From contig JAJDOD010000188.1 of assembly GCA_022340315.1 (NCBI GenBank), forward strand, positions 1 through 48,571: a stretch of DNA of 48,571 nt, in the 5' to 3' direction. The number at the start of each line of letters is the position of its first letter. Within the stretch, counting starts at the first letter, position 1. Positions 1 through 48,571 of the stretch are shown here, piece after piece. The stretch comes from Silicimonas sp. Lineage in GTDB: Bacteria > Pseudomonadota > Alphaproteobacteria > Rhodobacterales > Rhodobacteraceae. The notes beneath the pieces were generated by a model. The model was not told the origin of the DNA. It did no database searches and saw nothing but the letters and a program-made list of their open reading frames with translations. The translations under genes and the position numbers were made by a program.

Positions 1-464
1 GGAGGCGCGACCTGCGGCACGGGCGCGACACGCGGCGCGGGCGCGGCCACCGCGTCCTGCTCCAGCGAGGTTCCGTCCAGATCCGAGGGCGGCGCCTGCA
101 CCGGCGGCGCGGTATCCACCGCGACCGCACCGGGCACCGGGTCGGGAACCGACATGTCAGGCGTGTCCGGCGCTTCCGGCACCTCGACCTCCGAGCTTTC
201 CGGCAATGTCGGCGCTGCATCCTCGGCGGGCGCCTCGGGTGCGGTATCCTCCGTCTCGGGCGGCGGCGCTTCCGGCGCCTCGGTCTGCGGCTCGGGCGCG
301 GCACCCGGCAGCGCAAGCGCCGCGAACTCCGCCTCCGAGATCACCGACACCTCCGAAACGCTTATCGCCTCTGGAATACGGTCACCCCAAAAGAACCCGC
401 CGAACAGCAGGACAAGGATCAGGGCCACATGCCCCAGACCCGAGACTGTCCAGCCCAGCCGCAA
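1..464 (-). CDS. tolA: TolA, cell envelope protein (3' part beyond window)
   Basis: TolA links the inner-membrane TolQ-TolR motor to Pal and TolB, which tightens the outer membrane at the division site. The visible part is the N-terminus. It has a short cytoplasmic start, one membrane helix at about residues 9-24 (VALILVLLFGG core), then a Pro/Glu/Ala-rich periplasmic stretch. The C-terminal domain lies outside the window. The frame follows TolR directly. I choose TTG at 464-462 because the sequence AGGTGAGG sits just ahead of it and the resulting start (RLGWTVSGLGHVALI) resembles TolA starts in this family. No ATG or earlier start is in frame. The gene is incomplete at the window edge. Identity rests mainly on position after tolQ-tolR plus the low-complexity architecture. 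Confidence 0.85.
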   Translation of the reverse strand, partial: MRLGWTVSGLGHVALILVLLFGGFFWGDRIPEAISVSEVSVISEAEFAALALPGAAPEPQTEAPEAPPPETEDTAPEAPAEDAAPTLPESSEVEVPEAPDTPDMSVPDPVPGAVAVDTAPPVQAPPSDLDGTSLEQDAVAAPAPRVAPVPQVAP

Positions 465-467
465 GCC

Positions 468-932
468 TCACCTGCCGTCGAGCGTCGGGCCGCCCGTGTC
501 GGTGACAAGACCGATATTCGTGATCCCGGCGGCATTGAGCGCGCCCATGATCTGCACGACCCGCGAATAGGGGATGGCCCCGTCGGCCCGCAGGAACACG
601 CGGTCCGAAGTTCGCTCGGAGAGGATCGCGCGCAGGCGCGGCACGATCTCCTCGTCAGTCACCTCCGTGGTCTGGATCTGCACCAGACCCTCGGCGGTCA
701 GCGTCACCGCCAGCGGCTCTTCCTGCTCCGAGGGCAGGCTCGTCGCCGCCGTCTTCGGCAACTCGACCGGCACACCAACGGTGGTCAGCGGAGCCGCGAC
801 CATGAAAATGATCAGCAGCACCATCATCACGTCGACGAACGGTGTCACGTTGATCTCCGACATCTGCCGGTTGCGCCGCCTGCGCCTCCGCCGGCCCCGC
901 TCGGGATCGCCCTGTTGAAGAACGGCTCCCAT
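468..932 (-). CDS. tolR: TolR, ExbD-family proton-motor subunit
   Basis: This is the inner-membrane partner of TolQ; together they form the proton channel that energises TolA. The 154-residue product has an Arg-rich N-terminus, then MSEINVTPFVDVMMVLLIIF, the family's signature single helix. The Asp in FVDVMMVLL at about residue 34 is the expected proton-carrying residue. A small periplasmic domain follows, ending at LDGR. The start codon overlaps the tolQ stop by one base (TGATG), so the two are translationally coupled, and tolA begins 3 bases after the stop. Length is normal for TolR. Confidence 0.95.
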   Translation of the reverse strand: MGAVLQQGDPERGRRRRRRRNRQMSEINVTPFVDVMMVLLIIFMVAAPLTTVGVPVELPKTAATSLPSEQEEPLAVTLTAEGLVQIQTTEVTDEEIVPRLRAILSERTSDRVFLRADGAIPYSRVVQIMGALNAAGITNIGLVTDTGGPTLDGR

Positions 933-1630
933 CAGCGGTTGTCCAGTTGCCGCGACAGGATCGTGGCGAATTCGTCCGCGAAGCTCTCGTAACTCCCGAT
1001 GATCCGGTCGCTGTCCGACGAGAGCTTGTTATAGAAGATCACCGCCGGAATCGCCGCCAGAAGGCCAAGGCCGGTCGCCAGCAGTGCCTCGGCGATGCCG
1101 GGGGCGACAACGGCAAGATTGGTGCTCTGGCTCTGCCCGATCTCGATAAAGGCGTTCATGATCCCGATCACGGTACCGAAAAGCCCGATGAAAGGCGCGG
1201 TCGAGCCGATCGTGGCCAGAAGCGGCAGCCCTTTCTGCAACGCCTCAGCCTCCTTCTGGATCGCCACATCCATCGAGCGGTCGATCCGCACGTGTGCGCC
1301 CCCGATCATGGCGCCGTCCTGCTTGTGAGAGCGCCGCCACTCGGTCATGCCGGCGGCAAACACCCGCTCGGTCCGCCCGCTCGGCGCCGGCCCGATCTCG
1401 TCAAACAGCGCGTCCAGCGGTTCGCCCGACCAGAACTGGCCCTCGAACCGTTTGGTCTCGCGCCGCGCACGTGCATATTGCCGGTGCTTCTCGACGATCA
1501 CTGCCCACCCCCAGACCGAGGCGACAACCAGCACCAGCATCACGATCTTGACGACGAATGTGGCGCGCCAGAACAGCGCGAACATCGAGAAATCGGCTTG
1601 CGCCGCCGCGGCAAGGGCTTCGGTTTCCAT
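932..1630 (-). CDS. tolQ: TolQ, ExbB/MotA-family proton channel
   Basis: TolQ is the polytopic part of the Tol motor. The product is 232 residues from METEALAAAA. Helices are visible near residues 18-42 (FVVKIVMLVLVVASVWGWAVIVEKH), at about 135-160 (LATIGSTAPFIGLFGTVIGIM, the conserved ExbB/TolQ helix) and at about 175-195 (GIAEALLATGLGLLAAIPAV). A longer frame opens 99 bases upstream, but I place the start at 1630 because GAGAGCAGGAAG precedes it and TolQ proteins begin just before the first helix. It lies downstream of ybgC with a 141-base gap that may carry a promoter, and overlaps tolR by one base. Confidence 0.95.
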   Translation of the reverse strand: METEALAAAAQADFSMFALFWRATFVVKIVMLVLVVASVWGWAVIVEKHRQYARARRETKRFEGQFWSGEPLDALFDEIGPAPSGRTERVFAAGMTEWRRSHKQDGAMIGGAHVRIDRSMDVAIQKEAEALQKGLPLLATIGSTAPFIGLFGTVIGIMNAFIEIGQSQSTNLAVVAPGIAEALLATGLGLLAAIPAVIFYNKLSSDSDRIIGSYESFADEFATILSRQLDNR

Positions 1631-1771
1631 CTTCCTGCTCTCTCTTGACCCTTGGGATTTTTTTCGTTCGGGTCCCTCGTTTGGCGCAAGAATACCCGAC
1701 TGCAAGCGGAATTGCCAATGGCAACGCAACGTCGCAGCAATGAAAACCGGCGCGGATTTGCCGAAACCCGG

Positions 1772-2182
1772 TCAGCCTCCGGCAGGCTCTCCGCCGGCGA
1801 TCACCCCGCGCAGCGCAACCGGCAGCCGCGCCGGTTTCCCCGCCCCGGTCAGCGCAACCAGCGTCACGGTCGAGGCGAAAAGCCGGGCTTCCCCTCGCAG
1901 CACATCCTGGGCAAGCACGATCCGCGCCCCGGTGACCGAGACCGGCCGGGTCTCGACCCTCAACTCGTCCTCGAAGACGGCAGGCAACAGGTAATCCGCC
2001 TCCACCCGCCGCACCGCGAAAACGATATCCGCATCGCGCTTCAGCGCCGCCTGGTCGATCCCCAGGCTCCGCACCCATTCGGTCCGGGCGCGCTCGATGA
2101 ACTTCAGGTAATTGGCGTAGTAGACGATACCGGCAAGATCGGTGTCCTCGTAATAGACGCGGCAGGTGAAACGGTGGGTCAT
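1772..2182 (-). CDS. ybgC: YbgC, Tol-Pal-associated acyl-CoA thioesterase
   Basis: This is a hotdog-fold thioesterase that heads tol operons and hydrolyses short or acyl-CoA/ACP thioesters at the inner membrane. The 136-residue length is typical. The 4HBT signature is near the N-terminus: YYEDTDLAGIVYYANYLKF, with the catalytic Asp at about residue 15. The His found in the E. coli version (VYHANY) is Tyr here, a substitution I believe is common in alphaproteobacteria. It precedes tolQ on the same strand. The 124 bases upstream (2183-2306) hold no gene I can see. Confidence 0.92.
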   Translation of the reverse strand: MTHRFTCRVYYEDTDLAGIVYYANYLKFIERARTEWVRSLGIDQAALKRDADIVFAVRRVEADYLLPAVFEDELRVETRPVSVTGARIVLAQDVLRGEARLFASTVTLVALTGAGKPARLPVALRGVIAGGEPAGG

Positions 2183-2306
2183 GCGCCGGACGATGCCGGA
2201 TCGGGTGGGCGGGGTCCAGAGGGAGTGCCAGCGACGTCAGGTAGCCGCGAGTTCCGAACTGTCAGTAATGCACGCCTCAATCATGGGGTGTCGCCGACGC
2301 CTTGAG

Positions 2307-3401
2307 CTATCGTTTCGGCTTCCGGGAGCGGCCCATCACCCTCGGGAGCATGCGGAATGCGAACACTTTCCTCTTCGCCGCCTCCGCACGTCGTCGCCGC
2401 CGTTTTTCTGCGGCCTCCGACATCGCCACCAAAAGATCGCGCACTGCCAAGTCAACCTCCCAGGGAAGGTCCTCCGGACTTGAGTTCGTGTCCAATGGCC
2501 GCCAGTCTTCACTGACCAGTCGAATATCTTCCGGATCGTACAGGAACTTCTCCAGAAGCTGCGCACGCTCCTCCTTGAACACATTCCAAACCTTTGCGCA
2601 GTCCCGCGGCGGCAGGTCAAATGGCTTGCCCGTCATGGACTTGGCGAACGCATCCCTGATGAAATCCGGTCGAGTCCCCTTGGAGTAATGCTTGTTCAAT
2701 GCCAGCAACAATCCGATACCCTGTGCCGTCAACGAACGATTGTCTGCCGATTTCGGACGCTGCCCGATTTCGCTTTGACCCATCTGCTTCAACATTTTGA
2801 CAATCGTATCTGACCGCATCACAGAGACTTCAAGCTCATGTGGCTCGAAATGACGGGCCCATTTGCTGAGGGCGGGAACGTAAAGCCCGTTGCGAAGACA
2901 TCTTTCTATTCCGGCGTCAAAATCCCTGATTGCACCGTTCTTTGCACCTTGGTACATCCGGCTCCTGACATAGTCGATCGGGTGTCGAATGTGGCAAAGT
3001 ACGCGAACTTCCTCGAACCGCCCTCTTAGAAACGCCGCCGCCGCTTCGATCATCGGTTCTTCGGAGTAGAGGAAAAGTGCCTCGTCCGAGAAGAGTACCT
3101 TTTCAGGACGCCTCCGCTGCAACTCTCGGTCCAGTTCCAAGGCGAAAACCTTGGCGTACCTGTTTCGATCAGCGCGCCCTTTCAATCCGAGGCTTCTCAT
3201 CATGCCGTTCGGCTTTCCATTTCCGCCTTTCATTGCAAAGCGGAAACCGAGGTGTCGGGTCGAAGGCTTCGCGCCAAACACCCGGCCTGCCGTTGGGTAC
3301 AGCAATCCGGCCTCGGAATAGGCCTCCGAATTCTGGTCGAAGAAGGCTTGCACCGCTGATGTGCCGGTTTTCGGCGTTCCGATGTGCAGCGCGACTTTCA
3401 T
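2307..3401 (-). CDS. Sulfotransferase-like protein
   Basis: The product is 364 residues from MKVALHIGTPKTGTSAVQ. That N-terminal GTPKTGTS loop is the 5'-phosphosulfate (PAPS) binding motif of sulfotransferases, and HIRHPIDYVRSRMYQGAKNG in mid-protein fits the 3'-phosphate binding R/S segment. It would transfer sulfate to an unknown acceptor, perhaps a surface glycan. The frame is open 132 bases further upstream, but ATG 3401 starts right at the domain and has AGGA nine bases before it. The C-terminus is basic (KKRRRRRAEAAKRK). The gene is visibly less GC-rich than its neighbours and sits between the ruv-linked genes and ybgC, downstream of an 11-bp iteron, so acquisition is plausible. The acceptor cannot be predicted. 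Confidence 0.8.
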   Translation of the reverse strand: MKVALHIGTPKTGTSAVQAFFDQNSEAYSEAGLLYPTAGRVFGAKPSTRHLGFRFAMKGGNGKPNGMMRSLGLKGRADRNRYAKVFALELDRELQRRRPEKVLFSDEALFLYSEEPMIEAAAAFLRGRFEEVRVLCHIRHPIDYVRSRMYQGAKNGAIRDFDAGIERCLRNGLYVPALSKWARHFEPHELEVSVMRSDTIVKMLKQMGQSEIGQRPKSADNRSLTAQGIGLLLALNKHYSKGTRPDFIRDAFAKSMTGKPFDLPPRDCAKVWNVFKEERAQLLEKFLYDPEDIRLVSEDWRPLDTNSSPEDLPWEVDLAVRDLLVAMSEAAEKRRRRRAEAAKRKVFAFRMLPRVMGRSRKPKR

Positions 3402-3583
3402 TCCCGGACATCCTGAAACCTGCGTGCGCGCCTCGTTGTTGTGGTGCGCCACCGGGTGCTCTTTTGCTCCGAGCATCCGGAGCAATGCAAGCGCAACATC
3501 TTCTGCCGACCGCACGGAAGGGCTGGGGCGCAATTCTTAACCATTGCCGCCGCCCGCCCGCCTCCGGCTTGCGAAACTGACCC

Positions 3584-3616
3584 ATCCACCGACGTGATAC
3601 CGACGTAATACCGACG
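3584..3616 (-). repeat. 11-bp iteron array, copy A (three units)
   Basis: On the minus strand three 11-base units run without gaps: CGTCGGTATTA, CGTCGGTATCA, CGTCGGTGGAT. The same units occur in a four-unit array at 40200-40243 on the plus strand, and both arrays end with the variant CGTCGGTGGAT. The period is not a multiple of three, so it is not a coding repeat; it is close to one helical turn. The array lies in a 298-base gap (3402-3699) about 180 bases upstream of the sulfotransferase start and reads toward it. Nothing else recognisable is in that gap. Confidence 0.9.
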
Positions 3617-3699
3617 TTGCGTTTTCGCGCCAATCCCCTTGTTTTCCTGCATTAACCTTCGGAAGCGATGCAATTTCATCCGCACCCGCGCCCGCCCCG

Positions 3700-4326
3700 T
3701 TAACCTCCCAACGCGCCAATCCGCGCCGCCAGCCGCAGGGCATGGCTCGGATCGGTGGCGACAGCAGGCATCACCGGATCATAAGCCGCCCGGATCACCG
3801 CGGCGACATCCGGGTTCAACAGGACCTTGCCGCCCACATTCGCCAGCGGCCCACGCTCGGAAAACGCCGTATCCGACCAGAGCAAAATCGTCTGCGCCGC
3901 CTGCGCCAGCGCCAGATCCTCGGCCGGAACATCCGCCAGCGCATCGTCCATCCGTATGAAAACAAAGGCCGCCTTGATCGCGCCCGCCTCGTCGAAACGG
4001 AAAGCCCTGTACTGGTTCGCCTCCGCCGCCTCCAGCCGCACGACCAGTTCGGGCAGTTCCGGCAACAGCCGGTCCAGGTCCGGCGTCTCGCTCAACTCGC
4101 GCCACTCGCGGAAGAAGAAGACCAGCATGTTGGCCCCAAGTTGGGGGTCCAGTTCAGTCATCCTGTGATCGGCCAGCGCCACCACCGCCTCGATCGCGCC
4201 CTTGACGATCGAAAGCGTCGCGTCATCCACCCCGAACACCACCGGCGCAATCGGCCGCCCCCAGCGGGCGAACAGGTAGCTGCCATCCGACCGGGTAAAC
4301 TGTCGTTCAATATCAACGTGATCCAT
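3700..4326 (-). CDS. Conserved hypothetical protein
   Basis: The product is 208 residues from MDHVDIERQF; I do not recognise a named family. It looks soluble: no signal peptide and no membrane helix, a mixed alpha/beta composition with a hydrophobic mid segment (GANMLVFFFREWREL) and an acidic character. The start at 4326 is preferred over an upstream ATG at 4377 because the latter would run into the neighbouring oxygenase gene and because a G-rich GGGGTAGGG tract precedes 4326. It follows the oxygenase gene by 26 bases on the same strand, so the two are probably co-transcribed with ruvB upstream. Confidence 0.75.
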   Translation of the reverse strand: MDHVDIERQFTRSDGSYLFARWGRPIAPVVFGVDDATLSIVKGAIEAVVALADHRMTELDPQLGANMLVFFFREWRELSETPDLDRLLPELPELVVRLEAAEANQYRAFRFDEAGAIKAAFVFIRMDDALADVPAEDLALAQAAQTILLWSDTAFSERGPLANVGGKVLLNPDVAAVIRAAYDPVMPAVATDPSHALRLAARIGALGG

Positions 4327-4352
4327 GCCCCGCCCTACCCCATCCGGGCGGC

Positions 4353-4976
4353 TCATGGAAGGTAGTCGTCCTTCCATCTCAGCACGATGTTGAACGAAAC
4401 CGAAAGCCGCGCTTCGTGCGAAAGGTTCACATGCACCATGTGATGCAGGAAGGCCGGCCAGATCAGCATCTGCCCCGCCTGCGGCAGGATACGGTGCTCC
4501 GGGTCAACCTGCGGATCGCCGCGCACCGCCAGCATGTTCGCCTGCGGCCGCGGATCGAAGAAACTGATCGCATTCGGCGTCCGGTCCTCGCGACCTGGAG
4601 GCGCGTCCTCGCCCTGCGGCACCCGGATGTAATAGGTGCCCGAGAGCCAGGAATGGGGATGGTTATGCAGGTCGTGGTAGTCCCCGAACCGGTTCACATT
4701 GGCCCAGGCCTGGATCGAGAAATCCACCGGGTAATCGACGCCCGTTCCCCTGGCATAGTCCACTACCCCGCGCTCGACGCAGGACTTCAGCCAACCCATC
4801 GCCGGGTGAGGGTGTGCGAAGAGATCGCCTGACAGGTAGTCCGTCGTCATCTGCGCCCGCTCGGCGTCCATCGCCTCGACCAGTTCGGCCAGGACCGCGT
4901 TCGCCTGTTCGGCACCGGGCAGCACCACGCTCATCAGATGCGTCGGCCAAAGTCCCTTGAAATCAGGTGTCGTCAC
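4353..4976 (-). CDS. Putative 2OG-Fe(II) oxygenase (TIGR02466-like)
   Basis: The product is 207 residues from a GTG start (VTTPDFKG) preceded by GGCAGGGA. The central segment WANVNRFGDYHDLHNHPHSW matches the TIGR02466 family of putative 2-oxoglutarate/Fe(II) dioxygenases. His/Asp residues there (about 101-108) and the distal HHMVHVNLS plus an Arg in EARLSVSFN would supply the iron and co-substrate ligands of a double-stranded beta-helix. Its substrate is unknown. A longer frame starts at 5072 but overlaps the 3' end of ruvB, so the GTG is preferred; it leaves 25 bases after the ruvB stop. It is likely part of the ruvCAB transcript. Confidence 0.75.
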   Translation of the reverse strand: MTTPDFKGLWPTHLMSVVLPGAEQANAVLAELVEAMDAERAQMTTDYLSGDLFAHPHPAMGWLKSCVERGVVDYARGTGVDYPVDFSIQAWANVNRFGDYHDLHNHPHSWLSGTYYIRVPQGEDAPPGREDRTPNAISFFDPRPQANMLAVRGDPQVDPEHRILPQAGQMLIWPAFLHHMVHVNLSHEARLSVSFNIVLRWKDDYLP

Positions 4977-5001
4977 GTCCCTGCCCTCGTTGCTCCGAAG
5001 C

Positions 5002-6024
5002 TCAGAGTAGCCTTCCCTGATCCGACCCGGAAGGCGGCGCGAGACCCAGATGGGTCCACGCCCCGTGCGCAAGCATCCTTCCCCTCGGCGTGCGCTGGAT
5101 CAGGCCCTGTTGCAGCAGGTACGGCTCGATGACCTCCTCGATCGCATCCCGGCTTTCCGACAATGCCGCCGAAAGGGTCTCTACGCCGACCGGTCCGCCC
5201 TGATAGTGCTCGGCAATCAGGCCCAGATACCGCCGGTCGGCACCGTCGAGCCCCAATCCATCGACACCCAGCCGCGTCAAGGCATTGTCCGCCAGCGCCT
5301 GGGTGATCTGACCTCCGCCCTCGACCAGCGCGAAATCCACGACCCGCCGCAAAAGCCGCCCCGCGATCCTCGGTGTCCCCCGCGCGCGGCGCGCAATCTC
5401 GCGGATCCCTGCCTCCTCGGCCTCGATCCCCATCAGCCGCGCACCACGCGCAACGATCTGAAAAAGCTCGTCCTCGCTGTAAAACTGAAGCCGCACGGGA
5501 ATACCGAAGCGGTCCCGGAGCGGCGTTGTCAGAAGCCCCAGCCGAGTGGTGGCACCGACCAGCGTGAACGGCTGCAACTCGATCCGGACCGTCCGCGCCG
5601 CCGGGCCCTCACCGATTACGAGGTCCAGCTCGAAGTCCTCCAGCGCGGGATAGAGCACCTCCTCGACAACCGGGTTCAACCGGTGGATCTCGTCGATGAA
5701 CAACACGTCCCGCGCTTCCAGGTTGGTCAGGATCGCCGCCAGATCGCCCGCCTTGGCCAGCACCGGGCCGGAGGTCATACGGAAATTCACGCCAAGTTCT
5801 CGCGCCATGATCTGAGCCAGCGTCGTCTTGCCCAACCCCGGCGGCCCGTGGAACAGCGCATGGTCCATCGCCTCACCCCGTTGCCGCGCGCTTTCGATGA
5901 AGACGCGCAGATTGGACCGTGCCTCGGCCTGACCGACGAAGGCGTCCAGCGTCTGCGGCCGCAGCGCCCGGTCGGCGTCCTGCGGCAGGGGTTCTGGTCT
6001 CAAGACCGGATCAGGATCACTCAC
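5002..6024 (-). CDS. ruvB: RuvB, Holliday junction branch-migration ATPase
   Basis: RuvB is the hexameric AAA+ motor that drives branch migration at RuvA-bound Holliday junctions. The 340 residues are full length. Walker A is GPPGLGKT at residues 60-67 and Walker B is LFIDEIH. Sensor 1 lies in LVGATTRLG, the arginine finger in LRDRFG, and the C-terminal winged helix includes [17 protein letters not shown]. The start codon is GTG. Its ribosome site, GAAGGGGA, is contributed by the conserved tail of the intergenic hairpin element that separates it from ruvA. It is third in ruvC-ruvA-ruvB. Confidence 0.97.
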
Positions 6025-6031
6025 CGCATAT

Positions 6032-6085
6032 CCCCTTCATCGGTCCCCCCAATATCCCGGGGAGCACGAGGGGCAGCGCCCCTCG
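6032..6085 (+). repeat. Gene-3'-end hairpin element, copy 1 (after ruvA)
   Basis: The core CTTCATCGGTCC, then AATATCCCGG, is followed by the hairpin CGAGGGGC-AGC-GCCCCTCG (6067-6085). Read along the genes (minus strand), it is ruvA stop, hairpin, conserved tail, ruvB. It belongs to a family with copies at 9211-9270, 30166-30219, 47915-47968 and 47985-48040. There is no T-run, so it is not a classical intrinsic terminator. The tail ends in GATGAAGGGG, which acts as the ruvB Shine-Dalgarno. Confidence 0.85.
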
Positions 6086-6115
6086 TCGCCGGTATCCACG
6101 AAGCACAAGCGCCCT

Positions 6116-6754
6116 TCATGCCGGGGCCAGCCGCTTCAGCGCCGCCCGGATCAGCGCCGGGGCCTCCGCCTCCGGCGTCTCCCGCACCGCCTCTGCCACC
6201 GCCCGTGCCGCCTCGCCAGGCCCGTAGCCCAGGTTGCCCAATGCCGAGAGCGCGTCCGCCTGGCTCGAAGTTTGGGAGTGGGCTACAATCGGCTCGATCA
6301 CCGCGCCGTCGCCCACCGCAGCCGAGGGGATCTCGCCGGGCAAGGCCATCATCGCTGGCGCCTTGCCCTTCAGTTCGTTCACCACCCGCTGAGCAATCTT
6401 TGGCCCGACCCCCGGCGCGGCCTTCACCGCCGACCAGTCGCCCAGCGCGATCGCCTGCGCCAGCCCGTCCGGGTCGATCGCGCCCAGGATCGCCATCGAG
6501 GCCTTGGCCCCGATCCCCTGCACGCTCATCAGAAGCCTGTGCCATTCCTTCTCGGCCAGCGTCGGGAACCCGAAAAGCTGCAAGAGGTCCTCCCGCACCA
6601 GCAGATCGGTATAGAGCGACACCGCCCCGCCCACGCCCGGCAGAGCCGCCAGCGTGCGGTCGCTGACATGGACGAGATAGCCGACACCCCCGGTCTCGAT
6701 CAGAACGTGGTCCGCACCCCGGTACCCGATCCGCCCGGAAAGTTTACCAATCAT
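6116..6754 (-). CDS. ruvA: RuvA, Holliday junction DNA-binding protein
   Basis: RuvA forms the tetramer that holds the four-way junction open and loads RuvB. The product is 212 residues from [13 protein letters not shown], a canonical RuvA start (OB-fold domain I). Helix-hairpin-helix segments follow ([18 protein letters not shown] and [20 protein letters not shown]), and domain III is at the C-terminus ([20 protein letters not shown]). A 16-codon upstream extension is rejected because it overlaps ruvC more deeply. The chosen ATG overlaps the ruvC stop by four bases (ATGA), indicating coupling. It is slightly longer than E. coli RuvA because of the linker to domain III. Confidence 0.97.
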
Positions 6755-7242
6755 GCACGCACCTCGATTATGGTCCGCGTCTGTACCATGTGAGCATGGC
6801 AAATCGCGATGGCGAGAGCATCTGCCGCGTCCGGCCCGGCGATCTCGACGCCGGGCAGTTGCATCCGCACCATGTGGTCGATCTGTTTCTTGTCGGCATG
6901 GCCGACGCCGACAACGGCCTTCTTGACCGCGTTCGGCGCGTACTCGCCCACGTCAATCCCCGCGCGGGCCGGCACCAGCATGGCGATGCCCCGCGCCTGG
7001 CCAAGTTTCAGCGTGCCGGCTCCGTCCCGGTTGACGAAGGTCTGCTCGACCGCCGCTTCGTCCGGGCGATACGTTTCCCAGACCGTCGTCAACTCCTGGA
7101 AAAGCGATGCGAGCCGCGCCCCGAGCGCGCCGGTCGTGGTCCGGATCACACCATTACCGACATGTGTCAGGCGCGATCCGGACACCTCCACCACGCCCCA
7201 GCCAAGAGCCCTCAGCCCCGGGTCCAGACCCATCACACGCAT
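6751..7242 (-). CDS. ruvC: RuvC, Holliday junction resolvase
   Basis: RuvC is the dimeric RNase H-fold endonuclease that cuts Holliday junctions symmetrically. The product is 163 residues from [11 protein letters not shown]. The four metal-binding acidic residues fall exactly at the E. coli positions: D7 (LDPG), E66 (AAVEQTF), D138 and D141 (GPDAADALA). I start at M15 of the longer open frame because RuvC begins immediately before the first strand. It leads the ruvCAB operon, and a LexA-like direct repeat lies about 40 bases upstream. Confidence 0.97.
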
Positions 7243-7280
7243 GTTCACGACCTGCTCGTTTTGTCGTTTTGACCCGATTA

Positions 7281-7295
7281 GCACGAAACACGAAC
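7281..7295 (-). promoter_or_regulatory. Possible LexA box upstream of ruvC
   Basis: The minus strand reads GTTC-GTGTTTC-GTGC. The alphaproteobacterial LexA operator is the direct repeat GTTC-N7-GTTC, so this has one mismatch in the second half-site and the correct spacing. It sits about 40 bases before the ruvC start, a sensible place for SOS control of ruvCAB. The single mismatch and short motif keep confidence low. Confidence 0.35.
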
Positions 7296-7475
7296 ATCTT
7301 CCAAGGTCTTTGCGGACCCCAGCCGTTTCGGCGCTGTGGTTTTCAGGTCACGGGCAGGCTGAATAGACACGGCACAGCCTTGGCGCAAATGCGTCGCACC
7401 GGCGTTCGAAAACGACGCGACAAGCCGAATTTTCTGCTATTTTTGAGTGCTTTACGGCGAAACTGAGACATGCCT

Positions 7476-7533
7476 TGGCAGCATATCTGCCATGCAGAAG
7501 ATGCGCTTGTGGCGCGGTCTTCCAGGGCCTAAT
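7476..7533 (+). promoter_or_regulatory. Inverted repeat and RpoH-like promoter before DUF1127 gene
   Basis: The 333-base gap 7243-7575 between divergent ruvC and the DUF1127 gene holds two candidate signals for the latter. One is a perfect inverted repeat, TGGCAG-CATAT-CTGCCA (7476-7492). The other, 13 bases later, is CTTG (7506-7509) with CCTAAT (7528-7533), spaced like a heat-shock sigma (RpoH) promoter. In Rhodobacter sphaeroides a DUF1127 gene is known to be RpoH-dependent, which is why I looked for this. The rest of the gap shows only the LexA-like site near ruvC. Confidence 0.35.
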
Positions 7534-7575
7534 TGCCGCCAAACGATCAAGACCTGAATACAGAAAGATACGGCT

Positions 7576-7779
7576 ATGGCCTACACGATCTACCGCACCC
7601 GCCCCACCGGCCTGTCCTCCCGCGCCGCCCTGACAGTTGTCGATTTCGTCGGTCGCCTGAGCGACTGGAATGACGCACGGCGCACCCGCAATGCGCTCTC
7701 GCGGCTCAGCAATCATGAGCTTGACGATATCGGCCTGAGCCGTGGCGATATCGAACGGGTTGCCAACCGCAACCTCTGA
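7576..7779 (+). CDS. DUF1127 small protein
   Basis: The product is 67 residues and basic. The C-terminal half carries the DUF1127 (YjiS-like) signature: WNDARRTRNALSRLSNHELDDIGLSRGDIERV. The Arg-rich helix plus the LDDIGLSRGDI turn is the conserved core. Some DUF1127 proteins in Rhodobacter bind RNA and act in stress responses; a role here is inferred only from the family. It stands alone, with its own upstream gap and a strong terminator 21 bases after the stop, so it is probably a monocistronic stress gene. Confidence 0.9.
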   Translation: MAYTIYRTRPTGLSSRAALTVVDFVGRLSDWNDARRTRNALSRLSNHELDDIGLSRGDIERVANRNL

Positions 7780-7800
7780 CTTCCAGTTCTGGAAACCGGG

Positions 7801-7829
7801 AAAGGCCGTGTCTTCTGGCACGGCCTTTT
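7801..7829 (+). terminator. Intrinsic terminator after DUF1127 gene (bidirectional)
   Basis: AAAGGCCGTG pairs with CACGGCCTTT around an 8-base loop and runs into TTTTC. On the minus strand the same stem also ends in a T-run (CCTTTCC), so it can serve the convergent gene ending at 7854. A smaller palindrome, TTCCAG-TT-CTGGAA, lies just before it. Confidence 0.85.
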
Positions 7830-7853
7830 CTTGCAGTTACGCGTTCCGGGAGT

Positions 7854-8201
7854 TCAGAGGTAAGGCGATACCTGCGCCGCCAACGCCACGGTGACCGGAT
7901 CGGCCGTCATCGCCCATGCCGCGGCCTTCTCGAACACCGAACCTTCCGCAAGGGCGTTCACCCGTTCGGCATATGCTGCCTCGCCGATCCGGGCGAACAG
8001 AAAAGCCTTGAACCCCAACATCACGAAAGCGATCAGGATCAGCGCACGGACTGTTCCGCGGCGAAAGATCTTGCGCTTCGGTTTGGCAATCACCAGCCCG
8101 TCGTCGTTGACGGACGTGACATAACCACGCGAAAGCTGCGAGTGCCGCCGCGAGATCCGGCGCATCCTGCGATCGAATTCATCATACTGTGACGCCGACA
8201 T
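7854..8201 (-). CDS. Small single-pass membrane protein, unknown
   Basis: The product is 115 residues from MSASQYDEFDRRMRRISRRH. I do not recognise the family. The N-terminal half is hydrophilic and Arg-rich (cytoplasmic). A single hydrophobic helix follows at about residues 54-73 (ALILIAFVMLGFKAFLFARIG), then an Ala-rich tail ending VSPYL that would lie outside the membrane. The start at 8201 is chosen because GGAGGCGGACGG directly precedes it; an upstream ATG at 8237 lacks such a site. It is convergent with the DUF1127 gene and lies 90 bases downstream of... the opposite end of prmA, which is on the same strand with its stop at 8292 upstream of this gene. Confidence 0.75.
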   Translation of the reverse strand: MSASQYDEFDRRMRRISRRHSQLSRGYVTSVNDDGLVIAKPKRKIFRRGTVRALILIAFVMLGFKAFLFARIGEAAYAERVNALAEGSVFEKAAAWAMTADPVTVALAAQVSPYL

Positions 8202-8291
8202 CCGTCCGCCTCCGTTGCACCACGAGTTCAGTGACAATCGGGCATGATAAGCCGGATTCTGGCGCCATTATGGCCGAGCTGTGCCGAAAAG

Positions 8292-9176
8292 CTAAAATTC
8301 GTGGGGAATGCGGTCGCCCAGACCCAGAATGAGCGTGGTCCAGTCAACAATATCCTCGCGTGCCATCAGGCTGAAGCCAGCGCCACGATAGTGCGCGATC
8401 ACGTCCTCGGCCTGTTCGACAAGCAATCCGCTCAACACCGCAACGCCACCAGGAGCCGTGGCCGCAGCCATGGGCCGGGCAAGGTCGATCAGCGGCCCCT
8501 TCAGGATATTGGCGAACACAAGGTCGAACGGACCGCGCAGGCGCGGATCCTCGAAGCCCGGCGCGACACAGGTGTCGACCCGGTCTGCCATGCCGTTGGC
8601 CGCAAGATTGGCTTGCGTCACCTCTATGGCCACCGGGTCGATATCGGCGGCGATGATCCCGCCCGACCAGACCCGCGCGGCGGCCATTGCAAGAACGCCC
8701 GACCCGCAACCAATATCCGCGATTTGGTCTGGCTCAATCCCCTGCTCCGCCAGCCGGTCGATGGCGCGCAGACATCCCAGCGTGGTTCCGTGGTGGCCGG
8801 TGCCGAAGGCCATTGCGGCCTCGATAAGCAGCCCGATCCGGTCCGCCGGAACCCGGTCGGCGTCATGGCTTCCGTAGACGAAGAAGCGCCCTGCCTCGAC
8901 GGGCGCCAGCGTGCGTTTGACATGCGCCACCCAATCGGTTTCGGGCAATTCCGACACGGCGAACTCCGCCGCGCCATATGCCGCCGCGAGGAGCGCAAGT
9001 GCGACCTCGTCCGGCGCCTCGGTGAAGTAGCCGCCCACCTCACAGGTGTCCGATCCATCCTCGATCTCGAATACGCCCACACCCGCGGGCTCGGGATCGA
9101 CAGCTTCCAGCGCAAGGCCCAGCGCCTCGGCGCGCGGCTTGCCCGAAAGCGTCGTAAATGCGGTCCAGGTGGCCAT
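8292..9176 (-). CDS. prmA: PrmA, ribosomal protein L11 methyltransferase
   Basis: This is an SAM-dependent enzyme that methylates L11. The product is 294 residues from MATWTAFTTLSGKPRAEA. The N-terminal half is the L11-recognition domain. The Rossmann domain begins with the FGTGHHGTTLGCLRAIDRL segment characteristic of PrmA. Motif I is IADIGCGSGVLAMAA, followed by ADIDPVAIEVTQAN and VFANILKGPLIDLA (motif IV NILxxPL). A 12-codon upstream extension was dropped. It is preceded by the hairpin element at 9211-9270, after msrA on the same strand. Confidence 0.95.
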   Translation of the reverse strand: MATWTAFTTLSGKPRAEALGLALEAVDPEPAGVGVFEIEDGSDTCEVGGYFTEAPDEVALALLAAAYGAAEFAVSELPETDWVAHVKRTLAPVEAGRFFVYGSHDADRVPADRIGLLIEAAMAFGTGHHGTTLGCLRAIDRLAEQGIEPDQIADIGCGSGVLAMAAARVWSGGIIAADIDPVAIEVTQANLAANGMADRVDTCVAPGFEDPRLRGPFDLVFANILKGPLIDLARPMAAATAPGGVAVLSGLLVEQAEDVIAHYRGAGFSLMAREDIVDWTTLILGLGDRIPHEF

Positions 9177-9210
9177 GCCAGCCCGGCTAAGGCTTCGGTC
9201 GCAAAGCGTC

Positions 9211-9270
9211 AATCCCCTTCATCGGTCCGCAAATATCCTGGGGAGGCCCGGAGGGGTGAAACCCCTCCGG
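9211..9270 (+). repeat. Gene-3'-end hairpin element, copy 2 (after msrA)
   Basis: The core CCTTCATCGGTCCGCAAATA, then TCC, is followed by the hairpin CCGGAGGGGT-GAA-ACCCCTCCGG (9248-9270). Relative to the minus-strand genes the order is msrA stop, hairpin, tail, prmA. The stem sequence differs from the other copies but pairing is perfect over ten base pairs. Confidence 0.88.
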
Positions 9271-9301
9271 CAGCGCGACGGCGAAGCCGGCGCAATCCGT
9301 C

Positions 9302-9961
9302 CTACGACGCGACGCCCGTCCCGATCGGACAGGTCACACCGGTGCCGCCCAGGCCGCAATAGCCGCCCGGGTTCTTGGCGAGGTACTGCTGGTGATAGTC
9401 CTCAGCGAAATAGAACTCGGGTGCGGGCAGGATCTCGGTCGTAATGTCTCCGTAACCCGCATCCCCTAGTCTCGCCGCGAAATCCGCCTTGGTCGCCTCG
9501 GCCGCCGCACGCTGCGCCTCGGTCGTCCAATAGATGCCTGAACGGTATTGCGTGCCGGTGTCGTTGCCTTGCCGCATCCCCTGTGTGGGATCGTGACCTT
9601 CCCAGAAGGTCTTCAGCAGCATCTCGTAACTCACCACGGAAGGATCATAGACGACGCGCACCACCTCGTTGTGCCCGGTCTGCCCGGTGCAAACCTCCTG
9701 ATAGGTCGGGTTCTCGGTATGACCCGCCGCATAGCCCGCCATCGTCAGGTGCACGCCATCGAGTTTCCAGAACATGCGCTCGACGCCCCAGAAGCAACCC
9801 ATGCCGAAGATCGCAACCTCGAAACCTTCCGGCACCTCCAGCGTCAGCGGACGGCCAAGGACGAAATGCGTCTCGGCGGTCGGGATTGGGGTCGGCCGCC
9901 CCGGCAGAGCCTCGTTGCGGCTGACCATGTTGTACTTCCGGGAGAGGATTCCGAACACCAT
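9302..9961 (-). CDS. msrA: MsrA, peptide methionine-S-sulfoxide reductase
   Basis: MsrA repairs oxidised methionine (S-epimer) in proteins. The product is 219 residues from [15 protein letters not shown]. The catalytic motif [10 protein letters not shown] has Cys at residue 56, and the segment [20 protein letters not shown] is typical. Recycling cysteines are near the C-terminus (GGYCGLGG and VTCPIG). AAGGAG eight bases upstream supports ATG 9961; the reading frame stays open far upstream but that part is antisense to the divergent gene. The ~20-residue N-terminal extension before the core fits the longer MsrA subclass. It is divergent from the AhpD-like gene across a 159-base gap. Confidence 0.96.
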
Positions 9962-10049
9962 GCGAGAGGCTCCTTTTCTGGTTCGGTTGGAATCTAGGGC
10001 GTCGCTTGGCTTCCCGCAATCGCGATCACGGAAATGTCGGGCTTGCAAA

Positions 10050-10095
10050 CTTACACCGTAAGGTTTAAAGGTGAGTTGTAGACTTACACCGTAAG
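10050..10095. promoter_or_regulatory. Double palindromic operator, probably for the adjacent TetR regulator
   Basis: Two identical 13-base palindromes, CTTACACCGTAAG, lie at 10050-10062 and 10083-10095, 33 bases (about three helical turns) apart in the gap between divergent msrA and the AhpD-like gene. The second ends 25 bases before the ATG at 10121. Palindromes of this size and form (CTTAC-N3-GTAAG) are typical TetR operators, and a TetR gene follows as the next gene downstream. Assignment to that regulator is inferred. Confidence 0.7.
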
Positions 10096-10120
10096 GCAAA
10101 CCGAACAAAGGACCTGGCCC

Positions 10121-10540
10121 ATGAAACCGTTTGCTCTCCTCGCCATCGCCGCCACCTTCGCATCCCCCGCCTTCGCGCAGGATGCCGGCGAAACCCGCAA
10201 CCAGATCGCCAACGCGATGGGCGGCGTGCCGACCTTCATCGACAGTGTCGCAGACGCCGCCCTGCCCGGCCTCTGGAAGACCTATGTCGAGTTCCAGGGA
10301 AACCCCGATACCGCGCTCGACCCCAAGACCAAGGCGCTGGTCTCGCTCGCCGTCTCGGCACAAATCCCCTGCACCTATTGTGTCTGGCAGGACACGAAAT
10401 CCGCCCAGGCCGCCGGCGCCACCGAGGACGAGATCGAGGAAGCCGTCGCAATGGCCGCAATGACCCGCGCCTGGTCGACGATCTTCAACGGCATGCAGGT
10501 CGACTTCGAGACCTTCAAGGCCGAACTTGGCGGGTCGTAA
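10121..10540 (+). CDS. Secreted carboxymuconolactone decarboxylase/AhpD-like protein
   Basis: The product is 139 residues. It starts with a signal peptide ([20 protein letters not shown], cleavage after AFA), so it should be periplasmic. The rest is a CMD/AhpD helical domain, with the CxxC motif at Cys84 and Cys87 in [10 protein letters not shown]. AhpD-type peroxidase adaptors have CxxCxxxH, but here Asp91 stands where His is expected, so peroxidase activity is uncertain. The downstream helix [13 protein letters not shown] fits the family. It is controlled, I infer, by the two palindromes upstream and the TetR gene 56 bases downstream. Many CMD-family proteins are redox or detoxification enzymes; the substrate is unknown. 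Confidence 0.85.
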
Positions 10541-10561
10541 GGCGCAATCCCCTCGCGCAGG

Positions 10562-10590
10562 TTGCACGGGGGGAGCCGCTGGGCTAGCCC
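10562..10590 (+). promoter_or_regulatory. Putative promoter of the tetR-type gene
   Basis: TTGCAC (10562-10567), a 17-base spacer and TAGCCC (10585-10590). Transcription would begin at or within a few bases of the ATG at 10597, and no purine-rich ribosome site lies between, so the mRNA may be leaderless. The -10 match is only partial. Confidence 0.35.
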
Positions 10591-10596
10591 CGCCCC

Positions 10597-11232
10597 ATGA
10601 CCAAGTCGCCACGCAGGAAACGTCCCGCCCTCAACAAGGACCTGATCGCCACCGAAGCGATGGCCCTGGTGGATGAGGGCGGGCTCGACGCCCTGTCGTT
10701 CCGCGCGCTCGGCAAACGGATGGGTTGCGAGGCGATGAGCCTCTACCACTACTTCCCCTCGAAACAGCACCTTCTGGATGCGCTCGTCTCGATCTGCCTA
10801 GCCGAGACGCCGGTGCCGCCGCCCGGCCAGCCCTGGCGTGACCGGATGCGCACACTTTGCTTGCGGTACCGCGAAACCGCGATCCGCCATGCCGCGTTTG
10901 CGCCGGTGCTCTTCACCCACCGGCTGAACCATGCCGAAGGCCTCGCCTGGCTCGACCGGGTCGTTGGCATCTTCGACGGTTCGGACCTGCCGCATTCCCG
11001 GCGCGCGGCCCTGTTCCGCGTTCTCAGCTATTATCTGACGGGCGCATCTCTCGACGAATCCCTCGGCTATGCCAAAGGGCCGAGCGCGGCAGAGCCTGTG
11101 CCGCTTGAAGACGCCAAACGCGACTTTCCACACATCATGGGGGTCGGCGCGCATTTCGGGCGCGAGAACCACTTGGCGTTCTTCGAGGAAGGGCTTGACC
11201 TCATTCTCGACTGGATCGAACGCGAGATCTGA
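10597..11232 (+). CDS. TetR/AcrR-family transcriptional regulator
   Basis: The product is 211 residues. The N-terminal helix-turn-helix is clear: [20 protein letters not shown], then [20 protein letters not shown], the classic TetR recognition helix ending in YHYFPSK. The C-terminal two-thirds is a helical ligand and dimer domain of the TetR C-terminal type with no sequence clue to its ligand. It lies just downstream of the AhpD-like gene and of two CTTACACCGTAAG palindromes, so local autoregulation or repression of the AhpD-like gene is the likely job. It is convergent with the MFS gene, whose stop is only 2 bases away, with no terminator between. Confidence 0.93.
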
Positions 11233-11234
11233 CC

Positions 11235-12461
11235 TTATTCGGCAGGCGCCGGAAGGCCGCGCGCGAAAATCGTCTCGCGTCCCGGTTCGGGATGACGCGG
11301 GATCAGCAGCGCCAGCAGCAGAGACACCCCGGCCATACTGGCGGCAAGACCGAAAACCGCACCTGGCGAGACCACCCAGAGATATCCGAGGAGCGCCGGC
11401 AGGAAGACCGCGGCGATGTGGTTGATGGTAAAGGCGACCGCGGCGGTCGGCGCGATGTCCTGCGGGTCGGCGATCTTCTGGAAATAGGTCTTCATGGCGA
11501 AGGCAAGCGCGAACAGCATGTGGTCGATCACGTAAAGCGACGCCGCCAGCACAACGCCCCAGCCGAAATAGTAGATACCGCCGTAAGCAAGGAAGACGGC
11601 CACCAGACCGACATACTCGAAAACCAGTACGTTTCGCTCGCCGTAGACGCCCAGGGCGCGTCCCATGATCGGCGCGAAGACCATGTTTGCGAGGTAGTTT
11701 ATGAGGAACAGCGCCGTGACTTCATGCACGTCGAAGCCGAAGCGCTCGACCATCATGAAAGCGGCAAAGACGATGAAGATCTGGCGCCGCGCGCCAGCCA
11801 TGAATTGCAGCGCGTAGTATAGCCAGTAACGGCGTCGCAACACCATGGTCTTCAATTGCGGCGTCGCTTCAAACCGCGGGAAAGCCAGCCAGCAATAGAT
11901 CGCGATCAGGGCGCAGGCCCCGCCCGAGATCATGTAGACCGTGTTGTAGGACAGCTCCAGCCAGTTCCAGGTCGCAACTAATGCGCCATAGGAGACAAGC
12001 GAGGCGCCCGACCCCACGGCAACCAGCCAGCCGATAACCTGCGGCGCGCGCCCCTTCTCGATCCATTGCAGTTGCAGCGACTGATTGACGGTCTCGAAAT
12101 AGTGAAACCCCATCGACGCGATGAAAGTCACGAAGAGCAGACCGCCAAAGGTCGGGAACCATGCAGTGACAGCACTCGCAACGCCCAGCGTGACAAGAGA
12201 AACCATGCCCAGAAGCTGCTCGCGCATCACCAGAAGGATGAAAATCACCGCAAAGGACAGAAAACCGGGGATCTCGCGCACCGTGTGCAACCAGCCGATT
12301 TCGACCCCCGTGAAGGCGGCGCGCTCGATCACGAAATTGTTCAGAAGCGCCGACCAGGTGGAAAACGCCAGCGGCATGGCCGCCGACATCAGGATGAGCA
12401 GCGCCACCGGCCGCCGCCAGGGCGGAAGCGATGCTGCCGTGCTGATGTCGATGGTTGCCAT
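11235..12461 (-). CDS. Major facilitator superfamily transporter
   Basis: The product is 408 residues with about 12 hydrophobic helices, for example LLILMSAAMPLAFSTWSALL, FLSFAVIFILLVMREQLLG, LIAIYCWLAFPRF, VAVFLAYGGIYYFGWGVVLA and GVSLLLALLIPR near the C-terminus. A basic loop in mid-protein (TMVLRRRYWLYY) separates the two halves, as in MFS carriers. No substrate motif is recognisable. It follows yceI by 40 bases and the LysR gene before that, all on the minus strand, so the three may form one unit; alternatively it is partner to the convergent tetR gene. Confidence 0.85.
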   Translation of the reverse strand: MATIDISTAASLPPWRRPVALLILMSAAMPLAFSTWSALLNNFVIERAAFTGVEIGWLHTVREIPGFLSFAVIFILLVMREQLLGMVSLVTLGVASAVTAWFPTFGGLLFVTFIASMGFHYFETVNQSLQLQWIEKGRAPQVIGWLVAVGSGASLVSYGALVATWNWLELSYNTVYMISGGACALIAIYCWLAFPRFEATPQLKTMVLRRRYWLYYALQFMAGARRQIFIVFAAFMMVERFGFDVHEVTALFLINYLANMVFAPIMGRALGVYGERNVLVFEYVGLVAVFLAYGGIYYFGWGVVLAASLYVIDHMLFALAFAMKTYFQKIADPQDIAPTAAVAFTINHIAAVFLPALLGYLWVVSPGAVFGLAASMAGVSLLLALLIPRHPEPGRETIFARGLPAPAE

Positions 12462-12501
12462 GCCTCGCCTTTACGCCCAAGCGCTGGAAAGGGGAAGCGC
12501 G

Positions 12502-13065
12502 CTATTGCTCACTCACAACGAACGCCTGGATGTCGAGATCAATCCGATCTCCGACCGTTCCCGCATATCCTGCGGCGCCGAAAGCGCTCCGCGACAGGCT
12601 GCCCTCCAACCTTACGGTCAGACGTTGGCGGTCACCCGGTGCGGCCGATCCCGGGCGGAAGAGGCGGGCGGAAAGGACTTGCCTGCGCGTGACGCCGCGC
12701 AAAGTCAGGTCGCCCTCGACCGTTGCACCTCCCGCTCCGTCCCGCGAAATCCGGCGGCTCCGGAAAACGATCTCCGGGAACCGGTCCGTCCAGAGTACAC
12801 TTTGGCCTTTCATCGCCTCGTTAGCCAGCACATTGCCCGCGCTAGATTTCGCAGCGTTGACTGCGACAAGCACCCGGCTGTTCGCCGGCTGGTCGAAATC
12901 GAGCACGATATCGGCGCTCGAGACCGGCATTGTTCCCGGCACCGGGTCCTCCCCGAAATACCATGTAAACCCGACCCGGCTCTGATCGGCGAGCAGGCGA
13001 TAGGGCACCGGATCCGCTGCGGCGGCGGTCGCGAGAATGATCAGGACGAAAGCAAAGAATCGCAT
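12502..13065 (-). CDS. YceI-family periplasmic protein
   Basis: The product is 187 residues from MRFFAFVLIILATAAAADPV, with a signal peptide cleaved around AAA-DP, so it is exported. The YceI lipocalin-like fold is recognised by the opening YRLLADQSRVGFTWYFGED, the mid segment NEAMKGQSVLWTDRFPEIVF (the typical D/F-P-x-I-x-F strand) and VEGDLTLRGVTR. YceI proteins bind isoprenoid or lipid molecules and are often stress or base induced. The upstream ATG at 13104 is rejected since it would overlap the LysR gene and spoil the signal peptide. It lies 35 bases after the LysR gene, so probably co-transcribed. Confidence 0.9.
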   Translation of the reverse strand: MRFFAFVLIILATAAAADPVPYRLLADQSRVGFTWYFGEDPVPGTMPVSSADIVLDFDQPANSRVLVAVNAAKSSAGNVLANEAMKGQSVLWTDRFPEIVFRSRRISRDGAGGATVEGDLTLRGVTRRQVLSARLFRPGSAAPGDRQRLTVRLEGSLSRSAFGAAGYAGTVGDRIDLDIQAFVVSEQ

Positions 13066-13100
13066 GGCGGCATCGTGGCACAAAATTGCAAGACCGGGCA

Positions 13101-13958
13101 TCACGCTATCATGAGCGGTTCTTCAGCAAGGGACTCTGCGATCCGGTCAGTTATCGTGTTTTTTCGCCCCGCCGGCGTCTCGAACCGGATCTCCAGCTTC
13201 GGAAGCGGCGGAAGGCCCTCGCCCATCTCCACGAGGTCCATCCCCGAGGCAGCCACGTTTGACCGTGCAACAGCCGCCAGCCCAAGCCCCGAGGCCGCCG
13301 CGATGAGCATCCCACCGACCGATTGCGTATTGACCGCAATGCGCGCCGGAATGTCGGCACGAGAAAGAATCGACAGGATGGTACGGCGGTACTCGGTACC
13401 CTGGCGCCAAAGCACGACCGGGAGGGGTCGTTGCGCGGCCAGCGAGGCGCCGTCAGGCGGACCGGCCCAGATGACCTGCTCGGTATGGATCACCGGCCCC
13501 GCCAGTCCCGGCGTCTCGCGATCGGTGACAAAACAGAAATCAAGCATCCCGTCCCGCATCAACGCAAGCAAACCGGCAGTCTCGCGGATCTCCAGTGAAA
13601 CCGTGATGTCGGGAAACAGGTCCCTGACGCGTCTCAGAACCGGCGGCAGGAGTGTTGCCGTGTATATCTCTGGCATGCCGATTCCGAGGAAACCTCCGGT
13701 GTCGACCTGACCCATCGCCGAAAGCGCCTCGCGCTCGGCCGCGAGGAGCCGGTGAGCATGCGTAGGGAACCGGCGACCATCGGAGGTCAGCGAAACACCT
13801 GCCGCGCTGCGCCGCAAAAGCGTTGCGCCAAGCAGCTCTTCCAGCCGTTTTAGTTGTTGGCTGACGGCCGCCTGAGTGCGCCCGATACGATCTCCGGCGC
13901 GGGTAAAACTGCCGGTCTCCGTGACTGCAATAAACGATCTGACAAGATCGGTATCCAT
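13101..13958 (-). CDS. LysR-family transcriptional regulator
   Basis: The product is 285 residues from MDTDLVRSFIAVTETGSFTR. The winged helix-turn-helix is canonical (AGDRIGRTQAAVSQQLKRLE, then LLGATLLRRSAAGVSLTSDG). The C-terminal substrate-binding domain is full length, beginning FLGIGMPEIYTATLLPPVLR. Another ATG 15 bases upstream (13973) is possible; neither has a good ribosome site. It is divergent from the GNAT gene across a short AT-rich gap that holds a perfect LysR-type inverted repeat (13975-13994). Likely targets are itself, the GNAT gene, and the yceI and MFS genes behind it. Ligand unknown. Confidence 0.93.
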   Translation of the reverse strand: MDTDLVRSFIAVTETGSFTRAGDRIGRTQAAVSQQLKRLEELLGATLLRRSAAGVSLTSDGRRFPTHAHRLLAAEREALSAMGQVDTGGFLGIGMPEIYTATLLPPVLRRVRDLFPDITVSLEIRETAGLLALMRDGMLDFCFVTDRETPGLAGPVIHTEQVIWAGPPDGASLAAQRPLPVVLWRQGTEYRRTILSILSRADIPARIAVNTQSVGGMLIAAASGLGLAAVARSNVAASGMDLVEMGEGLPPLPKLEIRFETPAGRKNTITDRIAESLAEEPLMIA

Positions 13959-13974
13959 TAGATAAAGATACATT

Positions 13975-13994
13975 ATTCAATTAATCACTTGAAT
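13975..13994. promoter_or_regulatory. LysR-type operator in divergent gap
   Basis: ATTCAA-N8-TTGAAT is a perfect 6+6 inverted repeat containing a T-N11-A core type arrangement. It lies in the 100-base AT-rich gap between the LysR gene (start 13958) and the GNAT gene (start 14059). This is where an autoregulating LysR protein would bind. Confidence 0.55.
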
Positions 13995-14058
13995 TCGTTA
14001 GATTTATTCATGCCGCCGTCGCATCCGTCCCATCGAACAAATTCGCGGGACCTTCCTC

Positions 14059-14736
14059 ATGCCGAGCGAAATCCTTACCGAACGCAAGGCGAAGGTCGAT
14101 GATCTGCCCGCGCTGCTGGACTTGCAGGCACGCGCCTTCCGTGGCGATGGCGCACGCGACTACGGCACAGATCGCATCAGGGCCATCCTGTCGCAAGTCA
14201 CAATGGTGAACGCGGCACTTCTCGCCGAAGGACGCTACTTCGTCATTTGCAAAACTGGCGACACGCCAGTTGCTTGCGGCGGCTGGTCGCGGGAGTTGCC
14301 GGCCTATTCGGCTGTCACCGGGGAGAGTTTTGACGAGCTGCCGGCCATCGTGCGCGCGGTCCATACCGACCCGTCCCGAACACGGCAGGGGCTGGCCCGT
14401 CGGATCATGGCGCTGATCGAAGCCGATGCACGTTGCGAAGGCGTCGAGCGCCTCACGCTCACCGCGACCCTGCCTGGCGTGCCGCTTTACGCGGCGTTGG
14501 GCTACGCACATGTCGGGCCGCGGCTGGGTGTCTTGCCTGACGGAACGCCGGTCAGCCTCGCCGACATGGAGAAGCGGTTGGCGACCGCGCGCGGATGGGC
14601 GGCCACCGCGCCCAGGGTGTTCCCTGCAGGGACTGGCCCCCGCATCAGCGAGGCTGGCTGTGGCTCGCAACCTTGCCCTGCCAATCGTGATCCGGCTGGG
14701 GAATGTCGACGCCGAATGACAGCGCGAACAGGATGA
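14059..14736 (+). CDS. GNAT-family N-acetyltransferase
   Basis: The product is 225 residues. The GNAT fold is visible: the N-terminal ERKAKVDDLPALLDLQARAF, the central strand YFVICKTGDTPVACGGWS, then VHTDPSRTRQGLARRIMALI with the acetyl-CoA pyrophosphate loop R-T-R-Q-G-L-A. LTATLPGVPLYAALGYAHVG is the usual final beta-bulge with YxxLGY. Residues after about 180 (Pro/Arg/Cys-rich, ending RRRMTARTG) do not look like the domain and lie over a small gene on the opposite strand, so the true 3' end may have been changed by mutation or fusion. The acceptor is unknown. It is transcribed away from the LysR gene. Confidence 0.85.
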   Translation: MPSEILTERKAKVDDLPALLDLQARAFRGDGARDYGTDRIRAILSQVTMVNAALLAEGRYFVICKTGDTPVACGGWSRELPAYSAVTGESFDELPAIVRAVHTDPSRTRQGLARRIMALIEADARCEGVERLTLTATLPGVPLYAALGYAHVGPRLGVLPDGTPVSLADMEKRLATARGWAATAPRVFPAGTGPRISEAGCGSQPCPANRDPAGECRRRMTARTG

Positions 14737-14821
14737 GGCCGATGATCGCCCCTGCAACGAACGCCGGGGCTCGGCTGTAGCCCCAGTCCGTGGCGGCATG
14801 GTAAGTTGTCTCGAAGGTCAT
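14645..14821 (-). CDS. Small single-pass membrane protein
   Basis: The product is 58 residues from MTFETTYHAATDWGYSRAPA. A hydrophobic helix spans about residues 19-38 (FVAGAIIGLILFALSFGVD), followed by a polar, His-containing tail. GAAAGGAACAAGAAA before the ATG gives a good ribosome site, which is why I accept it. Its last 92 bases overlap the 3' end of the GNAT gene on the other strand. No family is recognised. The 117 bases upstream (14822-14938) to the priA stop are AT-rich and could hold its promoter. Confidence 0.65.
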   Translation of the reverse strand: MTFETTYHAATDWGYSRAPAFVAGAIIGLILFALSFGVDIPQPDHDWQGKVASHSQPR

Positions 14822-14938
14822 TTTCTTGTTCCTTTCCGAATGTCGGGTCTTGCGAATGAATGAGTTACCGCAAGCAGAACGTTCATGAAAACGAATATTA
14901 CTTACATCAGCCATCAGATTTTGTGATGATCGTGCGCG

Positions 14939-17131
14939 TCAGTAGAAACTCTGCGGATCAATATCGACCGCAATTCTCAGGTTGGTTGGCGGCTTCAGTT
15001 GCGCAAGCCAGTCGCTCAGCGCGCCCTGCAATGGAGCGCCCTTATCGGCCTTGATCAGCAACCGAACCCGATGTCGACCCCGGATGCGGGCGATCGGCGC
15101 AGCCGCGGGCCCGAAAACCTGCGCACCGATCCGGCGCAGAGGATCGGTACGGGCGGCGAGCGCCTTGCCGAAATCGAACACCTCCTGCACATCCGGCGAC
15201 GACAGCACGATCCCCGCCATCCTGCCAAAAGGCGGCACGCCTGCCTGCCGCCGCTCGTCCGCCTCCGCTTTCCAGAACGCCTCGTCCTCGCCCGAGAGAA
15301 TGGCACGAATGACCGGATGCTCCGGCTGATAGGTTTGCATCAGCGCAAGTCCCGGCTTCTCAACCCGCCCGGCACGGCCCGCAACTTGGCGCATCAGCTG
15401 AAACGTCCGCTCGGCGGCCCGAAGATCCGAGCCTTGAAGGCCAAGGTCCGCGTCAATCACGCCGACCAGCGTCAGAAGCGGAAAGTTGTGACCCTTGGCA
15501 ACGATTTGCGTGCCGATAATGATGTCCGCCTCGCCTCCGGCGATGGCTTCGATCTGCGCCTTCAGCGCCCGCGCCGAGCCGAAGAGATCCGAGGACAATA
15601 TTGCGACCCGCGCTTCGGGGAACAGCGCCGCCACCTCCTCCGCCAACCGTTCGACACCCGGCCCGACCGGGGCCAACCGCTCCTCTGCCTCGCAGGACGG
15701 GCATTTCGATGGCATCGGCTTGGTCTCGCCGCACTGATGGCACATCAGGCGCTTCTGGAAACGGTGCTCGACCATCCGCGCGTCGCAGTGGTCGCACCCG
15801 ATCTGGTGGCCGCAGGCCCGGCAGATCGTCACCGGAGCATAGCCCCGGCGGTTCAGGAACAGAAGCGCCTGCTCGCCGTCCCCGATCCGCTGCCGCACCG
15901 CACCCGCCAGCGTGTCCGAGATCCATCGGTTCGCGGGCAATTGCTCGGCACGCATGTCGATCGCGCGCATCTCAGGCATCACCGCCTCACCGAACCGGGC
16001 GGTCAGCGTGAGCCGCTGGTACTTGCCCGCCTCCGCGTTGACCCAGCTTTCAAGCGAGGGGGTAGCAGAGGCAAGAACGACCCGCGCATGACAGATCGAG
16101 GCGCGCAGAACTGCCATGTCCCGCGCATTGTAAAGCACACCGTCCTCCTGCTTGTACGACGTGTCGTGCTCCTCATCGACGACGATCAGGCCCAGATCGC
16201 TGAAGGGGAGGAAAAGTGCCGAGCGGGCGCCGACCACCAGTTGCGCGCCACCTTCCGAGACCATCTTCCAGACCCGGCGGCGTTCGGTCGCGGTGACACC
16301 GGAGTGCCACTCGGCGGGGCGCGCTCCGAAGCGGTCCTCGACGCGGGTCAGGAACTCGGCGGTGAGCGCGATCTCGGGCAGGAGCACAAGTGCCTGTCTA
16401 CCGGCCTCCAGACAGGCGGCGACGGCTTCGAGATAGACCTCGGTCTTGCCCGAACCTGTGACGCCCTTGAGAAGAGCGGTGCCATAGCGCCTTGACACGA
16501 CCCCCCCGCGCAGCAAGCCCGCGGCCTCGGCCTGCTCGCCGGTCAGATTGACGCTGGCCAGCGACGGGTCGAGCGGCGGATAAGGCAGATCGCGCGGGCT
16601 ATTCTCTTCAGCCACGACACCTTGCTTGACGAGACCCTTTACGACACTGGTCGAAACCCCGGCCATTTCCGCCAGTTCGCCCAGCGTGAAGGCCAGCCCG
16701 CCAAATTCTTCCAGCACCGCGACGACCTTCTGCCGCGCCGGGGTCCAGCGGTCCGGCGCATCTACGGTGCCGCGCCGATAGACCAGCCGCATCGCGGGAG
16801 GATCGCCCAGGCCGGGCGAGCGGGTGGCAAGCCGCAGCATCGCGGGCATGGGCGTCAGGGTGTACTCAGCCGCACGGGTGAGAAAAACCTTCATGTCCTC
16901 GCGCATCGGCGCGGCATCTAGCACCCGAATCACCGGCCGAATTTTCGCCAGGTCGTACCCGCCCTCGCCCTCGCCCCAGACGACACCAAGCACCTTGCGG
17001 GGACCGAGCGGCACTTCCACGAACGCACCCTCGAAACAGCCGCCCTCGGGCGCCTTGTAGTCAAGCGCACGGCCAAGTGGCTGCGTTGTCAGGACCGAGA
17101 TCAGGTCGCCTTCATCGAAGTGGCGGAGCAT
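14939..17131 (-). CDS. priA: PriA, primosomal replication-restart helicase
   Basis: PriA recognises stalled or repaired forks and reloads the replicative helicase. The 730 residues are full length. The N-terminal DNA-binding domain starts LISVLTTQPLGRALDYKAPE. Walker A is GVTGSGKT (223-230) and Walker B is DEEH (319-322). Eight zinc-ligand cysteines lie at about 437, 440, 446, 449, 464, 467, 477 and 480 (CRACGHQIGCDHCD onward). The helicase C-terminal motifs GTQIVAKGHNFP and QVAGRAGR follow. It lies 53 bases downstream of murD on the same strand, where ftsW is commonly found in related division clusters. Confidence 0.97.
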   Translation of the reverse strand: MLRHFDEGDLISVLTTQPLGRALDYKAPEGGCFEGAFVEVPLGPRKVLGVVWGEGEGGYDLAKIRPVIRVLDAAPMREDMKVFLTRAAEYTLTPMPAMLRLATRSPGLGDPPAMRLVYRRGTVDAPDRWTPARQKVVAVLEEFGGLAFTLGELAEMAGVSTSVVKGLVKQGVVAEENSPRDLPYPPLDPSLASVNLTGEQAEAAGLLRGGVVSRRYGTALLKGVTGSGKTEVYLEAVAACLEAGRQALVLLPEIALTAEFLTRVEDRFGARPAEWHSGVTATERRRVWKMVSEGGAQLVVGARSALFLPFSDLGLIVVDEEHDTSYKQEDGVLYNARDMAVLRASICHARVVLASATPSLESWVNAEAGKYQRLTLTARFGEAVMPEMRAIDMRAEQLPANRWISDTLAGAVRQRIGDGEQALLFLNRRGYAPVTICRACGHQIGCDHCDARMVEHRFQKRLMCHQCGETKPMPSKCPSCEAEERLAPVGPGVERLAEEVAALFPEARVAILSSDLFGSARALKAQIEAIAGGEADIIIGTQIVAKGHNFPLLTLVGVIDADLGLQGSDLRAAERTFQLMRQVAGRAGRVEKPGLALMQTYQPEHPVIRAILSGEDEAFWKAEADERRQAGVPPFGRMAGIVLSSPDVQEVFDFGKALAARTDPLRRIGAQVFGPAAAPIARIRGRHRVRLLIKADKGAPLQGALSDWLAQLKPPTNLRIAVDIDPQSFY

Positions 17132-17184
17132 GGTCCCGGATTAAGCCGCGCCTTCGGAAACTGAAAGGGGAAACTGAGACGCGT

Positions 17185-18585
17185 TCAGCCGAGCAGCTTC
17201 CCCACCTGGCTCACAAAGTCTTCGCCGCGTTTCTCGAAATTGTCGTACTGATCGAAACTCGCCGCGGCCGGGGCCAGAAGCACCGTGTCGCCAGGCTGCG
17301 CCTCCGCCCCGGCGGCTTTTACCGCCTCGGCCATCGTGGTGCAGACCGCGTGAGGGGCGCCGCCCAGCATCAGCGCGATGTCCGCCGCCTGCCGCCCGAT
17401 GACATAGGCCTTGGCGACACGATTCAGGAAGGGATGCAGCGCGTCGAGGCCGCCGTCCTTCACCTGTCCGCCAACGATCCAGCGGATGCGGTCGAAGGCC
17501 TGGAGCGCCTGCGCGGCGGCATCGACATTTGTAGCCTTGCTGTCGTTGACGAAGCGGACCCCATCCCTCTCGCCCACCAGTTGCGAGCGGTGCGGCAGAC
17601 CCTTGAAGCTGCGGAAAGCCTCTTCGATAGACTTCGGTGCGGAGCCCAGCGTTCTCAGGACAGCGAACGCGGCGCAGGCGTTCTGGTGGTTGTGCGCGCC
17701 GGGAAGCTCCGGCACCTCGCGCAGATCGACCGAAGCCACCTGGCGGCCCTTGCGATACTCTGACAGGAAGCCCTTCCTCGCAAAAACCGACCAGCCCGGA
17801 CCGTCGAGCTTTTCTCTGACAGATACCCGGATCACCCGATCGTCGCTCGCCGCCTCGGACAACTGGTTGGCAAGGAACCGGCCCTCGGGTTCGTCGATGC
17901 CGACAACTGCCCGATCAGGCCCGCCCTCGGCAAACAGCCGTCGCTTGGCAGCAAAATATCCCCCCGGTCCCCCGTGCCGGACAAGATGATCGGGCGACAG
18001 GTTGGTGAAGACCGCGACATCCGGTGTCAGCGCCCGCGCCAGTTCGGTCTGATAGGAGGACAGCTCAAGCACCACAACACCGCCATCGCCCGGCGGGTCG
18101 ATGTCCAGCACGCCGCGCCCGATGTTCCCCGCAAGCTGGCTCTCCCGGCCCAACTCCCGCAGCGCATGATGGATCAGGGCCGATGTCGTGGATTTGCCGT
18201 TCGAGCCTGTAACCGCAACGACCTTGGGCGCCACCTCGTAGCGGTCCCAATCCGGCGTCGCCAGCGAGCGGAAGAAAAGGCCAATGTCATTGTCCACAGG
18301 CACGCCCGCGGCCATCGCGTCGGCAACATGCGGGTTCGGCGCGGGATAGAGATGAGGAATGCCGGGGCTGACGATCATCAACGCCATGGCCTCCCAGGCA
18401 TCGCGGCGCTTGGGGTCGTGAAGCGTCAGCCCCTCGCTCTCTGCCGCGTCGCGCGCCTCGGCACTGTCGTCCCAGCAAAGCGGCACCGCGCCGCCCGCTT
18501 CCAGGGCGCGGGCCGCCGTCAGGCCCGAACGCCCGAGACCCAGCACGAATACCCGTGCGCCCGAGAGGCCGCGAACCGGGATCAT
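17185..18585 (-). CDS. murD: MurD, UDP-MurNAc-L-alanine:D-glutamate ligase
   Basis: This is a cytoplasmic ATP-dependent ligase adding D-Glu in peptidoglycan precursor synthesis. The product is 466 residues from [20 protein letters not shown], where GLGRSG is the N-terminal UDP-binding turn. The ATP loop is [15 protein letters not shown]. The C-terminal Mur ligase domain contains [17 protein letters not shown] and [20 protein letters not shown], both typical of MurD. The upstream 35 codons are excluded because they overlap the preceding gene. It lies 25 bases after the DUF6524 gene in the division cluster. Confidence 0.97.
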
Positions 18586-18610
18586 CCGCCCGCCTCCACC
18601 GCCCGTGGCA

Positions 18611-19009
18611 TCAGCCCTGGCCTTCGTCGTCGACTTCCAACTGCCCCGAGATACGGCGCCAGAGGATGCCCCAGTACATGCCGACCGCAAGGACGATGGA
18701 GAGAACGATCAGTGCAATCCAGGTGTTGGCCGAGGGGTTCTCGAAGTTCAGCCAGCCGAAATCGTAGAGCACCCAGAGGAGTGCCGCGAGAACCGCAAGA
18801 ATGAGCACAACACCAAGCGCCCCGATGCCGCGCAAAACCGCTGTGAAGAAGACGATGAAAGCAATCAGAAGGACAAGGCCGAGAAAGACGATCATCGGCA
18901 TCTGCTCGGGCCAGTTCTTGACCGACCAGCGCACATAGGAAAGCTCGGTCGGGTTGTAGGTGGCCGCGAGAAGCACGAAGGCGGCGAGCCAGCGCAGAAG
19001 AAATCCCAT
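18611..19009 (-). CDS. DUF6524-like small membrane protein in the division cluster
   Basis: The product is 132 residues. Four hydrophobic segments are visible: residues 2-18 ([17 protein letters not shown]), 38-58 ([18 protein letters not shown]), 62-83 ([22 protein letters not shown]) and 97-117 ([20 protein letters not shown]), with an acidic tail [10 protein letters not shown] match it to the DUF6524 family by the opening [10 protein letters not shown] and FENPSANTW segments. No function is known to me. Its position between mraY and murD, on the same strand with short gaps (65 and 25 bases), suggests a membrane role linked to lipid II synthesis or division; that is inference. Confidence 0.8.
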
Positions 19010-19074
19010 GCCTCAAACTCCTCTTTTGCTACCGGCTACACCGGGGCGCACCCTCCGGCAAGTCCGGGCCGGGA

Positions 19075-20157
19075 CTATCGAACCTTGAGTGTTGCCAGAC
19101 CGATCAGCGCCAGGATCAGCGAGATGATCCAGAAACGGATCACGATCTGAGGCTCAGACCATCCCTTCTTTTCGAAATGGTGGTGGATCGGCGCCATCAG
19201 GAACACCCGGTTGCCGGTCATCTTGAAATAGCCCACCTGGATAATGACCGAAAGCGCCTCGACCACGAACAGCCCGCCGATAACGGCCAGAACAATCTCG
19301 TGCTTGGCCGCCACGGCAATGGCACCAAGCGCGCCGCCAAGCGCCAGCGATCCGGTGTCACCCATGAAGACCGCGGCCGGAGGTGCGTTGTACCAGAGAA
19401 ACCCGAGACCGCCGCCGATCAGCGCCGCCACGAAGATGAGGATCTCGCCGGTACCGGGGACATAGTTGATCCCGAGATACTCGGTGAAATCGGTCCGCCC
19501 CACGGCATATGCGATTACTCCGAGAGAACCCGCCGCGATCATCACCGGCATGATGGCAAGCCCGTCCAGACCATCTGTCAGATTCACCGCGTTGGCCGAG
19601 CCGACGATGACGATCATGGCGAAGGGAATGAACAGGAGACCGAGGTTCAACAGCCCCGAGATGACCGGGATCGCCAGTTGGTACTGCAAGTGGTCGGGGT
19701 GTATCCAAGCAGCCCAAAGCGCCGCGATGGCGGCGATCACGAAGCCAATAAGCAGCCGAACCCGGCCCGAAACACCCTTGTGGGTGTTCTTGGTCACCTT
19801 CGAATAGTCGTCACTGAAGCCGATCAATCCGAACGCGACGGTGACGAAGAGAACCATCCACACATAGCCGATGTCCAGCCGCGCCCAAAGCACCGAAGAC
19901 GTGAGAAGCGCGCCCAATATCAGCACACCGCCCATTGTCGGCGTTCCGGCCTTGGTCGTCAGATGGCTTTCAGGGCCATCTTCACGGATGGGTTGCCCGT
20001 GTTTCTGCTTCGCGCGCAAGAGGTTGATCAGCGGTCGCCCGAAGATGAAGCCGAACAGAAGGGCCGTCAGGAAAGCACCGCCTGCACGGAAGGTTATATA
20101 GCGGAAAAGGTTGAAGAAATCACCACCGTCGGAAAAGGCGGTCAGCCAGTAGAGCAT
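19075..20157 (-). CDS. mraY: MraY, phospho-MurNAc-pentapeptide translocase
   Basis: MraY is an integral membrane enzyme that transfers phospho-MurNAc-pentapeptide to undecaprenyl phosphate, making lipid I. The 360 residues are normal, with about ten helices. Signatures are present: [28 protein letters not shown] (with the catalytic DD), [14 protein letters not shown] and [13 protein letters not shown], and [15 protein letters not shown], the His-rich motif near the C-terminus. It begins one base after murF ends, so the two are co-transcribed and probably coupled. Confidence 0.98.
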
Positions 20158-20158
20158 G

Positions 20159-21598
20159 TCATTCGTTTCCTTCGTCCATTTCCTGGTGCAGCCGTCTCAG
20201 GGCATCCACCACCAGGCTGACCCGTGACCCTTTCGAGCCCTTGACCAGCACCACATCGCCCGCGTCGATCAGCCGGTGAGCTTCGGCGGCCAGCGCCTCG
20301 GCGGTCTCGACCCAGCGGCCGCGCTTCCGAGCGGGCAGCGCCTCATACATGGCTTTCATCCGGGGTCCAACACAATCGACCCGATGCATCGCGGCAACCG
20401 CGGGATGTGACGCGAGGGAACGGTGCATGTCCTCTTCATCCGCGCCCAACTCCAGCATGTCGCCAAGGATCGCCAGACGCCGACCCTCGGCAATCCGACC
20501 CATGCCTTCCTTCGGCTGGGTCGCCGCGAGAACCTCGAACGCAGCGGCCATCGAGGCCGGGTTGGCGTTGAAGGCATCGTCGATCAGGTCGATCGAATAT
20601 CCCTCGACCTTGTCGAGCACCACCGTCTCGCGCGTGCCGCGCCCCGAGGGCACACGCCACCGACCGATATCGCAGGCCGCCACGTCCGGGTCGGCCCCGG
20701 CCACTACTGCGACGCCATAGACGGCGAGTGCGTTCATCGCGAAATGCCGGCCTGGTGCACCGATTTTCATCAGGAACCGAGAGCCGTCGAAACTGCCCTC
20801 TATGACACTGGCGTTGTCGGTGAGCGTAATGCGCACAGCCCGCAAATCGGCACCGTCGGTCTCTCCAAAGCCGATGCTCCGAGCAGCATGTTCGCGTGCG
20901 GCGCGCACCAGGATCGGGGCGGTCTCGACATCGATGTTGAAGATGGCGGCCCCGCCCGGCCCAAGACCCCTGAAGATCGACGCCTTCTCGGCGGCGATAC
21001 CCTCGACGCTTTCAAAGGCCTCCAGATGCGCGGGTGCAACCGTGGTGATGACGGCAATATCCAACCGCGCCAGTTTCGCAAGCGGCGCAATCTCACCGGG
21101 ATGGTTCATGCCGATCTCGATTATGGCATAGTCGGCATCCCGCGGCATCCGCGCCAGCGTCAGCGGCACACCCCAGTGGTTGTTATAGCTCGCCTCGGCC
21201 GCATGGGTCTTGCCCTGCGCGCCCAGCACCTGGCGCAGCATGTCCTTGGTAGAGGTCTTGCCCGCCGACCCGGTGACACCGATCAATGTGGCTGTCGTGC
21301 GATCGCGCGCCGCGCGGGCAAGCGCTTCCAGCCCTCCCAGGACATCATCGACCACAAGCAAGGGCGCGTCCCCAGCCACGCCCTCGGGCACGTGCGAGAC
21401 CAGCGCAGCCGCGGCCCCCTTGGCGAGCGCGTCGCCGACGAAATCATGCCCGTCACGGATATCCTTCAGCGCGACGAAGAGATCACCCGGCTCAAGCGTG
21501 CGCGTGTCGATCGAGACGCCGCCCGCCTGCCAGTCCGGCCCCTGCGCCTTGCCGCGAGTTGCGGCAAGCGCATCGGCCCGCGACCAGAGCGCCGTCAC
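20159..21598 (-). CDS. murF: MurF, UDP-MurNAc-tripeptide:D-Ala-D-Ala ligase
   Basis: MurF adds D-Ala-D-Ala to the muropeptide in the cytoplasm. The product is 479 residues. The N-terminal domain includes [18 protein letters not shown]. The ATP loop is [15 protein letters not shown], followed by [13 protein letters not shown] and [14 protein letters not shown], which are MurF signatures. The C-terminal domain has [18 protein letters not shown] and [18 protein letters not shown]. Its start overlaps the murE stop by four bases (ATGA). Confidence 0.97.
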
Positions 21599-23100
21599 AA
21601 GCCCTTCCCGTCCAGCGCGGCGACCGCAACGCTGGCCTGCTCGACATCGTCGAAGGGCAGGATCACGTCGCCGATCTGCTGGCCCGTCTCGTGCCCCTTG
21701 CCTGCGATCAGCAGCGTATCGCCCGGCCCAAGCGCATCGACCGCGCGCAGGATCGCCTCGGCCCGGTCGCCCACTTCGTTGGCTTCGCCCGCGTGCATGC
21801 CGCCGAGTATCTCGCGCCGGATCAAGTCGGGATCCTCGGTCCGCGGATTGTCATCCGTGACAAATGCCAGATCGGCATGGGTCGCCGCTGCCTTGCCCAT
21901 CAGCGGGCGCTTGCCGCGATCCCGGTCACCGCCAGCGCCGAAAACAACGACCAGCCGCCCGAGAACATGCGGACGGATCGCCTTGAGCGCGGTCGAAAGC
22001 GCATCAGGTGTATGGGCATAATCCACAAAGACGGCCGCTCCGTTGTCTCGCCGGGCGGCAAACTGCATCCGTCCGCGCACCGTCTGCAACATCGGCATGG
22101 TGTCGAAGACCTCCTGCGGGTCCGCGCCGGTGCCGATGCAAAGCCCGGCGGCGATCAACGCATTCTCGGCCTGGAAGCCGCCGATCAGCCCGAACCGGAT
22201 TTGCTGGATGCGTCCGGCCCATTCAAAGCGCAACTCCTGTCCTGTCGCATCATAGCGCTGGCCGAGAATTTGCAGCATCGCCTCGGACGAGCGCCCCACG
22301 GTCAAAAGGTCCTGCCCGCGGTCATCAGCGATCTCGGCCATGCGCGCGCCCCAACGGTCGTCGATATTGATGACAGCCGTTCCGTCCTCTGGAAGCACGC
22401 GGCCGAAGAGACCGGCTTTCGCCTCGAAATACTCTTCAAAATCAGCGTGGTAATCCAAGTGGTCCTGACTGAGATTGGTGAAACCCGCCGCCCTCAGCCG
22501 CACACCGTCGACACGCCTCTGGGCCAGCCCGTGCGACGAGGCTTCCATCGCCGCATGGGTTACACCCGCGTCCGCTGCCGCCGCCAGCACGCGGTGGAGC
22601 GTGATCGGCTCGGGCGTCGTGTGGGCAAGCGGAGCGGTAAACGCGCCCTCAACCCCGGTGGTGCCGACGGAAATTGCCTCGGCCCCCATTTCGGTCCAGA
22701 GCTGGCGGGTAAACGACGCGACCGAGGTCTTGCCATTGGTGCCCGTGACCGCCACCTGCACCTCGGGCTGCGCCTCGAACCAGAGAGCGGCGGTGAAGGC
22801 CAGCGCCTCGCGCGGGTCCTCGACGATCACGACCGGAACGCCGGAACCCGAAAGCACGTCCGCGGCAATCGCGGCACCCTCGCGGTCGGTCAGGATCGCA
22901 CCGGCCCGCATCCTGAGCGCATACTGGATGAACTCGCCGCCATGCACCTTGGTGCCCGGAAGAGCCGCAAAGAGATGCCCCTCCTTCACGTCGCGGCTAT
23001 CGACCGACAGTCCGGTGACAAGAACCTCCGAGCCACCGGCAACAGTCAGACCCAACTCGGCGAGCGATTTCGTCCTGCTGCGGGTCTGCACGTTCTTCAC
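21595..23100 (-). CDS. murE: MurE, meso-diaminopimelate-adding ligase
   Basis: MurE adds the third residue of the stem peptide. The 501-residue product shows the N-terminal VTGLSVDSRDVKEGHLFAAL, the ATP loop AVTGTNGKTSVASF, the carbamylated-lysine region, and DDNPRTEDP near residue 415. The DNPR motif marks specificity for meso-diaminopimelate, as expected for a Gram-negative wall. It lies 9 bases after ftsI and overlaps murF by four. Confidence 0.97.
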   Translation of the reverse strand: MKNVQTRSRTKSLAELGLTVAGGSEVLVTGLSVDSRDVKEGHLFAALPGTKVHGGEFIQYALRMRAGAILTDREGAAIAADVLSGSGVPVVIVEDPREALAFTAALWFEAQPEVQVAVTGTNGKTSVASFTRQLWTEMGAEAISVGTTGVEGAFTAPLAHTTPEPITLHRVLAAAADAGVTHAAMEASSHGLAQRRVDGVRLRAAGFTNLSQDHLDYHADFEEYFEAKAGLFGRVLPEDGTAVINIDDRWGARMAEIADDRGQDLLTVGRSSEAMLQILGQRYDATGQELRFEWAGRIQQIRFGLIGGFQAENALIAAGLCIGTGADPQEVFDTMPMLQTVRGRMQFAARRDNGAAVFVDYAHTPDALSTALKAIRPHVLGRLVVVFGAGGDRDRGKRPLMGKAAATHADLAFVTDDNPRTEDPDLIRREILGGMHAGEANEVGDRAEAILRAVDALGPGDTLLIAGKGHETGQQIGDVILPFDDVEQASVAVAALDGKGL

Positions 23101-23109
23101 CTCACACTG

Positions 23110-24879
23110 TCAGTTCCGCGCCAGTGTTACACCCGGTGCGGTGTCGGGGGCCAGTCCCAGAAGCGGAGCAACCCTGCGGATAACCTCCGCCGCAACGGGA
23201 ACGGCCGTCCAGCCAGCCGTGCGACGCGGCTCTCGTCCCGTCGTATCAACAGGCTCGTCCAGCGTCACGACAAGCACGTATCTCGGATCATCGGCGGGGA
23301 AAACCGAAGCGAAAGTCGCGATCACCTTGTCCTCGTAGTAACCGCCCTGCGGCTTCGGCTTGTCGGCGGTTCCGGTCTTGCCGGCCACCTTGTATCCCGC
23401 GACCTCGCCCAGCGAAGCCGTGCCGTCGGTCACGACCTTGCGCAGCATCTCGCGCGCCTGCTTCGAGGTGTTCGACGAGACGACCTGTGGTCCGCCGGTT
23501 CGCTCGGTCTGCTTGAGAAGCGTAGGCATCACCCGTCGGCCACCGTTCAGAAGCGACGCATAGGCCGAGGCGAGATGCAGCGGCGAAGCGCTCATGCCGT
23601 GACCATAGGAGATGGTCATCGTCTGGATCTCCGACCAGTTTCGCGGAAGGAGCGGCTGCGAACCCGTGGCTTCGACCAGTTCCACCGGCGTCGGGGAGAG
23701 AAATCCGAGACTCCGCAAAAACTCCCGCTGCCGATCAGATCCGATCATCATGGCAACCCGCGCGGTGCCGATGTTCGAGGACTCGACGATCACATCCTCG
23801 ACCGTCAGGGCCGGGCCATGATCGCGGAAGTCGCGGATGCGGTGCTTGCCCCATTTCAGCGGGCCGGTGGTGTCGATCCAGGTCGAACGGCTGACCAGAC
23901 GCTCCTCGATGGCCTGCGCCACGGCAAAGATCTTGAAGGTCGAGCCAAGTTCGTAGAGCCCTTGCACCGCGCGGTTGAAAAGCGGGCTTTCGCTCTGGTC
24001 ACCCTCGGTCAGCGGGCGTGGGCGGTCGTTGGGGTCGAAATCCGGCAGGCTCGCCAGCGAAATGATCTCGCCGGTGTTTGCATCCATGAGAACTGCCGCC
24101 GCGCCGCGGGCGCTCATCAGCCGCATCCCGCCCTCAAGCACCCGTTCCACCGCCGCCTGAACCGTCAGGTCCAGCGATAGCGTCAGCGGAACATCGCCCC
24201 GGCCGGGGTCGCGCAACTCATCGTCGAGCTGCTTCTCGATCCCAGCGACACCGATCAGTTCGGCCGAGTTCACGCCTTCGCGTCCGTATCCCGCACCGCC
24301 GAGGACATGCGCAGCGAGAGCGCCATTGGGGTACAGCCGCATGTCGCGAGGCCCAAACAACAGACCCGGATCGCCAATATCGAACACCGCCTGTTGCTGC
24401 TCGGGACTGATCCGCCGCTTGATCCAGATGAATTTCCGCTTGCCGGTAAAGCGTTTCAACAACTGTTCCTCGTCGAGGTCCGGGAAGATCTTCGCCAGTT
24501 CGCGCGCTGCGCGCTCGGGGTCGATCATCTGCGGCGGCTGCGCATAAAGCGAATGCGTCGTCAGGTTCGTCGCAAGGATGCGCCCGTTCCGGTCCGTGAT
24601 ATCGGCGCGCGCCGCAACGATCTGGGCACCGCTCGCCGCCGATTTGGGCTCGGCCGGGTCCGAGGCCGCAAGCGCCCCCATGCGCACGCCAACCATCGCG
24701 AAGGCGCATAGGAAAACAACACCGAGCACCAGCAACCGGCCCTCGGCCCTCTGCCGCTGCGCATCGCGGGCCGCCTCGTGCCGCTCGGCAAGGTTGGCGC
24801 GCTCGATGGCGTCCGGGTTTTCACCGGCGCGGCGTGCAGCTAGAATTCGGGCAAGCGGGCGGAGCGGCGTTCGCGTCAT
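23110..24879 (-). CDS. ftsI: FtsI (PBP3), septal peptidoglycan transpeptidase
   Basis: This is the division-specific class B penicillin-binding protein. The product is 589 residues. A cytoplasmic N-terminus of about 48 residues is followed by one membrane helix (49-68, LLVLGVVFLCAFAMVGVRMG) and a pedestal domain. The transpeptidase has the nucleophile S313 in STFK, SSN at 367-369 and KTG at 501-503. The gene overlaps the ftsL stop by four bases (ATGA). The C-terminus is close to the transpeptidase end with no PASTA domains. Confidence 0.97.
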   Translation of the reverse strand: MTRTPLRPLARILAARRAGENPDAIERANLAERHEAARDAQRQRAEGRLLVLGVVFLCAFAMVGVRMGALAASDPAEPKSAASGAQIVAARADITDRNGRILATNLTTHSLYAQPPQMIDPERAARELAKIFPDLDEEQLLKRFTGKRKFIWIKRRISPEQQQAVFDIGDPGLLFGPRDMRLYPNGALAAHVLGGAGYGREGVNSAELIGVAGIEKQLDDELRDPGRGDVPLTLSLDLTVQAAVERVLEGGMRLMSARGAAAVLMDANTGEIISLASLPDFDPNDRPRPLTEGDQSESPLFNRAVQGLYELGSTFKIFAVAQAIEERLVSRSTWIDTTGPLKWGKHRIRDFRDHGPALTVEDVIVESSNIGTARVAMMIGSDRQREFLRSLGFLSPTPVELVEATGSQPLLPRNWSEIQTMTISYGHGMSASPLHLASAYASLLNGGRRVMPTLLKQTERTGGPQVVSSNTSKQAREMLRKVVTDGTASLGEVAGYKVAGKTGTADKPKPQGGYYEDKVIATFASVFPADDPRYVLVVTLDEPVDTTGREPRRTAGWTAVPVAAEVIRRVAPLLGLAPDTAPGVTLARN

Positions 24880-25202
24880 TGGCCAGCCTTGCGCGACATG
24901 ACGTCCTGCACTTGCTCAACGGGATAGGGTATCTGGTCGATCCGTCCGAAATGCTCGGGCCGAAGCGGCAGCAGCCCCAACTGGTCAAAGTTCATGTCGG
25001 CGAGATCGGCAAGCCGCTCGGGTCGGTTCAGATAGGCCCATTCGGCGCGGAGAACGCCAGCGCGCTCACGAAGATCTGCAATCTCTGCTCGCAGGTCGCG
25101 AACGTCGCGCAGCCGCGCCTGAGTCTCGTAGTTCTGGCGATAGGCCCAGACGGCCAGGGCCATGACCAAGCTCGCGGTAAAGACAAGGAAGAACGATTTC
25201 AT
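24876..25202 (-). CDS. ftsL: FtsL, divisome membrane protein
   Basis: This is a small bitopic protein that bridges FtsQB and FtsWI. The product is 108 residues. The N-terminal helix at about 3-20 ([19 protein letters not shown]) is followed by a leucine/arginine coiled coil (residues 27-55, [20 protein letters not shown]) and a periplasmic tail with [19 protein letters not shown]. FtsL sequences diverge strongly, so identification leans on position between rsmH and ftsI, each overlapped by four bases, and on the helix plus coiled-coil design. Confidence 0.92.
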
Positions 25203-26164
25203 GCCGCCTCCACCAGTTTCGGCAGACCAAGCGCACTGCGGTCTACGGGCCGGGCCGGAGCGGCGGTGCGACGGCCAACGCGCAGTTTCGCGGATCGCGC
25301 ACGGGGATTTCGCGCGATCTCGGCCGGAGTGGGCGGGATCGCCTTGTTTCGCGCCTCGAAACGCGCCGCCTCGGCGGCGACCTCGGGTTGGTAACGATTG
25401 CCGCCACTTTTGCCGCTGCGAGCCTGGAAGAAGCGCTTGACCACGCGATCCTCCAGCGAGTGAAAGCTGACAACCGCCAGCCAGCCGCCCTCCCTTAGAG
25501 CCCGTTCTGCCGCCTCAAGCCCTTGAACGAGCTGGCCAAACTCGTCGTTCACCGCGATCCTTAGCGCCTGGAAAGTGCGCGTCGCGGGGTGGCTCTGCCC
25601 TGGTTTCTGGCGCGGCAGGACGGCCTCGACGATCCGCACGAGGGCCCCGGTCGTCGTGATCGGACCGTCCTGCCGCATTTTCACGATGGCACGCGCAACC
25701 TGCCTCGCGGCCCGCTCCTCGCCATAGTGATACAAGATATCCGCCAGCATCGCCTCGCTGGCATCGGCCACCAGGTCGGCGGCACTCGTTCCCTGTTGGC
25801 TCATCCGCATGTCGAGCGGTCCATCCGCCATGAAGGAAAAGCCGCGTTCCGCCCGGTCGAGCTGCATGGAGGAAACGCCAAGGTCCAGCACGACGCCATC
25901 GAGCGGTTCGCCCGCGTAGGTGTCGAGCTCGGAGAACGTGCCCTGCACAATCGTCAGACGTTCTCCATAGTCGGCTGCCCAGTCCCTTGCCAGATCAAGC
26001 GCCAACGGGTCGCGGTCGACCCCGATGACACGTTCCGCGCCGGCCTCCAGCAGCCCTTTTGCATAGCCGCCGGCGCCAAATGTCCCGTCCAGCCAGAGAC
26101 CTTCAACAGGCGCGCAGGCCTCGAGAATGGCATCGAGCAGTACCGGGATATGCGGCGGCGTCAT
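25199..26164 (-). CDS. rsmH: RsmH (MraW), 16S rRNA m4C1402 methyltransferase
   Basis: RsmH N4-methylates cytidine 1402 of 16S rRNA in the P site. The 321 residues begin [23 protein letters not shown] motif I lies in [20 protein letters not shown]. Also present are [20 protein letters not shown], the hallmark RsmH segment, and [20 protein letters not shown] near the C-terminus. It begins 3 bases after mraZ and overlaps ftsL by four bases. Confidence 0.97.
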
Positions 26165-26167
26165 GGG

Positions 26168-26668
26168 TCAGCCCGCCTCCCCGTCGTCGAGAAGCGTCCA
26201 GATGTCGGTGCCCGCGGGCATCGCATCGAGCAATTCATCGACGGAGCTTTCAGAGGCCTCGAAGCTTTCGGGTTTCCATATCTGGAACGTGTCGCCCATC
26301 GCGATGAAATAGGCCTCGCCACTGATGCCCAGCTTGTCGCGCAGCTTCTGCGGCAGCACGATCCGGCCGGTGTCATCGACGCTCGCGGGCAGCGACTGAC
26401 CGTTGAACAGTCGCTCAAGGGCGCGCCGCTGGCGCGAGCCCCGCGGCATCGACGCGATGCGCTCGTCGACATCGTTCGCGGCGTCGATCGTGAAGCATTC
26501 AAGGAAATCCCGGCGCTCGTCGCCGTAGACGATGATGAATTCCGGCAGCTTGCCTTCGGACCAGTTCGGATCGCCATCGCGGAGAACGACGCGATAATTG
26601 GCCGGGATGGACACCCGACCCTTGGCATCCACCTTCTGGATGCCCTCGCCTCTGAACCTCCGAACCAC
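26168..26668 (-). CDS. mraZ: MraZ, division-cluster transcriptional regulator
   Basis: MraZ is an AbrB-like DNA-binding protein that represses its own cluster in E. coli by binding TGGG repeats. The product is 166 residues from a GTG start (VRRFRGEGIQKVDAKGRVSI). Two AbrB-like halves are seen: VDAKGRVSIPANYR and VDDTGRIVLPQKLR, with RxRR-type basic residues between. The C-terminus FEASESSVDELLDAMPAGTD is an acidic extension. It is the first gene of the mraZ-rsmH-ftsL-ftsI-murEF-mraY-murD set. A strong hairpin with T-run lies only about 30 bases before the start, so expression depends on readthrough. Confidence 0.95.
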   Translation of the reverse strand: MVRRFRGEGIQKVDAKGRVSIPANYRVVLRDGDPNWSEGKLPEFIIVYGDERRDFLECFTIDAANDVDERIASMPRGSRQRRALERLFNGQSLPASVDDTGRIVLPQKLRDKLGISGEAYFIAMGDTFQIWKPESFEASESSVDELLDAMPAGTDIWTLLDDGEAG

Positions 26669-26696
26669 TGTCCCGCGGCTCCCTTGTCCTGCCCCC

Positions 26697-26743
26697 CGAA
26701 AATGAAAACGGCGGATCGGACTGCTGCCAGTGTCCGATCCGCC
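26697..26743 (-). terminator. Intrinsic terminator/attenuator in the mraZ leader
   Basis: On the minus strand, GGCGGATCGGAC (26743-26732) pairs perfectly with GTCCGATCCGCC (26721-26710) across a 10-base loop. It is followed by GTTTTCATTTTC, a T-rich run ending near 26697. Just upstream is a small hairpin, TCCCG-GAAA-CGGGA (26751-26764), with a GNRA-type loop. The mraZ start codon is at 26668, so this terminator sits inside the leader and would stop most transcripts before the division genes. Confidence 0.88.
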
Positions 26744-26903
26744 GCCCTCGTCCCGTTTCCGGGATGTCCAGCTGCGCGCGCCACCTGGGGGGATGTCTGC
26801 TCGCCCGCGCGCCGGATCTCTGGAATGAAGCGGAAGCCTGTATGAAACCTGCTCTTATTTGGTTCTAGGGTCGTTGAGCGCCCTGAATGCTGTCCCGCGT
26901 CAT
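26697..26903 (-). ncRNA. UpsM-like leader sRNA of the division cluster (5' end approximate)
   Basis: In Rhodobacter sphaeroides the dcw cluster is preceded by a long leader whose terminated form is the sRNA UpsM of about 200 nt. Here the same arrangement is visible: a long non-coding leader, a strong intrinsic terminator shortly before mraZ, and a gene-free stretch of the right size. The 3' end is set by the T-run. The 5' end is placed only by analogy in length, because I cannot identify a confident -10. A TGGGA-N5-TGGGA pair lies about 25 bases upstream of that point. Confidence 0.6.
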
Positions 26904-26924
26904 TCGGTGATTTGGAAAATTGCA

Positions 26925-26939
26925 TGGGAATTCATGGGA
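26925..26939 (+). promoter_or_regulatory. Candidate MraZ box (TGGGA-N5-TGGGA)
   Basis: TGGGA at 26925-26929 and 26935-26939 are spaced exactly ten bases apart, the spacing of MraZ-binding repeats. They lie on the strand opposite to mraZ, about 260 bases before its start, close to where the leader transcript should begin. Only two units are present instead of the usual three or more. Confidence 0.4.
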
Positions 26940-26997
26940 AGCAACAGAAAAATGCCTGCGAGCGCTCTTGGAATCGCCCAATAGATCACTTCAATCC

Positions 26998-27020
26998 CGA
27001 TATATGGACTCTATATATCG
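26998..27020. repeat. AT-rich palindrome centred on a GANTC site
   Basis: CGATATAT-GGACTCT-ATATATCG is a perfect 8-bp inverted repeat around a 7-base centre containing GACTC, a CcrM (GANTC) methylation site. It sits in the most AT-rich part of the 561-base gap (26669-27229) between mraZ and the histidine kinase gene. The function is unknown. Confidence 0.7.
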
Positions 27021-27133
27021 TTTTATCACAAAAAATACACAACATGTAGTAGCACGTGAAATCTGAACTTTTTTCGAAATATTGTGGGAAAAGTTCAATT
27101 TTCCACTCTCCAAGGGCAGAATTCACCGGATGA

Positions 27134-27158
27134 TCCCAGAATCGGCCAGCCATTCCCA
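27134..27158 (-). promoter_or_regulatory. Second TGG-repeat cluster, ten-base period
   Basis: The minus strand reads TGGGA-N5-TGGCC-N5-TGGGA: three TGG-starting blocks with exact ten-base spacing, in the sense direction of mraZ but about 470 bases before its start and 76 bases after the histidine kinase stop. It fits the MraZ-box pattern with one imperfect unit; chance occurrence is possible. Confidence 0.3.
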
Positions 27159-27229
27159 CATGATGACATCTTTTCCCCTGGGCGTCGCCTCCCGGCAAGG
27201 CCATCGCGATCCGCCCGCGAACCTTTCGC

Positions 27230-28654
27230 TCAGGCCGCCCGCCGTTGGTCTGTGATCACCCTGTCTGGCGGGATCGAGAGCGTGAAGGTGCTCCCCTGTC
27301 CCGGCACCGACCGGACATCGAGAGCACCGCCGAGGTTGCGCGCCACGCGACGACTGACCGACAGGCCCAGCCCGGTCCCCGGTATCTGGCTCTGGCGATG
27401 CAGGCGCTTGAACATACCGAAGATGCGCTCCTGGTGGCCCGCCGCGATTCCCATGCCGTTATCCGCAACGTGGATACAGCAGATGCCCGAGCGCGCCTCG
27501 ATCTCCGCGCTGATCCGGATCAGGGGGGCGACGTTCTCGCTGCGATATTTCAGGGCATTGCCCACAAGGTTCTGAAACAGCACCCGAAGCTGCGCCCGGT
27601 TGCCAAGAATGACAGGCAGCGGCGCGACCTCCAGGGTTGCATCCGCAGCTTCGATATCGGCCGCGAGGTCTTCAAGAACACTCCTCACTTCGCCATCCAG
27701 ATCAACCGATTCTTCCTGTTCCTCGCTGGTCTCGATCATCGCCGCGTAGCGCAGCAGTTCCGCGATCTGGACGTTCACGCGGTCAATGGTGGAAAGCGAT
27801 TTCTCGATCAGTTCGCGCTGATCATTGGACAGACGGTGACCGTCCTGTCCGGCGCGGATTTCTTCCAGCAGCAGGTGAACGGTATTCATCGGCGATTTCA
27901 TGTCGTGGGACATGGCATAGGCAAACTCGCGCAGCTCTCCGTTCACTTCCAACTCGCGCTCCAGCGCCCCGCTGGCCAGGGCATAGGCATCGCGGCTGTT
28001 CCTGTTCTCCTTCAATGCGATCGCCTGAACGGCGATGATGCCCGCAAGCGTTCCGATGAACACTGCCATGCCCGACCAGCGCAGGAACTCCAGCCGCGCC
28101 ATCACGTCGGTCGCAAGCTGCACACGGAACACCGCCAATTCACGAAGCGCCGGGGCATCGTAGTATCGCACGATCTCGTCAATCTCGCGCGCGGTCGCCC
28201 CCTTTCGGTGCAAATCCTCGACCTGGTCGATACGCTCGTAATACGCATGCACGGCTTCCCGCGTCTTCGTCAGGCTGGCATCCACGCCGCCATCTTCGAG
28301 ATTTGCCAGAACATTGTCGATCAGCATCAGCGCGCGGGCGACGTTGTCGCGCGCCGCTTCGGCAAGGTGCTGCTCCTTCGGACGCAGGACATAGTTCTTG
28401 AAGTTATGGATCAGGCCACCGTATCCCAGCGCCTCCTCGATCTCGCTCAACTGAAGCGGCATGCGCGCCGCTGTATGCGAAAGCCGATCCTCGGAAAACT
28501 GCACCGTGGCAAAAAGCGTGGCGCCAAGCACGATGGCAATGGCGGTGAACCGCACATTGGCCTGCCTTAGCAGAAAAAAGCCCACGACCGCCGCCCAAAG
28601 GCGATGAAATTCCCTACGAATGAACACCCGTTCAATCCCCGATACCACCGGCAC
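27230..28654 (-). CDS. Membrane sensor histidine kinase (orphan)
   Basis: The product is 474 residues. It has a helix at about 36-54 (FTAIAIVLGATLFATVQF), an extracytoplasmic helical sensor region of about 140 residues, and a second helix at about 193-213 (WSGMAVFIGTLAGIIAVQAI). A HisKA domain follows with the phospho-His in FAYAMSHDMKSPMNTVHLLL and then an HATPase: N-box LFQNLVGNALKYRSE, G1 HVADNGMGIA, F-box IFGMFKRL and G2 GTGLGLSVSRRV. No response regulator gene is adjacent, so it is an orphan; its signal is unknown. The start is GTG, and later GTG codons are possible. It follows phr by 43 bases. Confidence 0.92.
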   Translation of the reverse strand: MPVVSGIERVFIRREFHRLWAAVVGFFLLRQANVRFTAIAIVLGATLFATVQFSEDRLSHTAARMPLQLSEIEEALGYGGLIHNFKNYVLRPKEQHLAEAARDNVARALMLIDNVLANLEDGGVDASLTKTREAVHAYYERIDQVEDLHRKGATAREIDEIVRYYDAPALRELAVFRVQLATDVMARLEFLRWSGMAVFIGTLAGIIAVQAIALKENRNSRDAYALASGALERELEVNGELREFAYAMSHDMKSPMNTVHLLLEEIRAGQDGHRLSNDQRELIEKSLSTIDRVNVQIAELLRYAAMIETSEEQEESVDLDGEVRSVLEDLAADIEAADATLEVAPLPVILGNRAQLRVLFQNLVGNALKYRSENVAPLIRISAEIEARSGICCIHVADNGMGIAAGHQERIFGMFKRLHRQSQIPGTGLGLSVSRRVARNLGGALDVRSVPGQGSTFTLSIPPDRVITDQRRAA

Positions 28655-28697
28655 AGGCTAGCCCGCGCCCGTTTACAGGCGGTAAACGGTGAAATTC

Positions 28698-30110
28698 TCA
28701 GAAATCCCGGTTTTCATAGGCCGCAAGCGCGCGCCCGCGCCCCTCGGCCAGCGAGACCAGGCGTTCCGGGTATGGCGCGTCCGGCGAGAGGTTCCAACTC
28801 ACCGGAACCGCGTCGAAATACGACAGCGCCGTATCCGAGGGCGTCTCACAGCCCTCGGCGATCCAGCGCGACGTGTACTCCCCGTCGCCGTCGAACTTCT
28901 CCAACTGCGTCTCGGGATTGAAAACGCGGAAATAGGGCGCCGCGTCGGGCCCGCTTCCGGCGGTCCACTGCCACCCCATCGCATTCGAGGCCGGGTCCCA
29001 GTCGATCAGACACTCCTCGAACCATTTCTGTCCGACCCGCCAATGCACCATCAGGTGCTTTGTCAGGTAACTCGCCACGATCATCCTCGCCCGGTTGTGC
29101 ATGTGACCCGTGACATACATCTCGCGCATCGCCGCATCGACGAAGCGTTCCCCCGTCAGCCCGCGCTTCCAGTCGCGCACCTCCTTCAGCCGCTCGTCGT
29201 CCCGCCAGGGAAACCCGTCCCAACCCTCGCGCCAGTTGCGCGAGGTTATATGCGGCGTGTGCCAGACCAGATGATAAGCGAACTCGCGCCAGACCACCTC
29301 CTTCAGGAAGTGCTCGGCGCCGGCCTTGCCCTCCTCCATCGCCCGCACCCCGGCATGCCAGAGTGCGACGGGCGAGATCTCGCCCCATGCCAGGTTCTCG
29401 CTCAACTTCGAAGTCGCGTGCTCCGCGGGATAGTCCCGCCGCGCCTTGTAGTCCGCGACGCGATCCTCGATGAACGCGCCCAACCGGTCCCGCGCCGCGT
29501 CTTCGCCGACACAGACATGGGCCGCCACGACATCCGCCCCCCGCTGCATCGCCGCGCCCAGGGCCCAGTCCTGCAACGCGTCGCTCGCAGGCCAGGCCTC
29601 CGGCGCCCCGATGCGCGCCGGTTCGGCCTCGGGCGACCGGACGCCCACATCCTTCACCGCGCGCCAGAACGGCGAATAGACCTTGTAGAACCCGCCATCC
29701 TTGGTCTCGACCGACCACGGCTCGAACAGCAGGTGTCCGGCAACGCTCGCCGCATCCACCTCCAATTTCAGAAGTTGCGCCTTCACGGCCTTGTCGCGCG
29801 CGACCTGGTCGGGGTCATAGGCCCGGCTCCAGCGCACTGTTTTCGCACCGGTTTCCGCCACCAGCTGCGACAGCACATCGCCAGCACGGCCCCGGCGGAG
29901 AACAAGCCGCGAGCCCTTCGCCTCCAACGCCTCGGCCAGCTTCGCGATGCCCAGGCCGAACCGCCAGAGAGGACAGGCCCCGTAATCCACGAACACCTCG
30001 TCCAGCACGAACACCGGGATCACCGGACCGCCCGCCTCGACCGCCGCGACCAGCGCGGGGTTGTCCGATAGCCGCAAATCCTTCCTCACCCACCAGATCA
30101 CAGGGGACAT
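28698..30110 (-). CDS. phr: Deoxyribodipyrimidine photolyase/cryptochrome
   Basis: This is a light-driven DNA repair flavoprotein. The product is 470 residues from MSPVIWWVRKDLRLSDNPAL, the classic photolyase opening. The N-terminal antenna-binding Rossmann domain is followed by the FAD-binding helical domain with EFAYHLVWHTPHITSRNWRE, then FPWRDDERLKEVRDWKRGLT. MREMYVTGHMHNRARMIVAS and the WDPASNAMGWQWTAGSGPDA segment complete the FAD/lesion site. ATG 30110 has GGAG seven bases before it, so an ATG 15 bases upstream is rejected. I infer a class I CPD photolyase, but a cryptochrome-like role cannot be excluded. Confidence 0.93.
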   Translation of the reverse strand: MSPVIWWVRKDLRLSDNPALVAAVEAGGPVIPVFVLDEVFVDYGACPLWRFGLGIAKLAEALEAKGSRLVLRRGRAGDVLSQLVAETGAKTVRWSRAYDPDQVARDKAVKAQLLKLEVDAASVAGHLLFEPWSVETKDGGFYKVYSPFWRAVKDVGVRSPEAEPARIGAPEAWPASDALQDWALGAAMQRGADVVAAHVCVGEDAARDRLGAFIEDRVADYKARRDYPAEHATSKLSENLAWGEISPVALWHAGVRAMEEGKAGAEHFLKEVVWREFAYHLVWHTPHITSRNWREGWDGFPWRDDERLKEVRDWKRGLTGERFVDAAMREMYVTGHMHNRARMIVASYLTKHLMVHWRVGQKWFEECLIDWDPASNAMGWQWTAGSGPDAAPYFRVFNPETQLEKFDGDGEYTSRWIAEGCETPSDTALSYFDAVPVSWNLSPDAPYPERLVSLAEGRGRALAAYENRDF

Positions 30111-30165
30111 GAACCGCTCCGCCACTTGTTGAATACCGCGACCTAGCCCGACCGTGACGAGGTCA

Positions 30166-30219
30166 ATCCTTCATCGGTCCGAAAATATCCCGGGGAGCGC
30201 GAGGGGCAGCGCCCCTCGC
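30166..30219 (+). repeat. Gene-3'-end hairpin element, copy 3
   Basis: The core CCTTCATCGGTCC, then GAAAATATCC, is followed by the hairpin GCGAGGGGC-AGC-GCCCCTCGC (30199-30219). In gene direction (minus) it follows the stop of the PLP enzyme at 30251 and precedes phr. Perfect nine-base-pair stem. Confidence 0.88.
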
Positions 30220-30250
30220 CCGGATCGGCGGGCGTCAGCCCGGCGAAACA

Positions 30251-31474
30251 TCAAAGTACATGGTCAAGCGCGCGGATCAGGCCCTCGATTTCGTGCTCGG
30301 TCGTGTAATGCGTGAAACTCATGCGCAGAACACCGTGCGCCGGGTCGATACCCATCGCCCGCAGCGGGCGGACCGCGTAGAAATCGCCGCCGCCCGCGTT
30401 GATGCCATGCGGAGCGAGGGCGGCGGCAAGCTCCTCGCCTGGCCGCTCCGAGTAGACCGCCACCGTGGGCGCGCGCCGCTCCGGCTCGACCGGACCGAGA
30501 AGCCGAAGATCGTTGCGCCCCTCAAGGTAGCCGAGCAATGGCCGCAACAACTGGGTCTCGCGCGCACGCATCGCGTCATGCACCACCCGCGACCGAACGC
30601 GCGGCTCGACATGCGGGCCGCCAAGCGAGGCATGAAGCGCATCGACATAATCGGCCATGCCCGCCGAAGCCGCCACCTGTGCGTGATCCGGGCCGGCGGG
30701 CGTAAAACGCTTGTAGAGCGTGCCGCCATTGAAGCCATGCGCCTGGTTCGGCAGCGCTTCGCCCAGGGCGCGCCGGATCACCATGATGCCCTGGTGCGGA
30801 CCGTAGGTCTTGTAGGCCGAGAACAAATAGATATCCGCCCCCAGAGCGCCGATGTCGGGAAAGCCGTGCGGCGCGTAGCTGACCCCGTCGACACAGACCA
30901 CCGCGCCCGCCTTGTGCGCCATCGCGGTAATCGCGCCAACGTCGTTGATCTCGCCCACCACGTTCGAGCAATGCGGAAACGCCAGCAGCTTCGCCCCTTC
31001 CAGAAGGGGCTCCAGAGCCTCGGTGTCCAGGTGCCCGGTGGCGGGATCGAGCCGCCATTCCCGCACCTCGATGCCCGACGAGGCCAGCTTGCGCCACGCG
31101 CCCGAATTGGCCTCGTGATCCTGGTCGGTCACCACGATTGCGTCGCCCGGCGTCAGCCACTCGCGGAAAGCCTGCGCCAGCACATAGACATTCTGCGTCG
31201 TCGAAGGGCCGAAGCTCAGCTCGTCGGTCTCCACGCCAAGCATGGCAGCCAGCCGGCTGCGCGCCTCGTCCATCTCCTCGCCTGCAATGCGCGACGCCTC
31301 GAACGGCCCATGGGGCTGCACCTTGCGCTCGCGATAGAACCGCTCCAGCCGTTCGGTCACGAACCGGCAGGGATAGGAGCCGCCGGCGTTCTCGAAAAGC
31401 GCCTGCCCCTCCAGCGAAGGTTCGGAAAAGGCGGGGAAGTTGCTGCGGACAAAGTCGGGATCAAGTGCTGTCAT
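30251..31474 (-). CDS. Class V aminotransferase / cysteine desulfurase-like PLP enzyme
   Basis: The product is 407 residues. The fold-type I PLP signature is clear: the Lys Schiff base at K222 in LFSAYKTYGPHQG, the Asp/His in VVCVDGVSYAPHGFPDIGAL, and TDQDHEANSGAWRKLA for the ring-stacking His. The N-terminus opens DFVRSNFPAFSEPSLEGQ and the C-terminal small domain ends EIEGLIRALDHVL. It resembles the subgroup of cysteine-desulfurase-like (SufS/kynureninase-related) enzymes. No desulfurase Cys loop is obvious, so the reaction is uncertain. It lies 31 bases after the M50 protease gene on the same strand. Confidence 0.85.
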   Translation of the reverse strand: MTALDPDFVRSNFPAFSEPSLEGQALFENAGGSYPCRFVTERLERFYRERKVQPHGPFEASRIAGEEMDEARSRLAAMLGVETDELSFGPSTTQNVYVLAQAFREWLTPGDAIVVTDQDHEANSGAWRKLASSGIEVREWRLDPATGHLDTEALEPLLEGAKLLAFPHCSNVVGEINDVGAITAMAHKAGAVVCVDGVSYAPHGFPDIGALGADIYLFSAYKTYGPHQGIMVIRRALGEALPNQAHGFNGGTLYKRFTPAGPDHAQVAASAGMADYVDALHASLGGPHVEPRVRSRVVHDAMRARETQLLRPLLGYLEGRNDLRLLGPVEPERRAPTVAVYSERPGEELAAALAPHGINAGGGDFYAVRPLRAMGIDPAHGVLRMSFTHYTTEHEIEGLIRALDHVL

Positions 31475-31505
31475 GCCGGGACAGAACGCGTGCCCGGCGG
31501 AAAGG

Positions 31506-32168
31506 TCAAGCGCGCGCGGCGCCTTTCAGCAACCGCCAGTGCAATGCCAACGACGGCAGGAAGAACAGCACGAAGCCGTGGTAGACAAAGCCATAGGCCA
31601 TGACCGGCACCCACAGAAGCGCCGCGAACAGCCCGACCGCCGCGCTGATCATGATCGCGGTCTTCGCCCGGAACAGGCGGTGCATCCCAAGCGCAAAGAG
31701 CTTGCCGCCATCCAGCGGATTGACCGGCAAGAGGTTCAGGATCGCAAGAAACCCGTTGACCGACGAGATTGTGCCGAACACCCAGGCGATTTCGGGATCG
31801 TTGATGAACGGCGCGATCAGACCGGCCGTTGCCCAAAGCGCCAGCGACACGATCGGCCCCATCGCGACGATCAACTCCTGTTCGTACCGCGTGGCAGAGC
31901 GGCGCTGCTCGCAATAGCCGCCGCCGCAGTGAAGCCCGATCCGCTTCACGGGGACGCCCTGCACGAGGCTGCCCCAGGCATGGCCGAACTCGTGCAGCAG
32001 GATCGAGCCCAACAGGATCAGGACGAACATCACGTCGTAGGCAAGCGCCTGCGGCGAGGCGCCGAACTCGACCAGGATGAGGGGGATCAGCAGGACCGAG
32101 AGACTGACCCGGACCGGCACGCCCCAGGGGCCTTGGAAATCGACATAAGGGGAAACGCCCGTAAACAT
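31506..32168 (-). CDS. M50-family (site-2-protease-like) membrane metalloprotease
   Basis: The product is 220 residues with about five or six membrane helices. The zinc site is HEFGH (59-63) in helix 2 and the third ligand is in NPLDGG (150-155). The Cys-rich loop GLHCGGGYCEQRRSATRYEQ between them is usual for the short M50 proteins with rhomboid-like size. It cleaves within or near membranes; the substrate is unknown. No PDZ or CBS domain is present. It begins 146 bases after the BCCT gene ends, beyond a GC-rich hairpin. Confidence 0.88.
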   Translation of the reverse strand: MFTGVSPYVDFQGPWGVPVRVSLSVLLIPLILVEFGASPQALAYDVMFVLILLGSILLHEFGHAWGSLVQGVPVKRIGLHCGGGYCEQRRSATRYEQELIVAMGPIVSLALWATAGLIAPFINDPEIAWVFGTISSVNGFLAILNLLPVNPLDGGKLFALGMHRLFRAKTAIMISAAVGLFAALLWVPVMAYGFVYHGFVLFFLPSLALHWRLLKGAARA

Positions 32169-32271
32169 GGCAGATACTCACAACAACAACACAACACGCT
32201 GCGACGTTAATTCGAAACTGCGGCAAAATCTTGGGAGTTTGTTGACGAAACGGTTTGTTTCCAGAGATGGC

Positions 32272-32297
32272 GGGGCGCGCCTGACACGGCGCGCCCC
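32272..32297 (-). terminator. GC hairpin after the BCCT transporter gene
   Basis: GGGGCGCGCC and GGCGCGCCCC form a perfect ten-base-pair stem with a 6-base loop, 18 bases past the BCCT stop (minus strand). The minus-strand side has no T-run (GCCATCTC follows), so termination would be Rho-aided or the hairpin protects the 3' end. On the plus strand it is followed by CCGGCTTTTC. Confidence 0.6.
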
Positions 32298-32314
32298 TCC
32301 GGCTTTTCACAAGC

Positions 32315-33964
32315 TCAGCGCGGCTCGGCCGAAAGACCCTTCCAGATGGCCCAGCACATCAGGAGAAGGATCAGCGTGAACGGCAGCCCTGTCGAGATCA
32401 CCATCGCTTGTAGCGAAGTCAGTCCGCCGCCAAGCAGAAGTGCGATGGCGACAAGGCCCTCGAAGGTGCACCAGAAGACCCGCTGCGGCACCGGCGCGTC
32501 GATCTTGCCGCCAGCGGTGATGGTGTCGATCACCAGCGATCCGCTGTCCGACGAGGTCACGAAGAACACGATGACCAGAACGATGCCGATGGTCGACGTG
32601 ATGCCCGACATCGGAAGACCTTCCAGCATCGCGAAGAGCGACAGCTCGGGCTTGTAGGCGTCGATCACGTTGGCCTTGACCAGGCTGGCTTCCGGGTTGG
32701 CGATCATGTCGTTGATCGCCGAACCACCGAATGTCGCCATCCAGAAGACGCAGACCAGCGACGGGATAATCAGCACGCAAACCACGAACTCGCGCACGGT
32801 GCGGCCCCGGCTGACGCGGGCGATGAACATGCCCACGAACGGTGACCACGAAATCCACCAGGCCCAGTAGAAGGCGGTCCAGCCCTGCATGTAGCCAAGG
32901 TCTTCGCGTCCGAACGGGTTCGAGAGCCGGAGAATCTCCTGGCCATAGGCACCGACGCCCGCAAAGAACTCCGTGATGATGGTGCCCGCCCCTGCGGCGA
33001 AGAGTACGAAGAGCAGAAGCGCGGCAGCGATCACCATGTTGATCTCGGACAGCACCTTGACTCCGCCATCAAGCCCCCGAAGGACCGAAATCAGCGCAAT
33101 GCCGGTGATGACGATGATCAGGATGATCTGCACGGTAACGCTGGAGGTGATGCCGTAGACATGCTCGAGGCCGGCATTTGCCTGTTGCGCCCCGATGCCC
33201 AGCGACGTGGCAAGACCGAAGAGTGTCGCGAACACCGCCAGGGTGTCGATGATGTGACCCCACCAGCCCCAGACGCGTTCGCCCAGGATCGGGTAGAAAG
33301 CGGATCGGATAGAAAGCGGCAAGCCTTTGTTGTAGCTGAACAAGGCCAGCGCCAGCGCAACGATGGCATAGATCGCCCAGGGGTGCAGTGCCCAGTGATA
33401 GGAGGTCGCGGCCAGCGCCATGCGGCGTGCCTCGGCGATGTTTTCCTCGATCAGCGCGCCGTCCTCGGTGAAGGGGCGCACGACGCCCAGCGGCTCGTCG
33501 CCCCAGGGTGTGCCGAAGTAGTAGGCCGGTTCGAGGACGCCGAAGAACATCAGACCGATGCCCATGCCGGCGGCAAAGAGCATCGCGAACCATCCCGGAT
33601 AGCCGTAATCGGGCTTGGCATCCGCGCCGCCCAGCCGGACGCTACCCATCGGTGTCACGATTAGCAGAAGACAGAAGATGACAAAGATGTTGGCCGCCAT
33701 CAGGAAGAACCAGTCGAATGTGCTGGTCAGGGCCGGACGCAGCCAGCCGAAGAAGTTCGCAGAAGGTTCGGGAAAGATCAGCGCGAAAAGCACGAAGGCC
33801 ACGACCGACAGGCCCGAAATGACGAAGACCGGATTGTGAATGTCCAGACCGAACGGCCCGATACTGGTTTCGATGTTGTCCTGGCCGATCTTGTAATCGG
33901 TCTGGATGACTTCCGAGTTACCCTCGGGCTCGGGTATCCCCTGGTTGACTGATTCATCGGCCAT
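32315..33964 (-). CDS. BCCT-family betaine/choline/carnitine-type transporter
   Basis: The product is 549 residues with 12 hydrophobic helices in BCCT register. GMGIGLMFFGVLEPAYYF is the Gly-rich helix 3 segment of Na+/H+-coupled BCCT carriers. The aromatic-rich signature WAWWISWSPFVGMFIARVSR supplies the quaternary-ammonium box, followed by GRTVREFV. The N-terminus (about 40 acidic residues) is longer than minimal. The likely substrate is a quaternary amine or dimethylsulfonio compound; sequence alone does not say which. AAGGGAAGGAGAG precedes the ATG. It stands alone with its own terminator hairpin and a 311-base upstream gap. Confidence 0.93.
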   Translation of the reverse strand: MADESVNQGIPEPEGNSEVIQTDYKIGQDNIETSIGPFGLDIHNPVFVISGLSVVAFVLFALIFPEPSANFFGWLRPALTSTFDWFFLMAANIFVIFCLLLIVTPMGSVRLGGADAKPDYGYPGWFAMLFAAGMGIGLMFFGVLEPAYYFGTPWGDEPLGVVRPFTEDGALIEENIAEARRMALAATSYHWALHPWAIYAIVALALALFSYNKGLPLSIRSAFYPILGERVWGWWGHIIDTLAVFATLFGLATSLGIGAQQANAGLEHVYGITSSVTVQIILIIVITGIALISVLRGLDGGVKVLSEINMVIAAALLLFVLFAAGAGTIITEFFAGVGAYGQEILRLSNPFGREDLGYMQGWTAFYWAWWISWSPFVGMFIARVSRGRTVREFVVCVLIIPSLVCVFWMATFGGSAINDMIANPEASLVKANVIDAYKPELSLFAMLEGLPMSGITSTIGIVLVIVFFVTSSDSGSLVIDTITAGGKIDAPVPQRVFWCTFEGLVAIALLLGGGLTSLQAMVISTGLPFTLILLLMCWAIWKGLSAEPR

Positions 33965-34275
33965 GCCGACTCTCCTTCCCTTTATTCATTTTTTTGGCAC
34001 GAGTCTCCGCCGCACAGGCCCCGGCACCGTCGCGCCGGTCGAGGACAAGTCCCACGTATTGCAGCGCTTGAAATGCGCCGTTTCCGGGGTCCGCTATACG
34101 TACTGCGTCTGCCTCGCCGGTGTGGCGGTGCCGTCGCACCGCTTTCTCGATTTGCCATCACCGGTCGGCGGACTGCCCACCCCTGCGGATCACTGTATGA
34201 AAGGGAACCTAAAGGAATCGTGCCAATACGGCAAATCTCCGCTCATTGGCGACACTTCCGGGTACATGCGGGCGT
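33965..34275 (-). other. Gap upstream of the BCCT gene, with one promoter candidate
   Basis: There is no gene here that I can support. On the minus strand TTGCCG (34234-34229), a 17-base spacer and TAGGTT (34211-34206) could be a promoter for the BCCT transporter, giving a leader of about 235 bases. An A/T run (33979-33994 region) precedes the ribosome site. Nothing else stands out. Confidence 0.3.
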
Positions 34276-34878
34276 CTATTGCGCGGCCATCTTGGCCGCC
34301 ATTTTCGCCGCGAGACGTTCGTGCGGCGGCGTGACGTAGTCATCCATCTTTTGTCGGATGCGGCGGATCTCCGGCTCGGTCCCGGTGGCGATCCGAAGCG
34401 GTTTCTGACCGTCGATCAGGTAGATCAGACAATGGCAATCGCCGGTGGTCAGCGACCGGGTGATACCCACGCCGATGATCTGGTCGAGATCAACCGTGGC
34501 GAGGATCTGACCGCGGCCGCGGGGATTGCGCGACACGAAACGGATTTCCTGCCGCGTGCGGTCGACCTGGACTTCGGGCCGGAACCCGCGCGGCGAAACC
34601 GACAGGGCCAGACCGCCGAGCATCCCCAGAACGCAGGTCAGCACCAGCTTCACCATCATGGTGTCGCCTGCATAGAGCGAGCCCGGCAGCAGCCACTGCG
34701 CGAAGGCACTGAGAAGGAGCGCGATGCCTAACAGGGTCAGCCCCCACTCGATCATCAGATCCGAGGCCTTTTCCTGCATGTCCGCGGGCCGCAGCCGAAA
34801 GCCCCAAGGCATCTCGATCTGCTCCAGAAGCGGCGTGTCGCCGTCTGCCATCTTCGATATCCTGCTGAATGCGTTCAT
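34276..34878 (-). CDS. Conserved membrane protein, unknown
   Basis: The product is 200 residues from MNAFSRISKMADGDTPLLEQ. Two adjacent hydrophobic helices occur at about residues 46-65 (LMIEWGLTLLGIALLLSAFA) and 72-96 (GDTMMVKLVLTCVLGMLGGLAL). A soluble beta-rich domain follows (EVQVDRTRQEIRFVSRNPRG, then TVDLDQIIGVGI) that resembles a small PH-like strand pattern, and a C-terminal KMAAKMAA repeat. GAAGG upstream supports ATG 34878; an internal ATG nine codons on is possible. The domain is not one I can name. Confidence 0.75.
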   Translation of the reverse strand: MNAFSRISKMADGDTPLLEQIEMPWGFRLRPADMQEKASDLMIEWGLTLLGIALLLSAFAQWLLPGSLYAGDTMMVKLVLTCVLGMLGGLALSVSPRGFRPEVQVDRTRQEIRFVSRNPRGRGQILATVDLDQIIGVGITRSLTTGDCHCLIYLIDGQKPLRIATGTEPEIRRIRQKMDDYVTPPHERLAAKMAAKMAAQ

Positions 34879-35001
34879 TGCGCCTTCAGTTCCAATCCAC
34901 TCAATCGACACGATAGCGGCGGATCGTGGCAAGAATTAGACGAACATGGGCGGGTTAAGACCGGGTAAATGTTGCACTTTATCCATAGCCGGCATCGGCT
35001 G

Positions 35002-35029
35002 TTGCACAAATCTCCAGCACGTGTATATA
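35002..35029 (+). promoter_or_regulatory. Promoter of the rpsF operon
   Basis: TTGCAC (35002-35007), a 16-base spacer and TATATA (35024-35029) form a near-consensus housekeeping promoter about 100 bases before rpsF, as expected for a ribosomal protein operon. The resulting leader (about 35037-35135) is long enough for feedback control by S6:S18, which is known in other bacteria, but I cannot confirm the structure here. Confidence 0.6.
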
Positions 35030-35135
35030 CCGCCCGTTCGCCGCAGGATTGCTTGACCGGCGCAGCCTCTCGTGGACGGGCGCGGCGACATCTGAACCGT
35101 CCTATGAAGTGCGCCCTGACAGAACTGGAGTACCC

Positions 35136-35498
35136 ATGCCTCTCTATGAGCATGTGATGATTGCGCGGCAGGACCTGTCCAACGCGCAGGCTGAAGGCCT
35201 CGTCGAACATTTCAGCACCGTTCTCGCCGACAACGAAGGCAAGGTTGTCGAAAGCGAGTACTGGGGCGTCAAGACGATGGCCTACAAGATCAACAAGAAC
35301 CGCAAGGGCCACTATGCCTTCCTGAAAACCGATGCGCCTGCCGCCGCGGTTCAGGAGATGGAACGCCTGATGCGTCTGCATGACGACGTGATGCGGGTTC
35401 TCACCATCAAGGTCGATGCGCACGAGGAGGGCCCCTCGGTCCAGATGCGCAAATCCGACGAACGCGAAGGTCGCCGCGGTCGCGACGATCGCCGGTAA
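35136..35498 (+). CDS. rpsF: Ribosomal protein S6
   Basis: This is a 30S platform protein that pairs with S18. The product is 120 residues from MPLYEHVMIARQDLSNAQAE, the canonical opening. Signatures ESEYWGVKTMAYKINKNRKGHY and DDVMRVLTIKVDAHEEGPS follow, with a basic/acidic tail (EREGRRGRDDRR). An upstream in-frame ATG at 35049 is rejected; the chosen ATG has CTGGAG before it. It is first in rpsF-rpsR-rplI. Confidence 0.98.
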   Translation: MPLYEHVMIARQDLSNAQAEGLVEHFSTVLADNEGKVVESEYWGVKTMAYKINKNRKGHYAFLKTDAPAAAVQEMERLMRLHDDVMRVLTIKVDAHEEGPSVQMRKSDEREGRRGRDDRR

Positions 35499-35511
35499 GG
35501 AGGGCTAAATC

Positions 35512-35739
35512 ATGGCAGCAAAACCGTTTTTCCGCCGCCGCAAGGTCTGCCCCTTCTCGGGCGACAATGCACCCAAGATCGACTACAAGGACGCGAAACT
35601 GCTTCAGCGCTATATCAGCGAGCGCGGCAAGATCGTTCCGTCCCGGATCACCGCCGTCTCGGCAAAGAAGCAGCGTGAACTGGCCCGTGCGATCAAGCGC
35701 GCCCGCTTCCTCGCCCTTCTGCCCTACGCGGTCAAATAA
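35512..35739 (+). CDS. rpsR: Ribosomal protein S18
   Basis: The product is 75 residues, normal length. It opens [20 protein letters not shown], with the central [20 protein letters not shown] and [20 protein letters not shown] blocks that define S18. It binds S6 on the 30S subunit. GGAGGG precedes the start, 13 bases after rpsF. Confidence 0.98.
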
Positions 35740-35751
35740 GGAGGAAGACCC

Positions 35752-36411
35752 ATGCAAGTTATCCTTCTCGAACGCGTGGCCAAGCTGGGCCAGATGGGCG
35801 ATGTCGTGACCGTCAAGGACGGCTACGCGCGCAATTTCCTTCTGCCGCAGAAGAAGGCGCTCTGGGCGTCGGATGCCAACGTCAAGGCATTCGAGGCCGA
35901 CAAGGCGCAGCTTGAGGCGCAGAACCTCGAGACCAAGAAAGAAGCCGAGGCGCTCGCCGCCAAGCTGAACGGGCAGCAGTTCATCGTGATTCGCCAGGCC
36001 TCCGACGGCGGCAACCTCTATGGTTCCGTCACCACGCGCGACGCGGCCGATGCCGCCACCGAGAACGGCTTCACGATCGAGCGCCGCCAGGTGAACATCG
36101 TGACCCCGATCAAGGAGCTTGGCGTTCACAAGGTGACGATCACGCTGCACCCGGAAGTCGATGCCGAGATCGAACTGAACGTGGCCCGCTCGAACGAAGA
36201 GGCCGAGCTTCAGGCCCAGGGCATCGACGTGGTCGAGCAACAGGCCGAGGAAGAGGCGCAAGCCGATCTCGAAATCGCCGAACTGTTCGACGAGATCGGT
36301 GCCGCCGAGCTTGACGAGCTTGAAAGCGTTGACGCGGCGCCGTCTGCGGATGAAGCCCCGGCCGAGGAAGCCGAGACTTCCGAAGAGACCGAGGAAGACG
36401 ACGAAAAGTAG
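35752..36411 (+). CDS. rplI: Ribosomal protein L9 with long acidic C-terminal extension
   Basis: The product is 219 residues, whereas typical L9 has about 150. The N-terminal domain is standard ([20 protein letters not shown], then [19 protein letters not shown]), followed by the long helix and the C-terminal rRNA-binding domain ([37 protein letters not shown], ending near 148). The remaining ~70 residues are Glu/Asp/Ala-rich and probably disordered. GGAGGAAG precedes the start, 12 bases after rpsR. Similar extensions exist in other Rhodobacteraceae as far as I recall; a role is unknown. Confidence 0.97.
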
Positions 36412-36436
36412 TCGTCTCTCCCGACACGAAATCTTG

Positions 36437-36474
36437 TCAGGCGGCTCCCGAACGGGGCCGCCTGATCTCTTTTC
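36437..36474 (+). terminator. Intrinsic terminator of the rpsF-rpsR-rplI operon
   Basis: TCAGGCGGC (36437-36445) pairs with GCCGCCTGA (36457-36465) across an 11-base loop and is followed by TCTCTTTTC. It lies 25 bases after the rplI stop. Confidence 0.88.
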
Positions 36475-36571
36475 AGGCCGAAGAACTCGCGGCAACGGCG
36501 ACACGCGGGAACCCCGCGACTTGGAACAGGATTCATGCTAAAGTCCGGGCGTCCAGTCGCGGGGGAATATT

Positions 36572-37783
36572 GTGCCGGACGTTGAGACATTCGATGCAGT
36601 CGTGGTCGGCGCCGGGTGGGCGGGCCTTTCGGTAAGCCAGGGGCTCGGCCAAGCCGGCTATGGACATGTCGTGCTTGAGCGGGACCGGATCTGCCAGATC
36701 TGGCGCTCGCAGCGATGGGCGAGCTTTCACATGAACACCCCGAACATGGCGACCGTTCTGCCGGGCGATCACTACGAAGGACCCGACCCCGAGGGATACA
36801 TGACCCGCGACGAATTCGTGGCGATGGCCGAGGACTATGCCCGTCGGCATCGCCTTCCGGTGCGCGAGGGCGTCCGGGTCGATGACGTTCGCGCGGTGAA
36901 CGGCGGGTACGAGACCCGCACCCCGGAAGGAACCTTCAGATCCCGCCACGTTGTGGTCGCTTCGGGAAACCTCAACGTGCCGAAAAGGCCCGCATACTCA
37001 GACCGCATTCCGGCGGGCGTCACCCAGATCGACGGGTCCGACTACCGCGATGCCGGAAGCCTGCGCGAGGGCGCGATCCTCGTCATCGGATGCGGAAACT
37101 CCGGTGGCCAGATCGCCGAGGACATCGCGCTTTCGGGTCGTACCGTTTTCCTTTCAACGGGCCGCAACGGGCGGGCGCCGCGACGGTATCGGGGAAAGGA
37201 TATCATCGTCTGGCTGACCGAGACCGGGCGCATGGCGATGCCGCGCCAGGTGGCCTCGGGGCGCGGGCTTGTCGGTGCCACCCATACAATCAGCCTGCAA
37301 TCCCTGAGCGCGATGGGCATCACCCTGCTGGGCCGGTTGTCGGACGTGGCGACGGACGGAACCCTGTGCTTCGACGATACGCTGGCCGAGAGTGCCGCCT
37401 TCGGCGACGCGATGTCGCAAGCTCTGCGTGACGAGATCGACGAGTTCATCGCGCGAAATGGTCTCGACGTTCCCGATGCGGTTCCCGATCCGGCGGAAAC
37501 GGTCGCGCCAAGGTTCCCCGACCCGCCGATCCTCGAACTCGACCTGGCCGAGTGCGGTATCACGACCGTGATCTGGTCGACCGGTTTCCGTGGCGACTTC
37601 AGCTGGCTTCGCGTGGACGGCGCCCTCGACGAAAGGGGGAACCCCGTGGTCAAGGACTGCGCGTCCGTTCCCGGCATCTACTTTGCCGGCCTGGATTCCC
37701 TCGCCTCGCTCAAGGCCGGCACGGTGCTTGCCGCGGCGGACGAGACCAAGCGCATCCTGAGCCTGATCGGCGCGGCGGGATAG
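36572..37783 (+). CDS. FAD/NAD(P)-binding monooxygenase-like protein
   Basis: The product is 403 residues from a GTG start with GGGGGAA before it. The N-terminal FAD-binding motif is VVVGAGWAGLSVSQGLGQAG. The second dinucleotide motif, VIGCGNSGGQIAEDIALSGR at about residues 170-190, binds NADPH. It resembles the CzcO/flavin-containing monooxygenase group (Rossmann-Rossmann with IWRSQRWASFHMNTPNMATV), though the exact FMO/BVMO fingerprint is not obvious. The C-terminal ATG-like motif is VPGIYFAGLDSLASLKAGTV. The substrate is unknown. It stands between the rpsF operon terminator and the SRAP gene. Confidence 0.85.
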   Translation: MPDVETFDAVVVGAGWAGLSVSQGLGQAGYGHVVLERDRICQIWRSQRWASFHMNTPNMATVLPGDHYEGPDPEGYMTRDEFVAMAEDYARRHRLPVREGVRVDDVRAVNGGYETRTPEGTFRSRHVVVASGNLNVPKRPAYSDRIPAGVTQIDGSDYRDAGSLREGAILVIGCGNSGGQIAEDIALSGRTVFLSTGRNGRAPRRYRGKDIIVWLTETGRMAMPRQVASGRGLVGATHTISLQSLSAMGITLLGRLSDVATDGTLCFDDTLAESAAFGDAMSQALRDEIDEFIARNGLDVPDAVPDPAETVAPRFPDPPILELDLAECGITTVIWSTGFRGDFSWLRVDGALDERGNPVVKDCASVPGIYFAGLDSLASLKAGTVLAAADETKRILSLIGAAG

Positions 37784-37815
37784 ACCCGGACCGAGACCGG
37801 GCGTAGGGTCGGGAC

Positions 37816-38475
37816 ATGTGCGGGAGGTTCGCAATCACGTTGCCGGATGATGCAATGGCGTCGCTCTTCGCGGCGGTGCCGGGCAACGACCTGCCCCACG
37901 TTCCGAACTACAACGTCTGCCCGACCAATCAGGTGCACACCGTGACCAGCGAAGACGGCAACCGTCGGCTCCGCCCGATGCGTTGGGGGTTCCTGCCGCA
38001 TTGGTACAAGGCCGAGAACGACGGCCCTCTCTTGATCAATGCGCGCGCCGAGACCATTGCCGAGAAGCCGGCCTTCAAGGCTGCAGCACGCGAACGCCGC
38101 TGCCTGATCCCCGCGAGCGGTTTCTATGAATGGACCAAGGACGAGGACGGCAAGCGGCTGCCCTGGTACATCCATCCCGCGAAGGGCGAGGTGCTGGCCT
38201 TCGCGGGCATCTGGCAGACCTGGGAGAGGGACGGAAAGGCGCACACGACCTGCGCCATTGTCACGACCGGCGCAAACAAGGTGATGTCGAAGATCCACCA
38301 CCGGATGCCCGTGGTCCTTGCCGCGGCGGACTGGCCGCTCTGGCTGGGCGAGGCGGGAAAGGGCGCCGCCGCGCTTATGTCGGCCGCGCCGGAGGATGCC
38401 CTCGAGTTTTATCGCGTCGATCCGAAAGTGAACTCGAACCGGGTCGCCGGAGAGGATCTGATCGCGCCCATTTGA
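37816..38475 (+). CDS. SRAP-domain protein (YedK/HMCES), abasic-site shield
   Basis: This protein forms a covalent thiazolidine link with abasic sites in single-stranded DNA and protects them. The product is 219 residues. All catalytic residues match E. coli YedK: Cys2 (MCGRFA, used after Met removal), Asn75 in INARAET, Glu105 in SGFYEW and His162 in KIHHRMP. The length and order are standard. It lies 32 bases after the flavoprotein gene, so co-transcription is possible; no LexA box was seen. Confidence 0.96.
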   Translation: MCGRFAITLPDDAMASLFAAVPGNDLPHVPNYNVCPTNQVHTVTSEDGNRRLRPMRWGFLPHWYKAENDGPLLINARAETIAEKPAFKAAARERRCLIPASGFYEWTKDEDGKRLPWYIHPAKGEVLAFAGIWQTWERDGKAHTTCAIVTTGANKVMSKIHHRMPVVLAAADWPLWLGEAGKGAAALMSAAPEDALEFYRVDPKVNSNRVAGEDLIAPI

Positions 38476-38535
38476 CCCCGCCGCCCTATTGGCGCGGGCG
38501 CCCTGCGTGCTCAAAGCAGAGGCATGGGCCGCCGG

Positions 38536-38988
38536 TCAGGGCGCCGGCATCACCGTCAGCATTTCGCCATCGCTCCAGACAACGGCCTCGAAGCAAAGCT
38601 GTGCCCCCGCCCCACCGCACCAGACGCCGTCGCGGGCGATCATCAGGATCGGACGATCATCCCACTCCATCATCCGCCAGCCTTCTGCCTGGAAACGCCA
38701 GGAGCGGTCGCCGATCACGGCGTGCAGCGCGCAACCGCCCGAGCCGCAGAATGCCGAAGCCATCGAGGTGCAGGAGAATTTGCTTTCATCCACCACGCGA
38801 TCCAGCGTGCCATCGCCATCGAGATCGATCTCGGTCGCTGCATCGCCTTCGGAGAACCGGCCATCGTCGAAGCTTTCGCAGAAGGAGCGTGCCTCGGTGA
38901 TGATGTCGCCGACCTTATCCGCGGATAAGGTCTGGGTAGACAGGATAAGGGTCAGAATGGCGAGAACCGCACGTCGCAAGTGGCTCAC
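38536..38988 (-). CDS. Secreted protein of unknown function with Asp/Gly loop
   Basis: The product is 150 residues. A signal peptide is present (MSHLRRAVLAILTLILSTQT, cleavage about LSA-DK). The mature part has EIDLDGDGTLDRVVDE, an EF-hand-like calcium loop also seen in FG-GAP-type folds, and six cysteines that could form disulfides. No named family is recognised. It starts one base after the irr stop on the same strand, so it is translated from the irr message; a link to iron or heme status is possible but only contextual. Confidence 0.75.
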   Translation of the reverse strand: MSHLRRAVLAILTLILSTQTLSADKVGDIITEARSFCESFDDGRFSEGDAATEIDLDGDGTLDRVVDESKFSCTSMASAFCGSGGCALHAVIGDRSWRFQAEGWRMMEWDDRPILMIARDGVWCGGAGAQLCFEAVVWSDGEMLTVMPAP

Positions 38989-38989
38989 G

Positions 38990-39406
38990 TCAGCGCTTCC
39001 TCAGCCGGATCACGACATCGACCTTGGCGATCTCGGCCCCTTCGGGCGCTTTTGGCAGGCGCCTGATCTCAAGCTGGTCTGCCGGGGCATCGGTGAGCCG
39101 CGCTTCGTCCTCCCAGAAGAAATGCGGGTGATCGTCGGTCCGCGTGTCGAAGTAGCTTTTCGAGCCATCGACAGTGATCTCTTGCACCAACCCGGAATCG
39201 CAGAAGGCGCGGAGCGTGTTGTAGACGGTTGCAAGCGATACCGCCTCGCCCGCCTTCTGGCTGGCGGCGTGGAGGCTTTCGGCGGTCACGTGCCGGTCCT
39301 TTCCGTCGCCGACCAGCAGAGATGCCAGCGCCACACGCTGGCGCGTCGGGCGCACGCCCGCCCTTGCCAGCCACTCGGTCCCGCGTTTCTGAAATGCGTC
39401 GATCAT
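38990..39406 (-). CDS. irr: Irr-type Fur-family iron/heme regulator
   Basis: The product is 138 residues. The winged helix is Fur-like (GVRPTRQRVALASLLVGDG; VSLATVYNTLRAFCDSGLVQ). Position next to fabA and the short length point to Irr, which senses iron through heme in alphaproteobacteria. The heme/metal motif is reduced to H93-P-H95 (DDHPHFF), where rhizobial Irr has three adjacent His, and the N-terminal heme-regulatory Cys-Pro motif is absent. It is divergent from fabA and followed at one base by a secreted-protein gene. Confidence 0.85.
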   Translation of the reverse strand: MIDAFQKRGTEWLARAGVRPTRQRVALASLLVGDGKDRHVTAESLHAASQKAGEAVSLATVYNTLRAFCDSGLVQEITVDGSKSYFDTRTDDHPHFFWEDEARLTDAPADQLEIRRLPKAPEGAEIAKVDVVIRLRKR

Positions 39407-39506
39407 TGCCTGGTCACGCTCCTGTCGTCCCGACTATAGAGAAATTCGGGCCTTGTCTTCAACGGCCTAATCGGAACGGCGCACAAAATTCGCCGATTGC
39501 ACGCAC

Positions 39507-39535
39507 TTGCGCCACAATCCGCCCCCCTGCTATGG
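39507..39535 (+). promoter_or_regulatory. Putative fabA promoter
   Basis: TTGCGC (39507-39512), a 17-base spacer and CTATGG (39530-39535) lie about 40 bases before the fabA start. The same layout recurs before fabB (TTGCCC, 17, CTACAC). Sequence matches are moderate. Confidence 0.4.
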
Positions 39536-39577
39536 GGCGGTCACCCTTTGCAAAACAACAGCCCCGGAGCAGCATTG

Positions 39578-40087
39578 ATGAGCCAGTTTCCATCTTCCTT
39601 CGACCGCGAGGGCCTTCTGGCCTGCGCCCGCGGAGAGTTGTTCGGCCCGGGCAACGCGCAACTTCCGGCGCCTCCGATGTTGATGATGGACCGGATCACC
39701 GAGGTTTCGGAGGATGGCGGCGAACATGGCAAGGGCCATGTGGTGGCCGAGTTCGACATCACGCCCGACCTCTGGTTTTTCGAATGCCACTTTCCCGGCA
39801 ACCCGATCATGCCGGGCTGCCTCGGCCTTGACGGGCTTTGGCAGCTGACCGGCTTCAACCTCGGATGGCGGGGCTGGACGGGGCGCGGCTATGCTTTGGG
39901 CGTGGGCGAGGTGAAGCTGACCGGGATGGTACGGCCCGACCGCAAGATGCTGACCTATTACGTCGATTTCACCAAGGCGGTGCAGTCGCGGCGGCTGACG
40001 ATGGGGGTCGCGGATGGCCGTGTCGAGGCCGATGGCGAGACCATCTACATGGTCAAGGACATGAAAGTGGCGCTGAGCGAGAGCTGA
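39578..40087 (+). CDS. fabA: FabA, 3-hydroxydecanoyl-ACP dehydratase/isomerase
   Basis: FabA introduces the cis double bond that starts unsaturated fatty acid synthesis. The 169 residues are normal for the hotdog enzyme. The catalytic His71 lies in [18 protein letters not shown] and Asp85 in [11 protein letters not shown]. The start ([14 protein letters not shown]) is supported by CCGGAG. FabB and FabI follow in this window but fabB is displaced by about 4.2 kb, although irr-fabA-fabB-fabI are usually adjacent in alphaproteobacteria. Confidence 0.97.
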
Positions 40088-40199
40088 GGGCCGTCTACTC
40101 GCGCTTCAATCCTTAACGGACCGGACGCCCGCGCTATGTTGCGTGGGGTGTGTACGCGCATTTACCACTTGTTTCACTGGAAATCGGGCAACAACGCGA

Positions 40200-40243
40200 C
40201 GTCGGTATCACGTCGGTATCACGTCGGTATTACGTCGGTGGAT
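40200..40243 (+). repeat. 11-bp iteron array, copy B (four units)
   Basis: Units CGTCGGTATCA, CGTCGGTATCA, CGTCGGTATTA and CGTCGGTGGAT run head to tail. They match copy A (3584-3616) in reverse orientation, including the final variant unit. The array starts 112 bases after the fabA stop. A related preceding flank (ACGC(A/G)ACGTCGG) is also shared with copy A. Confidence 0.92.
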
Positions 40244-40807
40244 CGGTCGGCGGAAACCGATTGACGGCAGGCTGGGGCTGCGATCGGTAAGAAAGGTTGC
40301 CAGGTAGTTAACTGGCGGCAGAGGGACCGATGTCGGCTGTGCGGACCGAAACCTGTGTGTGCGTGAGATTGTCCAATTTCCGCCATCGCGATGGTGTAGG
40401 CCTATTCGCGATGCGACAACCAGTCTGTATCCACAGTCGCGCTCATCGAATGCAAGATCTTCCCCATGCCGCTCCTGCCAAGCGCCACTTTCGAGGTCGC
40501 GCCTGAACCGTTCCAGACCGAGCGTGATATCGCCAACCTTCCGGAATGAGGATATCGCAGCACGAACACGGGCATCGAGATATGCTGCCGGACGCCGCCA
40601 GTAGGCAGCAAGAAAGCCGTCTGAACAATCGTACGGGTCCAGAACCGGTGACACATTCACGTCGCCGAGCCATTTCGGGTAGTCATACATCGGTGGCAAC
40701 TAACCATCATCGAGTGCGGCGAGTTCCGGGAAGTAGTCAAACAGCCAAAAATCGCGAGAAGCGGCATTGTCGAAAATGCGCGAGCCGGACGTTCGACGGC
40801 TCGCCAT
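40208..40807 (-). pseudogene. Decayed C-terminal fragment of a class I SAM methyltransferase
   Basis: The minus strand from an ATG at 40807 reads IFDNAASRDFWLFDYFPELA, then LDDG and an in-frame TAG, then LPPMYDYPKWLGDVNV and DPYDCSDGFLAAYWRRPAAY, LDARVRAAISSF, and finally CGYRLVV near 40415. This is the C-terminal part of the common methyltransferase type-11 family (the FW-DYFPE and CxDGFxxAYWRRPxxYLD pattern). The SAM-binding N-terminal half is missing and a stop interrupts the rest. After 40415 the frame continues without resemblance into the iteron array. A fragment left after an insertion or deletion is the best reading. It begins 10 bases downstream of pepT. Confidence 0.75.
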
Positions 40808-40817
40808 CGTGACGGCC

Positions 40818-42056
40818 CTACCCGCTTGCGGCCGCCCTTTCCGCGATCTTCAGACATAGACGCATCGACATTTCCATGTCCTGGACCGAGATCCATTCGA
40901 GCGGTCCGTGGAGGTTCTGCTGGCCGGTGAAGAGGTTCGGGCAAAGCACGCCAAGCTCGGTCAGCCGCGAGCCGTCGGTGCCGCCTCGGATGGGCGTGTC
41001 TTTCTCCTCGATACCGAGATCGGCAAGCGCGGCGCGGGCGAGGTCGACCGAGGCCATGTCGTCTTCAAGCCAATACGCCATGTTGCGGTACTGCGGCGTG
41101 ATCTCGCAGGTGATCCGGGCACGCGGTTCTGTCGCCGCGATGGTGTCGCAGACCTGTCTGAGCAAAGCGCCCTTGGCTTCGAGACCGGCCATCTCGAAAT
41201 CGCGCAGGATGAAGCGCAGGGTCATCCGGTCAGCATCGCCCTTCATGTCGATGGCGTGAATGAAGCCCTGTTTGCCCTCGGTGGTCTCGGGCGTGAGTGT
41301 CGCGTTTGGCAGGGTTCCGACGATCTTCGAGGCAAGCGTGATGGCGTTCACCAGCTTGTCCTTGGCATCGCCGGGATGGATCGAGACCCCCTGCACGGTG
41401 ACAACGCCGAAATCGGCGGAGAAGGTCTCGTAAGTCAGTTCACCTACGTCGCCGCCGTCGAGCGTGTAGGCGAAATCGACGCCGAGATCCGCGGGAAGCG
41501 CCTCGGCGACGCCGCGGCCGATCTCCTCGTCCGGAGTGAAGGCGATGCGGAGGGTCGGCCGCTTTGCGTCCGGGTTCTCAAGCAGGTGGCGCGCCATCGT
41601 CATGATGATCGCGACGCCCGATTTGTCGTCGGCGCCGAGCAGCGTGGTGCCCGAAGCCGTTATGAGGTCGTCGCCGATCTTCGCGGCGAGATAGGGAAAC
41701 TCCTCGGGAGAGAGGGTCAGTTCGGGGTTGTCCGGATACGAGATCGCGCCGCCGTTGTAGCGCTCGATGACGCGGGGTTTGACGCCTGTGGCGTTGAACT
41801 GGGGCGCGGTGTCGACATGGGCGAGGAAGCCGATGGTCGGACCCTCGGCATTGCCGGGAATGGTGGCGAGGACCGTGCCGTAGTCGGTCTTGGTCACATC
41901 GGCCGCGCCGATCCCGGCCAGTTCGCGGACCAGGAGATCGAGCATGTCGTGCTGGCACGCGGTCGAAGGGGTCGTGGGGCTGTCGATGTCGGACTGGCTG
42001 TCGATGGCGCAGTAGCGCACCAGGCGGTCTTTCAGCTCGGTCGTGAAGTCGGTCAT
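40818..42056 (-). CDS. pepT: PepT, tripeptide aminopeptidase (peptidase T)
   Basis: This is an M20 metallopeptidase that removes N-terminal residues from tripeptides. The 412 residues are full length. Zinc ligands lie in IGFLAHVDTAPQ (HxD), LLGADDKSGVAIIM, and FTPDEEIGRGV with the catalytic Glu. The dimerisation domain contains VSIHPGDAKDKLVNAITL and the C-terminal ligand His lies in QQNLHGPLEWIS. It sits within the segment separating fabA from fabB, upstream of the methyltransferase fragment. Confidence 0.95.
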   Translation of the reverse strand: MTDFTTELKDRLVRYCAIDSQSDIDSPTTPSTACQHDMLDLLVRELAGIGAADVTKTDYGTVLATIPGNAEGPTIGFLAHVDTAPQFNATGVKPRVIERYNGGAISYPDNPELTLSPEEFPYLAAKIGDDLITASGTTLLGADDKSGVAIIMTMARHLLENPDAKRPTLRIAFTPDEEIGRGVAEALPADLGVDFAYTLDGGDVGELTYETFSADFGVVTVQGVSIHPGDAKDKLVNAITLASKIVGTLPNATLTPETTEGKQGFIHAIDMKGDADRMTLRFILRDFEMAGLEAKGALLRQVCDTIAATEPRARITCEITPQYRNMAYWLEDDMASVDLARAALADLGIEEKDTPIRGGTDGSRLTELGVLCPNLFTGQQNLHGPLEWISVQDMEMSMRLCLKIAERAAASG

Positions 42057-42153
42057 GGGGGCTCCGGGTTGGGATTGCGGCGAGGGAGCCTGTTTGACGG
42101 AGGCCTGTCAAGCGCTTGATGCGAAGCGGAGGTTCAATCCGCAAGGGAGGCGA

Positions 42154-43824
42154 TCAGCTTTCCGGCAAACCGGCCGCGCGCAGCCCCTTTGCGAATTTCT
42201 CGCGGTATTCCGGGTTGGAAACCGATCCGGAATTCAACATTGCCTCGACGGTTGGAATACGCCCGAGCGCTTCGTATTCCATCGCCTCCCATTCTGCCTC
42301 GTCCACCTGCCCGAGCATGCCGTATGTGGCAATCAGAATGCGATAGGGAAACGGAGCGGTCGGGCTTTGGTCGCGCGCGGCAATCAGGTAGGGAAGCGCG
42401 CCTTCGTAGTCATCGAGGTAGTAGCGCGACATTCCGGCGGCGAAGAGATACCAGAATGGCGGCGCCGGGTGGCGCTCGAGCGCGTCTTCGACCAGGGGCA
42501 AGGCCTTCTCGGCCTCGCCGTTGAAGATGTGAAGATTGGCGAGGAAGACGTAGCCATCCACATAGTTGGGGTCCAGTTCGATGGACGTCTCGAATTCGGC
42601 GAAGGCCTTGTCGATGGCCCCCGGAAGATGGTGTGAGAAGCTGCGGGAATAGAGGCGCCCCAGCACGAAATGCGCGAACGGCAGTTCGGGGTCCAGCTCG
42701 ATGGCGCGGTTTGCGGCCTCGAAGGCGGCCTGAACGGTCTCGTCCCGCTCGCTGGTCCAGCTGTTCTCGACGCGGAAACTCAAGGTCAGCGCCAGGTGCG
42801 CGTAGGCCAGCGCGAAGTCGGGATCACGGGCAATGGCGCTCTGGTGTTCCGCCGCGGCCTCGAAATTCGTGGCACGGGTGTAGAAGTTTTCCAGCTCCCG
42901 ACCCCTGAGAAAGGCTTCGTAGGCTTCGATATCGGTCGTGCCCCTGACGCCAAGGCGGGTCCGCTCGGCGCGCGAGAGGCGCACCGACAGCGTCCGCACG
43001 AGTTCTTCAAGAACGTCGGTCTGGAACGCGAGCAGGTCGCCCCGGTCGCCGTCGTATTGCTTTGCCCAGAGGTTCTGTCCGGTATTGCCGTCGACCAATG
43101 CCGTTGTCAGGCGCAGGTCGTCGCCTCGCCGCCTGACGCTGCCTTCGAGCACGACGTCGGCGCGAAGGTCCCGCGCGATGTCGCGGATATCCCGGGCGCC
43201 TTCGGTGTAGGCGAAAGATGCGCCTTGCGAGATCACACGCAGGTCGGACACCTGCGACAGGGCGGCATTCAGGTCTTCGGCCACACCCATGGACAGGTAG
43301 CGCTGGTCGGGATCTCCGTCGGCATTGCGGAACGGCAGGATGGCGAGGGTGGTGTCTCCGCTGGTGGAGTGGCGCGGATATTCGGCCCAGATCAGCGCCA
43401 GCGCGACGATGGCCGCCAGAACGACCGCCGAGAGCGCAAGGCCGAGAGTCCTTCGCCTCGCGGGCGGGGTCTGAGTGGCCGAGAGCGGGGCGGCCTCGAC
43501 CTCGGGAGGGACAGCTTCCGAAGCGGCGAGCCGGTAGCCGCGCTTCGGGACGGTCACGAGCAGCTCCCCGTCAGGTCCAAGCGCTTTTCGGATGTCGGAG
43601 ATGCATTTCACCAGGCTGTCATCGGTCACGAATGTGTCGGACCAGACCGTGTCCATGATCTCGGCCTTTTCGACCAGCACGCCGCGCTTTGCGACAAGCA
43701 GTGCCAGAACTTCGGCGGATTGTGCCCGAAGTGGAACCGGGCCGCCTTGCGAATCCGTCAGCTCCCGAGAGCCGGTATCGAAGAAAAGCCCGCCAATTGC
43801 GACGTTTCCGGAAGATTTCGTCAT
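42154..43824 (-). CDS. CadC-like transmembrane regulator with TPR domain
   Basis: The product is 556 residues. Residues 1-105 form an OmpR/PhoB-type winged helix (LTDSQGGPVPLRAQSAEVLA, then LVKCISDIRKALGP and VPKRGYRLAA), a DNA-binding domain without a receiver. One membrane helix follows at about 124-146 (TLGLALSAVVLAAIVALALI). The periplasmic part starts with a TolB-N/FlgO-like module (TLAILPFRNADGDPDQRYLS), then TPR-like repeats from about 300 to 510 (for example YVFLANLHIFNGEAEKALPL). This is the ToxR/CadC design of a one-component membrane regulator. It is divergent from a small secreted-protein gene 113 bases away, a candidate target. The stimulus is unknown. Confidence 0.88.
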   Translation of the reverse strand: MTKSSGNVAIGGLFFDTGSRELTDSQGGPVPLRAQSAEVLALLVAKRGVLVEKAEIMDTVWSDTFVTDDSLVKCISDIRKALGPDGELLVTVPKRGYRLAASEAVPPEVEAAPLSATQTPPARRRTLGLALSAVVLAAIVALALIWAEYPRHSTSGDTTLAILPFRNADGDPDQRYLSMGVAEDLNAALSQVSDLRVISQGASFAYTEGARDIRDIARDLRADVVLEGSVRRRGDDLRLTTALVDGNTGQNLWAKQYDGDRGDLLAFQTDVLEELVRTLSVRLSRAERTRLGVRGTTDIEAYEAFLRGRELENFYTRATNFEAAAEHQSAIARDPDFALAYAHLALTLSFRVENSWTSERDETVQAAFEAANRAIELDPELPFAHFVLGRLYSRSFSHHLPGAIDKAFAEFETSIELDPNYVDGYVFLANLHIFNGEAEKALPLVEDALERHPAPPFWYLFAAGMSRYYLDDYEGALPYLIAARDQSPTAPFPYRILIATYGMLGQVDEAEWEAMEYEALGRIPTVEAMLNSGSVSNPEYREKFAKGLRAAGLPES

Positions 43825-43937
43825 TTTTTCCGCTTGTTTTCCTGACTTTCAGGCCGCCGGCACGCTCCATTGTAGCCACCGCGGCGGGTCAGGCAATCCA
43901 GCGTTCGCCGCATCAACACACTCAAGGGAGACCACCC

Positions 43938-44177
43938 ATGAAAACCCTCGCCATTGCCGCCGCAATCCTTTTCGCCCTGCCCGCGCTTGCCGACGAAAAG
44001 CCGCTTGATGAGTTTCAGGTTCGCCCCATGCCCGAGAGCGTGAAAGCCCGGATCGCCGAGCTGCGATCGCATGGAGACCGTTTCGAGAAGGCAATCGCCG
44101 CGATCGAAAGGCAGTGGCTGCTGCCCGCGTGGTCGGATTGCGACCATCTCGGCACCCTCGGCCAGCCGGCGAGCTGA
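43938..44177 (+). CDS. Small secreted protein, unknown
   Basis: The product is 79 residues from MKTLAIAAAILFALPALADE, a clear signal peptide (cleavage ALA-DE). AAGGGAG lies eight bases upstream. The mature ~60 residues include FQVRPMPESVKARIAELRSH and end in GTLGQPAS. No family recognised. It is divergent from the CadC-like regulator and lies just before fabB, which has its own promoter candidate. Confidence 0.75.
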   Translation: MKTLAIAAAILFALPALADEKPLDEFQVRPMPESVKARIAELRSHGDRFEKAIAAIERQWLLPAWSDCDHLGTLGQPAS

Positions 44178-44222
44178 GCCGACCCGACACGCGCCAATGC
44201 ATCTCGGGGCCAGCCTAACTGC

Positions 44223-44251
44223 TTGCCCCGTCCCGCCCGCCTGCCCTACAC
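44223..44251 (+). promoter_or_regulatory. Putative fabB promoter
   Basis: TTGCCC (44223-44228), a 17-base spacer and CTACAC (44246-44251) lie 28 bases before the fabB start, the same layout as the fabA candidate promoter. An independent promoter would compensate for the separation of fabB from fabA. Confidence 0.4.
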
Positions 44252-44279
44252 AAGTGAAAAGCGCAAACGGGAGAAATGT

Positions 44280-45500
44280 ATGCGTCGCGTCGTCATCACC
44301 GGGATCGGCATCGTCTGTCCAATCGGCAACAATGTCACCGAAGTGGAAGCGAGCCTGCGTGCCGGCAGATCGGGCATCACGTTCCAGCCGAGATATGCCG
44401 AACTGGGCTTCCGCAGCCAGATCGCAGGCGTGCCGGATATCGTGCTGGAAGACGTGATCGACAAGCGCCAGCTTCGCTTCATGGGGCCGACGGCGGCCTA
44501 TGCATATCTGGCGATGCAGCAGGCAATCGCGGATTCGGGTCTGGAAGAGACAGACATCTCGAACGAAAAGACCGGGCTTGTGGCCGGTTCGGGCGGGCCA
44601 TCTACCTCGAATTTTTTCGAGGCGCACAAGACCGTCATCGAGAAAGGTGCGCCGAAACGCATGGGGCCGTTCATGGTGACGCGCTGCATGTCATCGACGG
44701 TCAGCGCGTGCCTGGCGACGCCGTTCAAGATCAAGGGCATCAACTATTCGATCACCAGCGCATGCTCGACCACGCTGCATTGCATGGGCAACGGCACCGA
44801 GCAGATCCAGATGGGCAAGCAGGACATCGTCTTCGCCGGAGGTGGCGAGGAAGTGGACTGGACGCTCTCGTGCCTCTTCGACGCGATGGGCGCGATGTCG
44901 TCGAAATACAACGACGCCCCCACAACGGCGGCGCGCGCCTTCGACGAGACCCGCGACGGATTCGTGATCGGCGGCGGCGGCGGCATGGTTGTTCTGGAGG
45001 AGCTGGAGCATGCCAAGGCGCGCGGCGCGAAGATCTATGCGGAAGTGACGGGCTATGGCGCGACCTCGGACGGCTACGACATGGTCGCCCCCTCTGGCGA
45101 GGGTGGCGAACGGTCGATGCGGCTGGCGGCCTCGACGCTGGGTGACCGCAAGGTGGATTACATCAACGCCCATGGCACCTCGACGCCAGTGGGCGACGTG
45201 ACCGAGGTGGAGGCCGTGCGCCGGGTCTTCGGTGACGATCATGCGCCGATCAGCTCGACCAAGTCGATGACGGGGCATTCGCTGGGCGCGGCGGGCGTTC
45301 ACGAGGCGATCTATTCGCTGCTGATGATGCAGGGGGGCTTCATTGCACCTTCGATCAACGTGAACACCCTGGACCCGGCGATCCGGCCCGAAGAGATCGT
45401 GACCGAGACGACCGAGAAAGAGTTGGACACGGTGCTGTCGAACTCGTTCGGCTTCGGGGGGACCAACGCGACCGTGGCGATGAGCAAGTATCACGGGTGA
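44280..45500 (+). CDS. fabB: FabB, 3-oxoacyl-ACP synthase I
   Basis: This is a condensing enzyme required to elongate unsaturated acyl-ACP. The product is 406 residues from [20 protein letters not shown], with GGGAGAA as ribosome site. The catalytic triad is Cys162 ([11 protein letters not shown]), His298 ([12 protein letters not shown]) and His333 ([12 protein letters not shown]). The pairing with FabA and the KASI-like sequence support FabB over FabF. It is followed by a GNAT gene and fabI. Confidence 0.95.
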
Positions 45501-45524
45501 CGGCGGGCGAAAAGGAACCCAGCG

Positions 45525-46091
45525 ATGAAATTTGCGTTTCCGGTGGCGTTCGATCCTCAACCAAATCTTTCGGGGGACGGGCTGATACTGAAGCCGCTGG
45601 ACGCGTGCGATCACGGAGCATTGGCCGAAGCCGCGAGTGATCCCGCCATCTGGGCGGGGCATCCGAGCAAGACCAGGCACATGCGTGAGGTCTTCGATCC
45701 CTACTTCGCGTTCCTGCTCAGCGCCGGCGGCGCGTTGGCGATCATCGACGAAGGCTCTGACGAGGTCATCGGCTGCTCAGCCTTTTACACGGACACCAAC
45801 GCGCCCTCGCGCCTTTCGATCGGATTCACGTTTCTCACCCGCAAATACTGGGGCGGGCAGACAAACAGAGCCTTGAAGCGGCTCATGACCGGGCATGTTT
45901 TCGAGAGCGCATCCGAAGTTTGGTTTCACATCGCTCCGAGCAACCTCAGATCCCAGGCGGCCACCAGGAAGCTCGGCGCTGTCTTCACGCATGAAGACGA
46001 CGTGGACCTTGGCGGCGGCGTTCAAAGATGGCAGTGCTTCTGCCTTACGCGTGAGGCCTGGTCAGGGTCTTTCGGCCGCGCGGCGGGATGA
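45525..46091 (+). CDS. GNAT-family acetyltransferase (RimJ/RimL-like)
   Basis: The product is 188 residues. RimJ/RimL-type features are present: an initial LKPLDACDHGALAEAASDPA, then the central strand IGCSAFYTDTNAPSRLSIGF, YWGGQTNRALKRLMTGHVFE (acetyl-CoA loop G-G-Q-T-N), and VWFHIAPSNLRSQAATRKLG, the usual N-x-x-S-x-x-x-x-x-x-K-L-G motif. These enzymes acetylate protein N-termini or small amines; the target is unknown. It sits between fabB and fabI, 24 bases after fabB, interrupting the usual fabB-fabI pair. Confidence 0.88.
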   Translation: MKFAFPVAFDPQPNLSGDGLILKPLDACDHGALAEAASDPAIWAGHPSKTRHMREVFDPYFAFLLSAGGALAIIDEGSDEVIGCSAFYTDTNAPSRLSIGFTFLTRKYWGGQTNRALKRLMTGHVFESASEVWFHIAPSNLRSQAATRKLGAVFTHEDDVDLGGGVQRWQCFCLTREAWSGSFGRAAG

Positions 46092-46181
46092 CGCCCCGCA
46101 GGCTTTCCCAAAACCGCAAATAGCTTGCGAAGCACGCCCCGGCGCGGCATCACCAAGGGAAAGACAGCGAAAGGCGACGAC

Positions 46182-46967
46182 ATGGGACAGATGGACGGCA
46201 AGCGGGGGCTGGTCATGGGCGTCGCCAATGACCGCTCGATCGCCTGGGGGATTGCGAAGGCCCTGGCCGATGCGGGCGCCGAGTTGGCGTTTTCCTACCA
46301 GGGCGAGGCCTTCGGCAAGCGGGTGGAGCCACTGGCCGAGAGCGTCGGATCGGACCTCCTGGTCGATGTCGACGTGACAGATCCGGCCTCGATGGACGCC
46401 TGTTTCGACGAGATCGGGAAGCGGTGGGGCCGGCTCGACTTCCTGGTTCACGCGATTGCGTTTTCGGACAAGACCGAACTGACCGGGCGGTTCGTCAATA
46501 CGACCCGTGACAACTTCCTGAATTCGCTCAATATCTCGTGCTATTCCTTCATCGAATGCGCACGGCGCGCCGAGCCGCTGATGACCGAGGGCGGTACGCT
46601 TCTGACGCTGACCTACCTGGGCAGCAACAGGGTACAGCCGAACTACAACGTCATGGGCGTGGCCAAGGCGGCGCTTGAATCCTCGGTGCGCTATCTTGCC
46701 AACGATCTGGGTCCGCAGGGCATCCGGGTGAACGCGATCAGTCCGGGACCGATGAAGACCTTGGCCGGGTCCGCCATCGGCGGTGCGCGGGCGACGTTCA
46801 AGACGACCGAGAGGAATGCGCCCTTGCGCTCGAACGCGACACTTGAGGCGGTGGGTGGGACCGCGGTCTATCTTGCCTCGGACGCCGGCGCCTGCACCAC
46901 GGGCGAGATCATCCGCGTGGATGGCGGGTATCATGTGCTGGGCATGATGCAGGCGGAAAACCTCTGA
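46182..46967 (+). CDS. fabI: FabI, enoyl-ACP reductase (NADH)
   Basis: FabI catalyses the last step of each elongation cycle and is the triclosan target. The product is 261 residues from MGQMDGKRGLVMGVANDRSI; GVANDRSIAWGIA is the FabI nucleotide motif. The catalytic Tyr155 and Lys162 are in NYNVMGVAKAAL with the FabI spacing (Y-x6-K). RVNAISPGPMKTLAG and VDGGYHVLGM at the C-terminus are typical. An ATG 57 bases upstream is rejected. Three fab genes (fabA, fabB, fabI) share this region. Confidence 0.96.
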   Translation: MGQMDGKRGLVMGVANDRSIAWGIAKALADAGAELAFSYQGEAFGKRVEPLAESVGSDLLVDVDVTDPASMDACFDEIGKRWGRLDFLVHAIAFSDKTELTGRFVNTTRDNFLNSLNISCYSFIECARRAEPLMTEGGTLLTLTYLGSNRVQPNYNVMGVAKAALESSVRYLANDLGPQGIRVNAISPGPMKTLAGSAIGGARATFKTTERNAPLRSNATLEAVGGTAVYLASDAGACTTGEIIRVDGGYHVLGMMQAENL

Positions 46968-47032
46968 TCTGTATCAAGGTTGGGCACCCCGGCAGCGGCT
47001 AACCTCGGTCCGATCAGACCAGGAGCGTGCCC

Positions 47033-47905
47033 ATGTCCGCCGACCAGGACGCTGCACCAGCGGCGCAGAATGCATTCGAGAATGGCGTTTATCCTTACGC
47101 CGACCGGATGAACCGGCGAAGTTACGAGACCGAGAAGGCGAAGCTTCAGGCCGAGCTTCTGAAAGTGCAGCTTTGGGCGCAGGAGACGGGCCAGAAGTTC
47201 GTGCTGCTGTTCGAAGGCCGCGATGCGGCCGGCAAGGGGGGCACGATCAAGCGGTTTACCGAGCATCTGAACCCGCGGACCGCTCGCGTGGTGGCGCTCA
47301 ACAAACCCACCGACATCGAGAAAGGCCAGTGGTTCTTCCAGCGCTATGTCGAGCACTTGCCGACGGTGGGCGAAATGGTGTTCTACGACCGCTCGTGGTA
47401 CAACCGTGCGGGCGTCGAGCGGGTGATGGGGTTCTGCGAGCCGTCGGAATACCTGGAGTTCATGCGCCAGACGCCCGAGTTCGAGCGGATGCTGACCCGG
47501 TCGGGCATCCGGCTTTACAAGTACTGGTTCTCGGTGACGCGCGAGGAACAGCGCCGCCGGTTCGCGAGCCGCGAAACCGATCCCCTGAAGCGCTGGAAGC
47601 TGTCCCCCATCGACAAGGCCTCGCTGGACAAGTGGGACGACTATACCGAGGCGAAGGAAGCGATGCTGTTCTATACCGACACTGCGGATGCGCCCTGGAC
47701 GATCATCAAGTCGGACGACAAGAAGCGCGCGCGGCTGAACTGCATGCGGCATTTCCTCTCGACGCTGGACTATCCGGGCAAGGATCGCCGGATCGCCAAG
47801 GGGCCCGATCCAAAGCTGGTGGGGCGCGCGGACCATGTGCTGCACGCCAGCGATCACATCCTGTCAACGGCGCTGCACCCCGAGACCCGCAAGCCCAGGA
47901 ACTGA
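47033..47905 (+). CDS. ppk2: PPK2, polyphosphate kinase 2
   Basis: PPK2 transfers phosphate between polyphosphate and (d)NDP/NMP. The product is 290 residues from MSADQDAAPAAQNAFENGVY. Walker A is EGRDAAGKGGT at about 61-71, Walker B lies in EMVFYDRSWYNRAG, and the lid helix has EEQRRRFASRETDPLKRWKL. It fits the single-domain PPK2 class. ATG 47033 has AGGAG seven bases before it; the GTG at 47027 is too close. It is followed by a tail-to-tail pair of hairpin elements. Confidence 0.95.
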   Translation: MSADQDAAPAAQNAFENGVYPYADRMNRRSYETEKAKLQAELLKVQLWAQETGQKFVLLFEGRDAAGKGGTIKRFTEHLNPRTARVVALNKPTDIEKGQWFFQRYVEHLPTVGEMVFYDRSWYNRAGVERVMGFCEPSEYLEFMRQTPEFERMLTRSGIRLYKYWFSVTREEQRRRFASRETDPLKRWKLSPIDKASLDKWDDYTEAKEAMLFYTDTADAPWTIIKSDDKKRARLNCMRHFLSTLDYPGKDRRIAKGPDPKLVGRADHVLHASDHILSTALHPETRKPRN

Positions 47906-47914
47906 GGGTGTCGT

Positions 47915-47968
47915 GCCGCCGCTGGCGCGGCGGCGGCCTCCGGCGGGGATACTTCGGGACCGATGAAG
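47915..47968 (-). repeat. Gene-3'-end hairpin element, copy 4 (after ppk2)
   Basis: In gene direction (plus), ppk2 is followed by the hairpin GCCGCCGC-TGGC-GCGGCGGC (47915-47934), then GGGGATACTTCGGGACCGAT and GAAG. The last segment is the conserved tail on the opposite strand of the core seen in copies 1 to 3 (with ACTTC in place of ATTTGC). Same layout as after ruvA, msrA and the PLP enzyme. Confidence 0.82.
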
Positions 47969-47984
47969 TGCGGGCGCTACCCTG

Positions 47985-48040
47985 CTTTTCATTGGTCCGC
48001 AAATATCCCGGGAGGGTCCGGGAGGGCAGCGCCCTCCCGG
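47985..48040 (+). repeat. Gene-3'-end hairpin element, copy 5 (inverted)
   Basis: The core CTTTTCATTGGTCCGCAAAT, then ATCCCGGG, is followed by the hairpin CCGGGAGGGC-AGC-GCCCTCCCGG (48018-48040). It is oriented opposite to copy 4, giving hairpin-tail / tail-hairpin between ppk2 and metG. The remaining 91 bases before metG contain its ribosome site region and nothing else recognised. Confidence 0.85.
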
Positions 48041-48131
48041 TGGATCGACGCGCGGAACGCGCGTCGAATGCGGGGGTGACGACTGCTTGCGGCTGGGATA
48101 AGGAACCGGGCGACCAGACAGGACAAACCGC

Positions 48132-48571
48132 ATGGCCCGTATCCTCATCACCAGTGCGATCCCTTACATCAACGGGATCAAGCACCTCGGCAATCTCGTG
48201 GGCAGCCAGTTGCCCGCTGACCTTTACGCCCGCTACATGCGCGCGCGGGGGCACGAGGTGCTGTTTCTCTGCGCTACGGACGAACATGGCACGCCTGCCG
48301 AGCTGGCCGCCGCGAAGGCGGGCAAGCCGGTGGCGGACTATTGCGCCGAGATGTGGTCGGTCCAGAAGGGGCTGTCGGACGGGTTCGGGTTGTCGTTCGA
48401 CAAGTTCGGGCGGTCGTCTTCGCCTCAGAACCATGCGCTGACGCAGCATTTTGCGGGCAAGCTGGACGAGGCGGGGCTGATCTCGGAGGTGTCCGAGAAG
48501 CAGATGTATTCAAATGCGGACGGCCGGTTCCTGCCGGATCGGTATATCGAGGGCACCTGCCCCAACTGCGG
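48132..48571 (+). CDS. metG: MetG, methionyl-tRNA synthetase (N-terminal part)
   Basis: MetG charges tRNA-Met. The frame is open to the window edge and 146 codons are visible. The start [20 protein letters not shown] carries the class I HIGH-like motif (KHLGN, residues 17-21), followed by [20 protein letters not shown] and [17 protein letters not shown], standard for MetRS. The zinc-knuckle cysteine pair begins at the very end (GTCPNCG). The KMSKS motif and anticodon domain lie outside the window. Confidence 0.95.

Follow-up and report, generated by a model that had tools for sequence, protein, structure and literature searches.

The region upstream of mraZ in Silicimonas sp. is best explained overall as a UpsM-type leader of the dcw operon with StsR as its partner RNA, a reading to which we assign a probability of about 0.87. 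The anatomy of the leader, its homology to UpsM, the covariation of its terminator, the presence of a StsR homologue and the conservation of both complementary blocks are drawn from sequence; termination and read-through, the dependence on RNase E and Hfq and the action of StsR are taken from papers on Rhodobacter sphaeroides.

Anatomy of the mraZ leader

The whole stretch of DNA that was analysed (48,571 bases, hereafter the window) carries mraZ on its minus strand with a GTG start at 26668 and a match to the Pfam MraZ domain. It is followed on its 3′ side by rsmH/mraW, a short open reading frame, ftsI, murE, murF and mraY, as assigned by Pfam domain and gene order; Pfam gave no match for the short reading frame at the ftsL position. 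The next gene on the same strand 5′ of the leader encodes a histidine kinase and ends near 27230. The interval from this gene to the leader promoter contains, on the plus strand (26998-27020), an A+T-rich inverted repeat of 10 bp with TTTT after it. The features of the leader are as follows.

26916-26944, minus strand: predicted leader promoter (−35 TTGCTT at 26944-26939, 17-bp spacer, −10 AATTTT at 26921-26916), from homology and the spacing of the family repeat
26923-26939, minus strand: MraZ-box-like direct repeat TCCCATGAATTCCCATG in the promoter spacer, from family scoring
26836-26852, minus strand: putative StsR site 1, GCAGGTTTCATACAGGC, 17 nt perfectly antisense to the StsR of the same genome, from complementarity
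26819-26835, minus strand: U/C-rich linker, predicted RNase E cleavage region, from alignment with the R. sphaeroides site 694,720 (PMC6238624, excerpt)
26767-26817, minus strand: R2, a conserved stem with a large near-invariant loop (GCGAGCAGACATCCCCCCAGGTG), from the alignment
26797-26803, minus strand: putative StsR site 2, CGAGCAG in the R2 loop, complement of StsR nucleotides 2-8 (CUGCUCG), from RNAduplex
26787-26792, minus strand: C-tract within the R2 loop, near-invariant across the alignment of 109 rows
26752-26763, minus strand: R3 hairpin CCCG-GAAA-CGGG, with a GNRA tetraloop
26709-26744, minus strand: R4 terminator stem of 13 bp with a 10-nt loop and the motif TGGCAGC (26729-26723), from covariation and loop conservation
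26699-26708, minus strand: interrupted T-tract TTTTCATTTT, where the short RNA is predicted to end, from sequence
26692-26697, minus strand: G-run directly after the T-tract, present in read-through RNA only, from family frequency
26168-26668, minus strand: mraZ (Pfam MraZ) with the RBS-like AAGGGAG at 26685-26679

The original prediction had described a perfect 12-bp stem with a T-rich run 30 bases before mraZ and a GNRA-loop hairpin just upstream of it, and all these elements were recovered. The R4 stem consists of GGCGGATCGGAC-ACTGGCAGCA-GTCCGATCCGCC at 26743-26710, and a further C-G pair brings it to 13 bp; the T-tract ends 30 nt and the stem 40 nt before the start codon, and the GNRA hairpin is R3 (26763-26752). 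Among perfect stems of at least 12 bp with a loop of 3-12 nt, R4 is the sole case in the window, and 20 dinucleotide shuffles of the window contained one such stem in total. Stem and tail together fold with an energy of −25.7 kcal/mol (z −6.2), and the whole 214-nt leader with −93.4 (z −3.6). In an alignment of 109 leaders, 11 of the 12 modelled terminator pairs have changes on both sides. Stem, covariation and tail are those of a Rho-independent terminator lying inside the mraZ leader, from which features termination is predicted. A generic terminator scan did not list the R4 hairpin among its elements; the 10-nt loop exceeds the limit of 8 set for loops in that scan. The first 12 nt past the stem contain a mean of 4.65 T in 127 family leaders, and the interrupted T-tract of the window would fit a leaky terminator.

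The terminator stem covaries, yet the motif TGGCAGC in its loop is near-invariant. The occurrence of this motif in 109/109 aligned rows is partly a matter of selection, because rows without GGCAGC had been removed before alignment; a less strict search found a match at 139/154 loci, in some cases at the wrong place. Judged by eye, StsR offers just a 5-bp complement to this motif. R3 takes the form of a GNRA tetraloop on a 4-bp stem in 46/109 rows and a longer-stem form, CCCGC..GCGGG, in 41/109. Downstream of the stem, GGGG lies within 25 nt in 74/127 leaders, compared with 30.4 ± 4.7 in shuffles that kept base composition only. One can speculate that the G-run at 26692-26697 might form base pairs with the R2-loop C-tract, which would concern read-through RNA only. 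An antiterminator between R2 and R4 was also considered, as GATCCG in R2 resembles the 3′ arm of the terminator; it was rejected on reading the alignment, in which R2 is fixed and the terminator arms covary.

The leader shows one conserved promoter-like element, and a generic sigma-70 scan returned nothing on the leader (minus) strand. The transcription start was placed by hand near 26905-26910 from an alignment with the R. sphaeroides locus, where subtraction of the published 268-nt leader from the mraZ position 694,904 gives a start at 694,636, equivalent to about 26905-26910 here. From the predicted start to the T-tract the RNA would thus measure about 210 nt. The repeat TCCCA-N5-TCCCA at 26939-26923 (TGGGA-N5-TGGGA on the opposite strand) fills most of the 17-bp spacer. 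Its best score reaches at least 12 of 14 in 111/151 family leaders compared with 0.17% of dinucleotide-preserving shuffles, and TTG stands exactly 5 nt ahead of the repeat in 113 of the 141 family leaders with a repeat score of at least 10. The strict form of the repeat was found at just 42/154 family loci and in 11/13 class outgroups, there mostly closer to mraZ.

We take the unit of the MraZ box to be of the TGGGA type with 10-bp spacing. By this consensus, the window carries short direct repeats at the spacing of MraZ boxes in the promoter region of mraZ. As in the MraZ boxes of the dcw promoter, direct repeats with 10-bp spacing stand upstream of mraZ; unlike the known boxes, the repeat lies in the spacer between −35 and −10, about 255-271 nt upstream of mraZ and before an attenuator. 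MraZ is described, in an excerpt of PMC8475190 referring to Eraso 2014, as a repressor that binds boxes upstream of dcw in E. coli, and autoregulation of MraZ through the spacer repeat may be expected here. The term "MraZ box" does not occur in the excerpted text of Weber et al. (PMC5089854). On the leader strand, GCA-N9-TGC (26941-26955), a motif with six fixed bases only, overlaps the −35 element; this pattern has been proposed as a putative NtrX site (PMC7240162). By eye it is absent from the same place in R. sphaeroides. An NtrX ChIP peak assigned to mraZ in R. sphaeroides (694,110-695,200) covers the leader region.

UpsM homology and conservation in Rhodobacteraceae

In R. sphaeroides, UpsM (formerly RSs0682) measures 206 nt, lies in a mraZ leader of 268 nt and is divided into regions R1-R4 (Weber et al. 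2016, PMC5089854, excerpt); about one read-through per 100 transcripts is estimated in the same source. UpsM is abundant and bound by Hfq, RNase E generates a fragment of about 130 nt from it, and transcription of mraZ has the leader promoter as its only source. The RNase E site was placed at genome position 694,720 in the excerpt of PMC6238624. The proposal that the window holds a UpsM-like leader gained support from position, length, terminator and the R2-R3-R4 layout, and the suggested comparison with UpsM, once carried out, showed the window leader to be alignable with R. sphaeroides from the promoter to the T-tract.

Among our genomes, the locus of G079 is probably that of R. sphaeroides 2.4.1, because a covariance model built here matches it at 694,726, next to the published site 694,720, and the NtrX ChIP peak agrees. 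G079 was outside the training set of the model and still scored 122.4 bits; the window leader scored 148.5 bits but was part of the training set. Over R2-R4, the window leader is homologous to the UpsM of R. sphaeroides in both sequence and structure. Over its 206 nt, R. sphaeroides UpsM itself folds no better than shuffled sequences (z −0.95). Both loci share the place before mraZ, the StsR site, the RNase E linker, R2, R3, the terminator and a GTG-started mraZ. They differ in R1, in the tail (TTTTCATTTT in the window, CTTTCGTTT in R. sphaeroides), in the fit of site 1 to StsR, which is perfect here and has one mismatch in R. sphaeroides, and in the distance from stem to mraZ, which is 40 nt here and 67 nt at the R. 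sphaeroides locus (the excerpted paper, PMC5089854, places the terminator 84 nt upstream). The Listeria riboswitch-derived sRNAs SreA and SreB (via PMC5089854, excerpt) likewise yield a trans-acting RNA by termination in a leader; unlike in these, a ligand-binding domain is not supported for the window leader.

For a family-wide view, mraZ upstream regions were collected from family genomes. Loci L092, L101 and L168 were dropped for a start position outside the accepted range, and short leaders were removed before counting (less than 300 nt upstream for the StsR-block counts, less than 400 for the repeat count and less than 250 for another leader count). The R2 motif was present at 134/154 family loci and in 0/13 class outgroups, and just 16/181 family leaders were without an R2-R4 core recognisable by motif or model. 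For the alignment, rows without GGCAGC and near-duplicates were removed and L023, L073, L077, L082 and L133 were also left out; in the resulting 109 leaders, 98.1% of cells are paired and 21 of 26 pairs have two-sided changes, a value reached by 0/500 shuffles. The order was sampled with 196 genomes, every one labelled as the same family; under stricter filters, the covariance model matched 194 of them, once per genome except for two matches in G334. Under the same filters it matched 4 of 289 genomes drawn from the class, all four again of the same family; the output does not list 265 of the class genomes that had no match.

Scanning named genomes for 22 nt of R2 yielded at least 117 loci. Among the matches listed, 114 carry the R2 motif 50-300 nt upstream of mraZ on the same strand and the other three lie on pieces without a mraZ match. 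The record titles among these matches are, to our reading, Rhodobacteraceae genera or bare labels such as "Pseudomonadota bacterium", with the exception of L198. This record, named Maritalea mobilis DP3N28-3, encodes a MraZ similar to that of the window (E 4.7e-35, in a small set) and has the R2 motif upstream of it, and Maritalea belongs to another order, Hyphomicrobiales, according to NCBI. Leaders similar to UpsM were reported for other Rhodobacteraceae, and the arrangement was stated to be special to the family (PMC5089854, excerpt); apart from L198, our results with named records agree with this statement. Rfam, searched at gathering and relaxed thresholds, gave no credible match for the window (best E 0.91), and Rfam 15 at the gathering score gave no family match for the window or for the 3-kb StsR locus L302.

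StsR and its complementarity to the leader

StsR (formerly RSs0827) is a 72-nt stationary-phase sRNA of R. sphaeroides under control of RpoHI/RpoHII, which pairs with UpsM and promotes its cleavage by RNase E (PMC8307010 and PMC11354728, excerpts); its binding lowers dcw mRNA (PMC11354728, excerpt). The sequences of StsR and UpsM were sought in the text of the papers and not found there. A search of nine family genomes for 14 bases antisense to GCAGGTTTCATACAGGC gave an exact match in every genome, within another conserved unit that resembles StsR, and most of the genomes also matched at the leader; the leader of G129 has one mismatch and that of G310 has strongly diverged. One further exact match of these 14 bases was observed elsewhere in the genome of G129. 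The StsR-like unit measures about 75 nt, has a terminator and is preceded in most members by the promoter CTTG...CGTATAA. We take this motif to be of the heat-shock-sigma type, as expected for control by RpoHI/RpoHII. Judged from its sequence, the unit is a predicted sRNA of about 72 nt with a heat-shock-sigma-type promoter and an intrinsic terminator.

Because of its length, promoter type and pairing, the unit found in the same genome as the window is identified as a probable StsR homologue; it lies outside the window, at C210:8305-8386 by model match. In the excised locus L302 (G000:C210) it occupies 1482-1559, and a long minus-strand open reading frame resembling a membrane transporter (1556-2770) converges on it. 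The C210 locus and the StsR locus of G079 share the first 40 nt, a terminator giving about 72-76 nt and the CTTG...CGTATAA promoter; the sequence of the terminator stem differs. A 36-nt StsR core was found with at most three mismatches in 190/198 family genomes (189/197 genera), and the reversed pattern occurred in none of the rows; among the rows listed, only G185, G021, G034 and G087 differ from the core. A StsR model recovered diverged copies in three of the other eight family genomes, and the five still without a match are 71-92% complete. With E 0.001 as the cut-off, the same model had no match in any of 24 class outgroups. The 24 rows of the StsR alignment were chosen by an exact 32-nt core, so that their identity is partly due to selection. 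Two near-complete genomes, G129 (L385) and G310 (L386), have no match to the UpsM model at E 0.001 and have kept StsR.

Both blocks of complementarity to StsR are conserved. CATACAGGC occurs in 150/181 family leaders compared with 0/13 outgroups, and CGAGCAG in 145/181 compared with 5.9 in shuffles keeping base composition only. Both blocks in order were found in 127/181 family leaders and in 0/13 outgroups, with a mean of 0.0 in 50 rounds of such shuffles; 26 leaders have the StsR block ATACAGGC without an exact CGAGCAG. In R2, 8 of 10 stem pairs have changed on both sides. When seven genomes were searched for the antisense of the R2 loop with at most three mismatches over 22 nt, only the leader itself was found.

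RNAduplex gave −46.2 kcal/mol for StsR with its own leader, and 0/300 leaders shuffled by base composition only were as low; such energies overstate the gain because RNAduplex ignores folding inside each RNA. Three colinear helices were calculated, namely StsR 20-35 with site 1, StsR 12-18 with AGAGATC at the 5′ edge of R2 and StsR 2-8 with CGAGCAG, the middle one of which comes from the RNAduplex calculation alone. The U/C-rich linker is the stretch left out between the helices at site 1 and AGAGATC. At the R. sphaeroides locus, the cut at 694,720 likewise falls between site 1 (from 694,689) and AGATCC (694,726) with site 2 (694,742). This predicted pairing layout would fit the published statement that a previously double-stranded region becomes accessible to RNase E once StsR has bound.

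Co-variation between StsR and the leader is thin and hints only weakly at intermolecular compensation. In a comparison of six genomes, the variant StsR of G130 prefers its own leader; both RNAs have changed and fit each other best. The StsRs of G033 and G087 do not prefer their own leaders, and 22 and 2 of 300 composition-shuffled leaders, respectively, bind as well. Uncompensated changes were found in G185 (StsR nucleotide 8, without a matching change in the leader) and in G164 (site 2, without a match in StsR). In G033 (L396, L009), StsR starts with AATGCTCGAAA; its perfect complement of 10 nt, TTTCGAGCAT, is present at a new position in the diverged leader and is possibly a relocated second site.

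Proposed mechanism and alternative explanations

By analogy, we infer that the events described for R. sphaeroides would also take place in Silicimonas sp., including the bridging geometry of StsR. The leader RNA would begin at a single promoter that is overlapped by the MraZ-box-like repeat. The majority of transcripts would end at the covarying terminator before mraZ and yield an sRNA of about 210 nt, and a minority would continue into mraZ and the division genes; the expectation that most transcripts stop is based on the R. sphaeroides estimate of about one read-through per 100. Under stress or in stationary phase, StsR, made from a heat-shock-sigma-like promoter elsewhere in the genome, would pair with the leader at two places: 26852-26836 would be bound by the hairpin loop and 3′ arm of StsR, and 26803-26797 in the R2 loop by the 5′ end of StsR. 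This pairing would open R2 and loop out the U/C-rich linker between both sites, where RNase E would cut, leaving less sRNA and less dcw mRNA. The idea that the leader serves as a checkpoint linking division-gene expression to an sRNA, put forward in the original prediction, would fit the lowering of dcw mRNA by StsR reported for R. sphaeroides.

A ligand-binding riboswitch, in which R2 and R3 form an aptamer for a cell-wall metabolite and control the terminator, was raised as an idea by Weber et al. (PMC5089854, excerpt). It could draw on the R2-loop C-tract and the terminator loop, which are near-invariant, have no known partner and are both left unexplained by StsR. The 5′ half of the R2 loop, in contrast, can be accounted for by StsR complementarity, no Rfam family matches, and the constrained folding of the family consensus published in the same excerpted source showed no conserved R2-R4 switch or antiterminator. 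Moreover, the leader of G129 has retained site 1 but lacks a recognisable R2, so that R2 is not indispensable; before mraZ this leader has another strong hairpin, after which comes GTTTC. We consider the riboswitch very improbable. Slightly less probable still is a plain attenuator, whose short RNA would be a by-product without action in trans and whose resemblance to StsR would be incidental. The terminator and its leaky tail alone could indeed set basal dcw expression, and StsR is the only trans target considered; yet termination requires neither near-invariant loops nor a StsR site, the 14-base antisense stretch lies inside a StsR-like unit in 9/9 genomes tested, and pairing of StsR with UpsM has been reported in R. 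sphaeroides (excerpts cited above).

That the stem is an end-of-gene terminator serving the histidine-kinase gene, with mraZ having a promoter of its own further downstream, can be given hardly any credence. The kinase gene does lie on the same strand, but more than 480 nt separate its end from the stem, the promoter with the MraZ-box-like repeat lies in between, the 40 nt from stem to start codon leave little room for a promoter, and the layout is family-wide. A UpsM-type leader with StsR as partner thus remains the explanation that we favour.

UpsM and its control by StsR are already published for R. sphaeroides. Our search found no paper naming both StsR and Rhodobacteraceae, and it did not cover the key paper, Grutzner 2021; accordingly, neither the family-wide conservation nor the second StsR site is put forward here as unpublished. 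A further-reaching reading, to which we give even odds, is that StsR and the dcw leader form a locked RNA pair throughout the family, with the division genes under nested control. If so, StsR would hold the leader by two or perhaps three colinear contacts with the RNase E linker looped out, and the invariance of the R2 loop would in part reflect a docking site. The 5′ half of StsR would be near-constant in 189/197 genera since it is constrained by the leader and by other targets, and MraZ would control initiation, the terminator elongation and StsR decay.

The C-tract and TGGCAGC are two near-invariant loop motifs in need of a partner, and the many natural variants within the family could serve to test the pairing of StsR with the leader. 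The pairing model shows concretely how one sRNA could destroy another sRNA along with a division mRNA, and a cell-division control circuit of one laboratory species is now predicted by sequence for most of the family.
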